From the NCBI RefSeq assembly GCF_007833165.1, contig NZ_VOBQ01000002.1, positions 248,001 through 312,000 of the forward strand: a stretch of DNA of 64,000 nucleotides. Reading direction: 5' to 3'. This document shows positions 1 through 64,000 of this stretch, in pieces. The DNA is from Caenimonas sedimenti (GTDB lineage: Bacteria > Pseudomonadota > Gammaproteobacteria > Burkholderiales > Burkholderiaceae_C). Made by a program: the position numbers and the translations under genes. A model generated the notes under the pieces. That model did no database searches, was not told the DNA's origin, and saw only the letters and a program-made list of their open reading frames with translations. Numbering within the stretch: position 1 is the first letter of the stretch; each line of letters starts with the position of its first letter.

Positions 1-2
1 GC

Positions 3-1385
3 ACGGCGCAGGGGCAGATCACTACGCGCATGGTCCGCGCGGACGGCGGCTGGCGCTGGCCGGACGACGCGCCCCTGGCGGGTACCGTGAAGGCGCAGTT
101 GCCACGTCTCGGCGTGTGGTCCGTCCTGGCGCCGCCGGGGTGGCGCTTGCGCGGCGCACTCAGTGCCGACGTGGCGGTCGCCGGAACGCGCACGCTGCCG
201 CAGTTCAGCGGCACGCTGGATGCCGATGACCTGGCGCTGCGCTCCGTCGTGGACGGCATCGAACTGCGCAACGGCCGGCTGCGTGCGCGGCTGGAAGGCC
301 AGAAGCTGGTGGTGAACGAGTTCCTGCTGCGCGGCAGCGACAACCAGGGCGCCGGTGGCGGCACGCTCGTGGCCTACGGCGAAGGCAGCTGGACGCCCCA
401 AGGGGTGCAGCTGCAGGCGCAGGCGCAGCTCACGCAACTGCGCGCCAGTATCCGGGACGACCGCGAACTCACCGTCTCCGGTCCGTTGCAGGCGAAGATC
501 GACCGCTCGGGCACCGCGATCACGGGCCAGCTCGAATTCGACCGGGCGCGCATCCAGATCCCCGACGAGACCGCCCCCCGCCTGGGCGACGACGTCATCG
601 TGCGGAATGCGCCCGGCGTGCCGGCGACCGACGCCGAGCGCAAGCTGAAACCCGCGCCCACCACGGGCGGCCGCACCGTGACGCTTGCGGTGAGCGTCGA
701 CATGGGGCCGGACTTCCGGGTGAGCGGACGTGGCATCGACACCCGGCTTGCCGGCACGCTGCAGATGGAGGGCCGCTCCTTCGGCCTGCCTCGCCTCGTC
801 GGCACGATCCGCACTGTCGGGGGGCAGTACGAGGGCTACGGCCAGCGCATGGCGATCGAGCGCGGCGAGATCCGCTTCACCGGTCCGGCCGACAACCCGT
901 CGCTCGACATCCTGGCGATCCGTCCCAACATCACCGAGCGCGTCGGAGTGCTGATCACGGGGCGCGCCCAGTCGCCGCACGTCGAGCTGTATTCGGAATC
1001 CGGGCTGGCCGAAGCCGAAACGTTGTCGTGGCTGGTGCTGGGACGCTCTTCCGCCGGCGGCGGCACCGAGACCGCGCTGCTGCAGCGCGCGGCGGCCGCG
1101 CTGCTCTCGAGGCGCGGCGGCGGCAGCGGCAAGGGGTTCGCCAGCCGGATCGGCCTCGACGATTTCTCGGTGCGTGATGCCGATGCCGGCGGGACCATGG
1201 TGCGCCTGGGCAAGCGCTTCAGCGACAACTTCTATGCCGCGTACGAGCGCAGCCTCTCAGGCGCGATGGGCACGCTCTACATCTTCTACGACGTCTCGCG
1301 CCGGTTCACCATCCGGGCCGAAGCAGGCGAGCGCAGCGGCGTGGACCTGATCTTCACGTTCACGTCCGGGCGCTCGAAACCCTAG
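3..1385 (+). CDS. tamB: TamB, translocation and assembly module subunit (C-terminal part, 5' end outside window)
   Basis: TamB is an inner-membrane-anchored periplasmic protein that works with the outer-membrane protein TamA in autotransporter assembly and lipid transport between the membranes. The frame is open from base 3, so only about the last 460 residues are present. The sequence is beta-rich with alternating hydrophobic residues, and the end matches the conserved TamB domain (DUF490), with a VGGQYEGYGQRM stretch and a short C-terminal tail (GVDLIFTFTSG). No start is visible; tamA would be expected upstream. The call rests on family resemblance and is fairly secure. Confidence 0.85.
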   Translation, partial: TAQGQITTRMVRADGGWRWPDDAPLAGTVKAQLPRLGVWSVLAPPGWRLRGALSADVAVAGTRTLPQFSGTLDADDLALRSVVDGIELRNGRLRARLEGQKLVVNEFLLRGSDNQGAGGGTLVAYGEGSWTPQGVQLQAQAQLTQLRASIRDDRELTVSGPLQAKIDRSGTAITGQLEFDRARIQIPDETAPRLGDDVIVRNAPGVPATDAERKLKPAPTTGGRTVTLAVSVDMGPDFRVSGRGIDTRLAGTLQMEGRSFGLPRLVGTIRTVGGQYEGYGQRMAIERGEIRFTGPADNPSLDILAIRPNITERVGVLITGRAQSPHVELYSESGLAEAETLSWLVLGRSSAGGGTETALLQRAAAALLSRRGGGSGKGFASRIGLDDFSVRDADAGGTMVRLGKRFSDNFYAAYERSLSGAMGTLYIFYDVSRRFTIRAEAGERSGVDLIFTFTSGRSKP

Positions 1386-1391
1386 CCGCTT

Positions 1392-1928
1392 TCAGCGCAG
1401 TTCGAACACCAGGCAAGTCGTCGTGCCGTGCGCGTACAGCGTGCCGTCCGGTCCGTAGAGGCGGGCCTCGGCGGTGGCCAACTGGCGGCCGCAATGAATG
1501 ACCTTGCCCTCGGCGCGCACGCGCTGCACCTTGGGGGTGATCGCCTTGACCAGGTTCACGCCGAGTTCGGCTGTGGTGTAGCCGCGGCCGGGCGGCATCA
1601 TCGTGTGGACAGCGCAGCCGAGCGCGGAATCGAGCATCGTGGCGTACCAGCCACCATGGATGCCGCCCATCGGGTTGAAATGGTCCGGGCCGGGTATGCC
1701 CTGGAACATGGCGCGGCCCTCGTCGACCTCCAGCAACTGGAAGCTGAGGGTGCGCGCGATCGGCGGGTAGGGTAGCCGTCCGTCCAGCATCATGCGCATC
1801 GTCTCCAGCCCGCTCTTGCCGGCCACCTGCTCCGGCTTCGCGACGCCGCAGCCGACACCGGCCTCGATGCGGGCCACCACCTCGCGCTCCTGCGCAAGCC
1901 ATGCTTCCAGCTGGTTCATCTGGGTCAT
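1392..1928 (-). CDS. PaaI-type hotdog-fold thioesterase
   Basis: A protein of about 178 residues with the hotdog acyl-CoA thioesterase core: the motif NPMGGIHGGWYATMLDSA (about residues 85-102) is the HGG-type active-site helix of the PaaI/YbgC class. It probably hydrolyses an aroyl- or acyl-CoA; the substrate is unknown. The ATG at 1928 is used; a GTG three bases upstream (1931) and an ATG at 1919 are alternatives, the last having the best spacing from an AGGAA element. It is transcribed divergently from a marR gene only 58 bp away, so that regulator probably controls it. Confidence 0.8.
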   Translation of the reverse strand: MTQMNQLEAWLAQEREVVARIEAGVGCGVAKPEQVAGKSGLETMRMMLDGRLPYPPIARTLSFQLLEVDEGRAMFQGIPGPDHFNPMGGIHGGWYATMLDSALGCAVHTMMPPGRGYTTAELGVNLVKAITPKVQRVRAEGKVIHCGRQLATAEARLYGPDGTLYAHGTTTCLVFELR

Positions 1929-1951
1929 CACTTCCTGCTCCGTGGTTTATC

Positions 1952-1979
1952 TTGCATATGCAACAGTTGCAGCTACAAT
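1952..1979 (+). promoter_or_regulatory. Divergent promoter/operator with a 12-bp perfect palindrome upstream of marR
   Basis: TTGCATATGCAA (1952-1963) is a perfect palindrome lying between the thioesterase and marR starts, which is typical for a MarR-dimer operator. Its first half also serves as a -35-like TTGCAT (1952-1957), followed after 16 bp by TACAAT (1974-1979). Transcription from this pair would begin at about base 1986, essentially on the marR ATG at 1987. The marR mRNA would then be leaderless and self-repressed. Seen: palindrome and hexamers. Inferred: their function. Confidence 0.55.
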
Positions 1980-1986
1980 AATCGAC

Positions 1987-2442
1987 ATGGACACCGCCGT
2001 CAAGCCGCAGGGCTGCACCAACCTCAAGCTGCGCCAGCTGATGCGGCGGGTGGCGCAGCACTACGATGCCGAGGTCGGCAAGACCGGCTTGCGCGGCACC
2101 CAGTATTCCCTGCTGTCCTATGTGGCGAAACTCGGGCCCATTCGACCTGTCGACCTGGCGCGCACGATGAAGGTCCAGGCTTCCACGCTCACCCGCAATC
2201 TGCGGCCGCTGATCGACGCCGGCTATCTTCGGCAGGATGCCGGGCCCGATGCGCGCAGCCGCCTGGTGACTGTGACCGAGGCGGGCCGCGAAAAGCGTCA
2301 GGAGGCGCAGCGCCGCTGGCGCGTCGCGCAGGAAGCGCTCAATGCGAAGCTGGGGGAGGCGCGCGTCGTCGCGCTGCATGCGCTGCTCGACGAATGCCAG
2401 GATTTGATGGCCGACGTGCCGGAAGGAAACATCGATGAGTGA
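1987..2442 (+). CDS. MarR-family transcriptional regulator
   Basis: A 151-residue winged-helix regulator. The MarR core runs from about residue 20 to 115, with a recognition helix region (RPVDLARTMKVQASTLTRNLRPL) and the wing containing DARSRLVTVTEAGREK. These proteins bind DNA as dimers and release it on binding small, often aromatic, ligands. The ATG at 1987 gives the normal family length; the open frame extends further upstream only because of base composition. The 3' end overlaps the MFS gene by 8 bp, so the pair is an operon, probably a ligand-responsive efflux or uptake unit together with the divergent thioesterase. Confidence 0.88.
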   Translation: MDTAVKPQGCTNLKLRQLMRRVAQHYDAEVGKTGLRGTQYSLLSYVAKLGPIRPVDLARTMKVQASTLTRNLRPLIDAGYLRQDAGPDARSRLVTVTEAGREKRQEAQRRWRVAQEALNAKLGEARVVALHALLDECQDLMADVPEGNIDE

Positions 2443-3655
2443 CCACAAGCGCGCCACGGCCTTCTGGCTGGTGCTTCTTGCCGCCGCCGGCACTTTCGCA
2501 TTGACGATGGGCACGCGTCAGACCATGGGGCTGTTCCTGTCCCCGCTGAACACGGCCACCGGGTTGGGCCTGGCCAGCATCAGCCTGGCTTTCGCCTTCG
2601 GCCAGCTGTGGTGGGGCCTCACGCAGCCTTTCGCCGGCGCCATGGCCGACAAGGTCGGAGCGGGCCGGGTGCTGCTCGTGGGCGCGTTGCTGGTGGCCAT
2701 CGGGACCTTCATCACGCCTTACATGACGACGACGGCCGGCCTGATCTTCGCGATCGGCGTGCTCTCCGCCGGCGGCGCCGGCATGGCCGGTCCCGCGGTG
2801 CTCATGGCCGCGACCACGCGGCTGATCCCGCCCGAGAAGCGCGGGCTGGCGACCGGCATCGTGAATGCCGGCGGTTCGTTCGGCCAGTTCGTGATGGCGC
2901 CGATCGCGGCGGCGCTGATCATCGGCGTGGGTTGGGCCAGTGCGATGCAGGTCATGGGCCTGCTGGTGCTCTTGTGCCTGCCGGCGGCCCTGTTGCTGCG
3001 CGGGAATTCGGCGCAAGCCGCGCCCGCCGGGCAGAAGGTGCTGGGCACGCGGGAAGCGATCCGCGAGGCCTTGCGCAATCCGAGCTACCTGCTGCTGGGC
3101 GCGGGCTTCTTCGTCTGCGGCTTCCACGTCGCTTTCCTCGCCACGCATTTGCCCGGCGTCGTCGCTTCCTGCGGCCTGCCCACGCAATGGGCCGGCTGGT
3201 CGCTGGCGATGATCGGCCTGTTCAACATCGTGGGCAGCGTCGCCATGGGCTGGGCGGTGGGCCGCTGGCGGATGAAGTCGCTGTTGTCCCTGGTTTATGC
3301 GACACGCGCGCTCGCCGTGCTGGTGTTCCTGTTCGCGCCCAAGACCGGCCCGGTGCTGCTGGTGTTCGCCGCCGTCATGGGGCTCACGTTCCTGTCGACA
3401 GTGCCGCCGACCGCCGGCCTCGTCGCCAAGTTCTTCGGGCCCTCGAACATGGCAACGCTGTTCGGCATCGTGATGCTCACGCACCAGGTGGGCGGGTTCC
3501 TGGGCGCCTGGCTGGGCGGCAAGGTGTTCGAGGCGACCGGCTCCTACGACTGGATCTGGTACATCGACATCGTGCTGGCGGTCGGCGCGGCGCTGGTGCA
3601 CCTGCCCATCCGTGAGGCGCACCTGCCGTTGTCCGCGCGCGCCGCCCGGGCCTAG
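2435..3655 (+). CDS. MFS transporter (12 transmembrane segments)
   Basis: A 406-residue major facilitator superfamily permease with about 12 hydrophobic segments in two halves. The cytoplasmic loop between helices 2 and 3 carries a G-x-x-x-D-K-x-G-A-G-R variant of the MFS motif A (about residues 68-78). It resembles OxlT/monocarboxylate-type or NarK-like proteobacterial MFS members; the substrate cannot be told. The start overlaps the end of marR by 8 bp, giving translational coupling and implying MarR control. A GC-rich hairpin lies just after the stop codon. Confidence 0.85.
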   Translation: MSDHKRATAFWLVLLAAAGTFALTMGTRQTMGLFLSPLNTATGLGLASISLAFAFGQLWWGLTQPFAGAMADKVGAGRVLLVGALLVAIGTFITPYMTTTAGLIFAIGVLSAGGAGMAGPAVLMAATTRLIPPEKRGLATGIVNAGGSFGQFVMAPIAAALIIGVGWASAMQVMGLLVLLCLPAALLLRGNSAQAAPAGQKVLGTREAIREALRNPSYLLLGAGFFVCGFHVAFLATHLPGVVASCGLPTQWAGWSLAMIGLFNIVGSVAMGWAVGRWRMKSLLSLVYATRALAVLVFLFAPKTGPVLLVFAAVMGLTFLSTVPPTAGLVAKFFGPSNMATLFGIVMLTHQVGGFLGAWLGGKVFEATGSYDWIWYIDIVLAVGAALVHLPIREAHLPLSARAARA

Positions 3656-3671
3656 CCGGCAGTCGCGCCAG

Positions 3672-3692
3672 GCTGAGCCTCGCAGGCTCAGC
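3672..3692 (+). terminator. Stem-loop downstream of the MFS gene
   Basis: GCTGAGCCT and AGGCTCAGC form a perfect 9-bp stem around a CGC loop, 16 bp after the MFS stop. No long T-run follows (GTTGGCGTTGG), so this is an imperfect intrinsic terminator. A second 7-bp stem (GCAGAGC at 3714-3720, GCTCTGC at 3731-3737) follows in the same gap, before the first ribbon-helix-helix gene. Nothing else gene-like was seen in 3656-3811. Confidence 0.5.
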
Positions 3693-3811
3693 GTTGGCGT
3701 TGGCCTACAAACGGCAGAGCTTCGTTTCCGGCTCTGCGGAGGCCGGATGTCGCATGAAAGCACAGCCGCCGTACTACCATCGGACTCACATGCTAGGTGC
3801 AGAGTATTATC

Positions 3812-4018
3812 ATGTCTGCTACCTCACCCGAACGCATGGAAGAGAAACCCGCTCGCCTGACCGTCCTCATCGACGCGGAGAGAAAAAAGGCCTTTGAAGA
3901 GCTCTGCGCCTCCCAGGACATCACAGCCTCGCAAGTGCTGAGGCAGCTCATCCGGGACTACCTCAGCAAGCACGGCGTCGACTACGTCCCCCTCATCCAG
4001 CCGCGGAAAACCGAGTAA
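3812..4018 (+). CDS. Small ribbon-helix-helix DNA-binding protein, copy 1
   Basis: A 68-residue protein whose core reads ARLTVLIDAERKKAFEELC followed by ITASQVLRQLIRDYL. This is the ribbon (beta strand with alternating residues) plus two helices of CopG/Arc-type repressors. The ATG at 3812 is chosen, with AGGTG 12 bases upstream; a GTG at 3797 and an ATG at 3836 are possible. It is the first of two tandem paralogues (next at 4078). No toxin gene follows directly, so it is more likely a free-standing regulator than an antitoxin. Confidence 0.65.
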   Translation: MSATSPERMEEKPARLTVLIDAERKKAFEELCASQDITASQVLRQLIRDYLSKHGVDYVPLIQPRKTE

Positions 4019-4049
4019 GCCGCCCCGTCCGGCGCTGGAGCAATTACAC

Positions 4050-4065
4050 TCCGATTCACATCGGA
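4050..4065 (+). promoter_or_regulatory. Inverted repeat before the second ribbon-helix-helix gene
   Basis: TCCGAT-TCAC-ATCGGA is a 6-bp inverted repeat with a 4-bp centre, ending 12 bp before the ATG at 4078. Ribbon-helix-helix proteins commonly bind short inverted repeats at their own promoters, so this may be an autoregulatory site for one or both paralogues. A weak hairpin in the transcript is the alternative reading. Confidence 0.3.
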
Positions 4066-4077
4066 ACCGAATTGCCC

Positions 4078-4281
4078 ATGGAGCTCAAGACCGCCCGGCT
4101 GACCATCCTGATCGACCCTGCCAAGAAGACGGCCTTCGAGGACCTGTGCCGCACGCAGGACATGACGCCATCGCAAGTGGTGCGCCGGTTGATCCGGGAC
4201 TACATGCAAGACGAGGCGCCCGCCGCGGTGCCTCGCAAGGCGGCCGCCCGCAAGGCCGCGCCCGCCAAGCGCAAGCGCTGA
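4078..4281 (+). CDS. Small ribbon-helix-helix DNA-binding protein, copy 2, with basic C-terminal tail
   Basis: A 67-residue paralogue of the preceding gene, with the same core (ARLTILIDPAKKTAFEDLC, then MTPSQVVRRLIRDYM). It ends in a lysine/arginine/alanine-rich tail (about residues 50-67, with PRKAAARKAA and PAKRKR) that copy 1 lacks. The ATG at 4078 gives a start that aligns with the paralogue; a TTG lies six bases upstream. The basic tail suggests added non-specific DNA or RNA affinity. It converges with the SDR gene, 4 bp away. Confidence 0.65.
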   Translation: MELKTARLTILIDPAKKTAFEDLCRTQDMTPSQVVRRLIRDYMQDEAPAAVPRKAAARKAAPAKRKR

Positions 4282-4285
4282 GACG

Positions 4286-5062
4286 CTACACCGGCACCGT
4301 GTAGTTGAGCGTCATGCGCCCGCCGTCGACGACGACGATCTCGCCGGTCACATAGCTGGCCGCGTCGCTGGCCAGCCAGGCCACCGCATCCGCGACTTCC
4401 CCGGGCTCACCGAGCCGCTTCATCGGCGTCCGGCTCATGATCCTCGCCTTGGCTTCCTCGCTGGTCAACACCGCTTTCGCCGCCAGTTCGGTGGCGATCG
4501 TGCCCGGCGCCACCGCGTTCACCCGGATGCCCTTGTCGGCAAGCGCCAGCGCCATCACGCGGGTGAGCTGGTTGATCCCGCCCTTGCTCACGTTGTAGCT
4601 GGCGATGGTGGGGATGGCCAGGGTCCCGTTGACCGAACTCATGTTGACGATGGCGCCGCGTCCCGTCTTGGCCATCTCGCGCGCCGCGGCCTGGCCCACC
4701 AGGAAGCTGCCTTTCAGGTTGATCCGCAGGACCGCGTCGAAGTCCGCCTCGCTGATGTCCAGGAAATCGGCGGCCTTGAAGATGCCGGCGTTGTTCACCA
4801 GCACGTCGATCCGGCCGTGGGTGAGTGCGGCTTTCTGCACGAGGGTGTCGACCTGCGCGCGGTCGCCGACATCGCAATGCACGAAGAGTCCGCCGAGTTC
4901 GGCGGCCAGCGCCTGGCCGCGCGCATCGTCGATGTCGGCCACCACCACCTGGGCGCCGTCGCGCGCGAAGCGCCGGCAGCAGGCCTCGCCGATGCCCTGC
5001 GCACCGCCCGTGACGATGCAGACGCGGCCGGCGAGCCCGAAGGAAATCGCGTTGCTGTTCAT
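4286..5062 (-). CDS. SDR-family sugar dehydrogenase-like oxidoreductase
   Basis: A classical short-chain dehydrogenase of 258 residues: the cofactor motif GGAQGIG (about residues 18-24), an acidic residue after strand 2 (ADID) favouring NAD, NNAG, and the catalytic Ser-Tyr-Lys (NMSS, then YNVSK). It is the last gene of the leftward sugar-acid operon, and its ATG (5062) overlaps the dgoA stop by 4 bp. It could oxidise an aldose or sugar alcohol feeding the 2-keto-3-deoxy pathway. The exact substrate is not visible from sequence. Confidence 0.8.
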   Translation of the reverse strand: MNSNAISFGLAGRVCIVTGGAQGIGEACCRRFARDGAQVVVADIDDARGQALAAELGGLFVHCDVGDRAQVDTLVQKAALTHGRIDVLVNNAGIFKAADFLDISEADFDAVLRINLKGSFLVGQAAAREMAKTGRGAIVNMSSVNGTLAIPTIASYNVSKGGINQLTRVMALALADKGIRVNAVAPGTIATELAAKAVLTSEEAKARIMSRTPMKRLGEPGEVADAVAWLASDAASYVTGEIVVVDGGRMTLNYTVPV

Positions 5063-5691
5063 GCGCGCATCGTACCCGCCCACGCATCGCCGAAGCGGCG
5101 CGCATTGGCCAGCACGACGGCCGCGCTGTCCCCCGGGCGGTAGAGCGCGGAGCCGATGCCGAAGCCCGTGGCGCCGGCGGCGCGGTAGGCCGCCATGGAC
5201 TCGGGCGCGATCCCACCGACGGGCAGCAACGCGGCCTCGCGCGGCAGCACCGCGCGCAGCGCCTTCACGGCCGCGGGCGGGATCATTTCCGCCGGAAAGA
5301 GCTTGAGCGCCGCCGCGCCTTCGGCCAACGCGGCGAAAGCCTCGCTGGCCGTCGCAACGCCAGGAACGCAGGGCAGGCCCAGGCGCACGGCCTCGCGCAC
5401 CACGGCCGGGTTGAAGTTGGGCGAGATGATCAACTGGCCGCCGGCACGGTGGACGGCACGCACATCCTCCGGCGTCAACACCGTTCCCGCCCCGATCAGC
5501 ACCTGGGGAAAGGCCTGGGCCAGGCTGGCGATGCTGCGCAGCGGCTCCGGCGAATTCAGCGGGACCTCCAGCAGCGTCCAGCCGGCCTTGACCAGCGCCG
5601 CGCCGATCTCTTGCGCGTCGCCAGGCGGCAGCCCCCGGAGGATGGCAACCAGCGGAAGCTGCGCCAGCGCGGCGGAAAAGCGTTCGTTCAT
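5059..5691 (-). CDS. dgoA: 2-dehydro-3-deoxy-6-phosphogalactonate/gluconate aldolase
   Basis: A class I aldolase of 210 residues that splits 2-keto-3-deoxy-6-phosphogalactonate (or -gluconate) into pyruvate and glyceraldehyde 3-phosphate. It has the KDPG aldolase TIM barrel: LLEVPLNSP with catalytic Glu42, GAGTVL, and the Schiff-base lysine in ALKLFPAE (Lys130). GGIAPE and GFGIGSALYRPG form the phosphate-binding end. The ATG at 5691 sits in an ATGA overlap with the end of dgoK; upstream codons are a shadow of dgoK. The DgoA name is favoured over Eda because of the adjacent DgoK, but dual specificity is plausible. Confidence 0.85.
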   Translation of the reverse strand: MNERFSAALAQLPLVAILRGLPPGDAQEIGAALVKAGWTLLEVPLNSPEPLRSIASLAQAFPQVLIGAGTVLTPEDVRAVHRAGGQLIISPNFNPAVVREAVRLGLPCVPGVATASEAFAALAEGAAALKLFPAEMIPPAAVKALRAVLPREAALLPVGGIAPESMAAYRAAGATGFGIGSALYRPGDSAAVVLANARRFGDAWAGTMRA

Positions 5692-6572
5692 GCCTGCACT
5701 CCTCGCGCGATGCGCCAAAGCCCGCGCCACGTGGCCTCCGCGCCCAGGCACCGGCTCGCCGTGCCCTGCCACGTCAATGCCGAGGCGTACCGCTGCGCGA
5801 GGGTGGCGCTGCCGATCACAGTCACCGGTGACGCCGCGCGGGGTTGCGCACGCAACTCCTCGCCGATCACGAGGCCGGACAAATAGCTGGGCATGCCGGC
5901 CGCCGGCATCCGGTCGAACAGCGACAGCGTGCGCGCGCTGAATGCCGCGCGCAACAGGCTGCCGCTGCCGGCCGCTTGCGCCAGGCCCTGCCGGAAAGCG
6001 TCTTCATCCAGTGGCCCATCTTCCGCGGGCAGGGTGCGCGCCAGGATCGAGTGCTGGCGCAGCAACGCATAGAACTCGCCCGACATCCAGGTGGAAAAAG
6101 ACTGGACGCGGCCGCCCTCCACACGCACCCATTTGCTGTGCGTGCCGGGCAGCACGAACAGGCCTTCGGTCTGGTCCAGCAGCGACATCGCGCCGAACAC
6201 CTGCACTTCTTCGCCGCGCAGCACATCGGGCACGCCGTCGTGCTCGCAGCTCAAGCCCGGCACGATGGCGGTCCGCGCATCGATCCACTGGAGGTGCGCC
6301 CCGATCTCGCCGAACCCCGCGGGGCACGCGCAGTAAGGTGCTTCCACCCAGCCCTGCCGGCTGCCGGCCATGCCGCTCACGAGGCAAAGCTCACCGGGAG
6401 CCTGGCGCAACCAGTCGCCGCATGTTTCGTCCAGGACCTGCGGAAAGCCTCCGGCCGGGACCGTGAGGATGCCCCGTGGATTCCCCCGCTCTTCCAGCAC
6501 GGTACCGTCTTCGCCGATGCGCGCGACGCGCAACGAAGACGTGCCCCAGTCGACAGCGACCAGCGCCTTCAC
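5688..6572 (-). CDS. dgoK: 2-dehydro-3-deoxygalactonokinase
   Basis: A DgoK-family kinase of 294 residues that phosphorylates 2-keto-3-deoxygalactonate at C6, the step before the DgoA aldolase. It opens with the actin-fold phosphate-binding strand (VAVDWGTSSLR, about residues 5-15) and has the family block FVLPGTHSKWV about midway. It overlaps the upstream kdgK-like gene and the downstream dgoA by 4 bp each, so the three are translationally coupled. Length is normal for the family. Confidence 0.87.
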   Translation of the reverse strand: MKALVAVDWGTSSLRVARIGEDGTVLEERGNPRGILTVPAGGFPQVLDETCGDWLRQAPGELCLVSGMAGSRQGWVEAPYCACPAGFGEIGAHLQWIDARTAIVPGLSCEHDGVPDVLRGEEVQVFGAMSLLDQTEGLFVLPGTHSKWVRVEGGRVQSFSTWMSGEFYALLRQHSILARTLPAEDGPLDEDAFRQGLAQAAGSGSLLRAAFSARTLSLFDRMPAAGMPSYLSGLVIGEELRAQPRAASPVTVIGSATLAQRYASALTWQGTASRCLGAEATWRGLWRIARGVQA

Positions 6573-7486
6573 AAGAGCTCCCGCACCTGTTCCGGCCGGG
6601 GCAAGGACGCGACCGCGCCGAAGCCTTGCACGGCGAGCGCCGCCGCGGCATTCGCGTAGCGCGCGGCGTCGAACACGCTTTCACCGCTCGCCAGGCGCGC
6701 CAGCAGGTTCCCGCAGAAGCAGTCCCCCGCGCCGGTGGCGTCGACCACTTCCACCCGGAAACCCGGGATGCTCTGCGCGCCTTGGCCATCGCTCACCAGG
6801 GCGCCATCCGCACCGAGCTTGAGCACCACCTGCTTGGCACCCAGTTCGTGACTCCATTGCACGATCCGGGAGGGATCTTCGTGGCCGCTCAAGACGTTGA
6901 CGTCATCCACGCTCGGCAGGAAGAAGTCGCTGAGGCCGATGGCCCGCGTGAGCGTGGCACGGGCCTCGTCCAGGGACCAGAGCTTGAGCCGCAGGTTCGA
7001 GTCGAGCGAAACGAGCACCCCCGCGTTCCGGGCCTCGGCCATCGCCTGGAACACGGTCTCGCGCGCGCTCGCCGAAATGGCGAGCGAGATGCCGGAGACG
7101 TGCAGGATCTTCGCTTCGCACAGCAGCGCGCGCGGCAGCCAGGCCGGCGTCATGCGGCTGGCGGCGGAACCCGCGCGCCGATAGGTGAATTCGTGGCCGC
7201 TCGGCCCATGGGTCACAAAGTAGATGCCGGTCGGAGCCGTGTCATCGCGCTCCACGCCGCTGGTGTCCACGCCTTCGTGCCGCCACAAGGCTTCCAGTGC
7301 ATCGCCGAACGTGTCCCGGCCCAGGCGGGTCAGGTAGGCCGTGCGGGCGCCCGCACGGGCCGCGGCGATCACCGCGTTGCTGGTGTCCCCGCCGAAGCCC
7401 TGGAGGTACTGCGGCTCGCCAGGACGCGTCTGGTTGAATTCGAGCATGGCCTCGCCGAGCGCGGCCACGTCAAAGCGTTTTTCCAT
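6569..7486 (-). CDS. kdgK: PfkB-family sugar kinase, probable 2-keto-3-deoxygluconate kinase
   Basis: A ribokinase/PfkB-fold kinase of 305 residues. The N-terminal motif GGDTSNAVIAAARAG (about residues 32-46) binds the sugar, and DATGAGDCF near residue 247 holds the catalytic aspartate and anion hole. Such enzymes next to KDPG aldolases usually phosphorylate 2-keto-3-deoxygluconate. It sits in the same operon as DgoK, which acts on the C4 epimer; the two folds are unrelated, so the organism may handle both stereoisomers. It starts 11 bp after the dehydrogenase stop and overlaps dgoK by 4 bp. Confidence 0.8.
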   Translation of the reverse strand: MEKRFDVAALGEAMLEFNQTRPGEPQYLQGFGGDTSNAVIAAARAGARTAYLTRLGRDTFGDALEALWRHEGVDTSGVERDDTAPTGIYFVTHGPSGHEFTYRRAGSAASRMTPAWLPRALLCEAKILHVSGISLAISASARETVFQAMAEARNAGVLVSLDSNLRLKLWSLDEARATLTRAIGLSDFFLPSVDDVNVLSGHEDPSRIVQWSHELGAKQVVLKLGADGALVSDGQGAQSIPGFRVEVVDATGAGDCFCGNLLARLASGESVFDAARYANAAAALAVQGFGAVASLPRPEQVRELL

Positions 7487-7497
7487 TTCGGCAATTG

Positions 7498-8532
7498 TCA
7501 GTCGAAATCCAGCAACACCTTCATGGCCTGCGAGCGATCCGCCGCCAGCGCGAACGCCCGGCCGGCGTCGCGATAGGGCACGGTCGCGGAGATCAGCGGC
7601 TTGACGTCGACCAGGCCCTTGTTGAGCAGCTCGACCGCGATGCCGAATTCCTCATGGAAGCGAAAGGTGCCGCGCAGGTCGAATTCCTTGGCGACAATGG
7701 TGTTGATCGGCAGCGTCATCTCACCGCCGATGCCGACCTGCACGATGATGCCGCGCGGACGCACGGCGTCGAAGGCGCCACGCAGGGCGCGCTCGTTCCC
7801 GCTGGCTTCGAACAGCACGTCGAACTGGCCCTTGTCGGCGCTGAATGCCGCCAGGCCGTCCGGCTGCTGCGCGATGTTGACGACCTGGTCGGCTCCGACC
7901 TTCATCGCACTGCGCAGGGGGAAGTCCCCCATGTCCGTGACGACGATCTGCGAGGCGCCGGCGCGGCGTGCCGCGAGCACCACCAGCGCCCCGATCGGCC
8001 CGCAGCCGGTGACCAGCACGCTCTTGCCCAGCAGCGATCCGGCGCGGCGCACCGCGTGCAAGGCCACGGCGAGCGGCTCGGCCATCGCGCCTTCGCGGTC
8101 ACCCAGGTTGTCGGCCAGCTTGTACGCCTGCGAGGTCTCGATGACGATCTCGCGACGGAACGCGCCTTGCACGTGCGGATTGCGCATGGCGCTGCCGTAG
8201 TACCGCATGTCCAGGCAATGGTTCTGCAGGCCCTGCTGGCAGTAGCGGCAGGCGCCGCAGGGCCGGCTCGGACTGATCGCGATGCGATCGCCCACGGCGA
8301 AGCCGGTCACTGCGGCACCGGCTTCCTCGATCACGCCGGCCACCTCGTGCCCCAGCACCATCGGCTGCTTCACGCGGACGGTGCCGAAGCCGCCGTCCTG
8401 GTAGTAGTGCAGGTCGGAGCCGCAGATGCCGCCGAAGCGGACGCGCACGCGCAACTGGTGCGGCAGGACTTCCGGCGTGGGCACGTCCTCGACGCGCAGG
8501 TCGCGGGCGGCGTGGATGACGAGAGCGTCCAT
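7498..8532 (-). CDS. idnD: Zinc-dependent medium-chain dehydrogenase, L-idonate 5-dehydrogenase-like
   Basis: A 344-residue medium-chain alcohol dehydrogenase. The catalytic zinc ligands lie in GGICGSDLHYY and LGHEVAG, and the structural zinc site has four cysteines (CGACRYCQQGLQNHC, about residues 89-103). A Rossmann glycine motif (TGCGPIGAL) follows. It resembles IdnD, which oxidises L-idonate to 5-ketogluconate, and is paired with an IdnO-like SDR 7 bp upstream. The ATG at 8532 gives family length; further upstream is shadow. Other polyol or sugar-acid substrates remain possible. Confidence 0.75.
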   Translation of the reverse strand: MDALVIHAARDLRVEDVPTPEVLPHQLRVRVRFGGICGSDLHYYQDGGFGTVRVKQPMVLGHEVAGVIEEAGAAVTGFAVGDRIAISPSRPCGACRYCQQGLQNHCLDMRYYGSAMRNPHVQGAFRREIVIETSQAYKLADNLGDREGAMAEPLAVALHAVRRAGSLLGKSVLVTGCGPIGALVVLAARRAGASQIVVTDMGDFPLRSAMKVGADQVVNIAQQPDGLAAFSADKGQFDVLFEASGNERALRGAFDAVRPRGIIVQVGIGGEMTLPINTIVAKEFDLRGTFRFHEEFGIAVELLNKGLVDVKPLISATVPYRDAGRAFALAADRSQAMKVLLDFD

Positions 8533-8539
8533 GGGAGCC

Positions 8540-9313
8540 TTAAAGCGTGGCCGTGACGCCGCCATCCACGTAGAGGATGTGGCCGTTCACGAATTTCGAG
8601 GCATCGCTGGCGAGGAACACCGCCGCGCCGACCAGGTCTTCGACATCGCCCCAGCGGCGGGAAGGGGTGCGGTTGATCAGCCAGGCGCTGAACTCGGGGT
8701 TGTCGACCAGCGCCCGGTTCAACTCCGTCTTGAAGTAGCCCGGCCCCAGGCCGTTGACCTGGATGCCGTGCGGCCCCCAATCGATGGCCATGCCCTTGGT
8801 CAGCATCTTCACGGCGCCCTTGCTCGCGGTGTAAGGGGCGATGTTGGGGCGGCCCAGTTCGCTCTGGACCGAACAGACGTTGACGATCTTGCCGGCACCA
8901 CGGGGGATCATGTGCCGCGCCACGGCCTGGCCGACGAGGAAGACGCTGTCGAGGTTGGTCTTCATCAGCTCGTGCCAATGCGCCTCCTCGAACTGCTCGA
9001 GCGGCGCGCGGCGCTGCATGCCGGCGTTGTTGACGAGGATGGCGATGGGGCCGATTTCAGCCTCGATGCGAGCCACGGCTTGCGTGACCGCGGCGCCATC
9101 GGTGACGTCGAACGCGGCCGTCTCGACCAACGCGCCCGCGGTCCGAAGCTTGGCCGCCACTTGTTCGAGCCTGCCGGCATCGCGCCCATTGAGCACGACG
9201 CGCGCGCCGGCGCCGGCCAGTCCGGCGGCCAGGGCGAGGCCGATGCCGGCGCTGGATCCGGTGATGAGAGCGGTGCGCCCGCTCAGGTCGAATTGGCGAA
9301 GGACCGCGTTCAT
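8540..9313 (-). CDS. idnO: SDR oxidoreductase, gluconate 5-dehydrogenase-like
   Basis: A classical SDR of 257 residues with TGSSAGIG (about residues 17-24), NNAGMQRR and the catalytic YTASK. The NNAGMQRR block and flanking sequence resemble gluconate 5-dehydrogenase (IdnO/Gno), which interconverts 5-ketogluconate and D-gluconate. It is the first gene of the leftward operon; its ATG at 9313 faces the 2-hydroxyacid dehydrogenase across a 101-bp control region. With the IdnD-like enzyme it could make an idonate-to-gluconate conversion. Confidence 0.75.
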   Translation of the reverse strand: MNAVLRQFDLSGRTALITGSSAGIGLALAAGLAGAGARVVLNGRDAGRLEQVAAKLRTAGALVETAAFDVTDGAAVTQAVARIEAEIGPIAILVNNAGMQRRAPLEQFEEAHWHELMKTNLDSVFLVGQAVARHMIPRGAGKIVNVCSVQSELGRPNIAPYTASKGAVKMLTKGMAIDWGPHGIQVNGLGPGYFKTELNRALVDNPEFSAWLINRTPSRRWGDVEDLVGAAVFLASDASKFVNGHILYVDGGVTATL

Positions 9314-9368
9314 CGGGGCTTCCTGCGATGCGTTTTCACGAGGTACGGGTAAGTCCGAACTCGGGCCA

Positions 9369-9389
9369 ATCATACTATCGTCATACGAT
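9369..9389. promoter_or_regulatory. Candidate operator repeats in the divergent sugar-acid control region
   Basis: The 101-bp gap between the divergent idnO-like and 2-hydroxyacid dehydrogenase genes contains TCATACTAT (9370-9378) and TCATACGAT (9381-9389), direct repeats one helical turn apart. The second is part of the inverted repeat ATCGT-CAT-ACGAT (9377-9389). TCATATGAT, the same motif, occurs before the ABC transporter at 10427. This fits one regulator, probably the FadR-type protein at 15079, controlling both arms. Binding is inferred. Confidence 0.45.
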
Positions 9390-9414
9390 TAAAACACCAT
9401 CCCCCGGACCCACC

Positions 9415-10401
9415 ATGAGCCAACCTTCCACCGCCGCGCGGCCCGCTGTCCTGACCGTCGCGAAGTTGCCGCCTTTCTACCTGGAGCCGCTGAAGTCGGC
9501 GTTCGAAGTGCACGACCGCCTGCACGAAACCGACCCGGCCGCGTTCGCGCGCATCGCGCCCACCATCCGTGGCGTCACCGGTGGCGGAGAGTCCATGGTC
9601 CCGCGCGCCCTGATGGACCAGTTGCCCGCCCTGGAGGTCGTTTCCATCATGGGCGTGGGCTACGACAAGGTCGATGTGCCCGCCGCCATCGAGCGCAACA
9701 TCCCCGTCACCCACACCCCGAACGTCTTGAACGACGAAGTGGCGGATCTGGCCATCGGCCTGATGCTGTCGGTGGCCAGGCGCATTCCGCAGTCGGACCG
9801 CTACGTGCGCGAGGGTCTGTGGGCGACCCAGGGCAACATGCCGCTGGCCCGCAAGATGTCGGGCGCGCGCCTGGGCATCGTGGGGCTGGGCCGCATCGGC
9901 CAGGCCATCGCCAGGCGGGCCGCGGCGTTCGGCATGTCCATCGCGTACACCGGCCGCACGCAGCGCGCCGAGCTGCCGTATCCGTACTTTGCATCGGCCA
10001 AGGCGCTCGCGGCGGAAGTGGACTTTCTCGTGTGCATCACCCCCGGCGGCGAAGGCACGCGCAAGATGATCGACCGCGAGGTGCTGGAGGCGCTGGGCCC
10101 GCGCGGCTTCCTGGTCAACGTCGCGCGCGGCTCGGTGGTCGATGAGGCCGCGCTGATCGATGCGCTGCAGCGCAACGTGATCGCGGGCGCGGGTCTCGAT
10201 GTCTTCGAGGACGAGCCACGCGTGCCACAGGCCTTGCGCGACCTGCCCAACGTGGTCCTCACGCCGCACATGGCGAGCGCCACCCACGAGACCCGGCAAG
10301 CGATGGCGGACCTGGCGCTGGACAACCTGAAGGCGCACTTTTCCGGTGCGCCGCTGCTGTCTCCGGTGCCGGAATGGCAGGCCCGCAAGACCCCGGGTTA
10401 A
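9415..10401 (+). CDS. D-isomer-specific 2-hydroxyacid dehydrogenase
   Basis: A 328-residue NAD(P)-dependent reductase of the glyoxylate/hydroxypyruvate/2-ketogluconate reductase class. The cofactor motif is GLGRIGQAIARRA (about residues 149-161). The catalytic triad is visible: Arg in VARGSVVDEAAL, Glu in FEDEP, and His in LTPHMASATHET. The ATG at 4 bases after ACC (9415) gives the usual length. Placed at the head of the rightward arm, it may reduce 2-ketogluconate or a related keto acid for the pathway encoded to the left. Confidence 0.82.
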   Translation: MSQPSTAARPAVLTVAKLPPFYLEPLKSAFEVHDRLHETDPAAFARIAPTIRGVTGGGESMVPRALMDQLPALEVVSIMGVGYDKVDVPAAIERNIPVTHTPNVLNDEVADLAIGLMLSVARRIPQSDRYVREGLWATQGNMPLARKMSGARLGIVGLGRIGQAIARRAAAFGMSIAYTGRTQRAELPYPYFASAKALAAEVDFLVCITPGGEGTRKMIDREVLEALGPRGFLVNVARGSVVDEAALIDALQRNVIAGAGLDVFEDEPRVPQALRDLPNVVLTPHMASATHETRQAMADLALDNLKAHFSGAPLLSPVPEWQARKTPG

Positions 10402-10425
10402 CGCTAAAAGTCTTACCTTTTAATC

Positions 10426-10435
10426 ATCATATGAT
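10426..10435. promoter_or_regulatory. Palindromic operator candidate upstream of the sugar ABC transporter
   Basis: ATCATATGAT is a perfect 10-bp palindrome in an AT-rich stretch of the 94-bp gap before the solute-binding protein gene. It shares TCATA-Y-GAT with the repeats at 9370-9389, supporting a common regulator. The gap also supplies the AGGAGA ribosome site before the ATG at 10496. Confidence 0.4.
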
Positions 10436-10495
10436 AACAACGCGACGGGCTTCCATGAACCGCCGCCCCTACCGAAAACGCACAGGAGACATCGC

Positions 10496-11872
10496 ATGAA
10501 AGTCAGGAACGTAGTTGCCGCCGCGATGGTCGCGACGGGCGTCCTCGCGGCCGGCCAGGCGGCCGCGCAGGAGAAGCTGGTGGTCTGGTGGCAGAAGGGC
10601 TTCTACAAGGCCGAGGACGACGCGCTGCACGCCGCCATCAAGAAGTTCGAGGCCAAGAACCCGAAGTACAAGATCGACCTGTCGCTCTATGCGCCGCAGG
10701 AAATGATCCCCAAGGCCGTGGCCGCGCTGGACGCCGGCAACGTGCCCGACGTCACGTACGGCGACGTGTTCGACTTCCAGGTGACGGCCAAGTGGGCCTA
10801 CGACGGCAAGCTGGAGGACGTCTCCAGCATCATCGACCCGATCCGCGGCAAGTTCGAGCCGCATGCGCTGTCCACCACCTTCCTGCTGAACAACACGACC
10901 GGCACGCGCGCCTACTACGCCTACCCGATCAAGCAGCAGACCATGCACATCCAGTACTGGAAGGACATGCTGGCCGACGCGGGCTTCAAGGAAAGCGACA
11001 TCCCGAAGACCTGGAAGGAATACTGGAGCTTCTGGTGCGACAAGGTGCAGGCGGGCTACCGCCAGAAGAGCGGCACGCGCGCCTTCGGCATCGGCCAGCC
11101 GCTGGGCGTGGATTCGAGCGACTCGTTCTTCTCGTTCCTGACCTTCATGGACGCGCACAACGTCAAGCTGGTCAACGACTCCGGCAAGCTGCTGGTGGAT
11201 GACCCCTCCGTGCGCCAGGGCCTGATCAACGCGCTGACGGACTACACCCAGGTGTATTCCAAGGGCTGCACGCCGCCATCGTCCACCAACTGGAAGGACC
11301 CCGACAACAACGTCGCCTTCCACAACAAGACGACCGTGCTCACCCACAACGCCACGATCTCCATCGCGGCCAAGTGGCTGGACGACATGAACAACAGCAC
11401 GCTGAACGAGCAGCAGCGCGCGCAGGCCAAGAAGAACTACACCGAACTGATCGCCACGGCGGGCTTCCCGAGCAAGCCGGACGGCACCAAGATGGTCTAC
11501 CGTGCCGCGGTGAAGACCGGCGTGATCTTCAAGGACGCGAAGAACAAGGAGGGTGCGCGCAAGTTCGTGGCCTTCATGCTCGACGATGCCAACCTCACGC
11601 CGTATGTCGAGGGTTCGCTCGGCCGCTGGTTCCCGGTGACCAAGGCCGGCCAGCAGAGCCCCTTCTGGAAGGGTGACCCGCACCGCCTGGCCGTCTACAA
11701 CCAGTTCATGTCCGGCACCACGCCGTTCGAATTCACCAAGAACTACAAGTTCACGGTGCTGAACAACGAGAACGTGTGGGCCAAGGCCGCGAACCGGGTG
11801 CTGAGCGAGAAGATTCCGGTCGACAAGGCCACCGATGAAATGATCGCCCGGATCAAGGCCGTTGCAAACTGA
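10496..11872 (+). CDS. ABC transporter sugar-binding protein (CUT1 family, periplasmic)
   Basis: A 458-residue family 1 extracellular solute-binding protein. Residues 1-24 form a Sec signal peptide (hydrophobic core VVAAAMVATGVLAAG, cleavage after AQAAAQ or so), and the mature part begins EKLVVWWQKGFY, typical of MalE/UgpB-like proteins. It captures a sugar, polyol or sugar acid in the periplasm and delivers it to the two permeases that follow. An AGGAGA site lies 8 bases before the ATG. The 3' end overlaps the first permease. The ligand is inferred only from the neighbouring sugar-acid enzymes. Confidence 0.85.
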   Translation: MKVRNVVAAAMVATGVLAAGQAAAQEKLVVWWQKGFYKAEDDALHAAIKKFEAKNPKYKIDLSLYAPQEMIPKAVAALDAGNVPDVTYGDVFDFQVTAKWAYDGKLEDVSSIIDPIRGKFEPHALSTTFLLNNTTGTRAYYAYPIKQQTMHIQYWKDMLADAGFKESDIPKTWKEYWSFWCDKVQAGYRQKSGTRAFGIGQPLGVDSSDSFFSFLTFMDAHNVKLVNDSGKLLVDDPSVRQGLINALTDYTQVYSKGCTPPSSTNWKDPDNNVAFHNKTTVLTHNATISIAAKWLDDMNNSTLNEQQRAQAKKNYTELIATAGFPSKPDGTKMVYRAAVKTGVIFKDAKNKEGARKFVAFMLDDANLTPYVEGSLGRWFPVTKAGQQSPFWKGDPHRLAVYNQFMSGTTPFEFTKNYKFTVLNNENVWAKAANRVLSEKIPVDKATDEMIARIKAVAN

Positions 11873-12740
11873 AGCCGTCCGGATCGAACCGGCCGCGCCG
11901 CCCGCGAAGCGGGCGCGCGGCCAGCTGAGCCAGCAGGAGTTCTGGGGCCGCCTGATGGTGGCGCCCTACCTGCTGATCTTCGCCGTCTTCGTGCTCTATC
12001 CGGTGTGCTACGGCCTCTGGCTGGCGCGCCACCCGGCCAGCTACGCCAGGCTGTTCGACGATCCCATCTTCTTCCGCAGCGCCGTCAACACGCTGGTGTT
12101 CCTGGCGGTCGCGATCAACCTCAAGATGCTGGTGGCGCTGATGCTCTCCGGCTTCTTCCTGCACACCCGCTGGTGGATCAAGATCCTGTCGGTCCTGTTC
12201 ATCCTGCCGTGGGCCGTGCCCTCCATCCCGACGATCCTCTCGGTGCGGTTCATGCTGAACCCGGAGTGGGGCGTCATCAATACCCTGATCTTCCAGTTGA
12301 CGCGGCTGGATGGCCCCAACTGGCTGAACGATCCCACGCTGGCCCTGTCGTTCTCGATGCTGATGCACATCTGGAAGTCCCTGCCGTTCTGGACGCTGAT
12401 CCTGCTGGCCGGCCGCATGTCGATCCCGTCGGAGCAGTACGAGGCCGCATCGGTCGACGGCGCCAGTGCCTGGCAGAAGTTCCGCTTCATCACCTGGCCC
12501 TCGATGGCCGCCCTGTACGTCACGTCGACCATCCTTTCGGCGATCTGGACGTTGGGTGACTTCAACAGCGTCTACCTGCTCACCGGCGGCGGTCCCGCGG
12601 ACCTGACGCACGTGCTGGCGACATTGGGCATCCGCTACCTGCGGCTCGACCAGCTGGATCTGGCCATGGCCACCATCGTCGTGGCGCTGCCGGCGGTGCT
12701 GCCGCTGGTCTGGTTCATGATGAAGAGGCTGAGCAAATGA
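11862..12740 (+). CDS. ABC sugar transporter permease 1 (MalF/UgpA-like)
   Basis: A 292-residue inner-membrane permease with about six transmembrane helices and the EAA loop near residue 195 (YEAASVDGASAWQKFRFITWP), which contacts the ATPase. A TTG at 11862 overlapping the binding-protein gene is taken as the start; the first ATG (11955) would remove the cytoplasmic N-terminus but keep the first helix. It ends in an ATGA overlap with permease 2. Confidence 0.82.
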   Translation: MQTEAVRIEPAAPPAKRARGQLSQQEFWGRLMVAPYLLIFAVFVLYPVCYGLWLARHPASYARLFDDPIFFRSAVNTLVFLAVAINLKMLVALMLSGFFLHTRWWIKILSVLFILPWAVPSIPTILSVRFMLNPEWGVINTLIFQLTRLDGPNWLNDPTLALSFSMLMHIWKSLPFWTLILLAGRMSIPSEQYEAASVDGASAWQKFRFITWPSMAALYVTSTILSAIWTLGDFNSVYLLTGGGPADLTHVLATLGIRYLRLDQLDLAMATIVVALPAVLPLVWFMMKRLSK

Positions 12741-13591
12741 GCGCGCGCTTGTCCTGGCGGTCGGTGGCGACCGAAGCCAAGCTGCTGCTGATCGGCATTC
12801 CGGTGTTCCTGTGGACCATCATCCCGGTCTACCACATGTTCCTGTTCGCGATCTCCGAGCGCGACTCGGCGACGTCGGGGCGGCTCTGGCCCAAGAACCC
12901 CACCCTGCAGAACTTCGAGGTGGTGTTCGGCCAGAAGCACTTCTACCTCTCGCACTTCTGGCAGCAGCTGGGCAACTCGGTGGTGATCGCCGTTGCCGTC
13001 GGCGTCATCACGCTGTTCATCGCGACGACTGCGGCATTCGCCATCAGCCGGCTGAAGGTGCCCGGCGGCCGCACCGTGATGAACATGGCGCTCTTCACGT
13101 ACTTCATTCCCGCGGCGTTCCTGGCCGTGCCCATGTACAAGACCATGGCCAACTACGGCCTGCTGAACAACCGGTGGTCGCTGATCCTGGCCATGGTCAC
13201 GATCGCCTCGCCGTACTGCATCTGGGTGCTGAAGCAGGCCTCCGACAAGCTGCCGTTCGAGCTCGACGAGGCGGCGCGCATCGACGGCGCCACGCCGCTG
13301 CAACTGTTTCGCCTGGTTTATCTGCCCCTGATGCTGCCTTCGATCGTCGCGGTGGGCACATATGCGCTGCTGCTCGCCTGGAACGAATACCTGTACGCCT
13401 TCCTCCTGCTGTCCAAGGAAACCGACCTCACCCTGGCAGTGGCGCTTGGCAACTTCCTCGCCGCCGACGACTCGCCCTGGGAACTGCTCATGGCGACCGG
13501 CTTCATCTACGCGCTGCCGCCGGCGGCCATCTATTACGCATTCAAGCGCTACATGGTGTCGGGCCTCACGGCCGGCGCGGTGAAAAGCTAA
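12737..13591 (+). CDS. ABC sugar transporter permease 2 (MalG/UgpE-like)
   Basis: A 284-residue permease with six predicted membrane helices and the EAA motif at about residues 176-190 (LDEAARIDGATPLQLF). It forms the translocation pore as a heterodimer with the preceding permease. Its ATG lies in a 4-bp ATGA overlap with that gene, and the ATPase gene follows after 6 bp. Confidence 0.85.
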   Translation: MSARLSWRSVATEAKLLLIGIPVFLWTIIPVYHMFLFAISERDSATSGRLWPKNPTLQNFEVVFGQKHFYLSHFWQQLGNSVVIAVAVGVITLFIATTAAFAISRLKVPGGRTVMNMALFTYFIPAAFLAVPMYKTMANYGLLNNRWSLILAMVTIASPYCIWVLKQASDKLPFELDEAARIDGATPLQLFRLVYLPLMLPSIVAVGTYALLLAWNEYLYAFLLLSKETDLTLAVALGNFLAADDSPWELLMATGFIYALPPAAIYYAFKRYMVSGLTAGAVKS

Positions 13592-13597
13592 AAGAAA

Positions 13598-14683
13598 ATG
13601 GCCAACGTCTCATTCAGCAAGGTCGAAAAGAACTTCGGCAAGTTCAAGGTGATCCACGGCATCAGCTTCGACATCGCCGATGGCGAATTCGTCGTGCTGG
13701 TCGGGCCTTCGGGCTGCGGCAAATCGACGCTGCTGCGCATGCTGGCCGGCCTGGAGCCCATCAGCGGTGGCGAGATCAGCATCGGCGAGCGCGTGATCAA
13801 CGACGTCGATTCGAAGGACCGCGACATCGCGATGGTGTTCCAGAGCTACGCGCTGTATCCGCACATGACGGTGCGCGACAACATGGGTTTCAGCCTGAAG
13901 CTGCGCAAGGCCGACCAGGCGCTCACGGCGCAGCGTGTCAACAACGCGGCGCGCATCCTGAACCTCGATGCCTTGCTCGAACGCTATCCGCGTGAACTCT
14001 CCGGCGGCCAGCGCCAGCGCGTGGCCATGGGCCGGGCCATCGTGCGCGACCCCAAGGTCTTCCTGTTCGACGAGCCGCTCTCCAACCTCGACGCCAAGCT
14101 GCGAGTGGCGATGCGCGCCGAGATCAAGGCCCTGCACCAGCGGCTGAAGACCACGACCGTGTACGTCACGCACGATCAGATCGAAGCGATGACGATGGCC
14201 GACCGCATCGTCGTCATGCACGACGGCATCGTCGAACAGATCGGCACGCCGCTGGAATTGTTCGACCGCCCGGGCAACCTGTTCGTCGCACAGTTCATCG
14301 GATCGCCTGCCATGAACGTGCTGCCTGGCACCTTGCGTGTGCAAGGTGGCCGGACGTACGTCGAGGCGCAGGGGCACGAATGGCCGGCCGCGCCGCAATC
14401 GCGTGGGCAGGAGGGTCAGGCCGTTCAGTACGGATTTCGCCCCACCGACGTTGCCCTCGCGACCGATGGCCAGGGCATCCCCGCCAAGGTGGTGGTCGTG
14501 GAGCCGACCGGCGCGGAAACCGAGCTGCTGCTGCGGGTGGGCGAGGCGGACATCGTCGTGGTGCTCCACGGCCGCACCGAAGTGCAGCCCGATGACACCG
14601 TGCATTTGCGCGTGTCACCGGCCAAGACCCATGTCTTCGATACCGCGGGCGGCGGCCGGCTGGACGAGGGGACGCTCCAATGA
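13598..14683 (+). CDS. ABC sugar transporter ATP-binding protein (MalK/UgpC-like)
   Basis: A 361-residue ATPase that powers the sugar transporter. Walker A is GPSGCGKST (about residues 36-44), the signature LSGGQRQRVAMGRA, Walker B VFLFDEP, and the H-loop THDQIEAM. Residues from about 235 on form the OB-like regulatory domain found in MalK-type subunits, ending with TVHLRVSPAKTHVFD. The stop overlaps the cupin gene in ATGA. Family assignment is firm; substrate is inferred from context. Confidence 0.88.
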   Translation: MANVSFSKVEKNFGKFKVIHGISFDIADGEFVVLVGPSGCGKSTLLRMLAGLEPISGGEISIGERVINDVDSKDRDIAMVFQSYALYPHMTVRDNMGFSLKLRKADQALTAQRVNNAARILNLDALLERYPRELSGGQRQRVAMGRAIVRDPKVFLFDEPLSNLDAKLRVAMRAEIKALHQRLKTTTVYVTHDQIEAMTMADRIVVMHDGIVEQIGTPLELFDRPGNLFVAQFIGSPAMNVLPGTLRVQGGRTYVEAQGHEWPAAPQSRGQEGQAVQYGFRPTDVALATDGQGIPAKVVVVEPTGAETELLLRVGEADIVVVLHGRTEVQPDDTVHLRVSPAKTHVFDTAGGGRLDEGTLQ

Positions 14684-15063
14684 GCATGTTCACCAAGGTC
14701 GTGCTCCATACGGCGCAGGACGGCAAGGCGCGTTTCCGCGAGGAGCAGGTGCCGCTGGCAGAAGGCACGCCGCAGGCGATGCTGTCCGCGCTGATGCCCT
14801 CCGGCGGCTACCAGCTGCGCCAGAGCCCCGTCGGGTTTCGCAGCCAGTTCCATTGCTCGCCGCACACGCAGTGGGTGTTCATCCTGGCGGGCGAAATGGA
14901 GATCGGCCTGCAGGACGGAACTTCGCGCATCTTCCGCCCTGGCGAGCACTTCTATTCGGCGGATCTCCTGCCCGAAGGCGCGACTTTCGACGCCGCGCTG
15001 CATGGGCACTGGAGCCGGCAGGTCGGCAGCGAGCCGCTGGTCACCCTGTTCGTCCGTGGCTGA
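14680..15063 (+). CDS. Small cupin-domain protein
   Basis: A single-domain cupin of 127 residues. The metal-site region reads HCSPHTQWVFILAGEMEIG (about residues 56-74), with the second cupin motif around FRPGEHFYSAD. Single-domain cupins act as sugar isomerases, mutarotase-like enzymes or ligand sensors. It is translationally coupled (ATGA) to the transporter ATPase and followed by the GntR regulator, so it probably acts on, or senses, the transported compound. Confidence 0.75.
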   Translation: MSMFTKVVLHTAQDGKARFREEQVPLAEGTPQAMLSALMPSGGYQLRQSPVGFRSQFHCSPHTQWVFILAGEMEIGLQDGTSRIFRPGEHFYSADLLPEGATFDAALHGHWSRQVGSEPLVTLFVRG

Positions 15064-15078
15064 CGGTGCCGCTTTGCC

Positions 15079-15819
15079 ATGATCAAGAACGTTCACGGCA
15101 ACACCGTCGACCACCTGGGTGAGGCCATCGTCGCCGGCCGCTATGCGCCGGGCGCTTCGATCCCGCCGGAGCCCCTGTTGTGCGAGGAGCTCGGCGTCAG
15201 CCGCACCGTGGTGCGCGAAGCCGTCAAGTCACTGATCGCCAAGGGCCTGGTCACAAGCGGCCCCAAGGTGGGCACCCGCGTGCTGACTTCGGACCACTGG
15301 AACTGGTTCGATCCCGACGTGATCGTGTGGCAATCGAAGTCCGGCTTCACGCCGGAGTTCCTCCGCGACCTGCAGGACCTGCGGCGCGTGGTCGAACCGG
15401 CCGCCGTGCGCATGGCGGCGGAACGCGCGACACCGGAAGACATCCTCGATATCGAAGCCGCCTATGAAGGCATGCGCCGCGCGGTGGAAGAGGGCGGCGA
15501 CTACGTCACGCACGACCTGCGCTTCCACCAGGGCCTGTTGCGCGCGTCGCGCAACCGGATGCTGGTGCAGATGAGCAAGGCGCTGGGGGCGCTGCTGCGC
15601 ACCAGTTTCGAGATCTCGACCAGCCGCAAGGACGGTCCGAAAAATTCCCTGCCGCTGCATCGTGCGGTACTCGACGCCGTGATCGCGCACAACCCCGCGC
15701 GCGCCGAGAAGGCGATCGTGGTGCTGATCGACGGCGCGCGCGAGGACATCGAAACGGTACTCGCCTCACGCAAGCGCCTGCCCAGGCTCAACCTGCCCGC
15801 ACGCCACTTGCCGGCGTGA
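15079..15819 (+). CDS. FadR-type GntR-family transcriptional regulator
   Basis: A 246-residue repressor-type protein. The N-terminal winged helix (about residues 5-75) contains LCEELGVSRTVVREAVKSL, and the C-terminal all-helical FCD domain has the metal/ligand pattern D-x-x-x-H near DLRFHQGLLRASRN and the later LHRAVLDA. FCD members sense sugar acids and similar carboxylates. As the last gene of the transporter operon it probably controls both arms of the island through the TCATA-type sites at 9370-9389 and 10427-10435. Confidence 0.85.
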   Translation: MIKNVHGNTVDHLGEAIVAGRYAPGASIPPEPLLCEELGVSRTVVREAVKSLIAKGLVTSGPKVGTRVLTSDHWNWFDPDVIVWQSKSGFTPEFLRDLQDLRRVVEPAAVRMAAERATPEDILDIEAAYEGMRRAVEEGGDYVTHDLRFHQGLLRASRNRMLVQMSKALGALLRTSFEISTSRKDGPKNSLPLHRAVLDAVIAHNPARAEKAIVVLIDGAREDIETVLASRKRLPRLNLPARHLPA

Positions 15820-15933
15820 CCGCCATGACGAAGGTCACGACGGCGTAGGGCGGTTTAACACGAAAATTCTCAAAGCCGCGCATGTGACGCGCGTGTGCGA
15901 CAAAGTTGACAGGCGACCGACAGGCCGGAGCCC

Positions 15934-15953
15934 TACAATACTTGTCTATACAA
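15934..15953 (+). promoter_or_regulatory. Possible promoter and short palindrome upstream of the transglutaminase-like gene
   Basis: TACAAT (15934-15939) is a good -10 hexamer. TTGACA at 15906-15911 is a perfect -35 but lies 22 bp away, longer than the usual 16-18. Immediately after is TTGT-CTAT-ACAA (15942-15953), a short inverted repeat of the kind GntR proteins bind. The rest of the 212-bp gap 15820-16031 shows no coding sequence. Confidence 0.3.
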
Positions 15954-16031
15954 CATGGAAGGCCGAGGCCGCGCCCCGCGGTAGCCTTCCACCGGGCCAC
16001 AGCGAGGCCTGCCGTTGTCCGAAAGCAGCAC

Positions 16032-16814
16032 GTGTCCGCAGCCGTTTCCGAACCTTCCGCACCCGCGCCGGATCTCGACGATCCGCGGCGCTGGATGGGT
16101 TCGTCCCAGTTGCTGGACCTCGAAGACACGAAGCTGCGCCTGCGGGCCCGCTCGCTCACGCAGCTGTGCAAGTCCGACCGCGAGAAGGCGCTGGCCATCT
16201 ATGGCTTCGTCAAGCGCATCGTCTTCGCCAAGCCCTTCAAGATGCGGCTTCGCACGGCACGCGAAGTGGTCGAGGCCAACCGCGGCGACGCGCCTGACAA
16301 GGCGACGGTCTTCGTCGCGTTGCTGCGCCTCGCCGGCGTCCCGGCGCGCATCCGCTACATCACGCTGCGCGGGGAGATCCTGCGCGGCCTCACCACGGGC
16401 GTGAGCCAGGCAGCCCGGCCCGTGGTCGAAGCCTGGGTCCAGGGGCGCTGGGCCCGCACGGACACCTACATCTTCGACGCCGGCTACATGGCGGCGGCCC
16501 GCCAGCGGCTCAAGGAGCAGGGCTGGGAATGGGGCTACGGCATCCACGTCGCCGGCCACACGCTGTGGGACGGCGCGCACGATGCGTTCGTGGGCGGCAT
16601 GCCGACCGACCAGGATCCCATGGTCGTGGAGGACCTCGGGGTGTACTGCGATCCGCTGGAATTCGTTTCGTCCAAGGTCTACCGCAACAACCATCCGCGC
16701 CTGACGCGTGCGCTGCACTGGAACGTCCTGGCGCCGACGATGGAACGCGCCATCCGCGACCTGCGGGAAGATTCGTCGGGCGGCCCCGCGCTGCCGGCGC
16801 GCAAGACGTCCTGA
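16032..16814 (+). CDS. Transglutaminase-fold protein with apparently missing catalytic Cys and His
   Basis: About 260 residues of the transglutaminase-like (papain-fold) superfamily. In active members a G-x-C-x-x-K-A segment precedes the helix VALLRAAGIPAR. Here the same place reads GDAPDKATVFVALLRLAGVP, so the cysteine is absent. The usual H-x-W/Y before the strand GRW is replaced by VVEAWVQGRW, so the histidine is also absent; the aspartate (TDTYIFD) remains. It is therefore probably a binding or structural protein rather than a peptidase. The GTG at 16032 is the most likely start but is uncertain. Confidence 0.65.
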   Translation: MSAAVSEPSAPAPDLDDPRRWMGSSQLLDLEDTKLRLRARSLTQLCKSDREKALAIYGFVKRIVFAKPFKMRLRTAREVVEANRGDAPDKATVFVALLRLAGVPARIRYITLRGEILRGLTTGVSQAARPVVEAWVQGRWARTDTYIFDAGYMAAARQRLKEQGWEWGYGIHVAGHTLWDGAHDAFVGGMPTDQDPMVVEDLGVYCDPLEFVSSKVYRNNHPRLTRALHWNVLAPTMERAIRDLREDSSGGPALPARKTS

Positions 16815-17398
16815 ACCGCCGCAGCGGCGTCCGTCAGGACTGCATCGTCCCCGACAACATCACCTTCCGCCCCTGCGTCGTCGGTACGTGGACGAGCAAC
16901 GCCCGCGCGACATCCGAAGCCGCGATCGAACGCAGGTTCGACGGGATCAGCGGCCGCAGCACCTGGCTCACGCGCAACGCCAGCTTCTCGCCGCCGCGCA
17001 CCGGTTGCCCGAGCGCCTCGCGGTCGCCAGCCAGGAACGAAGGCCGGGCGATGACCAGGGTCGTAAAACCAAGCGACGCCAGGGCGTCCTCGAGTTCACC
17101 CTTGACGCGGTTGTAGAAGATGGAAGAGCGCACGTCGGCACCCATGGCGCTCACCAGTCCCAGCTTGCGGGTGCCGTTGGCGTGCACCGCACGGGCGACC
17201 GCCAGGTTCGCTTCCAGATCGACAGCGCGGAAAGCCGCCTGGCTGCCGGCCACCTTGATGGTGGTCCCAAGCGCCAGGTAGGCTTCATCGACCGGGGGGA
17301 GGGGAGGCAGCGCGGCGAAGTCCACCGCGTGCGAAGTCAGCTTGGGATGCGCGATCCCGAGCTTGCGGCGGCCCAGTGCATGGACCGCCGCGACCGAA

Positions 17399-19222
<1,824 letters not shown>

Positions 19223-19589
19223 GAGGGGATGGAAGCGCCTTCCCGGGCGCTGGGGCATCGGCCGTTTTCCGGGATTTCGCCCGGAGCCAGTCAAGGCAGA
19301 TGGAGTTCTAGGGTCGGGAGGAGCGCTTGCGGCACGGGAACCGTGTGCGGCGTCATCCCCAGCGGAACGCTGAGCCCGCGGGCGACTGAAGGCCGCGGGA
19401 GCCGCCATTGTCGCATGCCTGGGCGCCGCCTGCCGGCCGGACCGGATTCCATGGCAGCCGCAACCCCGGCGTTGCAGGAAAACAGCGCCGCCGGCGCCCG
19501 GACCACCACGCCCGTGGCGCCCCCGGCGCAAAACACTTGGCCGCGCTGCATGCCCGGTTTCATAATGGGCGTCTCCCCGCGCAGGACAC
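19223..19589. other. 367-bp intergenic region between rhlE and a DUF1631 gene
   Basis: This holds the divergent promoters of rhlE (leftward) and the DUF1631 gene (rightward). No conserved ORF is present on either strand. On the rhlE side GCGCC-TTCCCG-GGCGC (about 19229-19244) could fold in the 5' leader of the rhlE transcript; DEAD-box helicase genes often have long structured leaders. Base composition is as high in GC as its neighbours and nothing else stands out. Confidence 0.4.
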
Positions 19590-21968
19590 ATGGCCACCAA
19601 GCTGTTGAAGATCCGTATGGGGGTCGCGGACGACCCCACCGCCTTGCAGCCGTCGCTGAACGACTGCCTCGAGGCCGTGCTGCAGCAAGCGCAGCCCTTG
19701 ATCACTGACGTCATCCAGGCGATGCAGCTCGGCACCGCCTCGAACGGGCCGCGCCGCATCTCCAGCTTCCAGCGGCCGGGCGTCAAGCAGACGGTGGAAG
19801 GCCTGGGCCGCAATGTCGCGGAGATCGGCAAGACCTTCGAGCAGGAACTCACGCGCCTGGTCTACCAGGGCGGGGGCAAGGACCAGGTGCAGGCCGAAAC
19901 CCTGCGTTTCGAAGACCTGAACCTGTTCGGCGACGAGCAGCTCGACCTGAGCATCGAGGTCGCGCGCGCCCAGCAGGAGGTGGCTTCGGCCGTCGACGAC
20001 ACGCTGCCGGGCCTGGACGCGCTGGTGAGCACCATGCTGGGCTGGCGCACCATCCAGCCCGGGCTGAACCCGGTCCGGCCGGAGGTCTTCGTGCGCGCCC
20101 TGCAGCACACGCTGTCCATCCATGTGCCCGACAACTCGGTGCGCGAGGCCCTGGTCACCCCCGCGGCCGGCCTGCTGGGCGTGAACCTGCGCAAGCTGTA
20201 CAAGGAAGTGGCCGAGTGGCTGCGTTCCACCGGCGTCGAGCCCGCCGTTCCCGTGGGCGGACGCGTCAACAAGGGTTCCGGCGCCGCCGGCGGCGCGACC
20301 GTCAACGATTCCGTCGCCCGCACGCTGCTGACGCTGGATCGCCTGCGCAAGCTGCTGGCCGGGGACTTCGACCAGCCCAAGGCCAAGCAGGACTTCCTGC
20401 ACACCGTGCCGGCCTCCATGAACATGCTGCAGGACATGCAGCAGGTCGACGTGCTGGTGGAACGTCTCGAAAAGCGCCCGCCGAAGGCCCCGCCGGTGAG
20501 CGACAAGCCGAAGGACATGCTCTCGGACGAACCCGAATCCAGCACGCCGCCGCCGCGCATCGGGCAGCAGCTGGGCGAGGAGGTCGTGCGGCTGATGTTC
20601 GACAACCTGGCCCAGGACAACCGCCTGCTGCCGAGCTTCAAGCGCCAGTTGAAGGGGATGGAAACCGCGGTGCATCGGTTGGCCGGGGACGATTCGCGCT
20701 TCTTCAGCGACCGCAATCACCCCGCGCGCCAGCTGCTCGACCGCATCACCCAGCGCAGCCTCGCTTTCGGTTCCGAGCAGGACGAGGGCTGGGCGCGTTT
20801 CATGATTTCGGTGGAATCCGCGCGCGGTTGGCTCGACAGCAAGGTGGTCGATGCCGAGACTTTCGACGAACTGCTGGAAAACCTGCAGGAGCAGTGGAGC
20901 GACCAGGACCAGCACGTGAAACAGCGGCGCGAGGAGGCCGCCCGCGCGCTGATGCACGCGGAGCAGCGCAACCTGCTGGCCCAGCGCCTGGCATCCGAGT
21001 TCGCCGCCACCGTCGAGGGCCTGGACGTCGCGGATTTCTTCGTCGACTTCCTGAAGAATTCCTGGGCCCAGGTCGTGGCCGAATCGCAATTGACCTGCAC
21101 CGACGGCTCTTCCGACCCTTTCGGCTACCGGGCGCTCGTGGACGACCTGATCTGGAGCGTCCAGAAGACGGCGGCGCAGCGCGGCCGGGCCCGCCGGCTG
21201 GTCCAGATGATCCCCGGGCTGCTCACGCGCCTGCGGGAAGGCCTGCACCGCATCGGCTACCCGCCGGAGCTGACCCAGCGCTTCTTCGACAATCTCATCA
21301 CGCTGCACCGTGCCGCGGTGCAGGAGGGCCAGGATGCAGCCGCCGAGGCCGCCGCCGATGCCGCGTGGCAGGAGCCCTCCCAGTTCGCCGACAGCGGCCA
21401 GGACGAAGTCCAGATGTGGCTGGACGCGAACGAGGCCAAGGAATCCGGCTTCGTGCCCGACGCCGAAATTGACCTGGACTTCGTCGCCTCCCCGGTCGGC
21501 GGCGGGCACGAATCCAAGCAGGCGGACAAGGAGAGGGCCGCCCAGCTGGCCCAGGCGGCCCAGAAGGTCGAGTTCGCGAAGCGGGCCGCCGAGAAGGCCC
21601 AGGAAGCCCAGGCCGCCAACCCGGACACGGTGCCCGACACGGTCGCCGTCGACGAGGCGCCAGAAGAGGCCGAACCCGCCGAGTCCGCCCCGGCGCAGCG
21701 CATGGAAGACCTGCGGATGGGCAGCTGGGTCGAGATCCACATCAAGGGCGAATGGGTGCGTGCCCAGCTGACCTGGGCCAGCCCGCACGCCACGCTCTTC
21801 ATGTTCACCTCCATCACGGGCAACGCGCATTCCATGTCGCGCCGCACGCTGGACAAGCTGCGTTCCCTGAACCAGCTGAAGATCGTCGCCGACCGGCCGG
21901 TGGTGGACGAAGCGCTCGACCAGGTCGCCCAGCGGGCCCTGAAGAACAGCCTGGACAACAAGGCTTAG
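19590..21968 (+). CDS. DUF1631 family protein, 792 residues
   Basis: A large cytoplasmic protein of the DUF1631 family, common in Beta- and Gammaproteobacteria and of unknown biochemical function; some members are linked to cyclic-di-GMP or surface behaviour through a PilZ-like C-terminal segment. Seen here: a helical N-terminal region, FVRALQ at about residue 170, [20 protein letters not shown] around residue 372, a Glu/Ala-rich helical linker (about 640-690), and a C-terminal beta segment ([20 protein letters not shown], then LFMFTS). A diverged paralogue lies on the other side of ettA. Confidence 0.8.
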
Positions 21969-22002
21969 TCGCCGCGCCGCGGGGTTGCCGGCCCTGTCCC
22001 GC

Positions 22003-22008
22003 GATAAT
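22003..22008 (+). promoter_or_regulatory. Candidate -10 element for ettA
   Basis: GATAAT lies 24 bp before the ettA ATG in the 64-bp gap after the DUF1631 gene. No convincing -35 was found at normal spacing, so the assignment is weak. Confidence 0.25.
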
Positions 22009-22032
22009 CGGCGGTTTCCCCCGCAGATTGCT

Positions 22033-23694
<1,662 letters not shown>

Positions 23695-23743
23695 CCAGCA
23701 GTCCGCGGGGGCATCTACGTCGATTCACCCCTCCTACCAGGCC

Positions 23744-25777
23744 TTGTACCGGGCCACCGTCAAGTCAGCGGCCACCCTCGGCGGGGCCCTGCTGCAGGGC
23801 ATGCTCGCCCGGGCGCTGGCGCGCATGCCGGGCGAGGCGCAGGCCAGCACCGACGTCGTCGAGCGCAACCTGCTCGCCGACGCGGCCACGGTGCTTGCCG
23901 ACCATTCGGCGGCGCTGCTCGACAGCTTTCCGCAGGCGCTGCTCGCTGAATTCGCCCATGCACTCGCCGGGGGGCGCGGCGGAGCCCTCACGTTCGATTC
24001 GCTGCCCTTGCTGGGCGAGGAACAGGTGCGCGACAACGTCGACGTCCTGCGCGTGACGCAGGACGTGCTCGAGGCCGTGCGCCCCGAGCTCGGCGAACTC
24101 GAGAGCCTGCTGGCCGCCGCGCAAGGGCCGGGCACGCCCGGGCGGCACCCGCTCAGGCCCGAAGTCTTCGTGCGAGCCCTGCACCGGCTCGTGCAACAAA
24201 GCCCTGTCGCCGCCACGGTGCGGCGGCGCTGGCTGCGGCACCTGGGCGCCGAACTCGGCACCGAACTGGCCGGCCTCTATCGCGAACTCACGGCGACGCT
24301 GCGCGCCCATGGCGTCGCGGCTGCCGCGCCGGCCATGGCCGCGGCGCCGCCGCCGTCCCCCGAGCGGCAGACCGACCTGACGGTGCGCGAATTGCAGCGG
24401 CTGCTGGCCGGCGAGCTCGACCTGGCCGCGCCCGGCAACCGCCCGCCGTTCGCCGACACCGAGTTCTCCGCCACCATCCCGGCGGCCTTCGAGCAACTGC
24501 GCGAGATGCGCCAGGTGGACCAGGTCATGCAGCAGCTGCGCCAGCGGCAGGCGGCCGTGCCGGACCCGGCGGGTGAGGGCCGTTCGCTGCTGCGCAATGC
24601 CTTGCTGCTGCAGGTACGCCGGCCGGCGCAGGCGCTGGCGCTGGAAGTGGTCCGGCTGATGGTCGACAACCTGGCCGCCGATCCCCGCCTGCTGCCCGCG
24701 GTGCAGGAGGCCGTGCGCGACCTGGAACCGGCGCTGATGCGGCTGGCGCTGGCCGACCCGCGTTTCTTCAGCGAGCGCCAGCATCCCGCGCGCCAGTTGC
24801 TCGAACAGGCCACGCAGCGCAGCCTGGCCTGGGCGGACGAGGGCGCGCCGGGCTTCGCGGAATTCGCCGGCGCGCTGCGCGAGGCGGTCGAGGCGCTGCT
24901 GGATTCGCGGGCCGTCGGGCCCGAGGTCTTCCAGATCGCACTGGACACGCTGCAGGGCGCCTGGGCCGAGGCGCAGCCGCGCGGCCGGCGCTTGCGCGAG
25001 AAGGCGGTGCGCGCGCTGCTGCGGGCCGAGCAGCGCAACCTGCTGGCCGAGCGGATCGCGCAGCAGCTCGCCGGCCGGCCCGAAGCAGCCGGGGCCCCCG
25101 CCGAGGTGATGTCGTTCCTGGGCGGCCCCTGGGCGCAGGTGATGGCGCAGGCACGGCTGGCGGACCGTGGCGGCAGCGACGACCCCGGTGGCTACGCGGC
25201 GGCCGCCGCCACCTTGCTGCGAAGCGTGCAGCCCGCGCTTGCGATGCGCGTGTTCCCGCATCGCCAGGCGCTGGCCGAGCGGCTGCGCCACGGCCTCGCC
25301 AGCGTGGACTACCTGCCGGCGGAGACGCAGCGCTGGCTGTCGACCTTCGACGTGCTGCAGGAGCATGCGGCCATGGAGACCGCGCCACCGGCGCTGCCGG
25401 AGACCCCGGCGCCTCCGGGCGACACCTGGCTGGCCGCACTGGAGGCGCACGATTCCGGTTTCGTCCCGCTGCCCGCGGTGTCCAGTGCGGCGGAACACCC
25501 GGTGTGGCCGCCGGAGTTGCCCGGCATCGATTTGCAGCCTGGTGCCTGGGTCGATTTGCTCGGCGCCACCGGCTGGGAGCGCTGGCAGCTCACCTGGGCC
25601 AGCCCGCATGGCCTGCTGTTCATGTTCACCGACGCCACCGGGACGGCACGCTCGATGACACGGCGCAGCCTGCAGGACCGCCTGGCCGGCGGCAGCCTGC
25701 GCACGGTGTCGGCGCACACGGTGGTGGATGGCGCGCTGGATGCCGTGGCGCGGGTGGCGTGGCGCAACTCCGTCTGA
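23744..25777 (+). CDS. DUF1631 family protein, 677 residues (diverged paralogue)
   Basis: A second DUF1631 protein. It shares with the first gene [47 protein letters not shown] and a C-terminal beta segment (GAWVDLLGATGWERWQLTWA, then LLFMFTD). The Ala/Glu linker before that segment is much shorter. There is no ATG near the expected start: TTG at 23744 is used, but the frame stays open upstream with a plausible SIHPSYQAL leader that would need a rare ATT at 23723. It begins 49 bp after ettA and may share its transcript. Confidence 0.75.
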   Translation: MYRATVKSAATLGGALLQGMLARALARMPGEAQASTDVVERNLLADAATVLADHSAALLDSFPQALLAEFAHALAGGRGGALTFDSLPLLGEEQVRDNVDVLRVTQDVLEAVRPELGELESLLAAAQGPGTPGRHPLRPEVFVRALHRLVQQSPVAATVRRRWLRHLGAELGTELAGLYRELTATLRAHGVAAAAPAMAAAPPPSPERQTDLTVRELQRLLAGELDLAAPGNRPPFADTEFSATIPAAFEQLREMRQVDQVMQQLRQRQAAVPDPAGEGRSLLRNALLLQVRRPAQALALEVVRLMVDNLAADPRLLPAVQEAVRDLEPALMRLALADPRFFSERQHPARQLLEQATQRSLAWADEGAPGFAEFAGALREAVEALLDSRAVGPEVFQIALDTLQGAWAEAQPRGRRLREKAVRALLRAEQRNLLAERIAQQLAGRPEAAGAPAEVMSFLGGPWAQVMAQARLADRGGSDDPGGYAAAAATLLRSVQPALAMRVFPHRQALAERLRHGLASVDYLPAETQRWLSTFDVLQEHAAMETAPPALPETPAPPGDTWLAALEAHDSGFVPLPAVSSAAEHPVWPPELPGIDLQPGAWVDLLGATGWERWQLTWASPHGLLFMFTDATGTARSMTRRSLQDRLAGGSLRTVSAHTVVDGALDAVARVAWRNSV

Positions 25778-25781
25778 AGCA

Positions 25782-26114
25782 TCAGGCCTGCCAGACGCCG
25801 TAGCCCTTCTCGCGCAGGGCGATCCCCAGCTCGACCTCCATCTCGCACGCCGCGCGGTACGGCATCGGGTTGTAGACCGCGTAGAGGTCGGGCCTGAGGC
25901 GCAGCCCGTGATCGCGCACGAAGGTGTTGGCCTGGATGCCGGCCTTGTGCTTGTCGAAGCGCACGTCCGGATCGAGCCCCGTCATGCCCACGTAGACGAG
26001 CGGCATGCCCAGCCGGTAGTCGGGATTGCAGCGCCGGAAGCGGCCGTTGTTCCAGACCTCGTCGCCCAGCTCCACGACGTACACGTGGTGATGGAGCCTG
26101 CCGCGGCGGGGCAT
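25782..26114 (-). CDS. GIY-YIG-like small protein
   Basis: About 110 residues. HVYVVELG near residue 10 and LVYVGMTGLDPDVRFDKHKAG (about residues 40-60) match the first strand, the GIY-YIG-like YVG-T turn and the following basic helix of the GIY-YIG nuclease superfamily. The downstream part (LRPDLYAVYNPMPYRAACEMEVEL) contains the glutamate expected for a metal site. It could be a nuclease or a degenerate relative. The ATG at 26114 is chosen because upstream sequence is out-of-frame shadow. Confidence 0.55.
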   Translation of the reverse strand: MPRRGRLHHHVYVVELGDEVWNNGRFRRCNPDYRLGMPLVYVGMTGLDPDVRFDKHKAGIQANTFVRDHGLRLRPDLYAVYNPMPYRAACEMEVELGIALREKGYGVWQA

Positions 26115-26125
26115 ACGCTGGGACC

Positions 26126-26599
26126 CTAAGCCGTGGTCCAGCCGCCTTCGACCCGCACCTCGGCCCGGATCGAGTTGGCGATGTTGCAGTGTTCGTGCGC
26201 TTGGTGATGCAGCGCCTCGACCTCGCCGGCGCGCGGCAGCCTGGGCCCCGAGAACACCAGTTGCGGTTGCAGCCGCACTTCGATGATGGCCATCTTGCCC
26301 GCGGCGTTGGCGCCCATGCGCCCAACGGCCGCATCGACGTAACTCTCGACCACGAGGCCCCGGCGCGCCGCGAAGTCGAGGAACCACAGCATGTGGCAGC
26401 TGGAGACGGCGGCGACGAGTGCCTCCTCCGGGTCCACCGCGGCGGCGTCGGAATAGGGCAGCGGCACCGACAGTGGCGAACTCGAGCCACGGACAACCGC
26501 GCCGCCGTCGAAAGCCCAGCGGTGCGCACGGCTGTACTTGCGGCCGGTGAAGTCGGCGCCCGCCCGGTCCCAGCTGATGGTGGAGGAGTAGCTGGACAT
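26126..26599 (-). CDS. OsmC-family protein
   Basis: A 157-residue OsmC/Ohr-fold protein. This family reduces organic hydroperoxides with two cysteines. Only one, in SSCHMLWFLDFAARRG (about residues 66-81), sits at the conserved second-cysteine position, with the second region reading HEHCNIANSI. This matches the YhfA/OsmC-like subgroup and a peroxide or acyl-substrate role. It lies between the GIY-YIG-like gene (11 bp) and the GntR gene (1 bp), probably one leftward operon. Confidence 0.75.
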   Translation of the reverse strand: MSSYSSTISWDRAGADFTGRKYSRAHRWAFDGGAVVRGSSSPLSVPLPYSDAAAVDPEEALVAAVSSCHMLWFLDFAARRGLVVESYVDAAVGRMGANAAGKMAIIEVRLQPQLVFSGPRLPRAGEVEALHHQAHEHCNIANSIRAEVRVEGGWTTA

Positions 26600-26600
26600 C

Positions 26601-27248
26601 TCAGGTCGCGGGCAGCGCGGCCAATGCGCATCGCTCGGTTTCGTTCAGGTGCGCGGTCAGCAACCGCACCGCGGCGGTCGCGTCCTTGCGCCGGACGGCA
26701 CGCAGCAGCGCATGGTGCTCCTCGTGCCAGCCCTGCGCCCGCGTACTGGGGCGCAGGCGCGAGAAGTAGAAGCGGTCCACCAGGAAGCGCAGGCGTCTCA
26801 CCATGCCCATGGATTCCGCCCGGCCCGCCGGTGCATAGAGCGACTCGTGGAATTCGCGGTCCCCGGCCAGCCAGTCGGCCACTGAAGAAGCCTTGTCCAG
26901 CGCGGCCTGCACCGTCTCCACGCGGTTGAGCGTGGCCGCGGTGTGCAGCGGGACGGCGGCGAACAGCACGTCGCCTTCGATCAGGCGGCGCAGCTGGAAC
27001 AGCTCGCGCAGCTCCGCCACGCTGACGCTGCGCACGTACACGCCCTTGTTCGGCACCACCTGGACCAGGCCTTCGGCCTGCAGCTGGAACAGCGCCTCGC
27101 GCACCGGCACGCGGCTGACGTTGAGTTCGGTGGCGATCTCCTCCTGCCTCAGCGGTGCGCCGGGCGCCCAGCGGCCCCGGTCCAGCGACTGCCTCAGCAG
27201 CTGCAGCACGGCGGAGGAGGTGGTCTGGGTGATCGTGGCGGTTGGCAC
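26601..27248 (-). CDS. GntR-family regulator with FCD domain
   Basis: A 215-residue FadR-subfamily regulator. The winged helix holds IATELNVSRVPVREALFQL (about residues 38-56); the FCD domain follows with DREFHESLYAPAGR and the late HHALLRAV. The GTG at 27248 is used; the longer frame is not supported. A -10-like TATAAA on this strand (27261-27256) would put transcription within a base or two of this GTG, so the mRNA may be leaderless. The operator candidate at 27258-27269 overlaps it. It likely regulates itself with the OsmC and GIY-YIG-like genes. Confidence 0.8.
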   Translation of the reverse strand: MPTATITQTTSSAVLQLLRQSLDRGRWAPGAPLRQEEIATELNVSRVPVREALFQLQAEGLVQVVPNKGVYVRSVSVAELRELFQLRRLIEGDVLFAAVPLHTAATLNRVETVQAALDKASSVADWLAGDREFHESLYAPAGRAESMGMVRRLRFLVDRFYFSRLRPSTRAQGWHEEHHALLRAVRRKDATAAVRLLTAHLNETERCALAALPAT

Positions 27249-27257
27249 AGCAATATT

Positions 27258-27269
27258 TATACACGTATA
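27258..27269 (-). promoter_or_regulatory. Inverted repeat operator at the GntR promoter, in a 327-bp gap
   Basis: TATAC-AC-GTATA is an AT-rich inverted repeat 10 bp upstream of the GntR GTG, matching the short palindromes bound by GntR/FCD repressors. It overlaps the presumed -10. The remainder of the gap 27249-27575 carries no recognisable gene; it contains CTGTAGGAC (27492-27500), one of several copies of a recurrent intergenic motif, and leads into the gene at 27576. Confidence 0.45.
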
Positions 27270-27575
27270 CGATCTGCTCGACAACGCGGATGCGTGTTCG
27301 GTGTGCAAGCGAGCAACACCGGGTCTCGCGGCCCAGGCACCGTGAATATTCACGCGCCGCGGCACTGGCTTCAATGGCTGAGTCAGCGGGTGTGGCTTGC
27401 AAAGTTCTGACGCGCTGGCTCAGCCGCAAAAACAGCTCGGGCCGCACCGTGATTGACGCTCCTGCGGATCAGTCGGCAACGTCCCACAAACCTGTAGGAC
27501 GAAGCCTTGTAACGGCCTGAACTTTCTCCGACACGACCGGTCAGGAGGTCTCTTCAGTGAAAGGGATCGACAGAC

Positions 27576-28460
27576 ATGAAAGAGCGAATCGCCACGCAAG
27601 TGACCTCCGCCCACAACGTCGTGATGCTGGCCGTGCTGCTCGGCGCCGGCCTCACCGGCTCGATCGCCACCGCGCCCGCCCCGGTCTCCGATACGTTGGC
27701 CCAGCGCCTGCAGATCGGCAAGCTGGAAACGATCGCGGCCGAGGCAGCTCAGCAGGCGATCGCGGTGCAGCCCGCCGCCCGCGCGGCGCAGGCCGTGCAG
27801 GACGTGATCGCCCCCAAGGTCGCGGAGTCATTCAACTTCCATGTGTTCGACAGCCGCTTCGACCACGTGCGCAACCAGATGCGCTGGCTGCCCGTCAAGT
27901 ACGGCAGCGACGTGTTGAAGACGCCGGACGCACCCTCGCGCCTGCTGCTCGCGCAATCCGCCGCGAAGCAGGCCGGGCTGGGCGAGGTCGGTCTCAGCTA
28001 CCGCGATGTGTACGGCATCATCAATGCCGAAACGTCCTGGATCCCGCGCATGGGCGCGAGCAAGGACGGCACGCCGAACCTGGGCATCGCCCAGTTCGAA
28101 CCCGCCACCGCCAAGGCGATGGGCATGGTGAATCCGGCGGATCCCGTGGAAGCCGTGCATGCCGCGGCCGTGCACATGAAGGACGCTGCACTGTGGAGCG
28201 CGAAGCGCCTGGCCGGGCTGAAGCTCAAGCCTGAAGAGCACGCCCTCAAGCTGCGTGAAGGCGTCTCGATCTACTACAACCTGTCCTCGCGCGGACGCGC
28301 CAAGTGGAACGGCAAGAACACCGCCAAGCTGCCGGTGGAAACGCGCCGCCACATCGCCAATGCCCGCATCGGCGCGCGTGAAGCCGCTGAACTCGAAGCG
28401 CAGCTGCGCGACCTGCAGGGCCGCATGAACGGCGCGCGCACCGTCACTGCGCAACGTTGA
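27576..28460 (+). CDS. Secreted lytic-transglycosylase-like (SLT fold) protein
   Basis: A 294-residue protein with an N-terminal hydrophobic segment (about residues 15-32) acting as a signal peptide or anchor. Residues about 145-190 look like the SLT domain: YGIINAETSWIPRMGASKDG carries the catalytic-type glutamate, followed by NLGIAQFEPATAKAMGM, the equivalent of the GLMQ motif. The usual E-S pair is E-T here. A helical, Arg/Glu-rich tail follows the domain. Role: probable peptidoglycan cleavage during wall remodelling; activity is not certain. Confidence 0.65.
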   Translation: MKERIATQVTSAHNVVMLAVLLGAGLTGSIATAPAPVSDTLAQRLQIGKLETIAAEAAQQAIAVQPAARAAQAVQDVIAPKVAESFNFHVFDSRFDHVRNQMRWLPVKYGSDVLKTPDAPSRLLLAQSAAKQAGLGEVGLSYRDVYGIINAETSWIPRMGASKDGTPNLGIAQFEPATAKAMGMVNPADPVEAVHAAAVHMKDAALWSAKRLAGLKLKPEEHALKLREGVSIYYNLSSRGRAKWNGKNTAKLPVETRRHIANARIGAREAAELEAQLRDLQGRMNGARTVTAQR

Positions 28461-28472
28461 TGGCGTGGCCTG

Positions 28473-28495
28473 GAAGGCCGCCCTGCGGCCTTCTT
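28473..28495 (+). terminator. Intrinsic terminator after the lytic-transglycosylase-like gene
   Basis: GAAGGCCG and CGGCCTTC form an 8-bp perfect stem with a CCCTG loop, followed by TT. It sits between two convergent genes and can act in both directions. Confidence 0.6.
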
Positions 28496-28499
28496 GGTG

Positions 28500-30203
28500 C
28501 TACCGTGCGTAGCCGCGCGGCGCGTCCAGCACGCCCGCGTGCGTGCGCGGGAGTTCGGGTGGCGCGGGCATGTGGGCTGCCGGTGGCCGCTTGCCGGTCG
28601 GCGTGACGGGCGTGTAGCTCGCCGGGGCACCACCGCCACCGTTCGCGGGCCCTTCGCCGAGCTTGAACCGGGAGATCATCTGCAGCAACCCGGCGGCCTG
28701 GTCCTTCATCGACTCCGTCGCCGCGGCGGCTTCCTCCACCAGCGTGGCGTTCTGCTGCACCACGCGATCCATCTGGCCCACCGCGGTCGTCACCTGCTCG
28801 ATGCCCATGCTCTGCTCGCGGCTTGCGGCGGCGATCTCGGCGATCAGCTTGCTCACCTTCTCCACGGTCATCACCACTTCCACCATGGTGTGGCCCGCGG
28901 AATCCACGAGGTTGCCGCCGGCCTGGACCTTGTTGGCCGAATCCTCGATCAGCCCCTTGATCTCCTTGGCGGCCGCCGCGCTGCGCTGCGCGAGGCTGCG
29001 CACTTCGGCCGCGACCACCGCGAACCCGCGGCCATGCTCTCCGGAACGCGCGGCTTCCACCGCGGCGTTGAGCGCGAGGATGTTCGTCTGGAAGGCGATG
29101 CCGTCGATGACGCTGATGATGTCGGCGATCTTGCGCGAAGCGCGCCAGATGTCGTCCATGGTCGTCACCACCTTCTCCACCGCGTCGCTGCCCTGGCGCG
29201 CGACGTCGCAGGCCGTCGTGGCGAGCTGACTGGCTTCGCGCGCGTTCTGGGCGTTCTGCTGCACCGTGGAGGTGAGTTCCTCCATCGAGCTCGCTGTCTC
29301 TTCCAGGGTGCTGGCCTGTTCCTCGGTGCGCTGCGACAGGTCGAGATTTCCCTGTGCGATCTGCGCGCTGGTGTCCGAGAGCGAATGCGCGCCGCGCGCG
29401 ACTTCGCCCGTCAGCGAGCGCAGGCCGGTGATCATCTCCTTCATGGCGAACAACAGGCTGCGGTTGTCGCCGGCGGCGAGCTTGACCTCGGTCGTGAGGT
29501 CGCCAGCCGCGACCTTGCGCACCACCGATGCCGCGAACCCCGGCTCGCCGCCCAGTTGCTTGCGCAGCCCATTGGCGAACAGCACGGCGACCGCCAGTGC
29601 CGCCGCGATCGCCAGCAGCGAGACGGCGACCGCCGTCGCGATGCCGGTCTGGTACGTGCCGACCGATTCACGGGCCATCTCGCGCGAGTCGTTCACGACG
29701 TGGTCGACCAGCTTGGAAAGCGCTTCCGTGTACGCCACTTGCGCCGGCCGCGTCTTGGCCAGCAGCGCCACTTTGGCGTCGTCCATATGGCCGGCATCGG
29801 CGAACCGCAGGAATTCATCCTCCGCCTCGGCGTACGTCTTGTGCGCCGCCTCCACGTTGCGCAGCAGGACGCGCAGGCGGTCGGTCGTCGCCAGGGTGCG
29901 GACCTGCTGCAGCAGCGCGGCACGCTCGCGGCGGTCCGACTGGATGCCCTTCAACTGCTCGGTGATTTCGCCCTGCTCCGTCAGGACGAACGCGGTCTGC
30001 ATGTAGCGCGCCGTGCGCAGCAGCGCCACCTCCCAGTTGCCCGCGCTGATCAGCAGCGGCACCCGGTTGTTCGCCAGCTGGTCGATCTGCTTGTTCAGCG
30101 CGTTCAGGTTCAGAATGCCCAGGCCCGCCACCACCACGAGCAGGGCGATGACGAGGCTGAACGCGCTCAACAGCCGGGTGCTCACGGACTTTTTCTGGAA
30201 CAT
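28500..30203 (-). CDS. Methyl-accepting chemotaxis protein
   Basis: A 567-residue transmembrane chemoreceptor. A first membrane helix lies at about residues 11-31, then a periplasmic four-helix-bundle sensor (about 32-188), a second membrane helix (about 189-210), a HAMP domain and a cytoplasmic signalling domain. The signalling hairpin tip reads [29 protein letters not shown] in two parts around residues 365-393, and the methylation helices contain [18 protein letters not shown]. There is no CheR-docking pentapeptide; the C-terminus is Pro-rich. The ATG at 30203 is the start. No che genes are nearby. Confidence 0.9.
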
Positions 30204-30321
30204 GGTCAAGTTGTAACTACTTGTGAAGCCCCATTAGACTGCACACGGCCGGGCAGGGGAAGGGGGCAAGTTGTAAACCGGATGGCCGGTGGGCGGTCGC
30301 TGCAACGCCGAAAGGGCGGGT

Positions 30322-31308
30322 TTACGCGAGGTCAGCCCAAGCCGGCAGGTGCAGCGACCCCGCCGTCACGGCCCGCGCAGCGCGGATCGCGCGCACCACG
30401 GCCAGGGCGGTGACTTCCGCCGCCATGGTGCCCAGCGTCATCATGCCCAGCGTCTTGCCGCTCGCGCCCGTGGCCAGCGCGAAGAGGGCGTCGCCGTCCG
30501 ACAGGGTGTGCAAGGGGTTGATCGCGCGGGCCAGCCCGTCGTGCCCCATCGTGGCCAGGCGTCCCGTGTGCATCTTGTTCAGCACGGCATCGGTCGCGAT
30601 GACGCCGATGGTGGTGTTGCTGCCGGCCAGCATGGGCGTCGCGCCAACGCCTTGCAGGAGGGCGCGCCGCGTGTCGAGCAGGGCCTGTCCATCCGCGGTC
30701 CGCGCACCGGCCAGGACGCGGCCCGTTTCCGGGTCCACCACGTCACCAAGGGCGTTGCAGGCAACGATGGCGCCGACGGTGACACCCTCCACGGTGACCG
30801 AGGCGGAGCCGATACCGCCCTTCATGGCGCGGGCGATGCCAAAGATCTTGCCGACGGCGGCGCCCGCGCCCGCGCCGAAGTTGCCTTCGGCCGGCGCGTC
30901 CTTCGATGCGGCTTCACAGGCGGCGTAGCCCGATGCGGCGTCCGGCCGGATGCGGGGGTCCCCCAGCGGCAGGTCGAACAGCACGGCCGCGGGGACCAGG
31001 GGGACGCGCGCCGGCCCGACCTCGAGGCCGATGCCCTGCTCGTCGAGCCAGCGCATGACGCCGCTCGCGGCGTCGAGGCCGAAGGCACTGCCGCCCGCCA
31101 ACAGGATGGCGTGGACGCGTTCCACCACGTTGGAGGGCGAGAGCAGGTCGGTTTCGCGCGTGCCGGGGGCGGCGCCTCGCACGTCGACACCGCCCACCGC
31201 ACTGCCGCGCGCCAGGACGACGGTGCAGCCGGTCGGCCGCCGGCTGTCGGTGAACTGGCCGACCTCGATGCCGAGGACGTCCGTGATGGAGGAGGGCATG
31301 AAATTCAT
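30322..31308 (-). CDS. P1 family peptidase (DmpA/S58 type)
   Basis: A 328-residue self-cleaving N-terminal-nucleophile hydrolase of the S58 family, which includes L-aminopeptidase D-Ala-esterase DmpA and nylon-oligomer hydrolases. The expected auto-cleavage and nucleophile region GSNTTIGVIATDA is present at about residue 235, and the N-terminal half has LLAGGSAFGLDAASGV. Substrates are short or D-amino-acid peptides or esters. The ATG at 31308 begins MNFMPSSITDVLGIEVG; the second ATG nine bases later is possible. Confidence 0.85.
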   Translation of the reverse strand: MNFMPSSITDVLGIEVGQFTDSRRPTGCTVVLARGSAVGGVDVRGAAPGTRETDLLSPSNVVERVHAILLAGGSAFGLDAASGVMRWLDEQGIGLEVGPARVPLVPAAVLFDLPLGDPRIRPDAASGYAACEAASKDAPAEGNFGAGAGAAVGKIFGIARAMKGGIGSASVTVEGVTVGAIVACNALGDVVDPETGRVLAGARTADGQALLDTRRALLQGVGATPMLAGSNTTIGVIATDAVLNKMHTGRLATMGHDGLARAINPLHTLSDGDALFALATGASGKTLGMMTLGTMAAEVTALAVVRAIRAARAVTAGSLHLPAWADLA

Positions 31309-31509
31309 TATCCATGCCGCGTTTTCTCGGCCCGAGACCGGCCCTGGGCCTCGTGGGCGAAGTACCCCGCGCCACGGAAGGACCTGTCCTACATGTGCTG
31401 CCCCGCGTTTGCCGACACCTGCGCAACGCTGGGCTTCCTACAGTGGGCGCTTCCGCCGGCACTTGCCGGCATCCCCGCGAAATCGACCTGCCCTGAGAGA
31501 GGAAACGCC

Positions 31510-31800
31510 ATGAACACCGAGACGTCCACCAACCCCTTCCCCACCACGCTCGAGCAGTCGTCCGGCGGCGGCTCCGGCCTGAACGGCGGCGGCACCGCCC
31601 ACCTGCACAAGGCCGCCCAGAAGATCCACGAAGCCGTGGACACGCTGGAGCAGAAGCTCGGCCAGAGCAGCGACAAGGTGATGGGCCTGCAGCAGGAATA
31701 TGGCGACCTGGCTCGCGAGCAGGTGCGTGCGAACCCCCTCGCCGCCTTGGGCGCGGCCTTCGCCGTCGGCTTCATCTTCGCCAAGGTCTTCAGCAAGTAA
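31510..31800 (+). CDS. DUF883 (ElaB/YqjD-like) membrane-anchored protein
   Basis: A 96-residue protein. The N-terminal third is Ser/Gly/Thr-rich, the middle is amphipathic helix (AAQKIHEAVDTLEQKLGQ) and the C-terminus is a membrane anchor (ANPLAALGAAFAVGFIFAKVF) with the R-x-N-P before the helix that defines the YqjD/ElaB family. Members bind ribosomes at the inner membrane and are usually induced in stationary phase. An AGAGGAAA site precedes the ATG. Two copies of the intergenic CCTACA motif lie upstream. Confidence 0.75.
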   Translation: MNTETSTNPFPTTLEQSSGGGSGLNGGGTAHLHKAAQKIHEAVDTLEQKLGQSSDKVMGLQQEYGDLAREQVRANPLAALGAAFAVGFIFAKVFSK

Positions 31801-31807
31801 GAGTACG

Positions 31808-32455
31808 TCAGCCAGCGCGAGGCGCGGCCAGTTCGGCCCGCGCCTGGCGCAGCACGCTGACCCCGGCCCACAGGGCCAAGCCCGCCATGATGGCCGCGAC
31901 CACGAGGTCCGGCCAGCGGGTGCCGGTGCCCACCACCCCGAGCGCCGCCAACAGCACCGCGAGGTTGCCGATGGCGTCGTTGCGCGTGCACAGCCACACG
32001 CTGCGCATGTTCGCGTCGCCTTCACGGTATGCATAGAGCAGCCAGGCCACCGCCAGGTTGGCGGCGAGCGCCAGCACGCCCACCGCGCCCATGGTCACCG
32101 GCTCCGGCGTCTGGCCGGTGAAGGCGCCCCAGAGGGCACGCCCCAGGACCAGCGCGCCGAACAGCAGCATCGATGCGGCCTTCAGCATGGCCGTCCCCGA
32201 GCGCCACGCCAGGCCCATGGACAGCACCGCAAGCGACAGGCCGTAGTTGGCCGCGTCGCCGAAGAAGTCGATGGCATCGGCAAGCAGCGACACCGATCCA
32301 GAGGCGAGGCCGGCACCGATCTCCAGCAGGAACATCCCCAGGTTCACCACCAGCGCGATCCACAGCACGCGGCGGTAGCCGGGCGGGGGTACCCCGCCGC
32401 CCGTCCCGTGACTCGCGTGATCGTGGTGGTCATGGCTGTGGCAGTGCGCGGACAT
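31808..32455 (-). CDS. Cation diffusion facilitator family metal efflux transporter
   Basis: A 215-residue CDF protein that exports divalent metals by proton antiport. It has a His-rich N-terminus (HCHSHDHHDHASH) and about six helices. The metal-binding aspartates lie in ADAIDFFGDAANYGLSL (helix 2) and the H/D-type site of helix 5 reads CTRNDAIGNLAV. The usual cytoplasmic C-terminal domain is missing, as in short CDF members. It diverges from a MerR-type regulator across a MerR-type promoter, which points to metal-inducible expression. Confidence 0.82.
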   Translation of the reverse strand: MSAHCHSHDHHDHASHGTGGGVPPPGYRRVLWIALVVNLGMFLLEIGAGLASGSVSLLADAIDFFGDAANYGLSLAVLSMGLAWRSGTAMLKAASMLLFGALVLGRALWGAFTGQTPEPVTMGAVGVLALAANLAVAWLLYAYREGDANMRSVWLCTRNDAIGNLAVLLAALGVVGTGTRWPDLVVAAIMAGLALWAGVSVLRQARAELAAPRAG

Positions 32456-32489
32456 CGGTTCCTCTCCGTTGAATGCAGGTCTTGGGGTC

Positions 32490-32520
32490 ATTGGAAACCC
32501 TGGAGCCGCTCCAGAGTCAA
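32490..32520 (-). promoter_or_regulatory. MerR-type promoter/operator for the CDF gene
   Basis: On the minus strand a -35 TTGACT (32520-32515) and a -10 TCCAAT (32495-32490) are 19 bp apart, the overlong spacing that MerR activators correct by twisting DNA. Between and around them is an imperfect 21-bp dyad (32497-32517) with perfect CTGGAG/CTCCAG arms about a 3-bp centre. The same site probably mediates autorepression of the regulator at 32538. Confidence 0.75.
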
Positions 32521-32537
32521 GCCGCTACGATCGCCTC

Positions 32538-32966
32538 ATGAAGATCAGTGACTTGAGCCGCGCGACCGGCGTCGACGTCGACACCATCCGCTACTACGAG
32601 AAATCCGGTTTGCTGCCGCCACCAGCGCGCGAAGCCAACGGCTACCGCAGCTATGCAGATTCGCACCTGGAGCGCCTCGCATTCGTACGGCATTGCCGCG
32701 CGCTGGACATGCCGTTGGCCGACGTGAAGAGCCTGCTCGAGGTGGTCGACGGCCGGCAGGCCGAGGATAGCGGCATCGACATGCTCATCGAGGCGCAACT
32801 GCAGCGCGTGCGGGCGCGCCTGAAGAGCCTGCGCGCGCTGGAAAAGCAACTGGCGAAATTGCGCGAAAGCTGCGACGAGGATCACGCCGCGCATCCCTGC
32901 CGCATCCTGCAGGAACTCGTGGCGGCCGCGCATGGGGAGGCGTGCGCCTGCCATCCATCCAGCTAG
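32538..32966 (+). CDS. MerR-family metal-responsive regulator (CadR/PbrR type, atypical)
   Basis: A 142-residue MerR protein. The winged helix at residues 1-70 is canonical (VDTIRYYEKSGLLPPP), followed by a dimerisation helix and a metal-binding loop. By recall of the C. metallidurans PbrR sequence it aligns end to end. Cys112 and Cys121 of the loop are kept (ESCDEDHAAHPCRIL), but the partner-subunit cysteine of PbrR/CadR is a serine (EDSG, Ser78). The tail has an extra Cys-x-Cys (Cys136, Cys138). The ATG at 32538 is the family start. It controls the divergent CDF pump; the metal is unclear. Confidence 0.85.
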   Translation: MKISDLSRATGVDVDTIRYYEKSGLLPPPAREANGYRSYADSHLERLAFVRHCRALDMPLADVKSLLEVVDGRQAEDSGIDMLIEAQLQRVRARLKSLRALEKQLAKLRESCDEDHAAHPCRILQELVAAAHGEACACHPSS

Positions 32967-33250
32967 GCGCGTGGCGCCGCCCGCGCCTTGTCGATCCACA
33001 ACTGCAGGTTGTCGAGCAGGTCCGATTGACTGAACGAGCAGCTTTCTTCGGTGAAGAGCGCGCTCGCTTCGAGGCGGTCCAGCAACTGGTCGAGAACTTC
33101 GCCGAACCGAGGCGGCAAGCCGTCGAGCAGTGCCGCCAGATGGCGCGCCTGTCCGGAGAACGCGGCCGCGCTGGTATCGCCTCTGCGCAGGGACTCCAGG
33201 CCGGATTGCAGGAGGTCGATTTCGGTGACGGGCATGGCGGACATGGGCAT
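32963..33250 (-). CDS. Hypothetical protein, 95 residues
   Basis: A small, mostly helical acidic protein with no recognised domain. Helices include IDLLQSGLESLRRGD and LDQLLDRLEASALF, followed by SDLLDNLQLWIDKARA. It has no signal peptide. Codon usage is like its neighbours, and its stop overlaps the convergent MerR stop by 4 bp. Three closely spaced ATGs (33250, 33244, 33235) could start it; none has a clear ribosome site. Confidence 0.5.
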   Translation of the reverse strand: MPMSAMPVTEIDLLQSGLESLRRGDTSAAAFSGQARHLAALLDGLPPRFGEVLDQLLDRLEASALFTEESCSFSQSDLLDNLQLWIDKARAAPRA

Positions 33251-33288
33251 CCGCGCATTGTGCCGGTGGCCGGTGCTATAACGGCCGC

Positions 33289-33645
33289 ATGCAAGCTCCC
33301 GCAGCGCCCCGGCGCCCCGTCAACGTGCACGGCGCATATCACGCGCACGTGTATTTCGATGCGGCGACGGTGGCGCAAGCTCGCGCGCTGTGCGAAGAAG
33401 CCGGCTGCCTGTTCAAGGTGGCCGTGGGGAGGGTCCACGAGAAGAACGTCGGCCCGCATCCCCGCTGGAGCTGCCAGCTCGCGTTCAGCGCAGCGGAGTT
33501 CGACCGCATCGTCCCCTGGCTGGACTCCCATCGGCATGGCCTCGACGTCTTCGTCCATGGCCTGAGCGGCGACGACCTGAAGGACCACACCGACCACGCC
33601 TATTGGCTCGGCAACGCCTGGCCCCTCGATCTGTCGATCTTCTAA
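33289..33645 (+). CDS. DOPA 4,5-dioxygenase-family protein
   Basis: A 118-residue protein of the DOPA-dioxygenase-like family, small iron-dependent extradiol enzymes or their relatives. Candidate metal-binding histidines are in AYHAHVYFD (about residues 17-25), HPRWSCQLAF and HRHGLDVFVHGLSGDDLKDH (two parts, about 80-102). The close GALAXY of HxH pairs and the C-terminal WPLDLSIF are family features. It stands alone, convergent with the amino-acid ABC operon; substrate unknown. Confidence 0.75.
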   Translation: MQAPAAPRRPVNVHGAYHAHVYFDAATVAQARALCEEAGCLFKVAVGRVHEKNVGPHPRWSCQLAFSAAEFDRIVPWLDSHRHGLDVFVHGLSGDDLKDHTDHAYWLGNAWPLDLSIF

Positions 33646-33664
33646 TTGGGGTCAGATTCCAATT
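33644..33664. repeat. Short palindromic repeat relic (GGGGTCAGA type) between convergent genes
   Basis: AATTGG-GGTCAGATT-CCAATT is a 6-bp inverted repeat enclosing the GGGGTCAGA core. Sequences of this form recur as scattered palindromes in many proteobacterial genomes; that statement is from memory and not checked. It covers the stop codons of both convergent genes (33643-33645 and 33663-33665), so each protein ends inside the repeat. It may double as a bidirectional terminator. Confidence 0.45.
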
Positions 33665-34400
33665 AATCCGTCAGTGAGGACAGGAACTGCTTCAGTTCCG
33701 GCGTCTGCGGATTCGCGAACAGTTCGGCCGGCGGCCCCATCTCGTGCACCAGGCCCTGGTGCATGAAGATCAGGCGGTCGCTCACCTTGCGCGCGAAGCT
33801 CATTTCGTGCGTCACCATCAGCAGGGTCATGCCTTCCTCGGCGAGGCTCTCGACCACGCGCAGCACCTCGCCGACCAGCTCTGGGTCCAGGGCGCTGGTG
33901 ATCTCGTCGCACAGCAGCACGCCCGGCTCCATCGCCAGGGCGCGTGCGATGGCCACGCGCTGCTGCTGCCCGCCGGACAGCTGGTCCGGCATCGCGTCGA
34001 ACTTCTCGGCCAGGCCGACGCGTTCCAGCAGCTTGCGCGTCTGGGCCTCCGCCTCCCCCTTGACCTTCTTCTTCACCAGCGTCGGCGCCAGCATGACGTT
34101 GCGCCCGACGCTCAGGTGCGGAAACAGGTTGAAGTTCTGGAAGATCATGCCGACACGCTGGCGCAGCTCGCGCATCGACGTGGGACTGTCATGCCGCAGC
34201 GCCTGGCCGTCGACCGACAGCGCGCCCTCCTGGAAGACCTCCAGGCCGTTGATGCAACGCAGCAGCGTGCTCTTGCCCGAGCCGCTCTTGCCGATGATGG
34301 CGATCACTTCGCCCTTCTGCACCTTCAGGTCGATGCCCTTCAGCACCTCGTTGGCGCGGTAGGACTTGCGCAGTGCGGTGATCTCAACGATGGGACGCAT
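33663..34400 (-). CDS. Polar amino-acid ABC transporter ATP-binding protein
   Basis: A 245-residue PAAT-family ATPase (GlnQ/HisP-like). Walker [10 protein letters not shown] (about residues 37-45), Q-loop [11 protein letters not shown], signature [17 protein letters not shown], Walker [13 protein letters not shown] (GlnQ-type usually DEPTSALD; the proline is replaced by isoleucine here), H-loop VTHEM. It overlaps the upstream permease by 17 bp and closes a five-gene leftward operon (GntR, binding protein, two permeases, ATPase). Confidence 0.88.
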
Positions 34401-35037
34401 TCATTCTCCTCTCGAGACCGCGGGCGTAGAGACTGACCGGGTAGCAAAGCGCGAAATAGAGCAGGGCCACAAAGCTGTACACCACGAAGGGCTTGAAAGT
34501 GGCGTTGGTGATCATGGTGCCGGCCTTGGTGATCTCGATGAACCCGATCACCGAGGCGAGCGCCGTGCCCTTGACCACCTGCACCAGGAAGCCCACGGTT
34601 GGCGGGATGGCGATCTTGAGCGCCTGTGGCAGCACGACGTGGCGCAGTTGCTCACCGAAATTCAATGCCAGACTTTGAGCCGCTTCCCATTGGCCTTTGG
34701 GAATGGACGCGACGCAGCCGCGCCAGATCTCCGCGAGAAAGGCGCTGGTGTACAGCGTGAGCGCCACCGCGGCCGCCGTCCACGGCGAGGTGTTGATGCC
34801 GAACAGCGCGATGCCGAAGTAGGCCAGGAACAGCTGCATCAGCAGCGGCGTGCCCTGGAACAGCTGCACGTAGCCCGAGACGAAGCGCTGCAAGGCCACG
34901 GAAGGCGTGAGCCTCGCCACGAGCAATGCCAGCCCGACCAACCCGCCGCCGACGAAGGCGATCAGCGAAAGAGCGACGGTCCAGCGCGCTGCCAGCAGCA
35001 GGTTGCGCAGGATGTCCCAGGAGGAGAACTCGACCAT
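34384..35037 (-). CDS. Polar amino-acid ABC transporter permease 2
   Basis: A 217-residue HisM/GlnP-like permease with about five membrane helices and the EAA-type loop (AAQSLALNFGEQLRHVVLPQAL). The ATG at 35037 overlaps the stop of the preceding permease (ATGA), so the upstream open frame is not part of the gene. It forms the membrane channel with its partner at 35037-35693. Confidence 0.87.
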   Translation of the reverse strand: MVEFSSWDILRNLLLAARWTVALSLIAFVGGGLVGLALLVARLTPSVALQRFVSGYVQLFQGTPLLMQLFLAYFGIALFGINTSPWTAAAVALTLYTSAFLAEIWRGCVASIPKGQWEAAQSLALNFGEQLRHVVLPQALKIAIPPTVGFLVQVVKGTALASVIGFIEITKAGTMITNATFKPFVVYSFVALLYFALCYPVSLYARGLERRMNASHR

Positions 35038-35693
35038 CAGAAGAGGAACCGGGCGCCGGCCCAGTTCAGCAGGCGGCGCAACGCGATCGACAGCGCCAGG
35101 TAGATGGCCGTGGCGATGATGAAGGCTTCGAATGCGCGGAAGTTGCGGCTCTGGATCAGGTTGGCGGCATAGCTCAGTTCCTCGGTGGAGATCTGTCCGC
35201 ACACCGCGGAGCCGAGCATCACGATGATGATCTGGCTGACGAGCGATGGCCACACCTTGCGCAGCGCCGGCGGCAGCACCACGCGCAGGAAGATCTGCAT
35301 GCGGTTCAAGGCGAGGCTGAGCGCCGCCTCGATCTGCCCGCGCGGCGTGGCCTCCAGGCCGGCACGGATGATCTCGGTGGCGTACGCGCCCAGGTTGACC
35401 ACCATCGCGATCACCGAAGCGGCTTCCGGCGACAGCCGGAAGCCCGCGGCCGGCAACCCGAAGAAGATGAAGAACAGCTGCACGATGAAGGGCGTGTTGC
35501 GGATCAACTCCACGTACACGCCCACCACCCAGCGCAGCCAGGTCGGTCCGTCACTGCGGGCCCAGGCGCAGGCCACACCGACGACCACCCCGATCACCGC
35601 GGAGATCGCGGTGAGTCCGAGGGTCCACGCCACGCCCTTCAGCAGCATGGGCCACTGGGCGAGGATGGCGAGGAAGTCGAAGGTGATGCGCAT
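35037..35693 (-). CDS. Polar amino-acid ABC transporter permease 1
   Basis: A 218-residue HisQ/GlnP-like permease. It has ELIRNTPFIVQLFFIFFGLP at about residues 63-82, characteristic of polar amino-acid permeases, and the ATPase-contact loop AALSLALNRMQIFLRVVLPPAL. It is separated from its binding-protein gene by 95 bp that contain a large palindromic element, unlike the tightly packed rest of the operon. Confidence 0.87.
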   Translation of the reverse strand: MRITFDFLAILAQWPMLLKGVAWTLGLTAISAVIGVVVGVACAWARSDGPTWLRWVVGVYVELIRNTPFIVQLFFIFFGLPAAGFRLSPEAASVIAMVVNLGAYATEIIRAGLEATPRGQIEAALSLALNRMQIFLRVVLPPALRKVWPSLVSQIIIVMLGSAVCGQISTEELSYAANLIQSRNFRAFEAFIIATAIYLALSIALRRLLNWAGARFLF

Positions 35694-35707
35694 GGCTGGC
35701 TCGTGCT

Positions 35708-35781
35708 GGGGTTCGCCTGCGGGCTCACCGCCAGCCTACGAATCGCGCCGTAGGCTGGGGTGAGCGCGACAGCCGAACCCC
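35708..35781. repeat. 74-bp REPIN-like palindromic element inside the amino-acid ABC operon
   Basis: Three nested inverted repeats share one axis: GGGGTTCG (35708-35715) with CGAACCCC (35774-35781); GCTCACC (35723-35729) with GGTGAGC (35759-35765); and CCAGCCTACG (35731-35740) with CGTAGGCTGG (35749-35758) around an 8-bp loop. The TAGGCTGGGGTGAGCG core resembles a class of repetitive extragenic palindromes. In the transcript it would form a stable hairpin between the binding-protein and permease genes and could lower expression of the membrane subunits. Confidence 0.65.
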
Positions 35782-35788
35782 GGCGATT

Positions 35789-36580
35789 TCAGTTCGGCAG
35801 CTCTCCGGTCGGCCGGCCCAGCCACTTCACTGCCATCTTGTCGAGATCGCCGGACTTCTTGGCTTCGGCAATGATGTCGTTGACCTTCTGGCGCAGCTTG
35901 TCCTCGCCCTTGCCCACGCCGATGAAGTTCGGCGAATCCTTCAGCACGAACTTGAACTCGGTGCCCATGGCCGGGTTCTTGGCCATCATGGCGCCGGCCA
36001 CCTGCGCGCTGGTGGCCAACGTCTGCACCTGGCCCGCCATGTAGGCGGACACAGTGGCGTTGTTGTCCTCGAAGCGCCGCAGTTCCGTGGCGGGCGGCGC
36101 CACCTTGGTGAGTTCCATGTCATCCACCGAACCTCGCGTGACGGAGATGGACTTGCCGGCCAGGTCCGCCGGACCCTTGACCGTGATGCTCTTGGGCGCG
36201 AAGACCGCGATGAAGAACGGCGAATAGGCGGCGGTGAAGTCGATCACCTTCTCGCGGTCCGGGTTCTTGCCCAGCGTGGAGATCACCAGGTCGGCCTTCT
36301 TCGTCTGCAGGTAGGGGATGCGGTTGGCGGTGGTGACCGGCAGAAGTTCAACCTTCACGCCCAGTTTCGCGGCGATGTAGTTCGCCATCTCGATGTCCAG
36401 ACCCTGGGGCTTCAGGTCGGTGCCGACGAAGCCGTAAGGCGGGAAGTCGGTGGGGATCGCGATCTTGATCTCCTTGGACTTCAGGATGTCGTCCAGCGCG
36501 GTCTGCGCCTGGGCGGCGCTGGCGGCGAGGAGAAGGGCGGCGGCGAGGGCGACGGTGAACTGGCGCTTGCTGGACTTCAT
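35789..36580 (-). CDS. Amino-acid ABC transporter periplasmic binding protein
   Basis: A 263-residue family 3 solute-binding protein. Residues 1-25 are a Sec signal peptide (cleavage after SAAQAQ). The mature protein has IAIPTDFPPYGFVG, LDIEMANYIAAKLGVKVELLP in two parts, and the DLVISTLGKNPDREKVIDFT region; these are the ligand-binding motifs of GlnH/ArtJ-type proteins. Its ATG overlaps the stop of the upstream GntR gene by 4 bp. Which amino acid it binds cannot be told. Confidence 0.88.
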   Translation of the reverse strand: MKSSKRQFTVALAAALLLAASAAQAQTALDDILKSKEIKIAIPTDFPPYGFVGTDLKPQGLDIEMANYIAAKLGVKVELLPVTTANRIPYLQTKKADLVISTLGKNPDREKVIDFTAAYSPFFIAVFAPKSITVKGPADLAGKSISVTRGSVDDMELTKVAPPATELRRFEDNNATVSAYMAGQVQTLATSAQVAGAMMAKNPAMGTEFKFVLKDSPNFIGVGKGEDKLRQKVNDIIAEAKKSGDLDKMAVKWLGRPTGELPN

Positions 36581-37362
36581 AGGAGGGCTCCGAGGTAGGT
36601 CGAGGAGGAATCGTCGGCGTCGATGGGCTTCTTGCCCTTTCCCGCCGTCGCCGGTTTGCGTTTGCTTGTACGCAAGACTTGTGCCGCACTGGGCTCGTTG
36701 AGCGGTGCCAGCGCGTCACGCAGTAGCGCCAGGGGGTCGCTGTTGGCGGGCAGCCGCAAGTGCGCCTGCACGGTGCCGATGTGGCGCGCCATCAGTGCCT
36801 CCGCACCAATGCGGTCGCCCTTTTCCAGTGCGGCGACGATCTGCACATGGTCCTCGCACGACTGCGCGGCGTCGTGCGACGACTGGTAGAGCATCGCGAT
36901 CAATGTGGTGCGCGCCGTGAAGTCGCGCAGCGTGTCGGCGAGCAGGCTGTTGCCCAGGCATTCGGCCAGGCACACGTGGAAGTCGCCGAGCAGGAAGCTG
37001 CGGGCGCCCACGTCGGTGCCCTTCACGGCGGCCTTCTCGCGCGCGAGGTGCGCCTTGAGCTCCTTCAGCTTGCCCTTGTCGAGGGCGCCCGTGTTGCGGA
37101 TCAGCCCCAGCTCGATCACGCGCCGGGCCTCGAAGGCCTCGCGTGCTTCGTCCTGCGAAGGCTCGATCACGTACCAGCCGCGCCGTGCGCTCACCGTGAC
37201 GATGCCGCGCGCGGCCAGCCGCGTCAGCGCCTCGCGCACGATGGTGCGGCTGCAGTCGAACAGCATGGCGAGTTGCTGCTCGCCGAGCCGCGAACCTGGC
37301 GCGAGCTTCTGCGCCATCACCGCTTCAAGGATGCGGTCGCTGATCTCGGAGGGGCTGGCCAT
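36577..37362 (-). CDS. GntR-family (FCD) regulator of the amino-acid ABC operon
   Basis: A 261-residue FadR-subfamily regulator and the first gene of the operon. The winged helix has LAMLFDCSRTIVREALTRL (about residues 31-49); the FCD domain holds DFHVCLAECLGN and later EDHVQIVAAL. The C-terminus (about 225-261) is an unusual Lys/Ser-rich extension (SKRKPATAGKGKKP) beyond the FCD fold. Being cotranscribed with the transporter suggests ligand-dependent autoregulation through the palindrome at 37402. Confidence 0.85.
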   Translation of the reverse strand: MASPSEISDRILEAVMAQKLAPGSRLGEQQLAMLFDCSRTIVREALTRLAARGIVTVSARRGWYVIEPSQDEAREAFEARRVIELGLIRNTGALDKGKLKELKAHLAREKAAVKGTDVGARSFLLGDFHVCLAECLGNSLLADTLRDFTARTTLIAMLYQSSHDAAQSCEDHVQIVAALEKGDRIGAEALMARHIGTVQAHLRLPANSDPLALLRDALAPLNEPSAAQVLRTSKRKPATAGKGKKPIDADDSSSTYLGALL

Positions 37363-37401
37363 CCACTTGCGTCGCAGCTTTCATGCCTGCTGGTATGCAA
37401 G

Positions 37402-37415
37402 ATTGGTGCACCAAT
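37402..37415. promoter_or_regulatory. Perfect 14-bp palindrome, likely GntR operator
   Basis: ATTGGTGCACCAAT is a perfect palindrome 40 bp upstream of the GntR start codon, in the 106-bp gap before the Bug receptor gene. TTGGT-N2-ACCAA-type palindromes are classic targets of FadR-subfamily GntR proteins. Autoregulation of the operon is inferred. Confidence 0.6.
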
Positions 37416-37468
37416 GACGGGCGCCACGCCCGTTCGCCGGGCACCCGCGGGTGCCCGGCACTGCGCGA

Positions 37469-38431
37469 TCAGTCCAACTTGGCGCCGGACTTCTTCACCG
37501 CATCCGCCCACCGCGGCATCTCGGAAGCCAGGTACTTGGCAAAGTCTTCCGCGCCCAGGTAGGCCGGATCCGCCCCCTGCGTGAGCATGCGGCTGCGGAT
37601 CTCCGGGGTGGTCAGCACCTGGCGGAAAGCATCGCTCAGTTTCGCGGTGATGTCCTTCGGCAGGTTGGCCGGCGCGAGGAAGCCGTAGAAGCCGACCACC
37701 TCGAAGTCCTTGATGCCGGACTCCATCGCGGTCGGGACGTCCGGCAGCGCGGGGTTGCGCTCGCGGCTGGTCACGGCGAGGGCCTTGACCTTGCCCTGCT
37801 TGTGGTACGCCGCCGCCTGCGGGATCGACTCGGCCATGAACTGCACCTGGCCCGCCATCAGGTCGGTGAAGGCCGGCGCGCTGCCGCGGTAGGGGATGTG
37901 GACCATGAACAGCCCCGTGGACGTCTTGAACATCTCCGGCACCAGGTGGCTGATGCCGCCGTTGCCCGCCGATCCGTAGTTCACCTGGCCGGGCCGGGTC
38001 CGGGCGTAGTCCATGAACTCCTTCAGGGAGTTCGCGGGCACCTTCGGGTTGACCAGCAGCGCCAGCGGCTGCATGGCGCTGCGGGCGATCGGGGTGAAAT
38101 CGCGCAGGGTCTGGTAGGGCAGCTTGCTGTAGAGCGCCGGGTTGATCACCATCACGCCGGTGTTGGCCAGCATCAGCGTGTAGCCGTCGGCGGGTGCCTT
38201 CATCACGTCCTGCGCGCCCACCGTGCCGCCGGCGCCGGCCTTGTAGTCGATGACGATGGGCTGGCCCAGCACGGCCTGCAACCTCTCGGCAAGCAGGCGC
38301 GCGTGCTGGTCCAGCGGGCCGCCGGCGGGGAAGCCGATCACCAGCCGGATCGGCTTCTCGGGGTAAGCGGCGGCCGCCGCGATGCTCGTTGCAGCCAGCA
38401 GGGCCGCGGTCGCGGCCTTCCAGAACTTCAT
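37469..38431 (-). CDS. Tripartite tricarboxylate transporter (Bug) family substrate-binding protein
   Basis: A 320-residue periplasmic receptor of the Bug/TctC family, greatly expanded in Burkholderiales. It has a signal peptide (residues 1-22, cleavage near AAAAA-YPEKP), the conserved YPEKPIRLVIGFPAGGPLDQ start in two parts, GAGGTVGAQDVMKAPADGYT and NYGSAGNGGISHL. No TctA/TctB membrane genes are adjacent, which is common for orphan Bug proteins. It diverges from the acyl-CoA ligase, so the ligand may be that enzyme's acid substrate. Confidence 0.88.
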   Translation of the reverse strand: MKFWKAATAALLAATSIAAAAAYPEKPIRLVIGFPAGGPLDQHARLLAERLQAVLGQPIVIDYKAGAGGTVGAQDVMKAPADGYTLMLANTGVMVINPALYSKLPYQTLRDFTPIARSAMQPLALLVNPKVPANSLKEFMDYARTRPGQVNYGSAGNGGISHLVPEMFKTSTGLFMVHIPYRGSAPAFTDLMAGQVQFMAESIPQAAAYHKQGKVKALAVTSRERNPALPDVPTAMESGIKDFEVVGFYGFLAPANLPKDITAKLSDAFRQVLTTPEIRSRMLTQGADPAYLGAEDFAKYLASEMPRWADAVKKSGAKLD

Positions 38432-38539
38432 GCGTCGTCTCCTGTTTCGTCGTGCGGAACCATGATATCGGTCGCCCAGGTGACGCCCTTGCGGGGTTCC
38501 CCGGTGCACCGCAACAAACCGAATGGCTACCCTCCCGGC

Positions 38540-40234
38540 ATGGATCGACCGCATCACAAGTTCTGGCCCAAGCGCCTGCCGCACGCCCTGACCATCCCCG
38601 CCACGTCCCTCTGGGACAACCTGGCCACCAGCGCGAGGCGCTATCCCGACAAGGCGGCCATCATCTTCTTCGGGCGCCGCACCAGCTATGCCGAACTGCA
38701 GCGGCAAGCCGAAAAGCTGGCCGCCCGCCTGCAGGCGATGGGCGTGCGCAAGGGCGACCGCGTGCTGCTCAACATGCAGAACTGTCCGCAGCTGATCATT
38801 GCGCACTTCGCCATCCTGCGCGCCAACGCGGTGGTGGTCCCGGTGAACCCGATGAACCGCGCGGAGGAGCTGAAGCACTACATCACCGACCCGGACGCCA
38901 AGGTGGCGATCACCACCAGCGACCTGGCCGGGGAGATCGCCCGGGCCGACGCCGAACTGCCGGCCAGCGAGCGCTTGTCGCACCTGATCGTCACGCACTT
39001 CACCGACGCCTTCGATCCGGAGGCTCCCGAGTGCGGCCCATTGCCCGCGGCGTGGCGCGACTGGCTGCTCACGCGGCACGCCTTCCCGGGCCTGGTCAGC
39101 GGCCAGGTCATCGGCTGGAACGCGGCGCTGGACAACGGCTTGCCTTTGGGCGAGGTGACGGTCGGCCCGGCGGACCTGGCGGTGCTGCCCTACACCAGCG
39201 GCACGACCGGCCACCCCAAGGGCTGCATGCACCCGCACCGCAGCATCATGCACAACGCCATGGCCAGCACCGTCTGGGGCAACGGCACGGCGGAGGGCGT
39301 CATGCTGCTGGTCGTGCCGATGTTCCACATCACCGGCATGGTCAGCGTGATGCACTCGCACATCTACATGGGCGCGACGCTGGTCGTGATGCCGCGCTGG
39401 GACCGCGACCTGGCCGGCCACCTGATCTCCAGCTACAAGGTCACCACCTGGACCAACATCCCCACCATGGTCATCGACCTGCTGGGCAGCCCCAACTTCG
39501 CGTCGTTCGACCTGTCCAGCCTGCACCACATCGGCGGCGGCGGCGCGGCGATGCCGCAGGCAGTGGCGCAGCGGCTGCTGGAGCAGTACGACCTGCGCTA
39601 TGTCGAAGGCTACGGCCTGACCGAGACGGCGGCGCCCTCGCACAGCAACCCGCCCGACGCGCCCAAGCAGCAGTGCCTGGGCATCCCCTTCCTGAGCTGC
39701 GACTCGCGCGTGATCGACCCGGAGACGCTGAAGGAGTTGCCGCCGGGCGAGCAGGGCGAGATCATCATGCGCGGCCCGATGGTGTTCGACGGCTATTGGA
39801 AGCGCCCCGAAGCCACCGAAGCCGCATTCATCGAGTTCGAGGGCCAGCGCTTCTTCCGCTCGGGCGACCTGGGCCGCACCGACGAGGACGGCTACTTCTT
39901 CCTCACCGACCGCCTCAAGCGGATGATCAACGCGTCCGGCTTCAAGGTCTGGCCGGCGGAGGTGGAGGCGCTGATGTTCCGCCACCCGGCCATCCAGGAG
40001 GCCTGCGTCATCTCCACGCGCGACGCCTACCGCGGCGAGTCGGTGAAGGCCGTGGTGGTCGTGCGCGCCTCCCACAAGGGCCAGGTCAGCGAGCAGGACA
40101 TCGTCGACTGGTGCCGGGCCAACATGGCCGTGTACAAGGTGCCACGCATCATCCAATTTGTTGATGCCTTGCCCAAGAGCGGCAGCGGCAAAGTGATGTG
40201 GCGCAGCTTGCAGGAGGCCGAAGGTCAGGCGTAG
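38540..40234 (+). CDS. Long-chain/aryl fatty-acid-CoA ligase (AMP-forming)
   Basis: A 564-residue ANL-superfamily adenylating enzyme that activates a carboxylic acid with ATP and joins it to CoA. The P-loop-like motif YTSGTTGHPKGC is at about residues 217-228, the ATP motif GYGLTETAAPS at about 357-367, and the hinge/lysine region GRTDEDGYFFLTDRLKRMIN follows, with the C-terminal catalytic lysine in PKSGSGKVMWR. The ATG at 38540 starts MDRPHHKFWPKR; upstream open frame is shadow. Substrate undetermined. Confidence 0.87.
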   Translation: MDRPHHKFWPKRLPHALTIPATSLWDNLATSARRYPDKAAIIFFGRRTSYAELQRQAEKLAARLQAMGVRKGDRVLLNMQNCPQLIIAHFAILRANAVVVPVNPMNRAEELKHYITDPDAKVAITTSDLAGEIARADAELPASERLSHLIVTHFTDAFDPEAPECGPLPAAWRDWLLTRHAFPGLVSGQVIGWNAALDNGLPLGEVTVGPADLAVLPYTSGTTGHPKGCMHPHRSIMHNAMASTVWGNGTAEGVMLLVVPMFHITGMVSVMHSHIYMGATLVVMPRWDRDLAGHLISSYKVTTWTNIPTMVIDLLGSPNFASFDLSSLHHIGGGGAAMPQAVAQRLLEQYDLRYVEGYGLTETAAPSHSNPPDAPKQQCLGIPFLSCDSRVIDPETLKELPPGEQGEIIMRGPMVFDGYWKRPEATEAAFIEFEGQRFFRSGDLGRTDEDGYFFLTDRLKRMINASGFKVWPAEVEALMFRHPAIQEACVISTRDAYRGESVKAVVVVRASHKGQVSEQDIVDWCRANMAVYKVPRIIQFVDALPKSGSGKVMWRSLQEAEGQA

Positions 40235-40285
40235 ACTGTCCGTTCAGGCGAGGCGATCGACCAACAACAAGGAGGCGCCCACCGA

Positions 40286-41281
40286 ATGACCAACGACCCC
40301 GCTCCCAGCACCGATTGGAAGGAGCGCATCGCTCCCGACGAGGCCGAACGCTACGCGAAGTTCGCCACGCAGTTCGCCGAGATCCAGGCCCGCAAGTCCA
40401 AACGCCATGGTGCCGGGCGCGCCCTGCACCGCAAGCAGCTCTCCGCCGCGCAGGGCACGCTGGAAGTGCTCGATGGCCTGCCCCACTACGCGCATTTCGG
40501 CCTGTTCGCGGTGCCGCACGACTACGAAGTCTGGGTTCGCCTGTCCAACGGTGGCATGGACCGCGCGCCCGACAAGGTGCCCGACATCCGCGGTTTCGCC
40601 CTGCGCGTGCTCGGCGTGCGCGGCAACTCCGCGCTCGGCAACGGCCCGGCCGTGAGCCAGGACTTCACCCTGATCAACCAGGAAGCCTTCGCGTTCGCCG
40701 GCAGCACCGAGTTCGTCGAGTTCGCCGTGGCCGCCTCGCGCGGGAACGCCGAGCTGTTCAAGTACATCTTCAAGCGCTACGGGCTGCTCGGCGCGCCGCG
40801 CCAGTTGGGGAAGATGATCAAGGTGGTCAAGAAGCCTTTCACCGGTTTTGCCACCGAAACGCTGTTCAGTGCGCTGCCGATGGCCAACGGGCCGTACGCC
40901 GTGCGGGTGCGCCTGGTGCCGTCCGCCGCCAACGGCAAGCCCGAGAGCGGCGCCCACAACGACTGGTCCGCCGACTTCGCGGCGCGGCTGCGCAAGGGCC
41001 CGCTGCATTGGGACATGCAGCTGCAGTTCTTCGCCAGCGAAGCACTCACGCCGATCGAAGACGCTTCGGTCAACTGGACCACGCCCTATTCGACGGTGGC
41101 CCGGTTGATGCTGCCGCAGCAGGACCTGGACTCGCCCGACGCCAAGACTTTCGCCGAGCGGGTCGAAGGCTCCGTCATCGACCCCTGGCAGGCACTGGTC
41201 GAGCACCGGCCGCTGGGCGATGTCCAGCGCGCGCGCAAGGTCGTCTACTTCCAGAGCCAGAAGGGGCGCGGCGCCAGCTGA
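40286..41281 (+). CDS. Short catalase-like heme protein
   Basis: A 331-residue protein with similarity to the catalase core. The distal heme pocket pattern R-x-x-H followed by a Gly and a beta strand (RALHRKQLSAAQGTLEV) is present around residue 48, then WVRLSNG and DIRGFALRVLGV, equivalents of the V-R-F-S and D-x-R-G-F-A catalase segments; QDF follows. The usual proximal Tyr motif R-x-F-x-Y is not evident, and the protein is much shorter than monofunctional catalases (about 480 or more). It may be a peroxidase-like or lipid-peroxide enzyme. An AAGGAGG site precedes the ATG. Confidence 0.65.
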   Translation: MTNDPAPSTDWKERIAPDEAERYAKFATQFAEIQARKSKRHGAGRALHRKQLSAAQGTLEVLDGLPHYAHFGLFAVPHDYEVWVRLSNGGMDRAPDKVPDIRGFALRVLGVRGNSALGNGPAVSQDFTLINQEAFAFAGSTEFVEFAVAASRGNAELFKYIFKRYGLLGAPRQLGKMIKVVKKPFTGFATETLFSALPMANGPYAVRVRLVPSAANGKPESGAHNDWSADFAARLRKGPLHWDMQLQFFASEALTPIEDASVNWTTPYSTVARLMLPQQDLDSPDAKTFAERVEGSVIDPWQALVEHRPLGDVQRARKVVYFQSQKGRGAS

Positions 41282-41404
41282 CCGCCCGGGGCCGGCGCTG
41301 GCTCGCGACCTCATCTGTCGGAGTTTGCCTACAGGGTCAGCGGCGGGCAGCCGCTACCATGGCCCAGCACCCCGGCGCTTCGTCCGTGGGCTCGTCAGCA
41401 CCGG

Positions 41405-42915
41405 ATGCAAGCCAAGACAATCGACCACGATTTGCCAAGACAGGAACGTGCCTCCACCGGAATCCCGGGGTTGGATGACGTTCTGGGGGGCGGCCTGCCC
41501 ATCCGGCACCTCTACCTGGTGGAGGGCAACCCGGGGGCGGGAAAGACGACGCTCGCATTGCAGTTCCTGCGCGATGCGGGAGAGCGTGGTGAGCGCGGCT
41601 TGTATGTCACGCTGTCGGAAACGGCCGATGAACTGAGGACGGTGGCCGCTTCGCATGGCTGGTCGCTGGCCGGCATCGAGCTGTTCGAACTGGTGAGCAG
41701 CGAAGGCCTGAGCCCGGAAGTGGAGCAATCCATTCTTCATCCCTCGGAGGTCGAACTGGGCGAGACCGTGCGTGGGATCATGTCCGCGGTCGACCAGATG
41801 CGCCCCAGCCGCGTGGTGTTCGACAGCCTGTCCGAAATGCGGCTGCTGGCGCAGACCCCCTTGCGCTACCGGCGCCAGGTGCTCGCGCTCAAGCGTTTCT
41901 TCGCCGAACGCAAGTGCACGGTGCTGATGCTGGATGACTGTTCCGACCACCACGCGGACCAGCAATTGCACAGCATCGCCCACGGGGTGATCCGGCTCGA
42001 ACAAGCCGTGGACCAGTACGGGCCCGAGCGGCGGCGCCTGCGCGTGATCAAGATGCGCGGCATCCGGTACCGGGGTGGCGACCACGACTTTTCGCTCAAC
42101 ACGGGTGGACTCTCCGTTTACCCGCGCCTGGTCGCGTCCGAGCACCGCTTCGACGCGGAAGCGCGCGTGGTCAGCACCGGGTTCGAACGCCTCGACGCAT
42201 TGATGGGTGGCGGCCTGGCGCGCGGCAGCAACACCCTGTTCGTGGGGCCGTCCGGCGTGGGCAAGACCACCACCGCCATTGCGTGCGTGCTGGCGGCGCT
42301 GCGCCGCGGCGAAAAGGCGGCCTACTACCTGTTCGACGAAGGCCTGGGCACCTTGCTGTTGCGGGCCAGGGCCCTGGGCCTGGACGTCCAGCCCTTCATC
42401 GACAATGGCCAGTTGTCCGTCATCGCCCTGGACCCGGCCGAAGTGTCGGCCGGCGAATTCGCGCACATGGTCCGGCACGCCGTCGAGGATGCCGGCGCAC
42501 TGACGGTGGTCATCGACAGCCTCAACGCCTACCTGCAGGCCATGCCGGGCAGCAAGTACCTGTTGCTGCAGATGCACGAACTGCTCACCTACCTGAACCA
42601 CCGGGGCGTCGTGACGATCCTGGTGCTGGGGCAGCACGGCCTGCTCGGGGAATTGCATGCTGACGTGGACATGAGCTACCTGAGCGACTCCATCCTGCTG
42701 TTCCGCTTCTTCGAGGCGCGCGGCAATCTGCTCAAGGCCGTCTCGATGATCAAGAGCCGCACCGCGCGGCACGAACTCACCATCCGCGAATTCCGCATCG
42801 GCAATGAAGGCATCGAGATCGGCCCGGAAGTGACCGACTTCGAAGGCGTGCTGGCGGGCATCGCCTCCTACCGCGGCACACAGCACCTGCTGGGCGACGC
42901 GGACCTGGTGCGGCC

Positions 42916-42919
<4 letters not shown>
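41405..42919 (+). CDS. KaiC-like double-domain RecA-superfamily ATPase
   Basis: A 504-residue protein with two KaiC domains. CI has Walker A GNPGAGKT (41-48) and CII has GPSGVGKT (281-288). KaiC's paired catalytic glutamates appear as Ser-Glu (71-72) in CI and Asp-Glu (311-312) in CII. In the CII segment that carries KaiC's autophosphorylated Ser431/Thr432, this protein has Ser424/Tyr425 (DMSYLSDSILLF). KaiC homologues outside cyanobacteria act in stress or timing signalling. It is coupled by an ATGA overlap to a hybrid histidine kinase, implying one signalling unit. KaiA and KaiB are not in the window. Confidence 0.85.
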
Positions 42920-44613
<1,694 letters not shown>

Positions 44614-44631
44614 ACGCATGGGCCGGCGCAG

Positions 44632-45531
44632 GTGCAGGACGCTGATCTTCTCGACTGCCTCGTCATCGGCGGAGGCGCCGCCGGCCTGACGGCGGCCGTG
44701 TACCTGGGACGCTACAAGCGGCGAGTCCAGGTTGTCGACGCCGGCGCCAGCCGGCTGCGGCTGATCCCCCTGAGCCGCAACGTGCCGGGCTTTCCGGAAG
44801 GCATCGCCGGGCCGGACCTGTGGCGCCGCATGCGCGAGCACGCCGTCGCGTACGGCGTGCCCATCGCCGAAGCATGCATCGAGCGCCTGGAACAGCGCGC
44901 CGGCGGCGGCTTCATCGCCCACGCAGCCGGCCGTGAATGGCACGCGCGCTATGTGATCCTGGCGACGGGCGCCTGTGACGTCGCCCCCGAGATTCCTGGC
45001 CTGGACCATGCGCTGCAAGCCGGCCAGGTGCGCTATTGCCCGGTGTGCGACGGCTTCGAGACCCAGGGCCAGCGCGTGGCCGTCCTGGGACGCGCCGGCC
45101 ACGGCCTGCGCGAATCGCTCTTCGTGGCCGGCTTCGGCAACGAGGTCACCTGGCTGGCCATGCAGTCGCAGGAGGAGGTGGCACCGGCCGACCTGGCCCG
45201 CCTGCGCGAAGCTGGCGTGCGCATCGCCGAAAGCGCACCCACCCGCATCGAATGCAGCCAGTCGGACGGTGTCTGCGTCGACCTGGTGAATGGCCAACGC
45301 CTGCACTTCGAAACGCTGTACCCGGCGCTGGGCCTGGTGCACGCCTGCGGCCTGGCGACGGCGCTCGGCGCGCGGGCCCATGCCGACGGCCAGCTCGAAG
45401 TCGACGCACACCAGCAGACCTGCGTGCCGGGGCTCTACGCCGCGGGCGACGTCTCCGTGGACCTGAACCAGATCAGCGTCGCCACCGGGCATGCCGCGAT
45501 CGCGGCGACGGCGATCCACAACCGGCTCTGA
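44632..45531 (+). CDS. Thioredoxin reductase-like FAD-dependent oxidoreductase
   Basis: A 299-residue two-domain flavoprotein. FAD motif [12 protein letters not shown] (about residues 11-22), redox-active CPVCDGFE (about 137-144), and the FAD end motif [20 protein letters not shown] in pieces near the C-terminus. The NADPH-domain glycine motif (VLGRAGHG) deviates from the usual G-x-G-x-S-A, as in ferredoxin/flavin-type thioredoxin reductase relatives. The GTG at 44632 lies 18 bp after the kinase gene, so it may belong to the KaiC-like operon. A weak similarity to the DFFR class is possible. Confidence 0.8.
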
Positions 45532-45577
45532 CTTCCTCTACGATGGGTGCGTCCAGCAGCACCATCGGAGCGGTCCC

Positions 45578-46690
45578 TTGAAGATCAAGAGCGTCGAACC
45601 CTTCATCCTGCATGTGCCCGTCACCGGCAGCCAGATCGCCGACAGCACGCACAGCATCAGCCACTGGGGCGTGGTCGGCGCATGCATCACCACGGAAGAC
45701 GGCCTGGCGGGCTACGGCTTCACCGGCACGCACGCGCACCTGCCGGGCGACCAGCTCATCACGCGCTGCATCGCCACCTGCCACGCGCCCCTGCTGGTCG
45801 GCGAGGACGCCGGCGACGTGCAGCGGCTCTGGCTCAAGCTGGCGCGCAACCCGGCGCTGCAATGGATCGGCCGCGCGGGCATCACCACGCTGTCGCACGC
45901 CGCCATCGACATCGCCTTGTGGGACCTGAAGGCCAAGTCCGCGGGCGTACCGCTGTGGAAGCTGCTCGGCGGCCAGGTGCGCCCCAAGGTTCGCGCGTAC
46001 AACACCGACATCGGCTGGCTGTCGATCGGCGATGCGCAGCTGGTCGAAGGCGCGCAGCGCGCCGTGGCAGAGGGCTTCACGGGCATCAAGATCAAGGTGG
46101 GATCCACCGTCGAACGCGACCTGCGCCGCCTGGCCGCCGTGCGCGCGGCGATCGGCCCCGACGTCACGCTGGCCGTCGACGGCAACGGCAAGTGGGACTT
46201 GGCCACCTGCCTGCGCTTTTGCCGGGGCGCCGAGGCGCAGGACGTCTACTGGTTCGAGGAGCCGCTCTGGTACGACGACGTGAAAGGCCACGCCGACCTG
46301 GCGCGGGCCACGCGGGTGCCGGTGGCGCTGGGCGAGCAGCTGTACACGCAGGACGCATTCAGCGAGTTCTTTCACCAGCGCGCCATCCACTGGGTGCAGC
46401 CGGATGTGACGCGCATGGCCGGCATCACCGAGGTGTGGCGGGTCTGTGAGACCGCGCACTCGTACCGCCTGCCGGTCGCGCCGCATGCGGGCGACATGAG
46501 CCAGGTGCACGTCCACCTCAACCATGCGCACCCGGCCTGCGAGGTGCTGGAATACATCCCCTGGATCAAGGACTGCTTCACCGACCCTGCGGAAGTGGTG
46601 GATGGTGACTTCCGGCGGCCGTCCGAACCAGGGGCTGGTACCACGCCGACGCCGCAGGCCTGGGAGCGCTTCCGCCAGCCGGCGGCCTGA
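45578..46690 (+). CDS. Mandelate racemase/enolase-superfamily sugar-acid dehydratase-like enzyme
   Basis: A 370-residue enolase-superfamily protein. After the capping domain come the barrel residues of the mandelate racemase subgroup: the K-x-K base in GIKIKVG, the metal ligands Asp in LAVDGNGKW, Glu in WFEEPLW and Glu in LGEQLY, and the His-Asp dyad in QPDVTRMAG and APHAGD. Such enzymes abstract the alpha proton of acid sugars, giving dehydration or racemisation. The start is a TTG at 45578 ([13 protein letters not shown]); no ATG fits. It might supply 2-keto-3-deoxy acids to the island at 4.3-15.8 kb. Confidence 0.82.
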
Positions 46691-46774
46691 CAAGGATTGT
46701 GGGGTAAACGCTGAAGCGCGGCCCCAAGGCGTGGGCTAAGGTAGAAAGCTCTCATCCTGCTCCAGGAGCTTCCC

Positions 46775-47014
46775 ATGCGCGCCATCCTTGCCCTGATTGC
46801 CGGCCTGGCCTTCGCCGGTGCCGCCGCCGCCCACAACTGCCCCAACGAGATGAAGGCGATCGACGCCAAGCTGGGCACCAAGCCCCAGATGTCCAAGGCC
46901 GACATGGACAAGGTGGTGGCCTTGCGCAAGAGCGGCGAGGACCATCACAAGGCCGGCAAGCACAGCGAATCGATGAAGGACCTGGGCGAAGCGAAGAAGA
47001 TGCTCGGAATCTGA
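46775..47014 (+). CDS. Small secreted protein, 79 residues
   Basis: A short protein with a clear signal peptide (MRAILALIAGLAFAGAAAA, cleavage before HNCPNE). The mature 60 residues are Lys- and His-rich and helical (GEDHHKAGKHSESMKDL) with one cysteine. It is not assigned to a known family. An AGGAG site precedes the ATG. A periplasmic stress or metal-related role is possible but not shown. Confidence 0.6.
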   Translation: MRAILALIAGLAFAGAAAAHNCPNEMKAIDAKLGTKPQMSKADMDKVVALRKSGEDHHKAGKHSESMKDLGEAKKMLGI

Positions 47015-47022
47015 TCCGCGGG

Positions 47023-47817
47023 CTATTTGGCGGTGATCCAGGCGGCGGTCTGCCGCACGACCTCCCGCTCCAGGCCATTGAAGCCATGGTGTGCGAAGGC
47101 CTCGCAGGGGTCCCCCCGGTTCTGTCCGCCCTGGAAGGACAGCAAGTGGCTGCGGGGCGCGCCTGCCAGCTTGCGCATGAGTCCGGGCACTTCCGAGTAG
47201 GCGCACAACGAGCAGGCATCCTGCTCGTGATGCACCACCAGCACGGGCACGCGGATCTTTTCCAGCGGCATCGCGGGCACAGCGCGGCCTCGCGGATCCG
47301 TCACGATGGTCGCGGTGAGCACGATGCCGTCGGGCCCGTCGGCGCCGGTCAACTCCGTGGCCACGTAACCCACTGACTGTGTGCCACGGCTGGTTCCAAC
47401 AAGCCAGACCGGAACCTTCGCAGTCTCGCGGACCCAGCCGATGACGGCTTTGACATCGGCAACGTGTTCCGGCCTTTGCCGTGCACCTTGCAGATAGGGT
47501 GGAGTTTGCCGGTCCGACGGCGTGTCGAGCACGATCACCAGCAGGCCTTGCTCCGCGAACAGCTGGCGCGAGCGCACGAGGAAGTTGCCTGTGCCCCAGT
47601 TCATCGACCCGTTGGGGAAGATCTGCAAGCCCCCATGGCCGCCGGCGAAGAGCACGACGGCCGCCTTCGGGTCTGGCGGGGCCAGCACGAGCATCCGTTG
47701 GGTGACGCCGCCCCGGGTCGGGATGTCGACGGGCTTCTCGGCGACCTGGGCCCGCGCCTGCGATCCCACCGTCATCGCCAGGAGCAGGGCGACGGCGAGA
47801 GCGCGGAGGATGTGCAT
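47023..47817 (-). CDS. Secreted alpha/beta-hydrolase
   Basis: A 264-residue periplasmic protein with signal peptide (residues 1-23) and an alpha/beta-hydrolase fold. GGHGG is the oxyanion-hole strand, GTSRGTQSVGY (about residues 141-151) has the nucleophile serine elbow, and the acid and base are in VVHHEQDAC and AFAHHGFNGLE. Conserved cysteines (CSLCAY) may form a disulfide. It resembles dienelactone-hydrolase-like esterases; substrate unknown. Confidence 0.75.
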   Translation of the reverse strand: MHILRALAVALLLAMTVGSQARAQVAEKPVDIPTRGGVTQRMLVLAPPDPKAAVVLFAGGHGGLQIFPNGSMNWGTGNFLVRSRQLFAEQGLLVIVLDTPSDRQTPPYLQGARQRPEHVADVKAVIGWVRETAKVPVWLVGTSRGTQSVGYVATELTGADGPDGIVLTATIVTDPRGRAVPAMPLEKIRVPVLVVHHEQDACSLCAYSEVPGLMRKLAGAPRSHLLSFQGGQNRGDPCEAFAHHGFNGLEREVVRQTAAWITAK

Positions 47818-47819
47818 GA

Positions 47820-48362
47820 CTACACCTGCAGCGAGCCGCGAAAGCCCCGGGCGGCGTAGTACGAGTCCGCGCCATTGTGATAGACGAACACCCGGCCATA
47901 GCGCCTGTCGCAGAAGAGGGCGCCCCCGAGCGAGCGGACGTCGGGTGGTGTCTGCACCCAGCTGGACGTCTTGGTGTCGAATTCGCCCAGCGTCTGCAGC
48001 ACGCGGTACTGTTCCTCCGTCAGCAACGCGATCCCCATGGCGGCCGCCATTTCGAGGGCGCTGTCCTTCGGCTTGTTTTCCTTGCGGGCGTCAAGTGCTT
48101 TCCGGTCGTAGCAGACACTGCGCCTCCCGGCCGGACTTTGCGCGGAACAATCGCAGAAGGTGAACCGGGCGGGCTTGCTGTCGCGGCCGATCACGTCCGG
48201 TTCGCCGCCGGATGCTTCCATCGCGCGGAGCGACGTCAGTGCGGTAGGGTTGGCTTCCAGCCTCGCCCCGACATCCGCCCAGGCCATGCCTGCGTGCCGG
48301 TGCATGTTTTTCTCGAAGCGCGCCTGGAGGATTTCGAGCAGTGGGTCAGCTTGTGGCTTCAT
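47820..48362 (-). CDS. DUF4256 family protein
   Basis: A 180-residue cytoplasmic protein matching DUF4256: ARFTFCDCSAQSP (about residues 65-77), SVCYDRKALDARKENKP, EEQYRVLQTLGEFDTKTSSW and the C-terminal GGALFCDRRYGRVFVYHNGA. Family function is not known; its Cys and His content hints at metal or nucleic-acid contact. It is the second gene of a pair with the UPF0158 gene (4-bp overlap). Confidence 0.8.
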   Translation of the reverse strand: MKPQADPLLEILQARFEKNMHRHAGMAWADVGARLEANPTALTSLRAMEASGGEPDVIGRDSKPARFTFCDCSAQSPAGRRSVCYDRKALDARKENKPKDSALEMAAAMGIALLTEEQYRVLQTLGEFDTKTSSWVQTPPDVRSLGGALFCDRRYGRVFVYHNGADSYYAARGFRGSLQV

Positions 48363-48793
48363 GGAGGTTCCGCCGTGAATTGGATGCCATTCTGGTCCGC
48401 CCAGGCGCGTAGCGCCTGTTCGATCCCGTTCGACTCGTAGGCGTGCCAGGTGTCCAGCATCCCGATCGCATCGAGCAGGCTCTTGAACTTCCCGTACGCC
48501 CCCGGTCTCCCGAAAAAGCCCCTGACCTCCACGGATCGCGCCGGCACGTGCTCCTCCGTGAACTCGAGCGCCAGGCTCCTGCCAAGGTCAAGCTCGTTCT
48601 TGCTCGGAACCGCCAGGTACAAGCTGTCGTCATCCACATCGGCGGGAGGCTCGTCCCCGGAGTCGTCCAGATCGGAGACCAGCCAGATCTTCCCCGTCTC
48701 GCGGCTCACATAGGCGTTGTTCTCGAAAGGCCCGACCGCGCTGACCCACTCGAATGCGTCGAGGAGTTCGGAAAGGCGGACGAAGGTGGTCAT
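48359..48793 (-). CDS. UPF0158 family protein
   Basis: A 144-residue acidic protein like the UPF0158 family: an N-terminal helix (LSELLDAFEWVS), a beta region with AYVSRETGKIWLVSD (about residues 27-41), then YLAVPSKNELDLGRSLALEF and a helical C-terminus with WADQNGIQF. Function unknown. It overlaps the DUF4256 gene by 4 bp, and the cassette-like region begins directly upstream. Confidence 0.75.
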   Translation of the reverse strand: MTTFVRLSELLDAFEWVSAVGPFENNAYVSRETGKIWLVSDLDDSGDEPPADVDDDSLYLAVPSKNELDLGRSLALEFTEEHVPARSVEVRGFFGRPGAYGKFKSLLDAIGMLDTWHAYESNGIEQALRAWADQNGIQFTAEPP

Positions 48794-48845
48794 GTCGGTT
48801 TCATCCGGGCAGTTTCATGGGCAAAGCCGGCATGAGCGCGCCGGC

Positions 48846-48938
48846 TCATCCGAATACTTGTGTGACCTCGATCGTTCCGACGATGTTGTCATTCATCTCC
48901 TCCAGGTCTTCTGCCGGAATCCAAACCAGGCGGTGTCC
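48846..48938 (-). pseudogene. C-terminal remnant of an ADP-ribosylation/crystallin J1-like gene
   Basis: Thirty codons ending at a TGA read GHRLVWIPAEDLEEMNDNIV and then GTIEVTQVFG. This pattern (WIPAEDL-x-x-x-N-x-x-I-V-G-x-I-E-V) is the typical C-terminus of short proteins annotated ADP-ribosylation/crystallin J1. No start or upstream part of that gene exists; the frame runs into the N-terminal piece of another ORF. It looks like the surviving tail of a deleted gene. The family match is from memory. Confidence 0.5.
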
Positions 48939-49066
48939 GGGTCCTCTCGCACGAGGTCCCATTCGCGATCAGTAGCCCAGGACAACGACTCACGCGCGCT
49001 TGAGCGCTCCGGCTCCTGCCAATGTTGCACCCAGGCTTCTGCAAGTGAGCCGAGGTCTTCATTCAT
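48893..49066 (-). pseudogene. Truncated ORF, N-terminal fragment of a DUF6869-like protein
   Basis: Fifty-seven codons from an ATG three bases after the attC-like end: an N-terminal MNEDLGSLAEAWVQHWQ, then DREWDLVREDPDTAW, which resembles the DUF6869 N-terminus (tentative), then unrelated residues to a stop. The expected continuation is missing. It overlaps the out-of-frame remnant at 48846-48938, so two genes appear to have been joined by deletion. Confidence 0.45.
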
Positions 49067-49069
49067 GAG

Positions 49070-49159
49070 GGATAACGTGCGAGTAACCGGCGACTTGCGC
49101 CAGGAACTCGCGGAGCGAGCGGACGCCGCAAGGCGTCCGCGTTGACTAGCTGGTTAGAC
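49070..49159 (-). other. attC-like recombination site of an integron gene cassette
   Basis: Read on the minus strand, GTCTAAC (R'', 49159-49153) follows the stop of the gene at 49178 by 18 bases. Next come L'' CTAGTCAAC, a central region with a perfect 9-bp hairpin (GCGGACGCC-TTGC-GGCGTCCGC), L' GTTACTCG and R' GTTATCC (49076-49070). L'' and L' pair apart from one mismatch and one unpaired C, the extrahelical-base pattern of attC sites; R''/R' pair at 5 of 7. The next ORF starts 3 bases after R'. R' departs from the GTTRRRY consensus and the centre is branched, so it may be degenerate. Confidence 0.5.
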
Positions 49160-49177
49160 ATCGATTTCCACGCTTCG

Positions 49178-49708
49178 CTACTCTGAACCGAACCCGTGCT
49201 TCTTCGCAAAGTGGCGATGAAGGATGAAGTCAAGAAAGAGTGCCTCCATAGGCTCATTCTTCGGCAGCTCATTCTTCGGTGGGGTTGCGTGATCGATCAT
49301 CGATTCCATCGCCGAACGAATTTGACGCCCAATATCCTCGAAAACCAGGCTAGCGCGAGCACGGTCGGCAGGAAACGAGGGAGTGCCCTCCGCGTAGATC
49401 GCAGCCGTCAAAATTGCTTTCGTCACAGGCGAAGTGCTCACTTGCTGCAGCAAGGCAAGCGCAGCATCGTTGCTGGGACTAGGGACAGCCCGTTGCAGAT
49501 GCATAAAGGCGAGGCAGAGCCTTGCACGGTCGTCCCCTCCAGACGCCCCCGATAGCAACTGGTCCAGTCCGGCCGCAACTTCCTTCGGGTTGCCGCTCGA
49601 GACTCTACGAGCAGCCAAATCGTTGGCAGGTTCGAGACACACCCCCATCGCCGCCAACGGGATTGTCATTGCCGCAAGAAGTACCAATGCGCGAGAGACC
49701 GTGTTCAT
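49178..49708 (-). CDS. Secreted hypothetical protein in a cassette-like setting
   Basis: A 176-residue protein with a signal peptide (MNTVSRALVLLAAMTIPLAA, cleavage near AMG-VCLEP). The mature part is helical with CLAFMHLQRAVPS and ALALLQQVSTS, recalling Sel1/TPR-like repeats but not matching them clearly. Base composition is noticeably lower in GC than the surroundings. The ATG is 4 bases after the heptamer GTTAGAC (49719-49713, minus strand), with no ribosome site, and an attC-like site follows the stop. This is the standard arrangement of an integron cassette gene. Function unknown. Confidence 0.65.
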   Translation of the reverse strand: MNTVSRALVLLAAMTIPLAAMGVCLEPANDLAARRVSSGNPKEVAAGLDQLLSGASGGDDRARLCLAFMHLQRAVPSPSNDAALALLQQVSTSPVTKAILTAAIYAEGTPSFPADRARASLVFEDIGRQIRSAMESMIDHATPPKNELPKNEPMEALFLDFILHRHFAKKHGFGSE

Positions 49709-49712
49709 CGAC

Positions 49713-49719
49713 GTCTAAC
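49713..49719 (-). other. Core-site heptamer GTTAGAC (cassette junction)
   Basis: On the minus strand GTTAGAC matches the GTTRRRY integron crossover consensus exactly and is preceded by TTGC, giving TTGCGTTAGAC as at many cassette junctions. The same heptamer in inverted form marks the far end of the cassette at 49153-49159. No full attC was found upstream of this junction, so it could be an attI-like or rearranged site. Confidence 0.45.
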
Positions 49720-50008
49720 GCAATGTATAGAGCACGCGCCGGATATCCCCGACGCTGCTCGATATGAAGTTCGAGGAAGTCGCCGCAACTAGAAGCCCGC
49801 ATTCACATTTTTGCTCAAGGCTCATCTCGCCCACCTCCGCTCGCCGCACGATCACCGGCAGCCAAGTCTTGCTCGATATCCGTGCCGGATAACACTCATT
49901 CTTGACGGAGAACCCAATCAGGTCAAATGCCGAAGCTGTTGATGGCCAATGGGTTGGCCGTGGCGCGGGCATCTGCATGACAAATAAAAGTCGCGCCAAA
50001 CGCCGCAT
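49715..50008 (-). CDS. Hypothetical protein, 97 residues
   Basis: Starts with MRRLARLLFVMQMPA, a possible signal sequence, and continues with FSVKNECYPARISSKTW and SLEQKCECGLLVAATSSNF. Two-cysteine spacing (C-E-C) and the beta-prone C-terminal half suggest a small secreted protein. The segment after the signal (PRPTHWPSTASAF) looks out of frame: the alternative frame there reads RATANPLAINSF, a more natural signal-peptide end, so a frameshift is possible. The stop TAG lies inside the GTTAGAC heptamer. Low-GC composition. No family recognised. Confidence 0.4.
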   Translation of the reverse strand: MRRLARLLFVMQMPAPRPTHWPSTASAFDLIGFSVKNECYPARISSKTWLPVIVRRAEVGEMSLEQKCECGLLVAATSSNFISSSVGDIRRVLYTLR

Positions 50009-50113
50009 GGCGCTGGGGAACCATGAGGCACACTGGGGCCCCCGTCAGCGCGGGCGTTTTCGTAGCACCAGGCAGAGAAGATCCCACGCACATCGGCGCG
50101 CGGCTTTTCCACG

Positions 50114-50572
50114 CTAGTTGCAGTTTTCCGCAATCCCTCGCTGCGCAGCCGCCAGTTCGGCCGCCCGCTTGTCATCATCGACGTACTGCCTCTCCCCTTT
50201 GTTGTCCAGCCTGTAGACCGGGCGCTCCGACTTCAGGGCGCCCAGGTTCTTGCGCGCGCTGTCGCAGCGCACAGCCCGGTTGTGAGCCTCGGCTTGCTGA
50301 TTCTTGAGTTTGAGCTCGTCCGCCGCCTGCTGATTCTGGTTCGTCTCCGCTTTTGCGCGCGCATTCGCGGCCGCGGCCTTCTTCTTTTCGATCTCGGCGG
50401 GGTCCGTGGATGGTGGGGTGGGGCGGGCAACGTACTGCGAGCCCGTCGCCGCGCCCTGGCATGGTTGATCCTGGAAGGCCACCTTGCCATCGGGTTGCCT
50501 GCACTTGTAGGTCTGGGCTGCGGCCCAAAGAGGTGTCAGTGCAAGTGCTGCTGCCAGGAGATGTCGTCGCAT
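50114..50572 (-). CDS. DUF4124 domain-containing secreted protein
   Basis: A 152-residue protein with a signal peptide (MRRHLLAAALALTPLWAAA) followed directly by the DUF4124 motif YKCRQPDGKVAFQDQPCQG, in which two cysteines flank the D-G-K-x-x-F-x-D-x-P signature. A long Ala/Gln/Lys-rich coiled-coil (about residues 60-110) and a C-terminal cysteine (IAENCN) follow. It is a typical periplasmic protein of Burkholderiales; function unknown. Confidence 0.75.
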   Translation of the reverse strand: MRRHLLAAALALTPLWAAAQTYKCRQPDGKVAFQDQPCQGAATGSQYVARPTPPSTDPAEIEKKKAAAANARAKAETNQNQQAADELKLKNQQAEAHNRAVRCDSARKNLGALKSERPVYRLDNKGERQYVDDDKRAAELAAAQRGIAENCN

Positions 50573-50699
50573 GGTGGATCTCAGTGGAAGAATGGTGAAC
50601 GGGGGCCTGATGTGGATGGCCAATCATTCTCCACGATGTCACTCCGTCGCCGTCGCCGTTGCCGGCGCGGCAGGTGACTCCATTCACCTGCGTCCCTTC

Positions 50700-51086
50700 T
50701 CAACCGATCTGCGCTCCCCGCTCCGCCAGCAGCTCCCGCAACAGCGACCGATGGCAGCGCTGCTCGTTCTCGCAGTAGCACCCGACGGCGAAAGCAGTTT
50801 GGTGCGACATCGCCGCCAGCAGGTCGATCACGCGGCTGGTGTCGGGCTGGTTCATCTCCGCCCGGTACTTCCTGCGGAATGTGTTCCAGGCCTTGTCGTC
50901 TTCGGCGGCCAGCGCCTCCGCAACGAGTTCGGCGCTGGGTGCGAGATTCGGGAACCACAGGTCGTAGTAGTCGCGGCTCGCGAACTCGGACTTGGGTACG
51001 CCGCGCGGCGGGCGCCGGACCGTGCCCAGGCGCAGGCCTTCGCCGGGCGCGCGCGGGGTGCCGAGCTGGACGATGCGGACGGGCAT
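50700..51086 (-). CDS. DUF488 family protein
   Basis: A 128-residue protein of the DUF488 family: VRIVQLGTPRAPGEGLRLGTVRRPPRG at the N-terminus in two parts, DYYDLWFPNLAPS, RKYRAEM and the C-terminal CYCENEQRCHRSLLRELL, the family's Cys-rich signature (C-x-C-x-n-C-H-R). DUF488 proteins are cytoplasmic and structurally related to Rossmann-like nucleotide-acting folds; biochemical function is not established. Confidence 0.8.
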   Translation of the reverse strand: MPVRIVQLGTPRAPGEGLRLGTVRRPPRGVPKSEFASRDYYDLWFPNLAPSAELVAEALAAEDDKAWNTFRRKYRAEMNQPDTSRVIDLLAAMSHQTAFAVGCYCENEQRCHRSLLRELLAERGAQIG

Positions 51087-51167
51087 GGCGCCAAGCGTAA
51101 CTCAGGCCGCGGCGGCGTTCCTCAGCCCGGGCGGTGGATCTCACGCGCCGGGTGGGTGATACGGGAA

Positions 51168-51195
51168 TTGTCAAAACTGACATCTTTGCTATGGC
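51168..51195 (+). promoter_or_regulatory. Candidate promoter with inverted repeat in a 309-bp gap
   Basis: TTGTCA (51168-51173) and TATGGC (51190-51195) are spaced 16 bp. TGTCA-AAAC-TGACA (51169-51182) is an inverted repeat on the -35. A small hairpin GTCGGC-TTT-GCCGAC follows at 51199-51213. The rest of the gap 51087-51395 is GC-rich without a convincing gene. The promoter would serve the STAS-like/GNAT pair. Confidence 0.35.
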
Positions 51196-51395
51196 ATGGT
51201 CGGCTTTGCCGACGGCGTGACCCTGCGCGCCTTGCTGCAGCAAACTGGGGCGGGGTGTGCGCGACCTCCGGTCGAAGCGATGCGGCTGCAGGCGAACCAG
51301 CCGTCTGGCTCAACTGGCCCGGGAATTGCAACATCTGCCGCAACGGCGGCCGGCCGGCCCCCGGCCGGTGCCAACCTGTGGCAAGGTGCGTTCCC

Positions 51396-51758
51396 ATGAG
51401 TTTCGACGTGCTGATCCAGCGAGACGCACACTTCATGCGCGTGAAGGTGGCGGGTCACCCGTCGCTCGACCAGCTCCTGTCACTGTTCCACCTGCTGGCC
51501 GTCGAGAGCGAGACCTGGGTGCACAACACGCTGCTGGTCGACCTGCGCCGGGTCGAGTCGCAGTTCACCGAAGCCGAGCAGGCGGAGGTCGGGCGCGAGG
51601 TCGCCGCCAGCCTGGCGCATTTGCGGCGCATCGCTTCCGTCGTGCCCACCCACCGCCTCACCCGGATCAGTGAAAGGGCCGCCAAGCAGAACGGCATGGA
51701 CGTCTGTGTCTTCGACGTGGAAGACGACGCCATCGACTGGTTGGCTGCCACCGCTTGA
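51396..51758 (+). CDS. STAS/SpoIIAA-like small protein
   Basis: A 120-residue soluble protein. The alternating beta/alpha pattern (MRVKVAGHPSLDQLLSLFHLL, then HNTLLVDLRRVESQFTEAEQ and a C-terminal VCVFDVEDDAIDWL) suggests a SpoIIAA/STAS-like fold, but no phosphorylatable D-S motif is apparent. The ATG at 51396 follows a GC-rich leader. Its stop overlaps the TTG start of the GNAT gene, so they are cotranslated. Confidence 0.55.
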   Translation: MSFDVLIQRDAHFMRVKVAGHPSLDQLLSLFHLLAVESETWVHNTLLVDLRRVESQFTEAEQAEVGREVAASLAHLRRIASVVPTHRLTRISERAAKQNGMDVCVFDVEDDAIDWLAATA

Positions 51759-52270
51759 ACTTCACGCTGCGCCTGGCGACTCCCGCGGACGCGCCATCCC
51801 TGCGCATGCTCGGATTGCAGGTGTTCCTGGACACCTACGCGCCGGATGGTGTCTGCGACGCGTTGGCGCGCGAGGCGGAAGAGACCTTTTCCTCCTCTCG
51901 CGTCAGCGGCTGGCTGGCCGACCCCGCGTCGGCGCTGCTGGTGGCTGCGCATGCGACCGGACTGACCGGCTTTGCGCACCTTGCCCACGGCGCTTCTCAT
52001 CCTCTGGTCAGGGGACAAGCGCCAACCGAACTGCAGCGCCTCTACGTGCGGCGGCCCTTCCTGGGCCAGGGCCTGGGCCGGGCCTTGCTGTTGCGTGCGG
52101 AGCAACTCGCGGCGGAACGTGGCGCGGGCGTGCTCTGGCTCACGGCATGGGTGGGCAACGCCCGCGCGCTGGCTTTCTATGCGCGCCAGGGCTACAGCGA
52201 TGTCGGCGCCAGCGACCACGTCTTCGAAGGTCAGCGCTTCGAAAACCGCGTGTTCGCGAAGCCGCTCTGA
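51755..52270 (+). CDS. GNAT-family N-acetyltransferase
   Basis: A 171-residue acetyltransferase. The acetyl-CoA-binding motif A reads RRPFLGQGLGRALLLRAEQ (about residues 99-117; Q/R-x-x-G-x-G/A), followed by WVGNARALAFYARQGY, the typical GNAT C-terminal helix. The start is a TTG at 51755 overlapping the previous stop (TTGA). Substrate unknown, perhaps a small amine or protein N-terminus. Confidence 0.8.
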   Translation: MNFTLRLATPADAPSLRMLGLQVFLDTYAPDGVCDALAREAEETFSSSRVSGWLADPASALLVAAHATGLTGFAHLAHGASHPLVRGQAPTELQRLYVRRPFLGQGLGRALLLRAEQLAAERGAGVLWLTAWVGNARALAFYARQGYSDVGASDHVFEGQRFENRVFAKPL

Positions 52271-52273
52271 ATC

Positions 52274-53611
52274 CTAGACGTCGGCCTTCCCGGGTTCCTG
52301 GATGTCGGTGACCACGCGTGCGTAGCGCTGAGAACTCCAGTACGCCGATGCCCAGTCGATCAGCACCACCGCGCGGTTGCGAAAGCCGATCAGGAAGTAG
52401 ATGTGCGCGAACAGCCAGAACAGCCAGGCCAGGAAGCCGCTGAACCGGATGGGCCCCATCGGCGAGGTCAGGTCCACCACCGCGGAATTGCGGCCGATGG
52501 TGGCCAGGTTGCCGTAGTCGGCGTAGCGGAAAGGCACCGTGGCCTCGCCGCGCAGGCGGCGCACGATGTTGGCCGCGGCCGCACGGCCCATCTGCTTGGC
52601 ACCCGGCGACACGCCCGGCACGGGCCGCGGTTCGCGCCCGGGCACATGGCTCTGTGCCGCCGCCAGGTCGCCGATCACGCTGATCTCGGGATGGCCCGGC
52701 AGGCTCAGGTCCGGCTGGACCACCACGCGCCCGGCGCGGTCGGTCTCGGCGCCGGCCGAAGCCGCGAGCTGCCGGCCCAGCGGTGAAGCGGCCACGCCGG
52801 CCGCCCACACCACGCACTTCGAGGCGATGCGGGCGTTACTGCCATCCGGCTGCGCGACCTCCAGCCCTTCCGCATCGATGGCGACCACGCGCGCGCCGGT
52901 GCGCACCTCCACGCCCAGCGATTCAAGCTGCCGTTGCGCGCTGGCGCTCAGGGTGTCCGGCATGGCCTGGAGCACGCGCGGCCCGCCTTCGAGCAGCAGG
53001 ATGCGCGCGCTGGAGGGGTCGATGCGGCGGAACTCGCCCGGCAGCGTGTGCTTGGCGATCTCCGCCATCGTGCCGGCCATTTCCACGCCAGTGGGACCGG
53101 CGCCGATCACGACGAAAGTCAGCCAGGCGGCTTGCCGCACCGGGTCGCTCTCGCGCTCCGCAGCCTCGAACGCCAGCAGGATGCGGCGGCGGATCTCGAA
53201 CGCGTCGTCCAGCGTTTTCAGGCCGGGCGCGTGCACCGCCCATTCGTCGCGGCCGAAGTAGCTGTGCGTGGCGCCGGCCGCCACCACCAGGTGGTCGTAG
53301 CGCAGGGGCGTGCCATCCTTCAGCCGCGCCGTGCGGGTCGGCGCGTCGATTTCCACCACCTCGCCCAGCAGCGAGGTCACGTTGGGCTGGTTGCGAAACA
53401 GGAAGCGCACGGGCGCCGCGATGGCGGGTGCCGAAAGGCCGGCCGTCGCGACCTGGTAGAGCAGGGGCTGGAAGAGATGGTGGTTCGACTTGTCCACCAG
53501 GGTGACGTCGACGTCCGCCTGGCGCAGCGCCCGGGCCGCCTCCAGCCCGCCGAAGCCGCAACCGATGATGAGGACCTGGGGCCGCTGGTTGTTGTCTGGG
53601 GATTCCGCCAT
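52274..53611 (-). CDS. ndh: Type II NADH dehydrogenase (non-proton-pumping)
   Basis: A 445-residue membrane-associated flavoprotein passing electrons from NADH to quinone. The FAD motif GCGFGGLEAARAL is at about residues 17-29, the NADH motif GAGPTGVEMAG at about 170-180, and QPDLSLPGHPEISVIGDLAA in two parts is the second FAD site. The C-terminus (FLAWLFWLFAHIYFLIGF) is the amphipathic membrane-binding helix. The ATG at 53611 starts MAESPDNNQRPQVLIIG. Length and motifs are normal. Confidence 0.88.
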   Translation of the reverse strand: MAESPDNNQRPQVLIIGCGFGGLEAARALRQADVDVTLVDKSNHHLFQPLLYQVATAGLSAPAIAAPVRFLFRNQPNVTSLLGEVVEIDAPTRTARLKDGTPLRYDHLVVAAGATHSYFGRDEWAVHAPGLKTLDDAFEIRRRILLAFEAAERESDPVRQAAWLTFVVIGAGPTGVEMAGTMAEIAKHTLPGEFRRIDPSSARILLLEGGPRVLQAMPDTLSASAQRQLESLGVEVRTGARVVAIDAEGLEVAQPDGSNARIASKCVVWAAGVAASPLGRQLAASAGAETDRAGRVVVQPDLSLPGHPEISVIGDLAAAQSHVPGREPRPVPGVSPGAKQMGRAAAANIVRRLRGEATVPFRYADYGNLATIGRNSAVVDLTSPMGPIRFSGFLAWLFWLFAHIYFLIGFRNRAVVLIDWASAYWSSQRYARVVTDIQEPGKADV

Positions 53612-53639
53612 GGGCGGATTATCGGAGTTCGTCCTGCGG

Positions 53640-54074
53640 CTAGTCGTCCGACGACAAGCCCAGCGCCTCGGCCACGCGGGCGCGCAGCACGTCCGCCGAG
53701 GCGCTCTTGGGCAGGGCCTGGTGCTCGCCGAACACGCCATCGAGCTCCTGGGACTCACCGCTCACGAGGCCCGACAGGTAGACCAGGGGGATGCGTGCCG
53801 TGTCCGGCTCCTGCGACAGCGCGAAGGCCACTTCATCGCCGCGCAGGCCGGGCATGTCGATGTCGCAGAGGATCAGCCCCGGCTGCTCCCGCAGCGCCGT
53901 CTCCACGGCTTCTTCCGGGTCGTTCACGCCGACCACGCGGAAATCGGGCCCCAGCCGCAAGGCGATGAGGTCGGTCACGGAAGCGTCGTCGTCCACCACC
54001 AGCACGCAGGGCTTGGCCCGCTGCGGGTCGGGGAGGGCGCGCAGGTTCAGGGGAGGGTTTTGACGGTTGGGCAT
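53640..54074 (-). CDS. Single-domain response regulator
   Basis: A 144-residue receiver. VLVVDDDASVTDL holds the acidic pocket, LILCDIDMPGLRGDEVAF the phospho-acceptor aspartate, and VYLSGL and LPKSAS provide the conserved Ser/Thr and Lys. There is no output domain. It has a short N-terminal extension (about 24 residues). The cognate kinase is not adjacent; the nearest is the hybrid kinase at 42916. Confidence 0.82.
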   Translation of the reverse strand: MPNRQNPPLNLRALPDPQRAKPCVLVVDDDASVTDLIALRLGPDFRVVGVNDPEEAVETALREQPGLILCDIDMPGLRGDEVAFALSQEPDTARIPLVYLSGLVSGESQELDGVFGEHQALPKSASADVLRARVAEALGLSSDD

Positions 54075-54133
54075 CGCGGAAGTTGAGCCATCATAGGGCA
54101 CTCGCGTTTCACCAATATGGAGGAGACCCCCGA

Positions 54134-55159
54134 ATGTTCGAGACTTCCATCGCCGGCAGCCTGCCCAAGCCGGGCTGGCTGGCCGAAACCCAAAAGCTCT
54201 GGCCGCGCTGGCGCGAAGAAGGCGCGGCCCTGGCCCAGGCCAAGGCCGACGCCACGCTCCTTTGGATCAAGGCCCAGGAGGATGCCGGTCTCGACGTCGT
54301 GACCGACGGCGAGCAGTCCCGCCAGCATTTCGTCCACGGCTTCCTGGAGCAGGTGGAAGGCATCGACTTCGAGCACAAGGTCGAGATGGGCATCCGCGAC
54401 GACCGCTACAAGGCGATGGTGCCGCAGGTGGTGGCCACGCTCAGGCTGAAGGGGCGGGTTCACGCAGCGGAGGCGCAACTGGCCCGCGCGCACACGAAGC
54501 GCAAGCTCAAGTTCACGCTGCCGGGGCCGATGACGATCGTCGACACCGTGGCCGACCGCTTCTATGGCGACCGCGTGAAGATGGCTTTCGCTTTCGCTGA
54601 GTTGCTCAACCAGGAAGCGCTCGCCTTGCAGGCCGACGGCGTGGACATCATCCAGTTCGATGAACCCGCCTTCAACGTGTACATGAAGGAAGCCGCGGAG
54701 TGGGGCGTCCAGGCGCTGGAGCGCGCCGCGCAGGGCCTCACCTGCACGACCGCCGTGCACATCTGCTACGGCTACGGCATCCAGGCCAACAACGACTGGA
54801 AGAAGACGCTGGGCGAGGAGTGGCGGCAATACGAGCAGGTGTTTCCGGCGTTGGCTGCCAGCAGCATCAAGCAGGTGAGCCTGGAGTGCTACCACTCGCA
54901 CGTGCCGCCGGACCTGATGAAGCTGCTGACGGGCAAGGACGTGATGGTGGGCGTGATCGACGTCGCCAGCGACGTGGTGGAAACGCCCGAAGAGGTGGCG
55001 GACACCATCGGCCGGGCGCTGCAGTTTGTCGCGCGGGAGCGGCTCCTGCCATGCACCAACTGTGGGCTGGCGCCGATGGATCGCGAAGTCGCGCGCCGCA
55101 AGCTCGAGGCCTTGGCGGCCGGCGCGGCGCTCGCGCGGCAGCGCTACGGCCACGGCTGA
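54134..55159 (+). CDS. Cobalamin-independent methionine synthase II (MetE C-terminal-like) family protein
   Basis: A 341-residue protein corresponding to the catalytic C-terminal half of MetE alone. Zinc ligands are recognisable: His and Cys in VHICYGYG, Glu in LECYHS and Cys in CTNCGLAP. The N-terminal substrate-binding extension of full MetE is absent, as in archaeal-type core MetE and epoxyalkane:CoM transferases. It may methylate homocysteine with a non-folate or free donor, or act on another thiol. A GGAGGAG site precedes the ATG at 54134. Confidence 0.82.
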   Translation: MFETSIAGSLPKPGWLAETQKLWPRWREEGAALAQAKADATLLWIKAQEDAGLDVVTDGEQSRQHFVHGFLEQVEGIDFEHKVEMGIRDDRYKAMVPQVVATLRLKGRVHAAEAQLARAHTKRKLKFTLPGPMTIVDTVADRFYGDRVKMAFAFAELLNQEALALQADGVDIIQFDEPAFNVYMKEAAEWGVQALERAAQGLTCTTAVHICYGYGIQANNDWKKTLGEEWRQYEQVFPALAASSIKQVSLECYHSHVPPDLMKLLTGKDVMVGVIDVASDVVETPEEVADTIGRALQFVARERLLPCTNCGLAPMDREVARRKLEALAAGAALARQRYGHG

Positions 55160-55253
55160 GTCGGGCTTCTCCTACACGCGAAGGGGAAGAGCGCCGGCCA
55201 CATGGGGCGTCCGCCTACAGGGCCGGCCGCCGGGTCTTCGGTAGAACATCACC

Positions 55254-55379
55254 GTGGCCAAAGAGCTTCTCATGGACTTGCAGCGACTGCCCGTGCGCAG
55301 GGTGGTTCCGGGCGTGGCCGTCGCGGCGGTCTCGCTGATGGCGCTCGGCGCGGCATTGGCGCGCACCATCGCCTTCTAG
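55254..55379 (+). CDS. Possible small single-span membrane protein (41 residues)
   Basis: A GTG-initiated frame giving MAKELLMDLQRLPVRR, then a hydrophobic run (VVPGVAVAAVSLMALG) and a short tail. The basic-then-hydrophobic layout fits a bacterial small membrane protein. There is no clear ribosome site. Two CCTACA motifs lie upstream. It fills the 234-bp gap between a + and a - gene; coding status is uncertain. Confidence 0.3.
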   Translation: MAKELLMDLQRLPVRRVVPGVAVAAVSLMALGAALARTIAF

Positions 55380-55393
55380 CGCCGAAACGTCAC

Positions 55394-56431
55394 TCAGGCT
55401 TGCGCGACCTGCAGCACCAGCTTGCCGAAGTTTTCACCGGTGAAGAGTTTCACCAGGGCATCGGGAAAGTTCGCGATGCCCTCGACCACGTCCTCGCGGC
55501 TCTTCAGCCGGCCGTCCTTCAGGTAGCCCGACAGTTCCGCGATGGCTTGTGGGTAGCGGTCGGCGTAGTCGAACACCACCATCCCCTTCATGCTGGCGCG
55601 GTTCACCAGCAGCGAAAGATAGTTCTTCGGCCCCTGCACCGGCGTCGTGTTGTTGTACTGGCTGATTGCCCCGCAGATGACGATGCGTGCGCCGCGCCCC
55701 AGCCGGGCAAGCACGTCGTCCAGGATGTCGCCACCCACGTTGTCGAAGTAGACGTCCACGCCCTTGGGGCAGTGTTCCTTCAGGCCCGCCTTCACGTTGC
55801 CGGCCTTGTAGTCGATGCACCCGTCGAAGCCCAGAGTGTTGACGACGAAGTCGCACTTGGCGCGGCCGCCGGCGATGCCGACCACGCGGCAGCCCTTGAT
55901 GCGGGCGAGTTGGCCCACCGTCTGGCCCACGGCGCCGGCGGCACCGGAAACGACCACGGTGTCGCCCGGCCGCGGCTGGCCGACGTCCAGCAGGCCGAAA
56001 TAGGCCGTCATGCCTGGCATGCCCAGCGCATTGAGCCACTGGCCGATGGTGCCCAGCCGCAGGTCGATCTTCGCCAGTCCCGCCTTGCGCAGCTGGTCCT
56101 CCGCGAACAGCGCGTATTGCTGCACGCCCAGCGCGCCGGTGACCAGGTCACCTTCGGCGAACGAGGCGTTGCTCGAGGCGATCACGCGGCCGATCCCGCC
56201 CGCGCGCATCACCTCGCCGATGCCCACTGGCGGGATGTAGCTCTTGGCGTCGTTCATCCAGCCACGCATGGCGGGGTCGAGCGAGAGCGACAAGGTCTTC
56301 ACCAGCACGCCGCCGGGGCCCGGTTCGCCCACTTCCTCGGTGGTGAACGACCAGTCGTCGCGCACGGGCATGCCGTTGGGCCGGCGCGCCAGGCGGATCT
56401 GCTGGTTGGTGAGGGCTGTGATGGCGGGCAT
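55394..56431 (-). CDS. NADP-dependent oxidoreductase (MDR family, CurA/leukotriene B4 dehydrogenase-like)
   Basis: A 345-residue zinc-independent medium-chain reductase. MNDAKSYIPPVGIGEVMRAG near residue 60 and LGMPGMTAYFGLLDVGQPR in the middle are signatures of the CurA/PTGR1 group. The NADPH motif SGAAGAVGQTVGQLA (about residues 161-175) is clear. There are no zinc ligands. It reduces alpha,beta-unsaturated ketones or aldehydes, so a detoxifying role is likely. Confidence 0.87.
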   Translation of the reverse strand: MPAITALTNQQIRLARRPNGMPVRDDWSFTTEEVGEPGPGGVLVKTLSLSLDPAMRGWMNDAKSYIPPVGIGEVMRAGGIGRVIASSNASFAEGDLVTGALGVQQYALFAEDQLRKAGLAKIDLRLGTIGQWLNALGMPGMTAYFGLLDVGQPRPGDTVVVSGAAGAVGQTVGQLARIKGCRVVGIAGGRAKCDFVVNTLGFDGCIDYKAGNVKAGLKEHCPKGVDVYFDNVGGDILDDVLARLGRGARIVICGAISQYNNTTPVQGPKNYLSLLVNRASMKGMVVFDYADRYPQAIAELSGYLKDGRLKSREDVVEGIANFPDALVKLFTGENFGKLVLQVAQA

Positions 56432-56588
56432 GGGCTGGTCTCCTGGGCTGGCGGTGCCGCATGTTAGCGAGCGCCGCGCCAGGCCCGGGTTGCGCAGGCG
56501 ACAGCGCTTCTGTCAGCAGGGTGATGCACGCACGGTGCCCGCACCCCCGAAAAACGATGCCCTGTGCTGTAATGAAACGCACGGGACG

Positions 56589-56632
56589 ACGACTCACAGT
56601 CGTGCACCTGGCGGCGCCTTCGGGGCACCGCC
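56589..56632 (+). ncRNA. Structured 5' leader upstream of egtB
   Basis: Two stem-loops lie just before the egtB ribosome site. ACGACT-CAC-AGTCGT (56589-56603) is a 6-bp hairpin. GGCGG-c-GCC-TTCGG-GGC-a-CCGCC (56610-56632) is an 8-bp stem with one C/A mismatch and a TTCGG loop. Both are in the 226-bp gap before egtB, after a weak -10 (TGTAAT, 56568-56573). I could not match it to a riboswitch class I know; it may be a leader regulator or just a stable 5' end. Confidence 0.35.
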
Positions 56633-56657
56633 GCCCGAATCAGGAGAGCGCGGACCG

Positions 56658-57929
56658 ATGTCCTTGAATCCCACACCGTTGGCCCCCGGGGCGACGCCTC
56701 TTCAGCCGGCCGCCGGCCGGTCGGCCCTGGCGGAGCGCTTTGCCGCGGTGCGGGCGCATTCGCTCGCGCTGGCGGCCTCGCTCAGCGCCGAAGACCAGGG
56801 CGTGCAGTCCATGCCCGATGCCAGCCCCACCAAATGGCATCTCGCGCACACCAGCTGGTTCTTCGAGGCCGTGGTGCTGCAGCCGCACTGGCCCGGCTAC
56901 ACGCTGTACGACGACCGCTATTTCCACCTGTTCAACTCCTATTACGAAGCGCTTGGCCCGCGCCATCCGCGGCCGCAGCGCGGCCTGTTGACCCGGCCTT
57001 CCCTGGCCGAAGTGCACGCGTATCGCGCCCATGTCGATGCCGCGTTCGAGCGCTTCGCGGCGGAGGCCGGCGATGACGCCTGGCGCACCGTGGCGCCGCT
57101 CGTCGAACTCGGGCTGCACCACGAGCAGCAGCACCAGGAACTGATCATCACGGACATCCTGCACGCCTTCTCGTGCAATCCACTGCTGCCGGCTTGCCAG
57201 CCGGCGGAGCCGCAGACGTTGCGGCTTGCCACCGCCACGCCGCCCCTGCATTGGCTCGAGGGCCCCTCGGGTGCCGTCGAGATCGGTCATGACGGGGATG
57301 GCTTCGCCTTCGACAACGAAACGCCGCGCCACACGGTGTGGCTGCAGCCCTATCGCATCGCCGACCGCCTGGTCACCTGCGGCGAGTTCGCGGATTTCGT
57401 CGCCGATGGCGGCTACTTCACTGCTTCGCTGTGGTTGTCCGAAGGCTGGGCCACCGTGCAGGCGCAGGGCTGGTCGGCGCCGGCTTACTGGCTGGCGCCA
57501 GGGGATCCGCGCGCCCCATCCGATGAGTGGCAGGTGTTCGGCCCCCAGGGCTTGCGGCCGTTCGACGCCGCCGCGCCGGTGAGCCAGCTCAGTTTCTACG
57601 AGGCCGCGGCCTTCGCCGAATGGTCTGGGGCGCGCCTGCCGACCGAAGCCGAATGGGAGGCCGCGCACGGCCTGCCTGGTATCCGGCAGATGACGGGCCA
57701 TGTGTGGCAGTGGACGCGTTCGTCATACGACCCTTATCCCGGCTTCCGGCCGCTGTCTGGCGCGGTGAGCGAGTACAACGGCAAGTTCATGGTGGGCCAG
57801 CTGGTCCTGCGCGGCGGCAGCTGCGCCACACCGGCCGGCCACACCCGCCCGACCTATCGCAATTTCTTCCCGCCGGCCGCGCGCTGGCAGTTCAGCGGGC
57901 TGCGGCTCGCGAAGGACGCCGCATGTTGA
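56658..57929 (+). CDS. egtB: Ergothioneine biosynthesis sulfoxide synthase EgtB
   Basis: A 423-residue nonheme-iron enzyme that joins gamma-glutamylcysteine or cysteine to hercynine by O2-dependent C-S bond formation. The DinB-like N-terminal domain has KWHLAHTSWFFE (His61 region) and the H-x3-H-x-E iron motif in LHHEQQHQELII; the C-terminal FGE-sulfatase-like domain ends in LRGGSCATP and YRNFFPPAARW. Its last 7 bp overlap the egtD ATG, so the two genes are an operon. An AGGAG site is 12 bases before the ATG at 56658. Confidence 0.88.
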   Translation: MSLNPTPLAPGATPLQPAAGRSALAERFAAVRAHSLALAASLSAEDQGVQSMPDASPTKWHLAHTSWFFEAVVLQPHWPGYTLYDDRYFHLFNSYYEALGPRHPRPQRGLLTRPSLAEVHAYRAHVDAAFERFAAEAGDDAWRTVAPLVELGLHHEQQHQELIITDILHAFSCNPLLPACQPAEPQTLRLATATPPLHWLEGPSGAVEIGHDGDGFAFDNETPRHTVWLQPYRIADRLVTCGEFADFVADGGYFTASLWLSEGWATVQAQGWSAPAYWLAPGDPRAPSDEWQVFGPQGLRPFDAAAPVSQLSFYEAAAFAEWSGARLPTEAEWEAAHGLPGIRQMTGHVWQWTRSSYDPYPGFRPLSGAVSEYNGKFMVGQLVLRGGSCATPAGHTRPTYRNFFPPAARWQFSGLRLAKDAAC

Positions 57930-58926
57930 CGCGCTCGCTGCTTCCGCCGGGCACCGAGGCCGGCTTCTCCGAGCCCGTGCCGCTCACGGTGCCCAGCGAG
58001 TTCGAGCAGGACCTGCTCGTGGCCCTGGGCGAGCGTCCGCACACGATCTCGCCGAAGTACTTCTACGACGCCGCTGGCTCGCGCCTGTTCGACCGCATCT
58101 GCGAGCTGCCGGAGTACTACCCCACCCGCACCGAGCTGGGCATCCTGGAGCGTGCGGCCCCCGAGATCGCCGCGCTGGCTGGGCCTGGCGCCGAGATCGT
58201 CGAGTTCGGCGCAGGGTCGCTGCGCAAGGTGCGGTTGCTGCTGCGCGCCTTCGATGCACCGGCGCGCTACCTGCCCATCGACATCTCCGGCGAGCACCTC
58301 GGCCAGGCCGCGGCGGCGCTGCGCGCGGAATTTCCGGGGCTCGATGTGCGGCCGGTGGTTGGCGACTACACCGCGCGCGTGCCGCTGCCGGCGCGTGCGC
58401 CAGGCGCCGGGCAGCGGGTCGGATTCTTCCCCGGTTCCACGCTCGGCAACTTCACGACCGAAGAAGCCTTGTCTTTCCTGCAGGGCGCCGCGCGCACCCT
58501 GGAAGGCGGCGCGCTGCTGCTTGGCGCCGACTGGTGAAGGACCCGCACGTGCTGCACGCCGCCTACAACGACGCGCAGGGTGTCACCGCGCAGTTCAACC
58601 TGAACCTGCTGGCGCGCGCCAACCGCGAGCTGGGCGCCAACTTCGCCCTCGACCAGTTCGCGCACTACGCCTTCTACAACGCGCCGCGGCAGCGCATCGA
58701 AATGCACCTCGTGAGCCGCGAAAGGCAGGCCGTCACGGTCGGCGGGCGGCGCTTCGAGCTGGACGAAGGCGAGAGCCTGCACACCGAGAATTCGACCAAG
58801 TTCACCGTGGATGGCCTGCGCGCGCTCGCGCAGCGTGCCGGCTTCCGGCCGGGCCCTGTGTGGACCGATCCCCAACGCCTGTTCAGCGTGCACTGGCTGC
58901 ATGCACCCGAAAGGACCGCCCCATGA
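57923..58926 (+). pseudogene. egtD: EgtD, histidine N-alpha-methyltransferase, split by a one-base deletion
   Basis: EgtD trimethylates histidine to hercynine with SAM, the step before EgtB. The first frame (57923-58537) has KYFYDAAGSRLFDRICELPE with its conserved tyrosine, EFGAGSLRK (SAM site) and FFPGSTLGNF, but stops after LLLGAD-W. At that point GACTGGTGAAG should read GACCTGGTGAAG (D-L-V-K); one C is missing at about 58531. The second frame then carries the rest, including HTENSTKFTVDGLR, which holds the Glu and Ser that bind histidine. The joined protein would be of family length. A sequencing error is the main alternative. Confidence 0.8.
58534..58926 (+). CDS. C-terminal EgtD fragment with its own GTG start
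   Basis: A 130-residue frame starting at a GTG that overlaps the stop of the first egtD part by 4 bp (GTGA), a geometry that allows translational coupling. It continues EgtD from VKDPHVLHAAYNDAQGVTAQF to the end and includes the histidine-site Glu and Ser. Whether two separate chains could assemble an active enzyme is unknown. Overlaps DUF427 by 4 bp. Confidence 0.55.
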   Translation: MKDPHVLHAAYNDAQGVTAQFNLNLLARANRELGANFALDQFAHYAFYNAPRQRIEMHLVSRERQAVTVGGRRFELDEGESLHTENSTKFTVDGLRALAQRAGFRPGPVWTDPQRLFSVHWLHAPERTAP

Positions 58927-59204
58927 AAGCCACCTGGAACGGCGTCGTCATCGCCGAGAGCGACGACACCGTGGTTGTCGAAGGCAACCACTACTTCCCC
59001 GCCGATGCGCTCAAGCGCGAGTACGTGAGCTTCAGCAACCACCACACCAGCTGCCCCTGGAAAGGCCAGGCGAGCTATTACTCGCTGATGGTGAACGGCG
59101 AGTTGAATCGTGACGCCGTCTGGTACTACCCCGAGCCCAAGCCGGAAGCCGAGATGGTCAAGGACCGCGTGGCTTTCTGGAAGGGCGTGCAGGTCCAGCC
59201 CTAG
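58923..59204 (+). CDS. DUF427 family protein
   Basis: A 93-residue beta-rich protein: MKATWNGVVIAESDDTVVVE, then NHYFPADALKREYV, HHTSCPWKGQASYYSL (about residues 42-57) and AVWYYPEPKPEAEMVKDRVAFW in parts. This is the compact DUF427 fold, function unknown. Its ATG overlaps the egtD stop, so it belongs to the ergothioneine operon in this genome. Confidence 0.85.
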   Translation: MKATWNGVVIAESDDTVVVEGNHYFPADALKREYVSFSNHHTSCPWKGQASYYSLMVNGELNRDAVWYYPEPKPEAEMVKDRVAFWKGVQVQP

Positions 59205-59224
59205 AGCTTGCTAAGCTCGCGGCC

Positions 59225-59953
59225 ATGACGCTCAGTCCGGCCTACACCTACCCCGACCAGGTCCTCATCCAGCTGCGCCAGCAAGGGTATGCGGTGCTCA
59301 GCCCGACCGGCGTGGCCGCGTTGAGCGGCTGTGCGATCGAAGAACTCGAAGCCTTGCGTTCCTCCTGGGACCACCTCCAGCCGGATCACTACCTGAAGGA
59401 CGGAGGCCGCTACCGCAAACGGCGCCATTCCTGCTTCCTGGTGGAGGGCGATGGCGTCACGCTGGCGCCGCATCGCGCCCACTGGCAACCGGTGGAGTAC
59501 AACGCGTTGCACGGCGGCATGCAGCGCTGGTTCGAGCCCATGGACGAAGCGGTGGCGCGCGCGCCCGCCTGGCTCTGCGTGCTGCGCGCGCTGGCGCGAA
59601 CGGCATCCGGGCTGAAGGGCCAGCGCGCCTGGCATGTGGAGGCGCACCAGTTTCGCATCGACACCGAAGGGGGGATCGGCCGGCCGACGCCGGAAGGCGC
59701 GCACCGCGACGGCGTGGACCTGGTCGCGGTGTTCCTGGTGGGCCGGCAGGGCATCAAGGGCGGCGAGACGCGCGTCTTCCAGGCCGACGGGCCCGCGGGC
59801 CAGCGCTTCACGCTCACCGAGCCGTGGAGCCTGCTGCTGCTGGACGACGAACGGGTGGTGCACGAGTCGACGCCGATCCAGCCGGTGGAAGGCGCGGGGC
59901 ATCGCGACACGCTGGTGCTGACTTACCGCGCGGGCGGCTTCCAGGGCGATTGA
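59225..59953 (+). CDS. 2OG-Fe dioxygenase family protein
   Basis: A 242-residue protein of the 2OG-Fe dioxygenase family related to L-isoleucine 4-hydroxylase and similar amino-acid hydroxylases. Iron ligands His and Asp are in GAHRDGVDLVAVF (about residues 158-170), the second His in VVHESTPIQP near residue 215, and an Arg for 2-oxoglutarate follows (HRDTLVLTYR). It lies 20 bp after DUF427 and may extend the operon. Substrate unknown. Confidence 0.8.
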   Translation: MTLSPAYTYPDQVLIQLRQQGYAVLSPTGVAALSGCAIEELEALRSSWDHLQPDHYLKDGGRYRKRRHSCFLVEGDGVTLAPHRAHWQPVEYNALHGGMQRWFEPMDEAVARAPAWLCVLRALARTASGLKGQRAWHVEAHQFRIDTEGGIGRPTPEGAHRDGVDLVAVFLVGRQGIKGGETRVFQADGPAGQRFTLTEPWSLLLLDDERVVHESTPIQPVEGAGHRDTLVLTYRAGGFQGD

Positions 59954-59962
59954 CTTGCTGCA

Positions 59963-60010
59963 CCCCGAGAAGCGAAGCTTCTCGGGGACCCCGCCTCCCG
60001 CAGGCGGGAG
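59963..60010. terminator. Bidirectional terminator hairpins
   Basis: CCCCGAGAAGC-GAA-GCTTCTCGGGG (59963-59987) is a perfect 11-bp stem, followed by a 6-bp hairpin CTCCCG-CAGG-CGGGAG (59995-60010). They separate the 2OG oxygenase gene from the convergent CaiB gene. There is no long T-run, but the first stem is very stable. Confidence 0.6.
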
Positions 60011-60021
60011 AGGGAGCCAAG

Positions 60022-61203
60022 TCATACCACTCGAGCTGCGCGCAGCCGCGCGATGTCCCCATCGCTGTAGCCCAGCTCCGCCAGGATGGCGTCGGTGTGC
60101 TCGCCCAATTTCGGCGCTGAGTGGCGGAAAGCGGTATTGGTGTCCGACAGTTCCACCGGATGCGGCGCCAGCGGGTAGCGCTCCCCGGCATCGCCGAATT
60201 CCTGCAGCGGCAGCAGGCCGGTGGCCCGCACATGCGGATCGTCCAGGGCCTCCTGCGGGCTGTACACCGGGCCGGCGGGAATCTTCGCTGCGGCCAGCGC
60301 CGCCAGCACCTCGTCCCGCGCGCGGCCGGCGCACCATGCGGACATGATGGCGCTGATGTCAGCACTGTTCACGCCACGCAATTCGTCGGTGGCGTAGCGC
60401 GAGTCGTCCTTCAAGGCCGGCGCGCCGACCATGTCGCACCAGCGATCGAACATCGCCTGCCCGATCGACTGCACGACGATCCAACCCCCCTGCGCCAGGA
60501 ACACGTCGCCCGGCGCCGCCAGATAGCCGCGGTTGCCTTGCGGCACGCGGTCCGGCGACCGCACCGCCTGCTCGATCAGCATCGAGTTGCTGTGGGCGAG
60601 CGCGGAGCGCAGCAGCGAGCCCTCCACCTTCTGCCCGAGCCCGGTGCGCTCGCGCGCCCAAAGGGCCGCCAGCGTGCCCATCGCGCAGGCCTGCGCCGTG
60701 GCGAAGTCCACATAGTTGACCGATGCACGCGCCGGCGCCTCGGGCGTGCCCGACATGTACATGGCGCCGCTCATGGCCTGGCCCACCGAGTCGAAGCCCG
60801 GTTGCTTCGCATAGGGCCCGGTGCTGCCGTACGCGGTGGCCAGGGTGAGGATGGCGCGCGGATTGATCGCGTGCACGGTGTCCCAGTCCAGGCCGAGCTG
60901 GCGCAGCGTGCCCGGCGGCAGGTTCGCCACCACGACGTCGGCGCGCACGATCAGCTGCCGGACGACGGCCCGGCCTTCCTCGTGCGCGAGGTCCAGGGTC
61001 ATGCCCCGCTTGTTGCGGTTCATCTGCAGGAAGAGGCCGCCTTCGCCGCCGGCCATGACGCGCGGCACGGACCGGTCTTCGCCGCCTTCCACCCGCTCGA
61101 CACGTACGACGTCGGCGCCGAGGTCGCCCAGCAACGCGGCGCAGTAGGGCCCGGCGATGAAGCGGCCGAAGTCGAAGACGCGGATGCCGGCCAGCAGCTC
61201 CAT
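60022..61203 (-). CDS. CaiB/BaiF family CoA-transferase
   Basis: A 393-residue family III CoA-transferase. RVFDFGRFIAGPYCAALLGDLGADVVRVE in parts is the N-terminal signature, NLPPGTLRQLGLDWDTV and TLATAYGSTGPYAKQPGFD are core motifs, and the catalytic aspartate is in VNYVDFATAQ near residue 166. It transfers CoA between an acyl-CoA and a carboxylate. It follows the thiolase gene by 4 bp; with the SDR it may form a degradation or activation route for a carboxylic acid. Confidence 0.87.
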   Translation of the reverse strand: MELLAGIRVFDFGRFIAGPYCAALLGDLGADVVRVERVEGGEDRSVPRVMAGGEGGLFLQMNRNKRGMTLDLAHEEGRAVVRQLIVRADVVVANLPPGTLRQLGLDWDTVHAINPRAILTLATAYGSTGPYAKQPGFDSVGQAMSGAMYMSGTPEAPARASVNYVDFATAQACAMGTLAALWARERTGLGQKVEGSLLRSALAHSNSMLIEQAVRSPDRVPQGNRGYLAAPGDVFLAQGGWIVVQSIGQAMFDRWCDMVGAPALKDDSRYATDELRGVNSADISAIMSAWCAGRARDEVLAALAAAKIPAGPVYSPQEALDDPHVRATGLLPLQEFGDAGERYPLAPHPVELSDTNTAFRHSAPKLGEHTDAILAELGYSDGDIARLRAARVV

Positions 61204-61207
61204 GGGG

Positions 61208-62392
61208 TCAGGCGCGCTCGAAGATCGCCGCGATGCCCTGGCCGCCGCCGATGCACATGGTCACCAGCGCGTAGCGCCCGCCGATCCGTTCCAGCTCGTG
61301 CAGCGCCTTGACGGTGATCAGCGCGCCGGTGGCGCCGATCGGGTGGCCCAGCGAAATGCCCGAGCCGTTGGGGTTGACCTTGGCCGGATCCAGGCCCAGG
61401 TCCTTCGTGACGGCGCAGGCCTGCGCGGCAAAGGCCTCGTTGGCCTCGATCACGTCCATGTCGGACACCTTCAAGCCCGCCTTCTCCAGCGCCTTCTTCG
61501 AGGCCGGCACCGGCCCGATGCCCATGTACTTGGGGTCCACGCCGGCGTGGGCGTAGCCCACCAGGCGGGCCATGGGCTTCAAGCCGCGCTGCTCGGCCAC
61601 GCCGCGTTCCATCAGCACCACGGCGGCAGCCGCGTCGTTGATGCCCGACGCGTTGCCCGCGGTCACCGTGCCATTCTCCTTGGCGAACACGGGCTTGAGC
61701 TTGGTCATGTCCTCCAGCTTGCAGCCGGGGCGGAAATGCTCGTCGGTGTCGAACACCACGTCGCCCTTGCGGCCCTTGCTCACCACGGGAACGATCTGGC
61801 CCTTGAAGTACCCGGCCTGCGTGGCGCGCTCCGCGCGGTTGTGGCTCTCGACGGCCAATAGATCCTGGTCTTGCCGCGTGATGCCCCACTTGGCCGCGAT
61901 GTTCTCCGCCGTCACGCCCATGTGGATGGTGTGGAAGGGATCGTGCAGCGCACCGACCATCATGTCCACCAGTTTGGCGTCTCCCATGCGCGCGCCCCAG
62001 CGGGCCGTCATGTCCGCATACGGCACGCGGCTCATCACCTCGGCGCCGGCGCCGATCGCGATGTCGGCGTCGCCCAGCGTGATGGTCTGCGCGGCCGACA
62101 CGATGGCCTGCAGGCCGGAGCCGCACAGCCGGTTGACGTTGAAGGCGGGCGTGCCTTCGGCGCAGCCGCCCTCGATGGCGGCCACGCGCGACAGGTACAT
62201 GTCGCGCGGCTCGGTGTTGACGACATGGCCGAACACGACGTGGCCCACGTCCGCGCCGCTGACGCCCGCGCGCGCCAGCGATTCGCGCACGACCAGGGCG
62301 CCCAGCGTGGTGGGGGGTGTGTCCTTCAGGCTGCCGCCGAAGGTTCCAATCGCGGTGCGCACCGCGCTCACGACGACGACTTCACGGGTCAT
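61208..62392 (-). CDS. Acetyl-CoA C-acyltransferase (thiolase)
   Basis: A 394-residue thiolase, degrading or forming 3-ketoacyl-CoA. The nucleophile cysteine lies in NRLCGSGLQAI (about residue 90), the catalytic histidine in GHPIGATG (about residue 350) and the second cysteine in CIGGGQG. The ATG at 62392 starts MTREVVVVSAVRTAIG, the conserved N-terminus. It is the middle gene of the leftward SDR-thiolase-CaiB unit. Confidence 0.9.
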   Translation of the reverse strand: MTREVVVVSAVRTAIGTFGGSLKDTPPTTLGALVVRESLARAGVSGADVGHVVFGHVVNTEPRDMYLSRVAAIEGGCAEGTPAFNVNRLCGSGLQAIVSAAQTITLGDADIAIGAGAEVMSRVPYADMTARWGARMGDAKLVDMMVGALHDPFHTIHMGVTAENIAAKWGITRQDQDLLAVESHNRAERATQAGYFKGQIVPVVSKGRKGDVVFDTDEHFRPGCKLEDMTKLKPVFAKENGTVTAGNASGINDAAAAVVLMERGVAEQRGLKPMARLVGYAHAGVDPKYMGIGPVPASKKALEKAGLKVSDMDVIEANEAFAAQACAVTKDLGLDPAKVNPNGSGISLGHPIGATGALITVKALHELERIGGRYALVTMCIGGGQGIAAIFERA

Positions 62393-62431
62393 GCCAAGCT
62401 CCTTGTTTGCATGCACGAATGATGTTTCAAC

Positions 62432-63196
62432 TCAGGCGTCCCGTACATCGGCAGCCGGGCTGCTGCCGAAGTCCGGCCGGCTCAAATAGGCCAGGACGCG
62501 GGCGGCGGCCTCCTGCGGCGAGGTGAGCGCGCCCTTTTCCTTCAGCCCGACAAAGTTGCCGATGTCGGGGAAGCGGGCCGGGTCGGCGCCGCGCAGCTGC
62601 ACCTGCATGTCGGTGTCGATCACGCCCGGCGCCAGCGAGCAGACGCGCGCGCCGTTCGGCCGGCCTTCCTCTTCGAGCGCCACGCAGCGCGTGAAGTGGT
62701 CCAGGCCGGCCTTGGCGGCGCAGTAGACCGCCTGCGACGCCATGGCGCGGCGGCCCAGGCCCGAGGAGATGTTCAGCACCTTGCGCGGGATGCGCAGGCC
62801 GGCGGTGGCGCGCAGGAAAGCACTGGTGAGCAGCATCGGCGCCTCGAGGTCCACCCGCAGCGATTCCGCCAGGTCCGACGTGGGGATCTCGCCCAGTGGC
62901 GCGATGCGCGGGATCAGGCCGGCGTTGTTGATCAGGGTGACGGAGGCCAGGTCGTCCTGGGCGGCCCGCGCCTGCAACCAGGTGTCGAGGCGGGCCGCCG
63001 CGCTTTCCGCGCGGGCCAGGTCTTGCTGCCACTGTTCGAGGGTGACCCCGGCCGCGGCCGCGCGGGCGGAGAGTGCGTCGCTGGTCTTGCGCGAGATGCA
63101 CAGCAGGGAATGGCCGGCGTCGACCAGCTGTTCGGCCATGGCGAGGCCCATGCCGCGCGAGGCGCCGGTGAGGATGGTGAGGTGGTGTGTGGCCAT
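62432..63196 (-). CDS. SDR-family oxidoreductase (sepiapterin-reductase-like)
   Basis: A 254-residue short-chain dehydrogenase. The nucleotide motif TGASRGMG is at about residues 10-17, an Arg-Lys pair (ISRKTSD) favours NADP, NNAG is present, and catalytic Ser-Tyr-Lys appear as NISSGLG and YCAAK. The middle and C-terminus (GVIDTDMQVQLRGADPARFPD) resemble sepiapterin reductase/benzil reductase-type SDRs. First gene of the unit with the thiolase 39 bp downstream. A 7-bp hairpin (63230-63249) lies in the gap before the next gene. Confidence 0.8.
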   Translation of the reverse strand: MATHHLTILTGASRGMGLAMAEQLVDAGHSLLCISRKTSDALSARAAAAGVTLEQWQQDLARAESAAARLDTWLQARAAQDDLASVTLINNAGLIPRIAPLGEIPTSDLAESLRVDLEAPMLLTSAFLRATAGLRIPRKVLNISSGLGRRAMASQAVYCAAKAGLDHFTRCVALEEEGRPNGARVCSLAPGVIDTDMQVQLRGADPARFPDIGNFVGLKEKGALTSPQEAAARVLAYLSRPDFGSSPAADVRDA

Positions 63197-63346
63197 GCGC
63201 GGATGGTACCGAGAATGATCGCGGCGGCACCGGCGGCAAGCACCGCCGGCACTTCTCGCCAGTTTCGGTGAGTCCCGGCACTACACCCGCAGATCGGCGC
63301 CTTGGCCGTGCGCGACAATCCGGATGGTCAGTACTTGGGGGAAGCT

Positions 63347-64000
63347 GTGGGCTGGGGAATCAAGAGAATTTGCCGCTGGGCGGGGTGGCTCGTTGCCGCG
63401 TCGGTCCTGGCGGCCTGCGGTGGGGCGGAGCAGGCGACGCTGCCCGTCGCCACTGCCCAGAAGATCGCACTGGAAGAATTCCCGTCGCAGGAGTACCCGC
63501 TGCAGGGGAGCTGGTGGAACCCGCAGGAGCCGGGTACCGGCTTCTTTTTCGAGCGGCAGGGCAAGACGGGCGTGGTCACGCTCTTCGTGTTTGACGCCGT
63601 CACTGGCCGGCCGGTTTGGTACGCCGGGACCGGCACGGTCTCGCCTGGAGGCAATGGCGGCTACTTGTTCAGTGCGGTGCTGAGCGAGTACACCTGGACG
63701 AGCAACGGCGCCAGGAGCAATCCCGCCAGTTCGGTCGAAATCACGTTCTGGCGCGATGCAGCGCGCGTGGTGTTGCCCACGCGGTCGTTCGATGCGCGCA
63801 AGTTCGCGGGTGGCCACGGCACGCCGGTCCGTACCGAGCGCGTCCCGGAAACCGGCATCTTCTGGAATGCCGGCATGAGCGGCATGGGCTACACGCTCGA
63901 GATGGCTGGCCCGGTCGGCACGCTCGGGGTCTACCGCTACGCGGCGGATGGCTCGGCCAGCTGGAGCATCGCCGCCGGCGAAGTGCGCGACGGCGTGCTG
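63347..64000 (+). CDS. Lipoprotein of unknown function (3' end outside window)
   Basis: The first 218 codons of a gene that runs past base 64000. The N-terminus has a basic start (KRICRW), a hydrophobic stretch and the lipobox LAAC, so it should be acylated and anchored in a membrane. The mature part is beta-rich and tryptophan-rich, with a repeated layout: GSWWNPQEPGTGFFFERQ early and GIFWNAGMSGMGYTLEM later. This looks like two copies of a W-N-P-x-x-x-G-x-G-F/Y module. A GTG at 63347 is used, with GGGGGA five bases upstream; a TTG at 63335 is possible. Confidence 0.7.
   Translation, partial: MGWGIKRICRWAGWLVAASVLAACGGAEQATLPVATAQKIALEEFPSQEYPLQGSWWNPQEPGTGFFFERQGKTGVVTLFVFDAVTGRPVWYAGTGTVSPGGNGGYLFSAVLSEYTWTSNGARSNPASSVEITFWRDAARVVLPTRSFDARKFAGGHGTPVRTERVPETGIFWNAGMSGMGYTLEMAGPVGTLGVYRYAADGSASWSIAAGEVRDGVL

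Follow-up and report, generated by a model that had tools for sequence, protein, structure and literature searches.

Within the window, that is, the whole 64,000-nucleotide stretch of DNA from a soil-type bacterium analysed here, the minus strand carries an integron gene cassette and reads, in order, as an attI-like sequence with the core G|TTAGAC, an ATG, a frame of 176 amino acids, an attC and a second ATG. The features of the locus and of its downstream neighbourhood are the following:

49713..49738, minus strand: attI-like site (region GTGCTCTATACATTGC|GTTAGAC), the left junction of the cassette, 16.3 bits with the attI model R2
49713..49719, minus strand: core site G|TTAGAC, exactly reverse-complementary to R'' (49159-49153), with the recombination point after the G (49719)
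49076..49718, minus strand: gene cassette of 643 bp as circularised, bounded by the T of G|TT (49718) and the G of R' (49076)
49178..49708, minus strand: cassette ORF, an open frame of 176 aa (P0001), orphan, with its ATG 4 nt after the core
49070..49159, minus strand: attC of 90 bp, with R'' at 49159-49153 and R' (GTTATCC) at 49076-49070, 93.7 bits with the attC model R1
48893..49066, minus strand: ORF of 57 aa that starts 3 nt after R', a second cassette, decayed and lacking an attC of its own
48846..48938, minus strand: fragment of 30 aa in another frame, the end of a cassette-type gene (65.5% identity over 29 aa)
48359..48793, minus strand: gene of 144 aa, sharing 67% identity over 140 aa with L164:857-1276 of a congener

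An initial annotation had drawn attention to a GTTAGAC followed 4 bases later by a start codon, to a low-GC gene, and to a GTCTAAC that opens a 90-bp attC-like structure whose L'' and L' arms pair around an unpaired base. All of these are present: GTTAGAC lies at 49719-49713 and the ATG at 49708, the structure that opens at 49159 measures exactly 90 bp and ends in GTTATCC (49076-49070), and an extrahelical C is found in L''. The first bases of the cassette, TTAGAC (49718-49713), are complementary to its own R'', GTCTAAC (49159-49153), as expected because a cassette is a circularising unit; in the circular form the G of R' joined to TTAGAC is restored and is exactly complementary to R''.

The attC was evaluated with a covariance model (R1) built from 12 attCs of the same genome, ten from the array on contig C24 and two from the start of contig C51; the structure was annotated by hand and the attC of the window was left out of the training set. 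In the 5.9 Mb genome the window attC reached its 93.7 bits with an E-value of 9.1e-22, so that the model search on 49070-49159 that had been set beforehand did not return a background score. In the training alignment, 94.9% of the cells are standard pairs versus 28-38% in slid controls, a comparison biased in favour of the drawn structure since it was taken from its own training sequences, and 12 of the 28 pairs changed on both sides among the 12 attCs. In the window attC 26 of the 28 pairs are standard; the two mismatched pairs are in R''/R', and the outer R' is part of the next unit. This attC is 92% identical to the one at C24:184396-184485 in the main array of the genome. The second-best match in the window scored 15.7 bits, leaving 49070-49159 as the only convincing attC; even with filters off R1 detected no second attC in the window and gave no score to a degenerate attC upstream of 49719. 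On the same search, the possibility that the window has more than one intact cassette was rejected. Other approaches were less informative. Heptamers of the form GTTRRRY are not enriched in the window (40 found versus 57.8 expected), and the unconstrained minimum-energy folds of the two strands (z of -4.06 and -4.34) are made of inner hairpins, without the R''/R' and L''/L' pairing. There was no Rfam match in the window at the gathering thresholds, and tRNA and promoter scans yielded nothing useful; a single promoter-like match was obtained at 49926-49898, with 0.3 expected. From these analyses we conclude that the locus is a real gene cassette with a genuine attC, located away from any intI. 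The sequence observation of the initial annotation is thereby confirmed and its cassette interpretation partly supported; excision and integration of the cassette by the integrase are predicted.

The cassette ORF has a GC content of 0.574 against 0.680 for the window, a value at or below that of all but 0.3% of the 531-bp windows. Its product, P0001, gave no family match at E<=0.1 in Pfam or NCBIfam, and in a search of 5.8 billion proteins it retrieved only itself at E<=0.01. A second start codon had been noted 3 bases after the attC; the ATG is indeed there, at 49066, and the frame that it opens is broken at 57 aa and lacks an attC of its own, with a homologue in none of the 154 loci that were fetched. 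The 30-aa fragment matches (E of 2e-9) the end of a gene of Ramlibacter pallidus (L097/L167) that lies 20 bp before an attC. The congeneric counterpart of the 144-aa gene is located between attCs at 759-845 and 1293-1379 of L164, i.e. inside a cassette, and R1 found no attC after the 144-aa gene in the window. The neighbours downstream of the window attC are thus the remainder of a longer row of cassettes, of which one attC survives. The 144-aa gene overlaps by 4 bp the start of a DUF4256 gene (47820-48362, minus strand), and in the genome G022 a DUF4256 gene is found at 2 kb or less from an attC.

As the initial annotation had stated, the window contains no intI: tblastn with IntI gave no match in it and no trace of the gene at the locus, and the closest matches to the IntI profile on the same contig are weak and lie 42 kb past the end of the window. 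The search for an integrase elsewhere in the genome, which had been proposed, revealed a full-length intI at C24:186012-186953 that has no stops, scores 452.6 bits with TIGR02249 (cut-off 265) and covers positions 1-314 of the 315 of the profile. It is accompanied by an attI, a LexA-like box (TACTGTGATTAAATACAGTA) and a normal cassette array. With R1, 20 attCs were found genome-wide at E<1e-3, plus one further match with E of 2.96; 12 of the 20 belong to the C24 array, and the others are distributed among the window (1), C24:455458 (1), the start of C51 (2), C51:206626-207722 (3) and C14:23490 (1, weak). A 69-bp attC at C24:179437-179505 was visible by eye only, beyond the 12 model matches. 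Given that the intI is on another contig with its own array, the window locus is an off-array single cassette in an integrase-bearing genome. The proposal of a solitary CALIN in a betaproteobacterial chromosome consequently holds for the taxonomic placement (the same-genus IntI records carry the names Ramlibacter and Caenimonas) and for the local lack of intI; it does not hold for the genome, which has an integrase, nor for the class. The CALIN default requires at least two attCs without a nearby intI (a threshold of two according to PMC9024848) and the window has one, whereas a single attC lacking an integrase, as in the window, corresponds to a SALIN (the term used in PMC9229058).

The genome is a draft of 51 contigs with a contamination estimate of 1.9%, for which reason a misassembly or a contaminant contig had to be considered. 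We regard this as highly improbable, given that the locus is placed 297 kb into a 436-kb contig, the flanking genes are ordinary and have congeneric relatives, and the attC is of the same type as those of the array of this genome.

With respect to the remaining off-array clusters, the one at C51:206334-207722 (L156:2335-3723) is also headed by an attI-like site, and in it an ORF-poor cassette is apparently present twice, around a different one. A stretch of ~70-115 bp located far upstream of the core is common to the left flanks at the start of C51, C14 and C24:455 kb; when searched in 40 relatives it was found only in this genome, so it was rejected as the common factor of the off-array clusters. 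The left flanks of L019 and L157, two off-array loci of this genome, have a 115-bp stretch with G+C-rich motifs that is 98% identical between them, a dispersed intergenic repeat.

The initial annotation missed the attI-like nature of the left core. A sequence model (R2) of 23 intI-linked attI sites, none of them from this genome, produced in the 5.9 Mb two matches at E<=10, each at the left end of an off-array cluster, one of them at C51:206 kb (E of 0.001) and the other the window junction (E of 0.066). The genome's own attI on C24 is divergent; it was missed by R2 at E<=10 and is an outlier in the junction matrix (leave-one-out value of 2.4). This matrix comprises the 20 bases to the left of the core and was derived from 24 intI-linked attI; a second one was derived from ten intI-linked attI not named as belonging to this genus, a set that includes L086, which is the same-genus genome G077. 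With each of the two matrices the window junction ranks first among 127,946 window positions, and with the second it reaches 13.5, as compared with 3.8 or less for 34 internal attC cores. The resemblance to the intI-linked attI of relatives is therefore present, and an adjoining intI is absent. Weighing against a reading of the site as an attI platform, the R2 match is weak when taken alone, it is short (26 nt, model positions 20-45 only), and the similarity to the attI on C24 does not extend further. The failure of R2 to find that resident attI, the lack of any intI trace at the locus by tblastn and the lack of an empty site among the relatives point in the same direction. Altogether the left junction is best described as attI-like, and its use by IntI as a double-stranded recombination site is predicted. 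No empty site was found, and none of 60 relatives has both flanks together.

The left junctions were also compared across 32 off-array clusters, 31 from this genome and 18 congeners plus that of the window; the sequence reverse-complementary to the first R'' was taken as the left core, blind to attI. In 22 clusters the complementarity was exact, and the ten without such a core were dropped. With the second matrix, 17 of the 22 junctions were matched by 25 or fewer window positions, L182 by 69 and L178, a weak case, by 500. Three junctions (L193, L195 and L201) are not attI-like, which, like the weakness of L178, counts against the platform reading.

These data bear on the possibility that IntI inserted the cassette at an ordinary chromosomal site (attG), attI-like by chance or by preference. 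In E. coli, off-target insertion is an established process (Loot et al. 2024, as cited in PMC12901181, PMC12444791 and PMC11023631), and an insertion at an attI-like chromosomal site is possible given the shortness of the window match without extended homology to the resident attI; the three junctions that do not look like attI also agree with it. However, according to PMC12901181 attG sites differ greatly from attI, and by the definition given in citing papers they resemble neither attI nor attC, while the window site ranks at the top of 127,946 positions and belongs to the two best attI matches of the genome. It is also matched by 39 similar intI-less sites in the genus, and at least two intI-less sites share 150-340 bp with the attI region of their own genome. 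A plain chromosomal insertion, taken as the first model, was disfavoured by the matrix and model scans, and we consider it rather improbable.

The intI-less sites are not restricted to this genome. In five congeners R2 detected five intI-linked attI and 14 other sites, and over six genomes 15 of 16 matches not linked to intI are just upstream of an attC, two of these 15 having weak attCs (28.5 and 26.5 bits). A scan of 59 same-genus genomes (R2, E<=0.1) gave 76 matches: 19 have intI in cis, four have a broken or partial intI, 39 lack intI and have an attC within 3 kb downstream, eight are at contig edges, and six have neither intI nor attC. The 39 intI-less attC-bearing sites are spread over 25 of the 59 genomes, and tblastn with IntI gave no match at any of the 39; at L243, one of the attC-only sites, the attC is weak (22.8 bits). 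Excluding the 19 intI-linked and the eight edge sites, an attC follows at 42 of 49, while the expectation by chance is ~0.2% per site. attI platforms without intI are thus common in this genus; the sites may have lost intI or may never have had it. A genus-wide occurrence of attI-headed CALINs was not encountered in the open-licence literature that was searched. The six attI-like sites that lack both intI and an attC within 3 kb (L240, L245, L246, L247, L249 and L251) are possibly empty docking sites or sites with other attC types. In G005:C20 (L193/L251), a different tyrosine recombinase, ~31% identical to IntI, is encoded between the attI-like site and an attC at a distance of over 3 kb.

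Traces of how the integrase may be lost are visible at other attI sites of the genus. The four with a broken or partial intI (L217, L232, L233 and L235) retain pieces of it (231 aa in one, a gene in two frames in another, ~110 aa in pieces in a third and 40 aa in a fourth) and constitute a graded series of integrase loss. In the genome G007, an intI-less site (L173, G007:C1:4292750-4293071), separated from intI by 475 kb, aligns with the entire intergenic region between intI and attI at 83% identity over 338 bp; this copy ends within ~10 bp of where intI would begin, and it has a degraded LexA-like palindrome but a nearly unchanged final 60 bp of attI. A similar intI-less copy exists in G033 (87% over 156 bp), and in both copies the attI end is better conserved than the remainder. 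L206, like L173, is a nearly complete intI-attI intergenic copy without intI and with a degraded LexA-like box. In G035, where no full intI match was obtained at E<=1e-60, a 42-aa piece of the C-terminus of IntI, 95% identical to the IntI of the window genome, is found near an off-array cluster (L201, G035:C51). The LexA-like box, searched for as CTGN10CAG within 420 bp upstream of attI, occurs at 16 of 16 intI-linked attI versus 3 of 39 intI-less sites, with a background of 72 in 636 random 420-bp stretches of the window (11%); the strict form occurs at 10 of 16 versus 0 of 39. These counts indicate that the operator of the integrase promoter is gone where intI is gone, and that the attI was kept. 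The window site is one of the three intI-less sites with a loose match, which counts against the platform reading, though 11% of random stretches of the window have such a match as well.

The same traces could be interpreted as those of a dead relic, in which a complete integron once occupied the locus, its intI was deleted, and no recombination has taken place since, the intI elsewhere in the genome being irrelevant. The graded loss in the genus, the decayed second cassette and the missing attCs of the window locus are in line with this idea, and a derivation of CALINs from integrons by degradation has been proposed (PMC9024848). Nonetheless, the window attC is intact and closely related to one in an active-looking main array, the cassette ORF is open, the attI ends of the G007 and G033 copies are better kept than the rest, and no trace of intI was detected at the window locus by tblastn; we judge a dead relic to be unlikely, although less so than an attG insertion.

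The explanation that we favour, with a probability of roughly 0.6, is that an intact cassette sits at an attI-like site devoid of intI, that its junction was made by IntI, and that such platforms lost intI and are served in trans. IntI would have recognised two partners, namely the attI-like site (G|TTAGAC at 49719) and the attC, in folded form, of a cassette present as a free circle, and joining both sites would have inserted the 643-bp cassette so that its start codon came to lie beside the junction; that IntI made this junction is inferred from established integron chemistry. The integrase gene would now be the one on C24, which is accompanied by an attI of its own, a LexA-like box and an array with 12 or more attCs. 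The intI-less platforms would descend most likely from integron platforms or from copies of the attI region; they would have lost intI and the LexA-controlled promoter, with the attI remaining. The single remaining IntI could then fill or empty the platforms in trans, and in the window the intact cassette is followed by what is left, in decayed form, of one or more others. That the C24 IntI may still act at the window site is suggested by the kept attI, the intact attC and the likeness of this attC to those of the main array.

Several known systems resemble this arrangement in part. As in SALINs and CALINs, an attC and a cassette gene occur without a nearby intI in a genome that has intI elsewhere, a situation described as common in Shewanella (PMC9229058) and Xanthomonas (PMC12444791); the difference is that the first cassette of the window lies at an attI-like site. 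According to PMC9024848, IntegronFinder does not look for attI outside class 1 integrons. The sole precedent found for a CALIN with its own attI is the Shewanella prophage M16-3, in which the CALIN is headed by the same attI as the adjacent complete integron (PMC9892861); that is a single case in a prophage that also carries the integron, whereas here the sites are chromosomal and occur in 25 of 59 genomes. With the sedentary chromosomal integron of Burkholderiales the window locus shares the attC family, the presence of the IntI family in the genome and the attI-like site, but it lacks intI and the strict LexA-like box. With attG insertions it shares a cassette integrated outside the main integron, and differs in that its junction resembles attI.

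For the origin of CALINs, three possible routes have been recorded (PMC8618304, citing Cury et al.): a cassette may be inserted off target, an integron may lose intI, or a rearrangement may separate the two. An attI at the head of a cluster allows these routes to be separated by sequence alone. As a more tentative proposal, which we hold to be somewhat less probable than its contrary, Ramlibacter would have a distributed integron, with one SOS-controlled integrase and several attI platforms around the chromosome, which would have retained attI after losing the intI and LexA box that they once had. If so, cassettes once captured could be re-docked elsewhere, with different neighbours and promoters, and many CALINs and SALINs would be attI platforms that are live, as opposed to dead arrays or insertions at random. 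With live platforms, the integrase and the docking sites would be separable parts in nature, and integron counts that require a nearby intI would miss part of the system.
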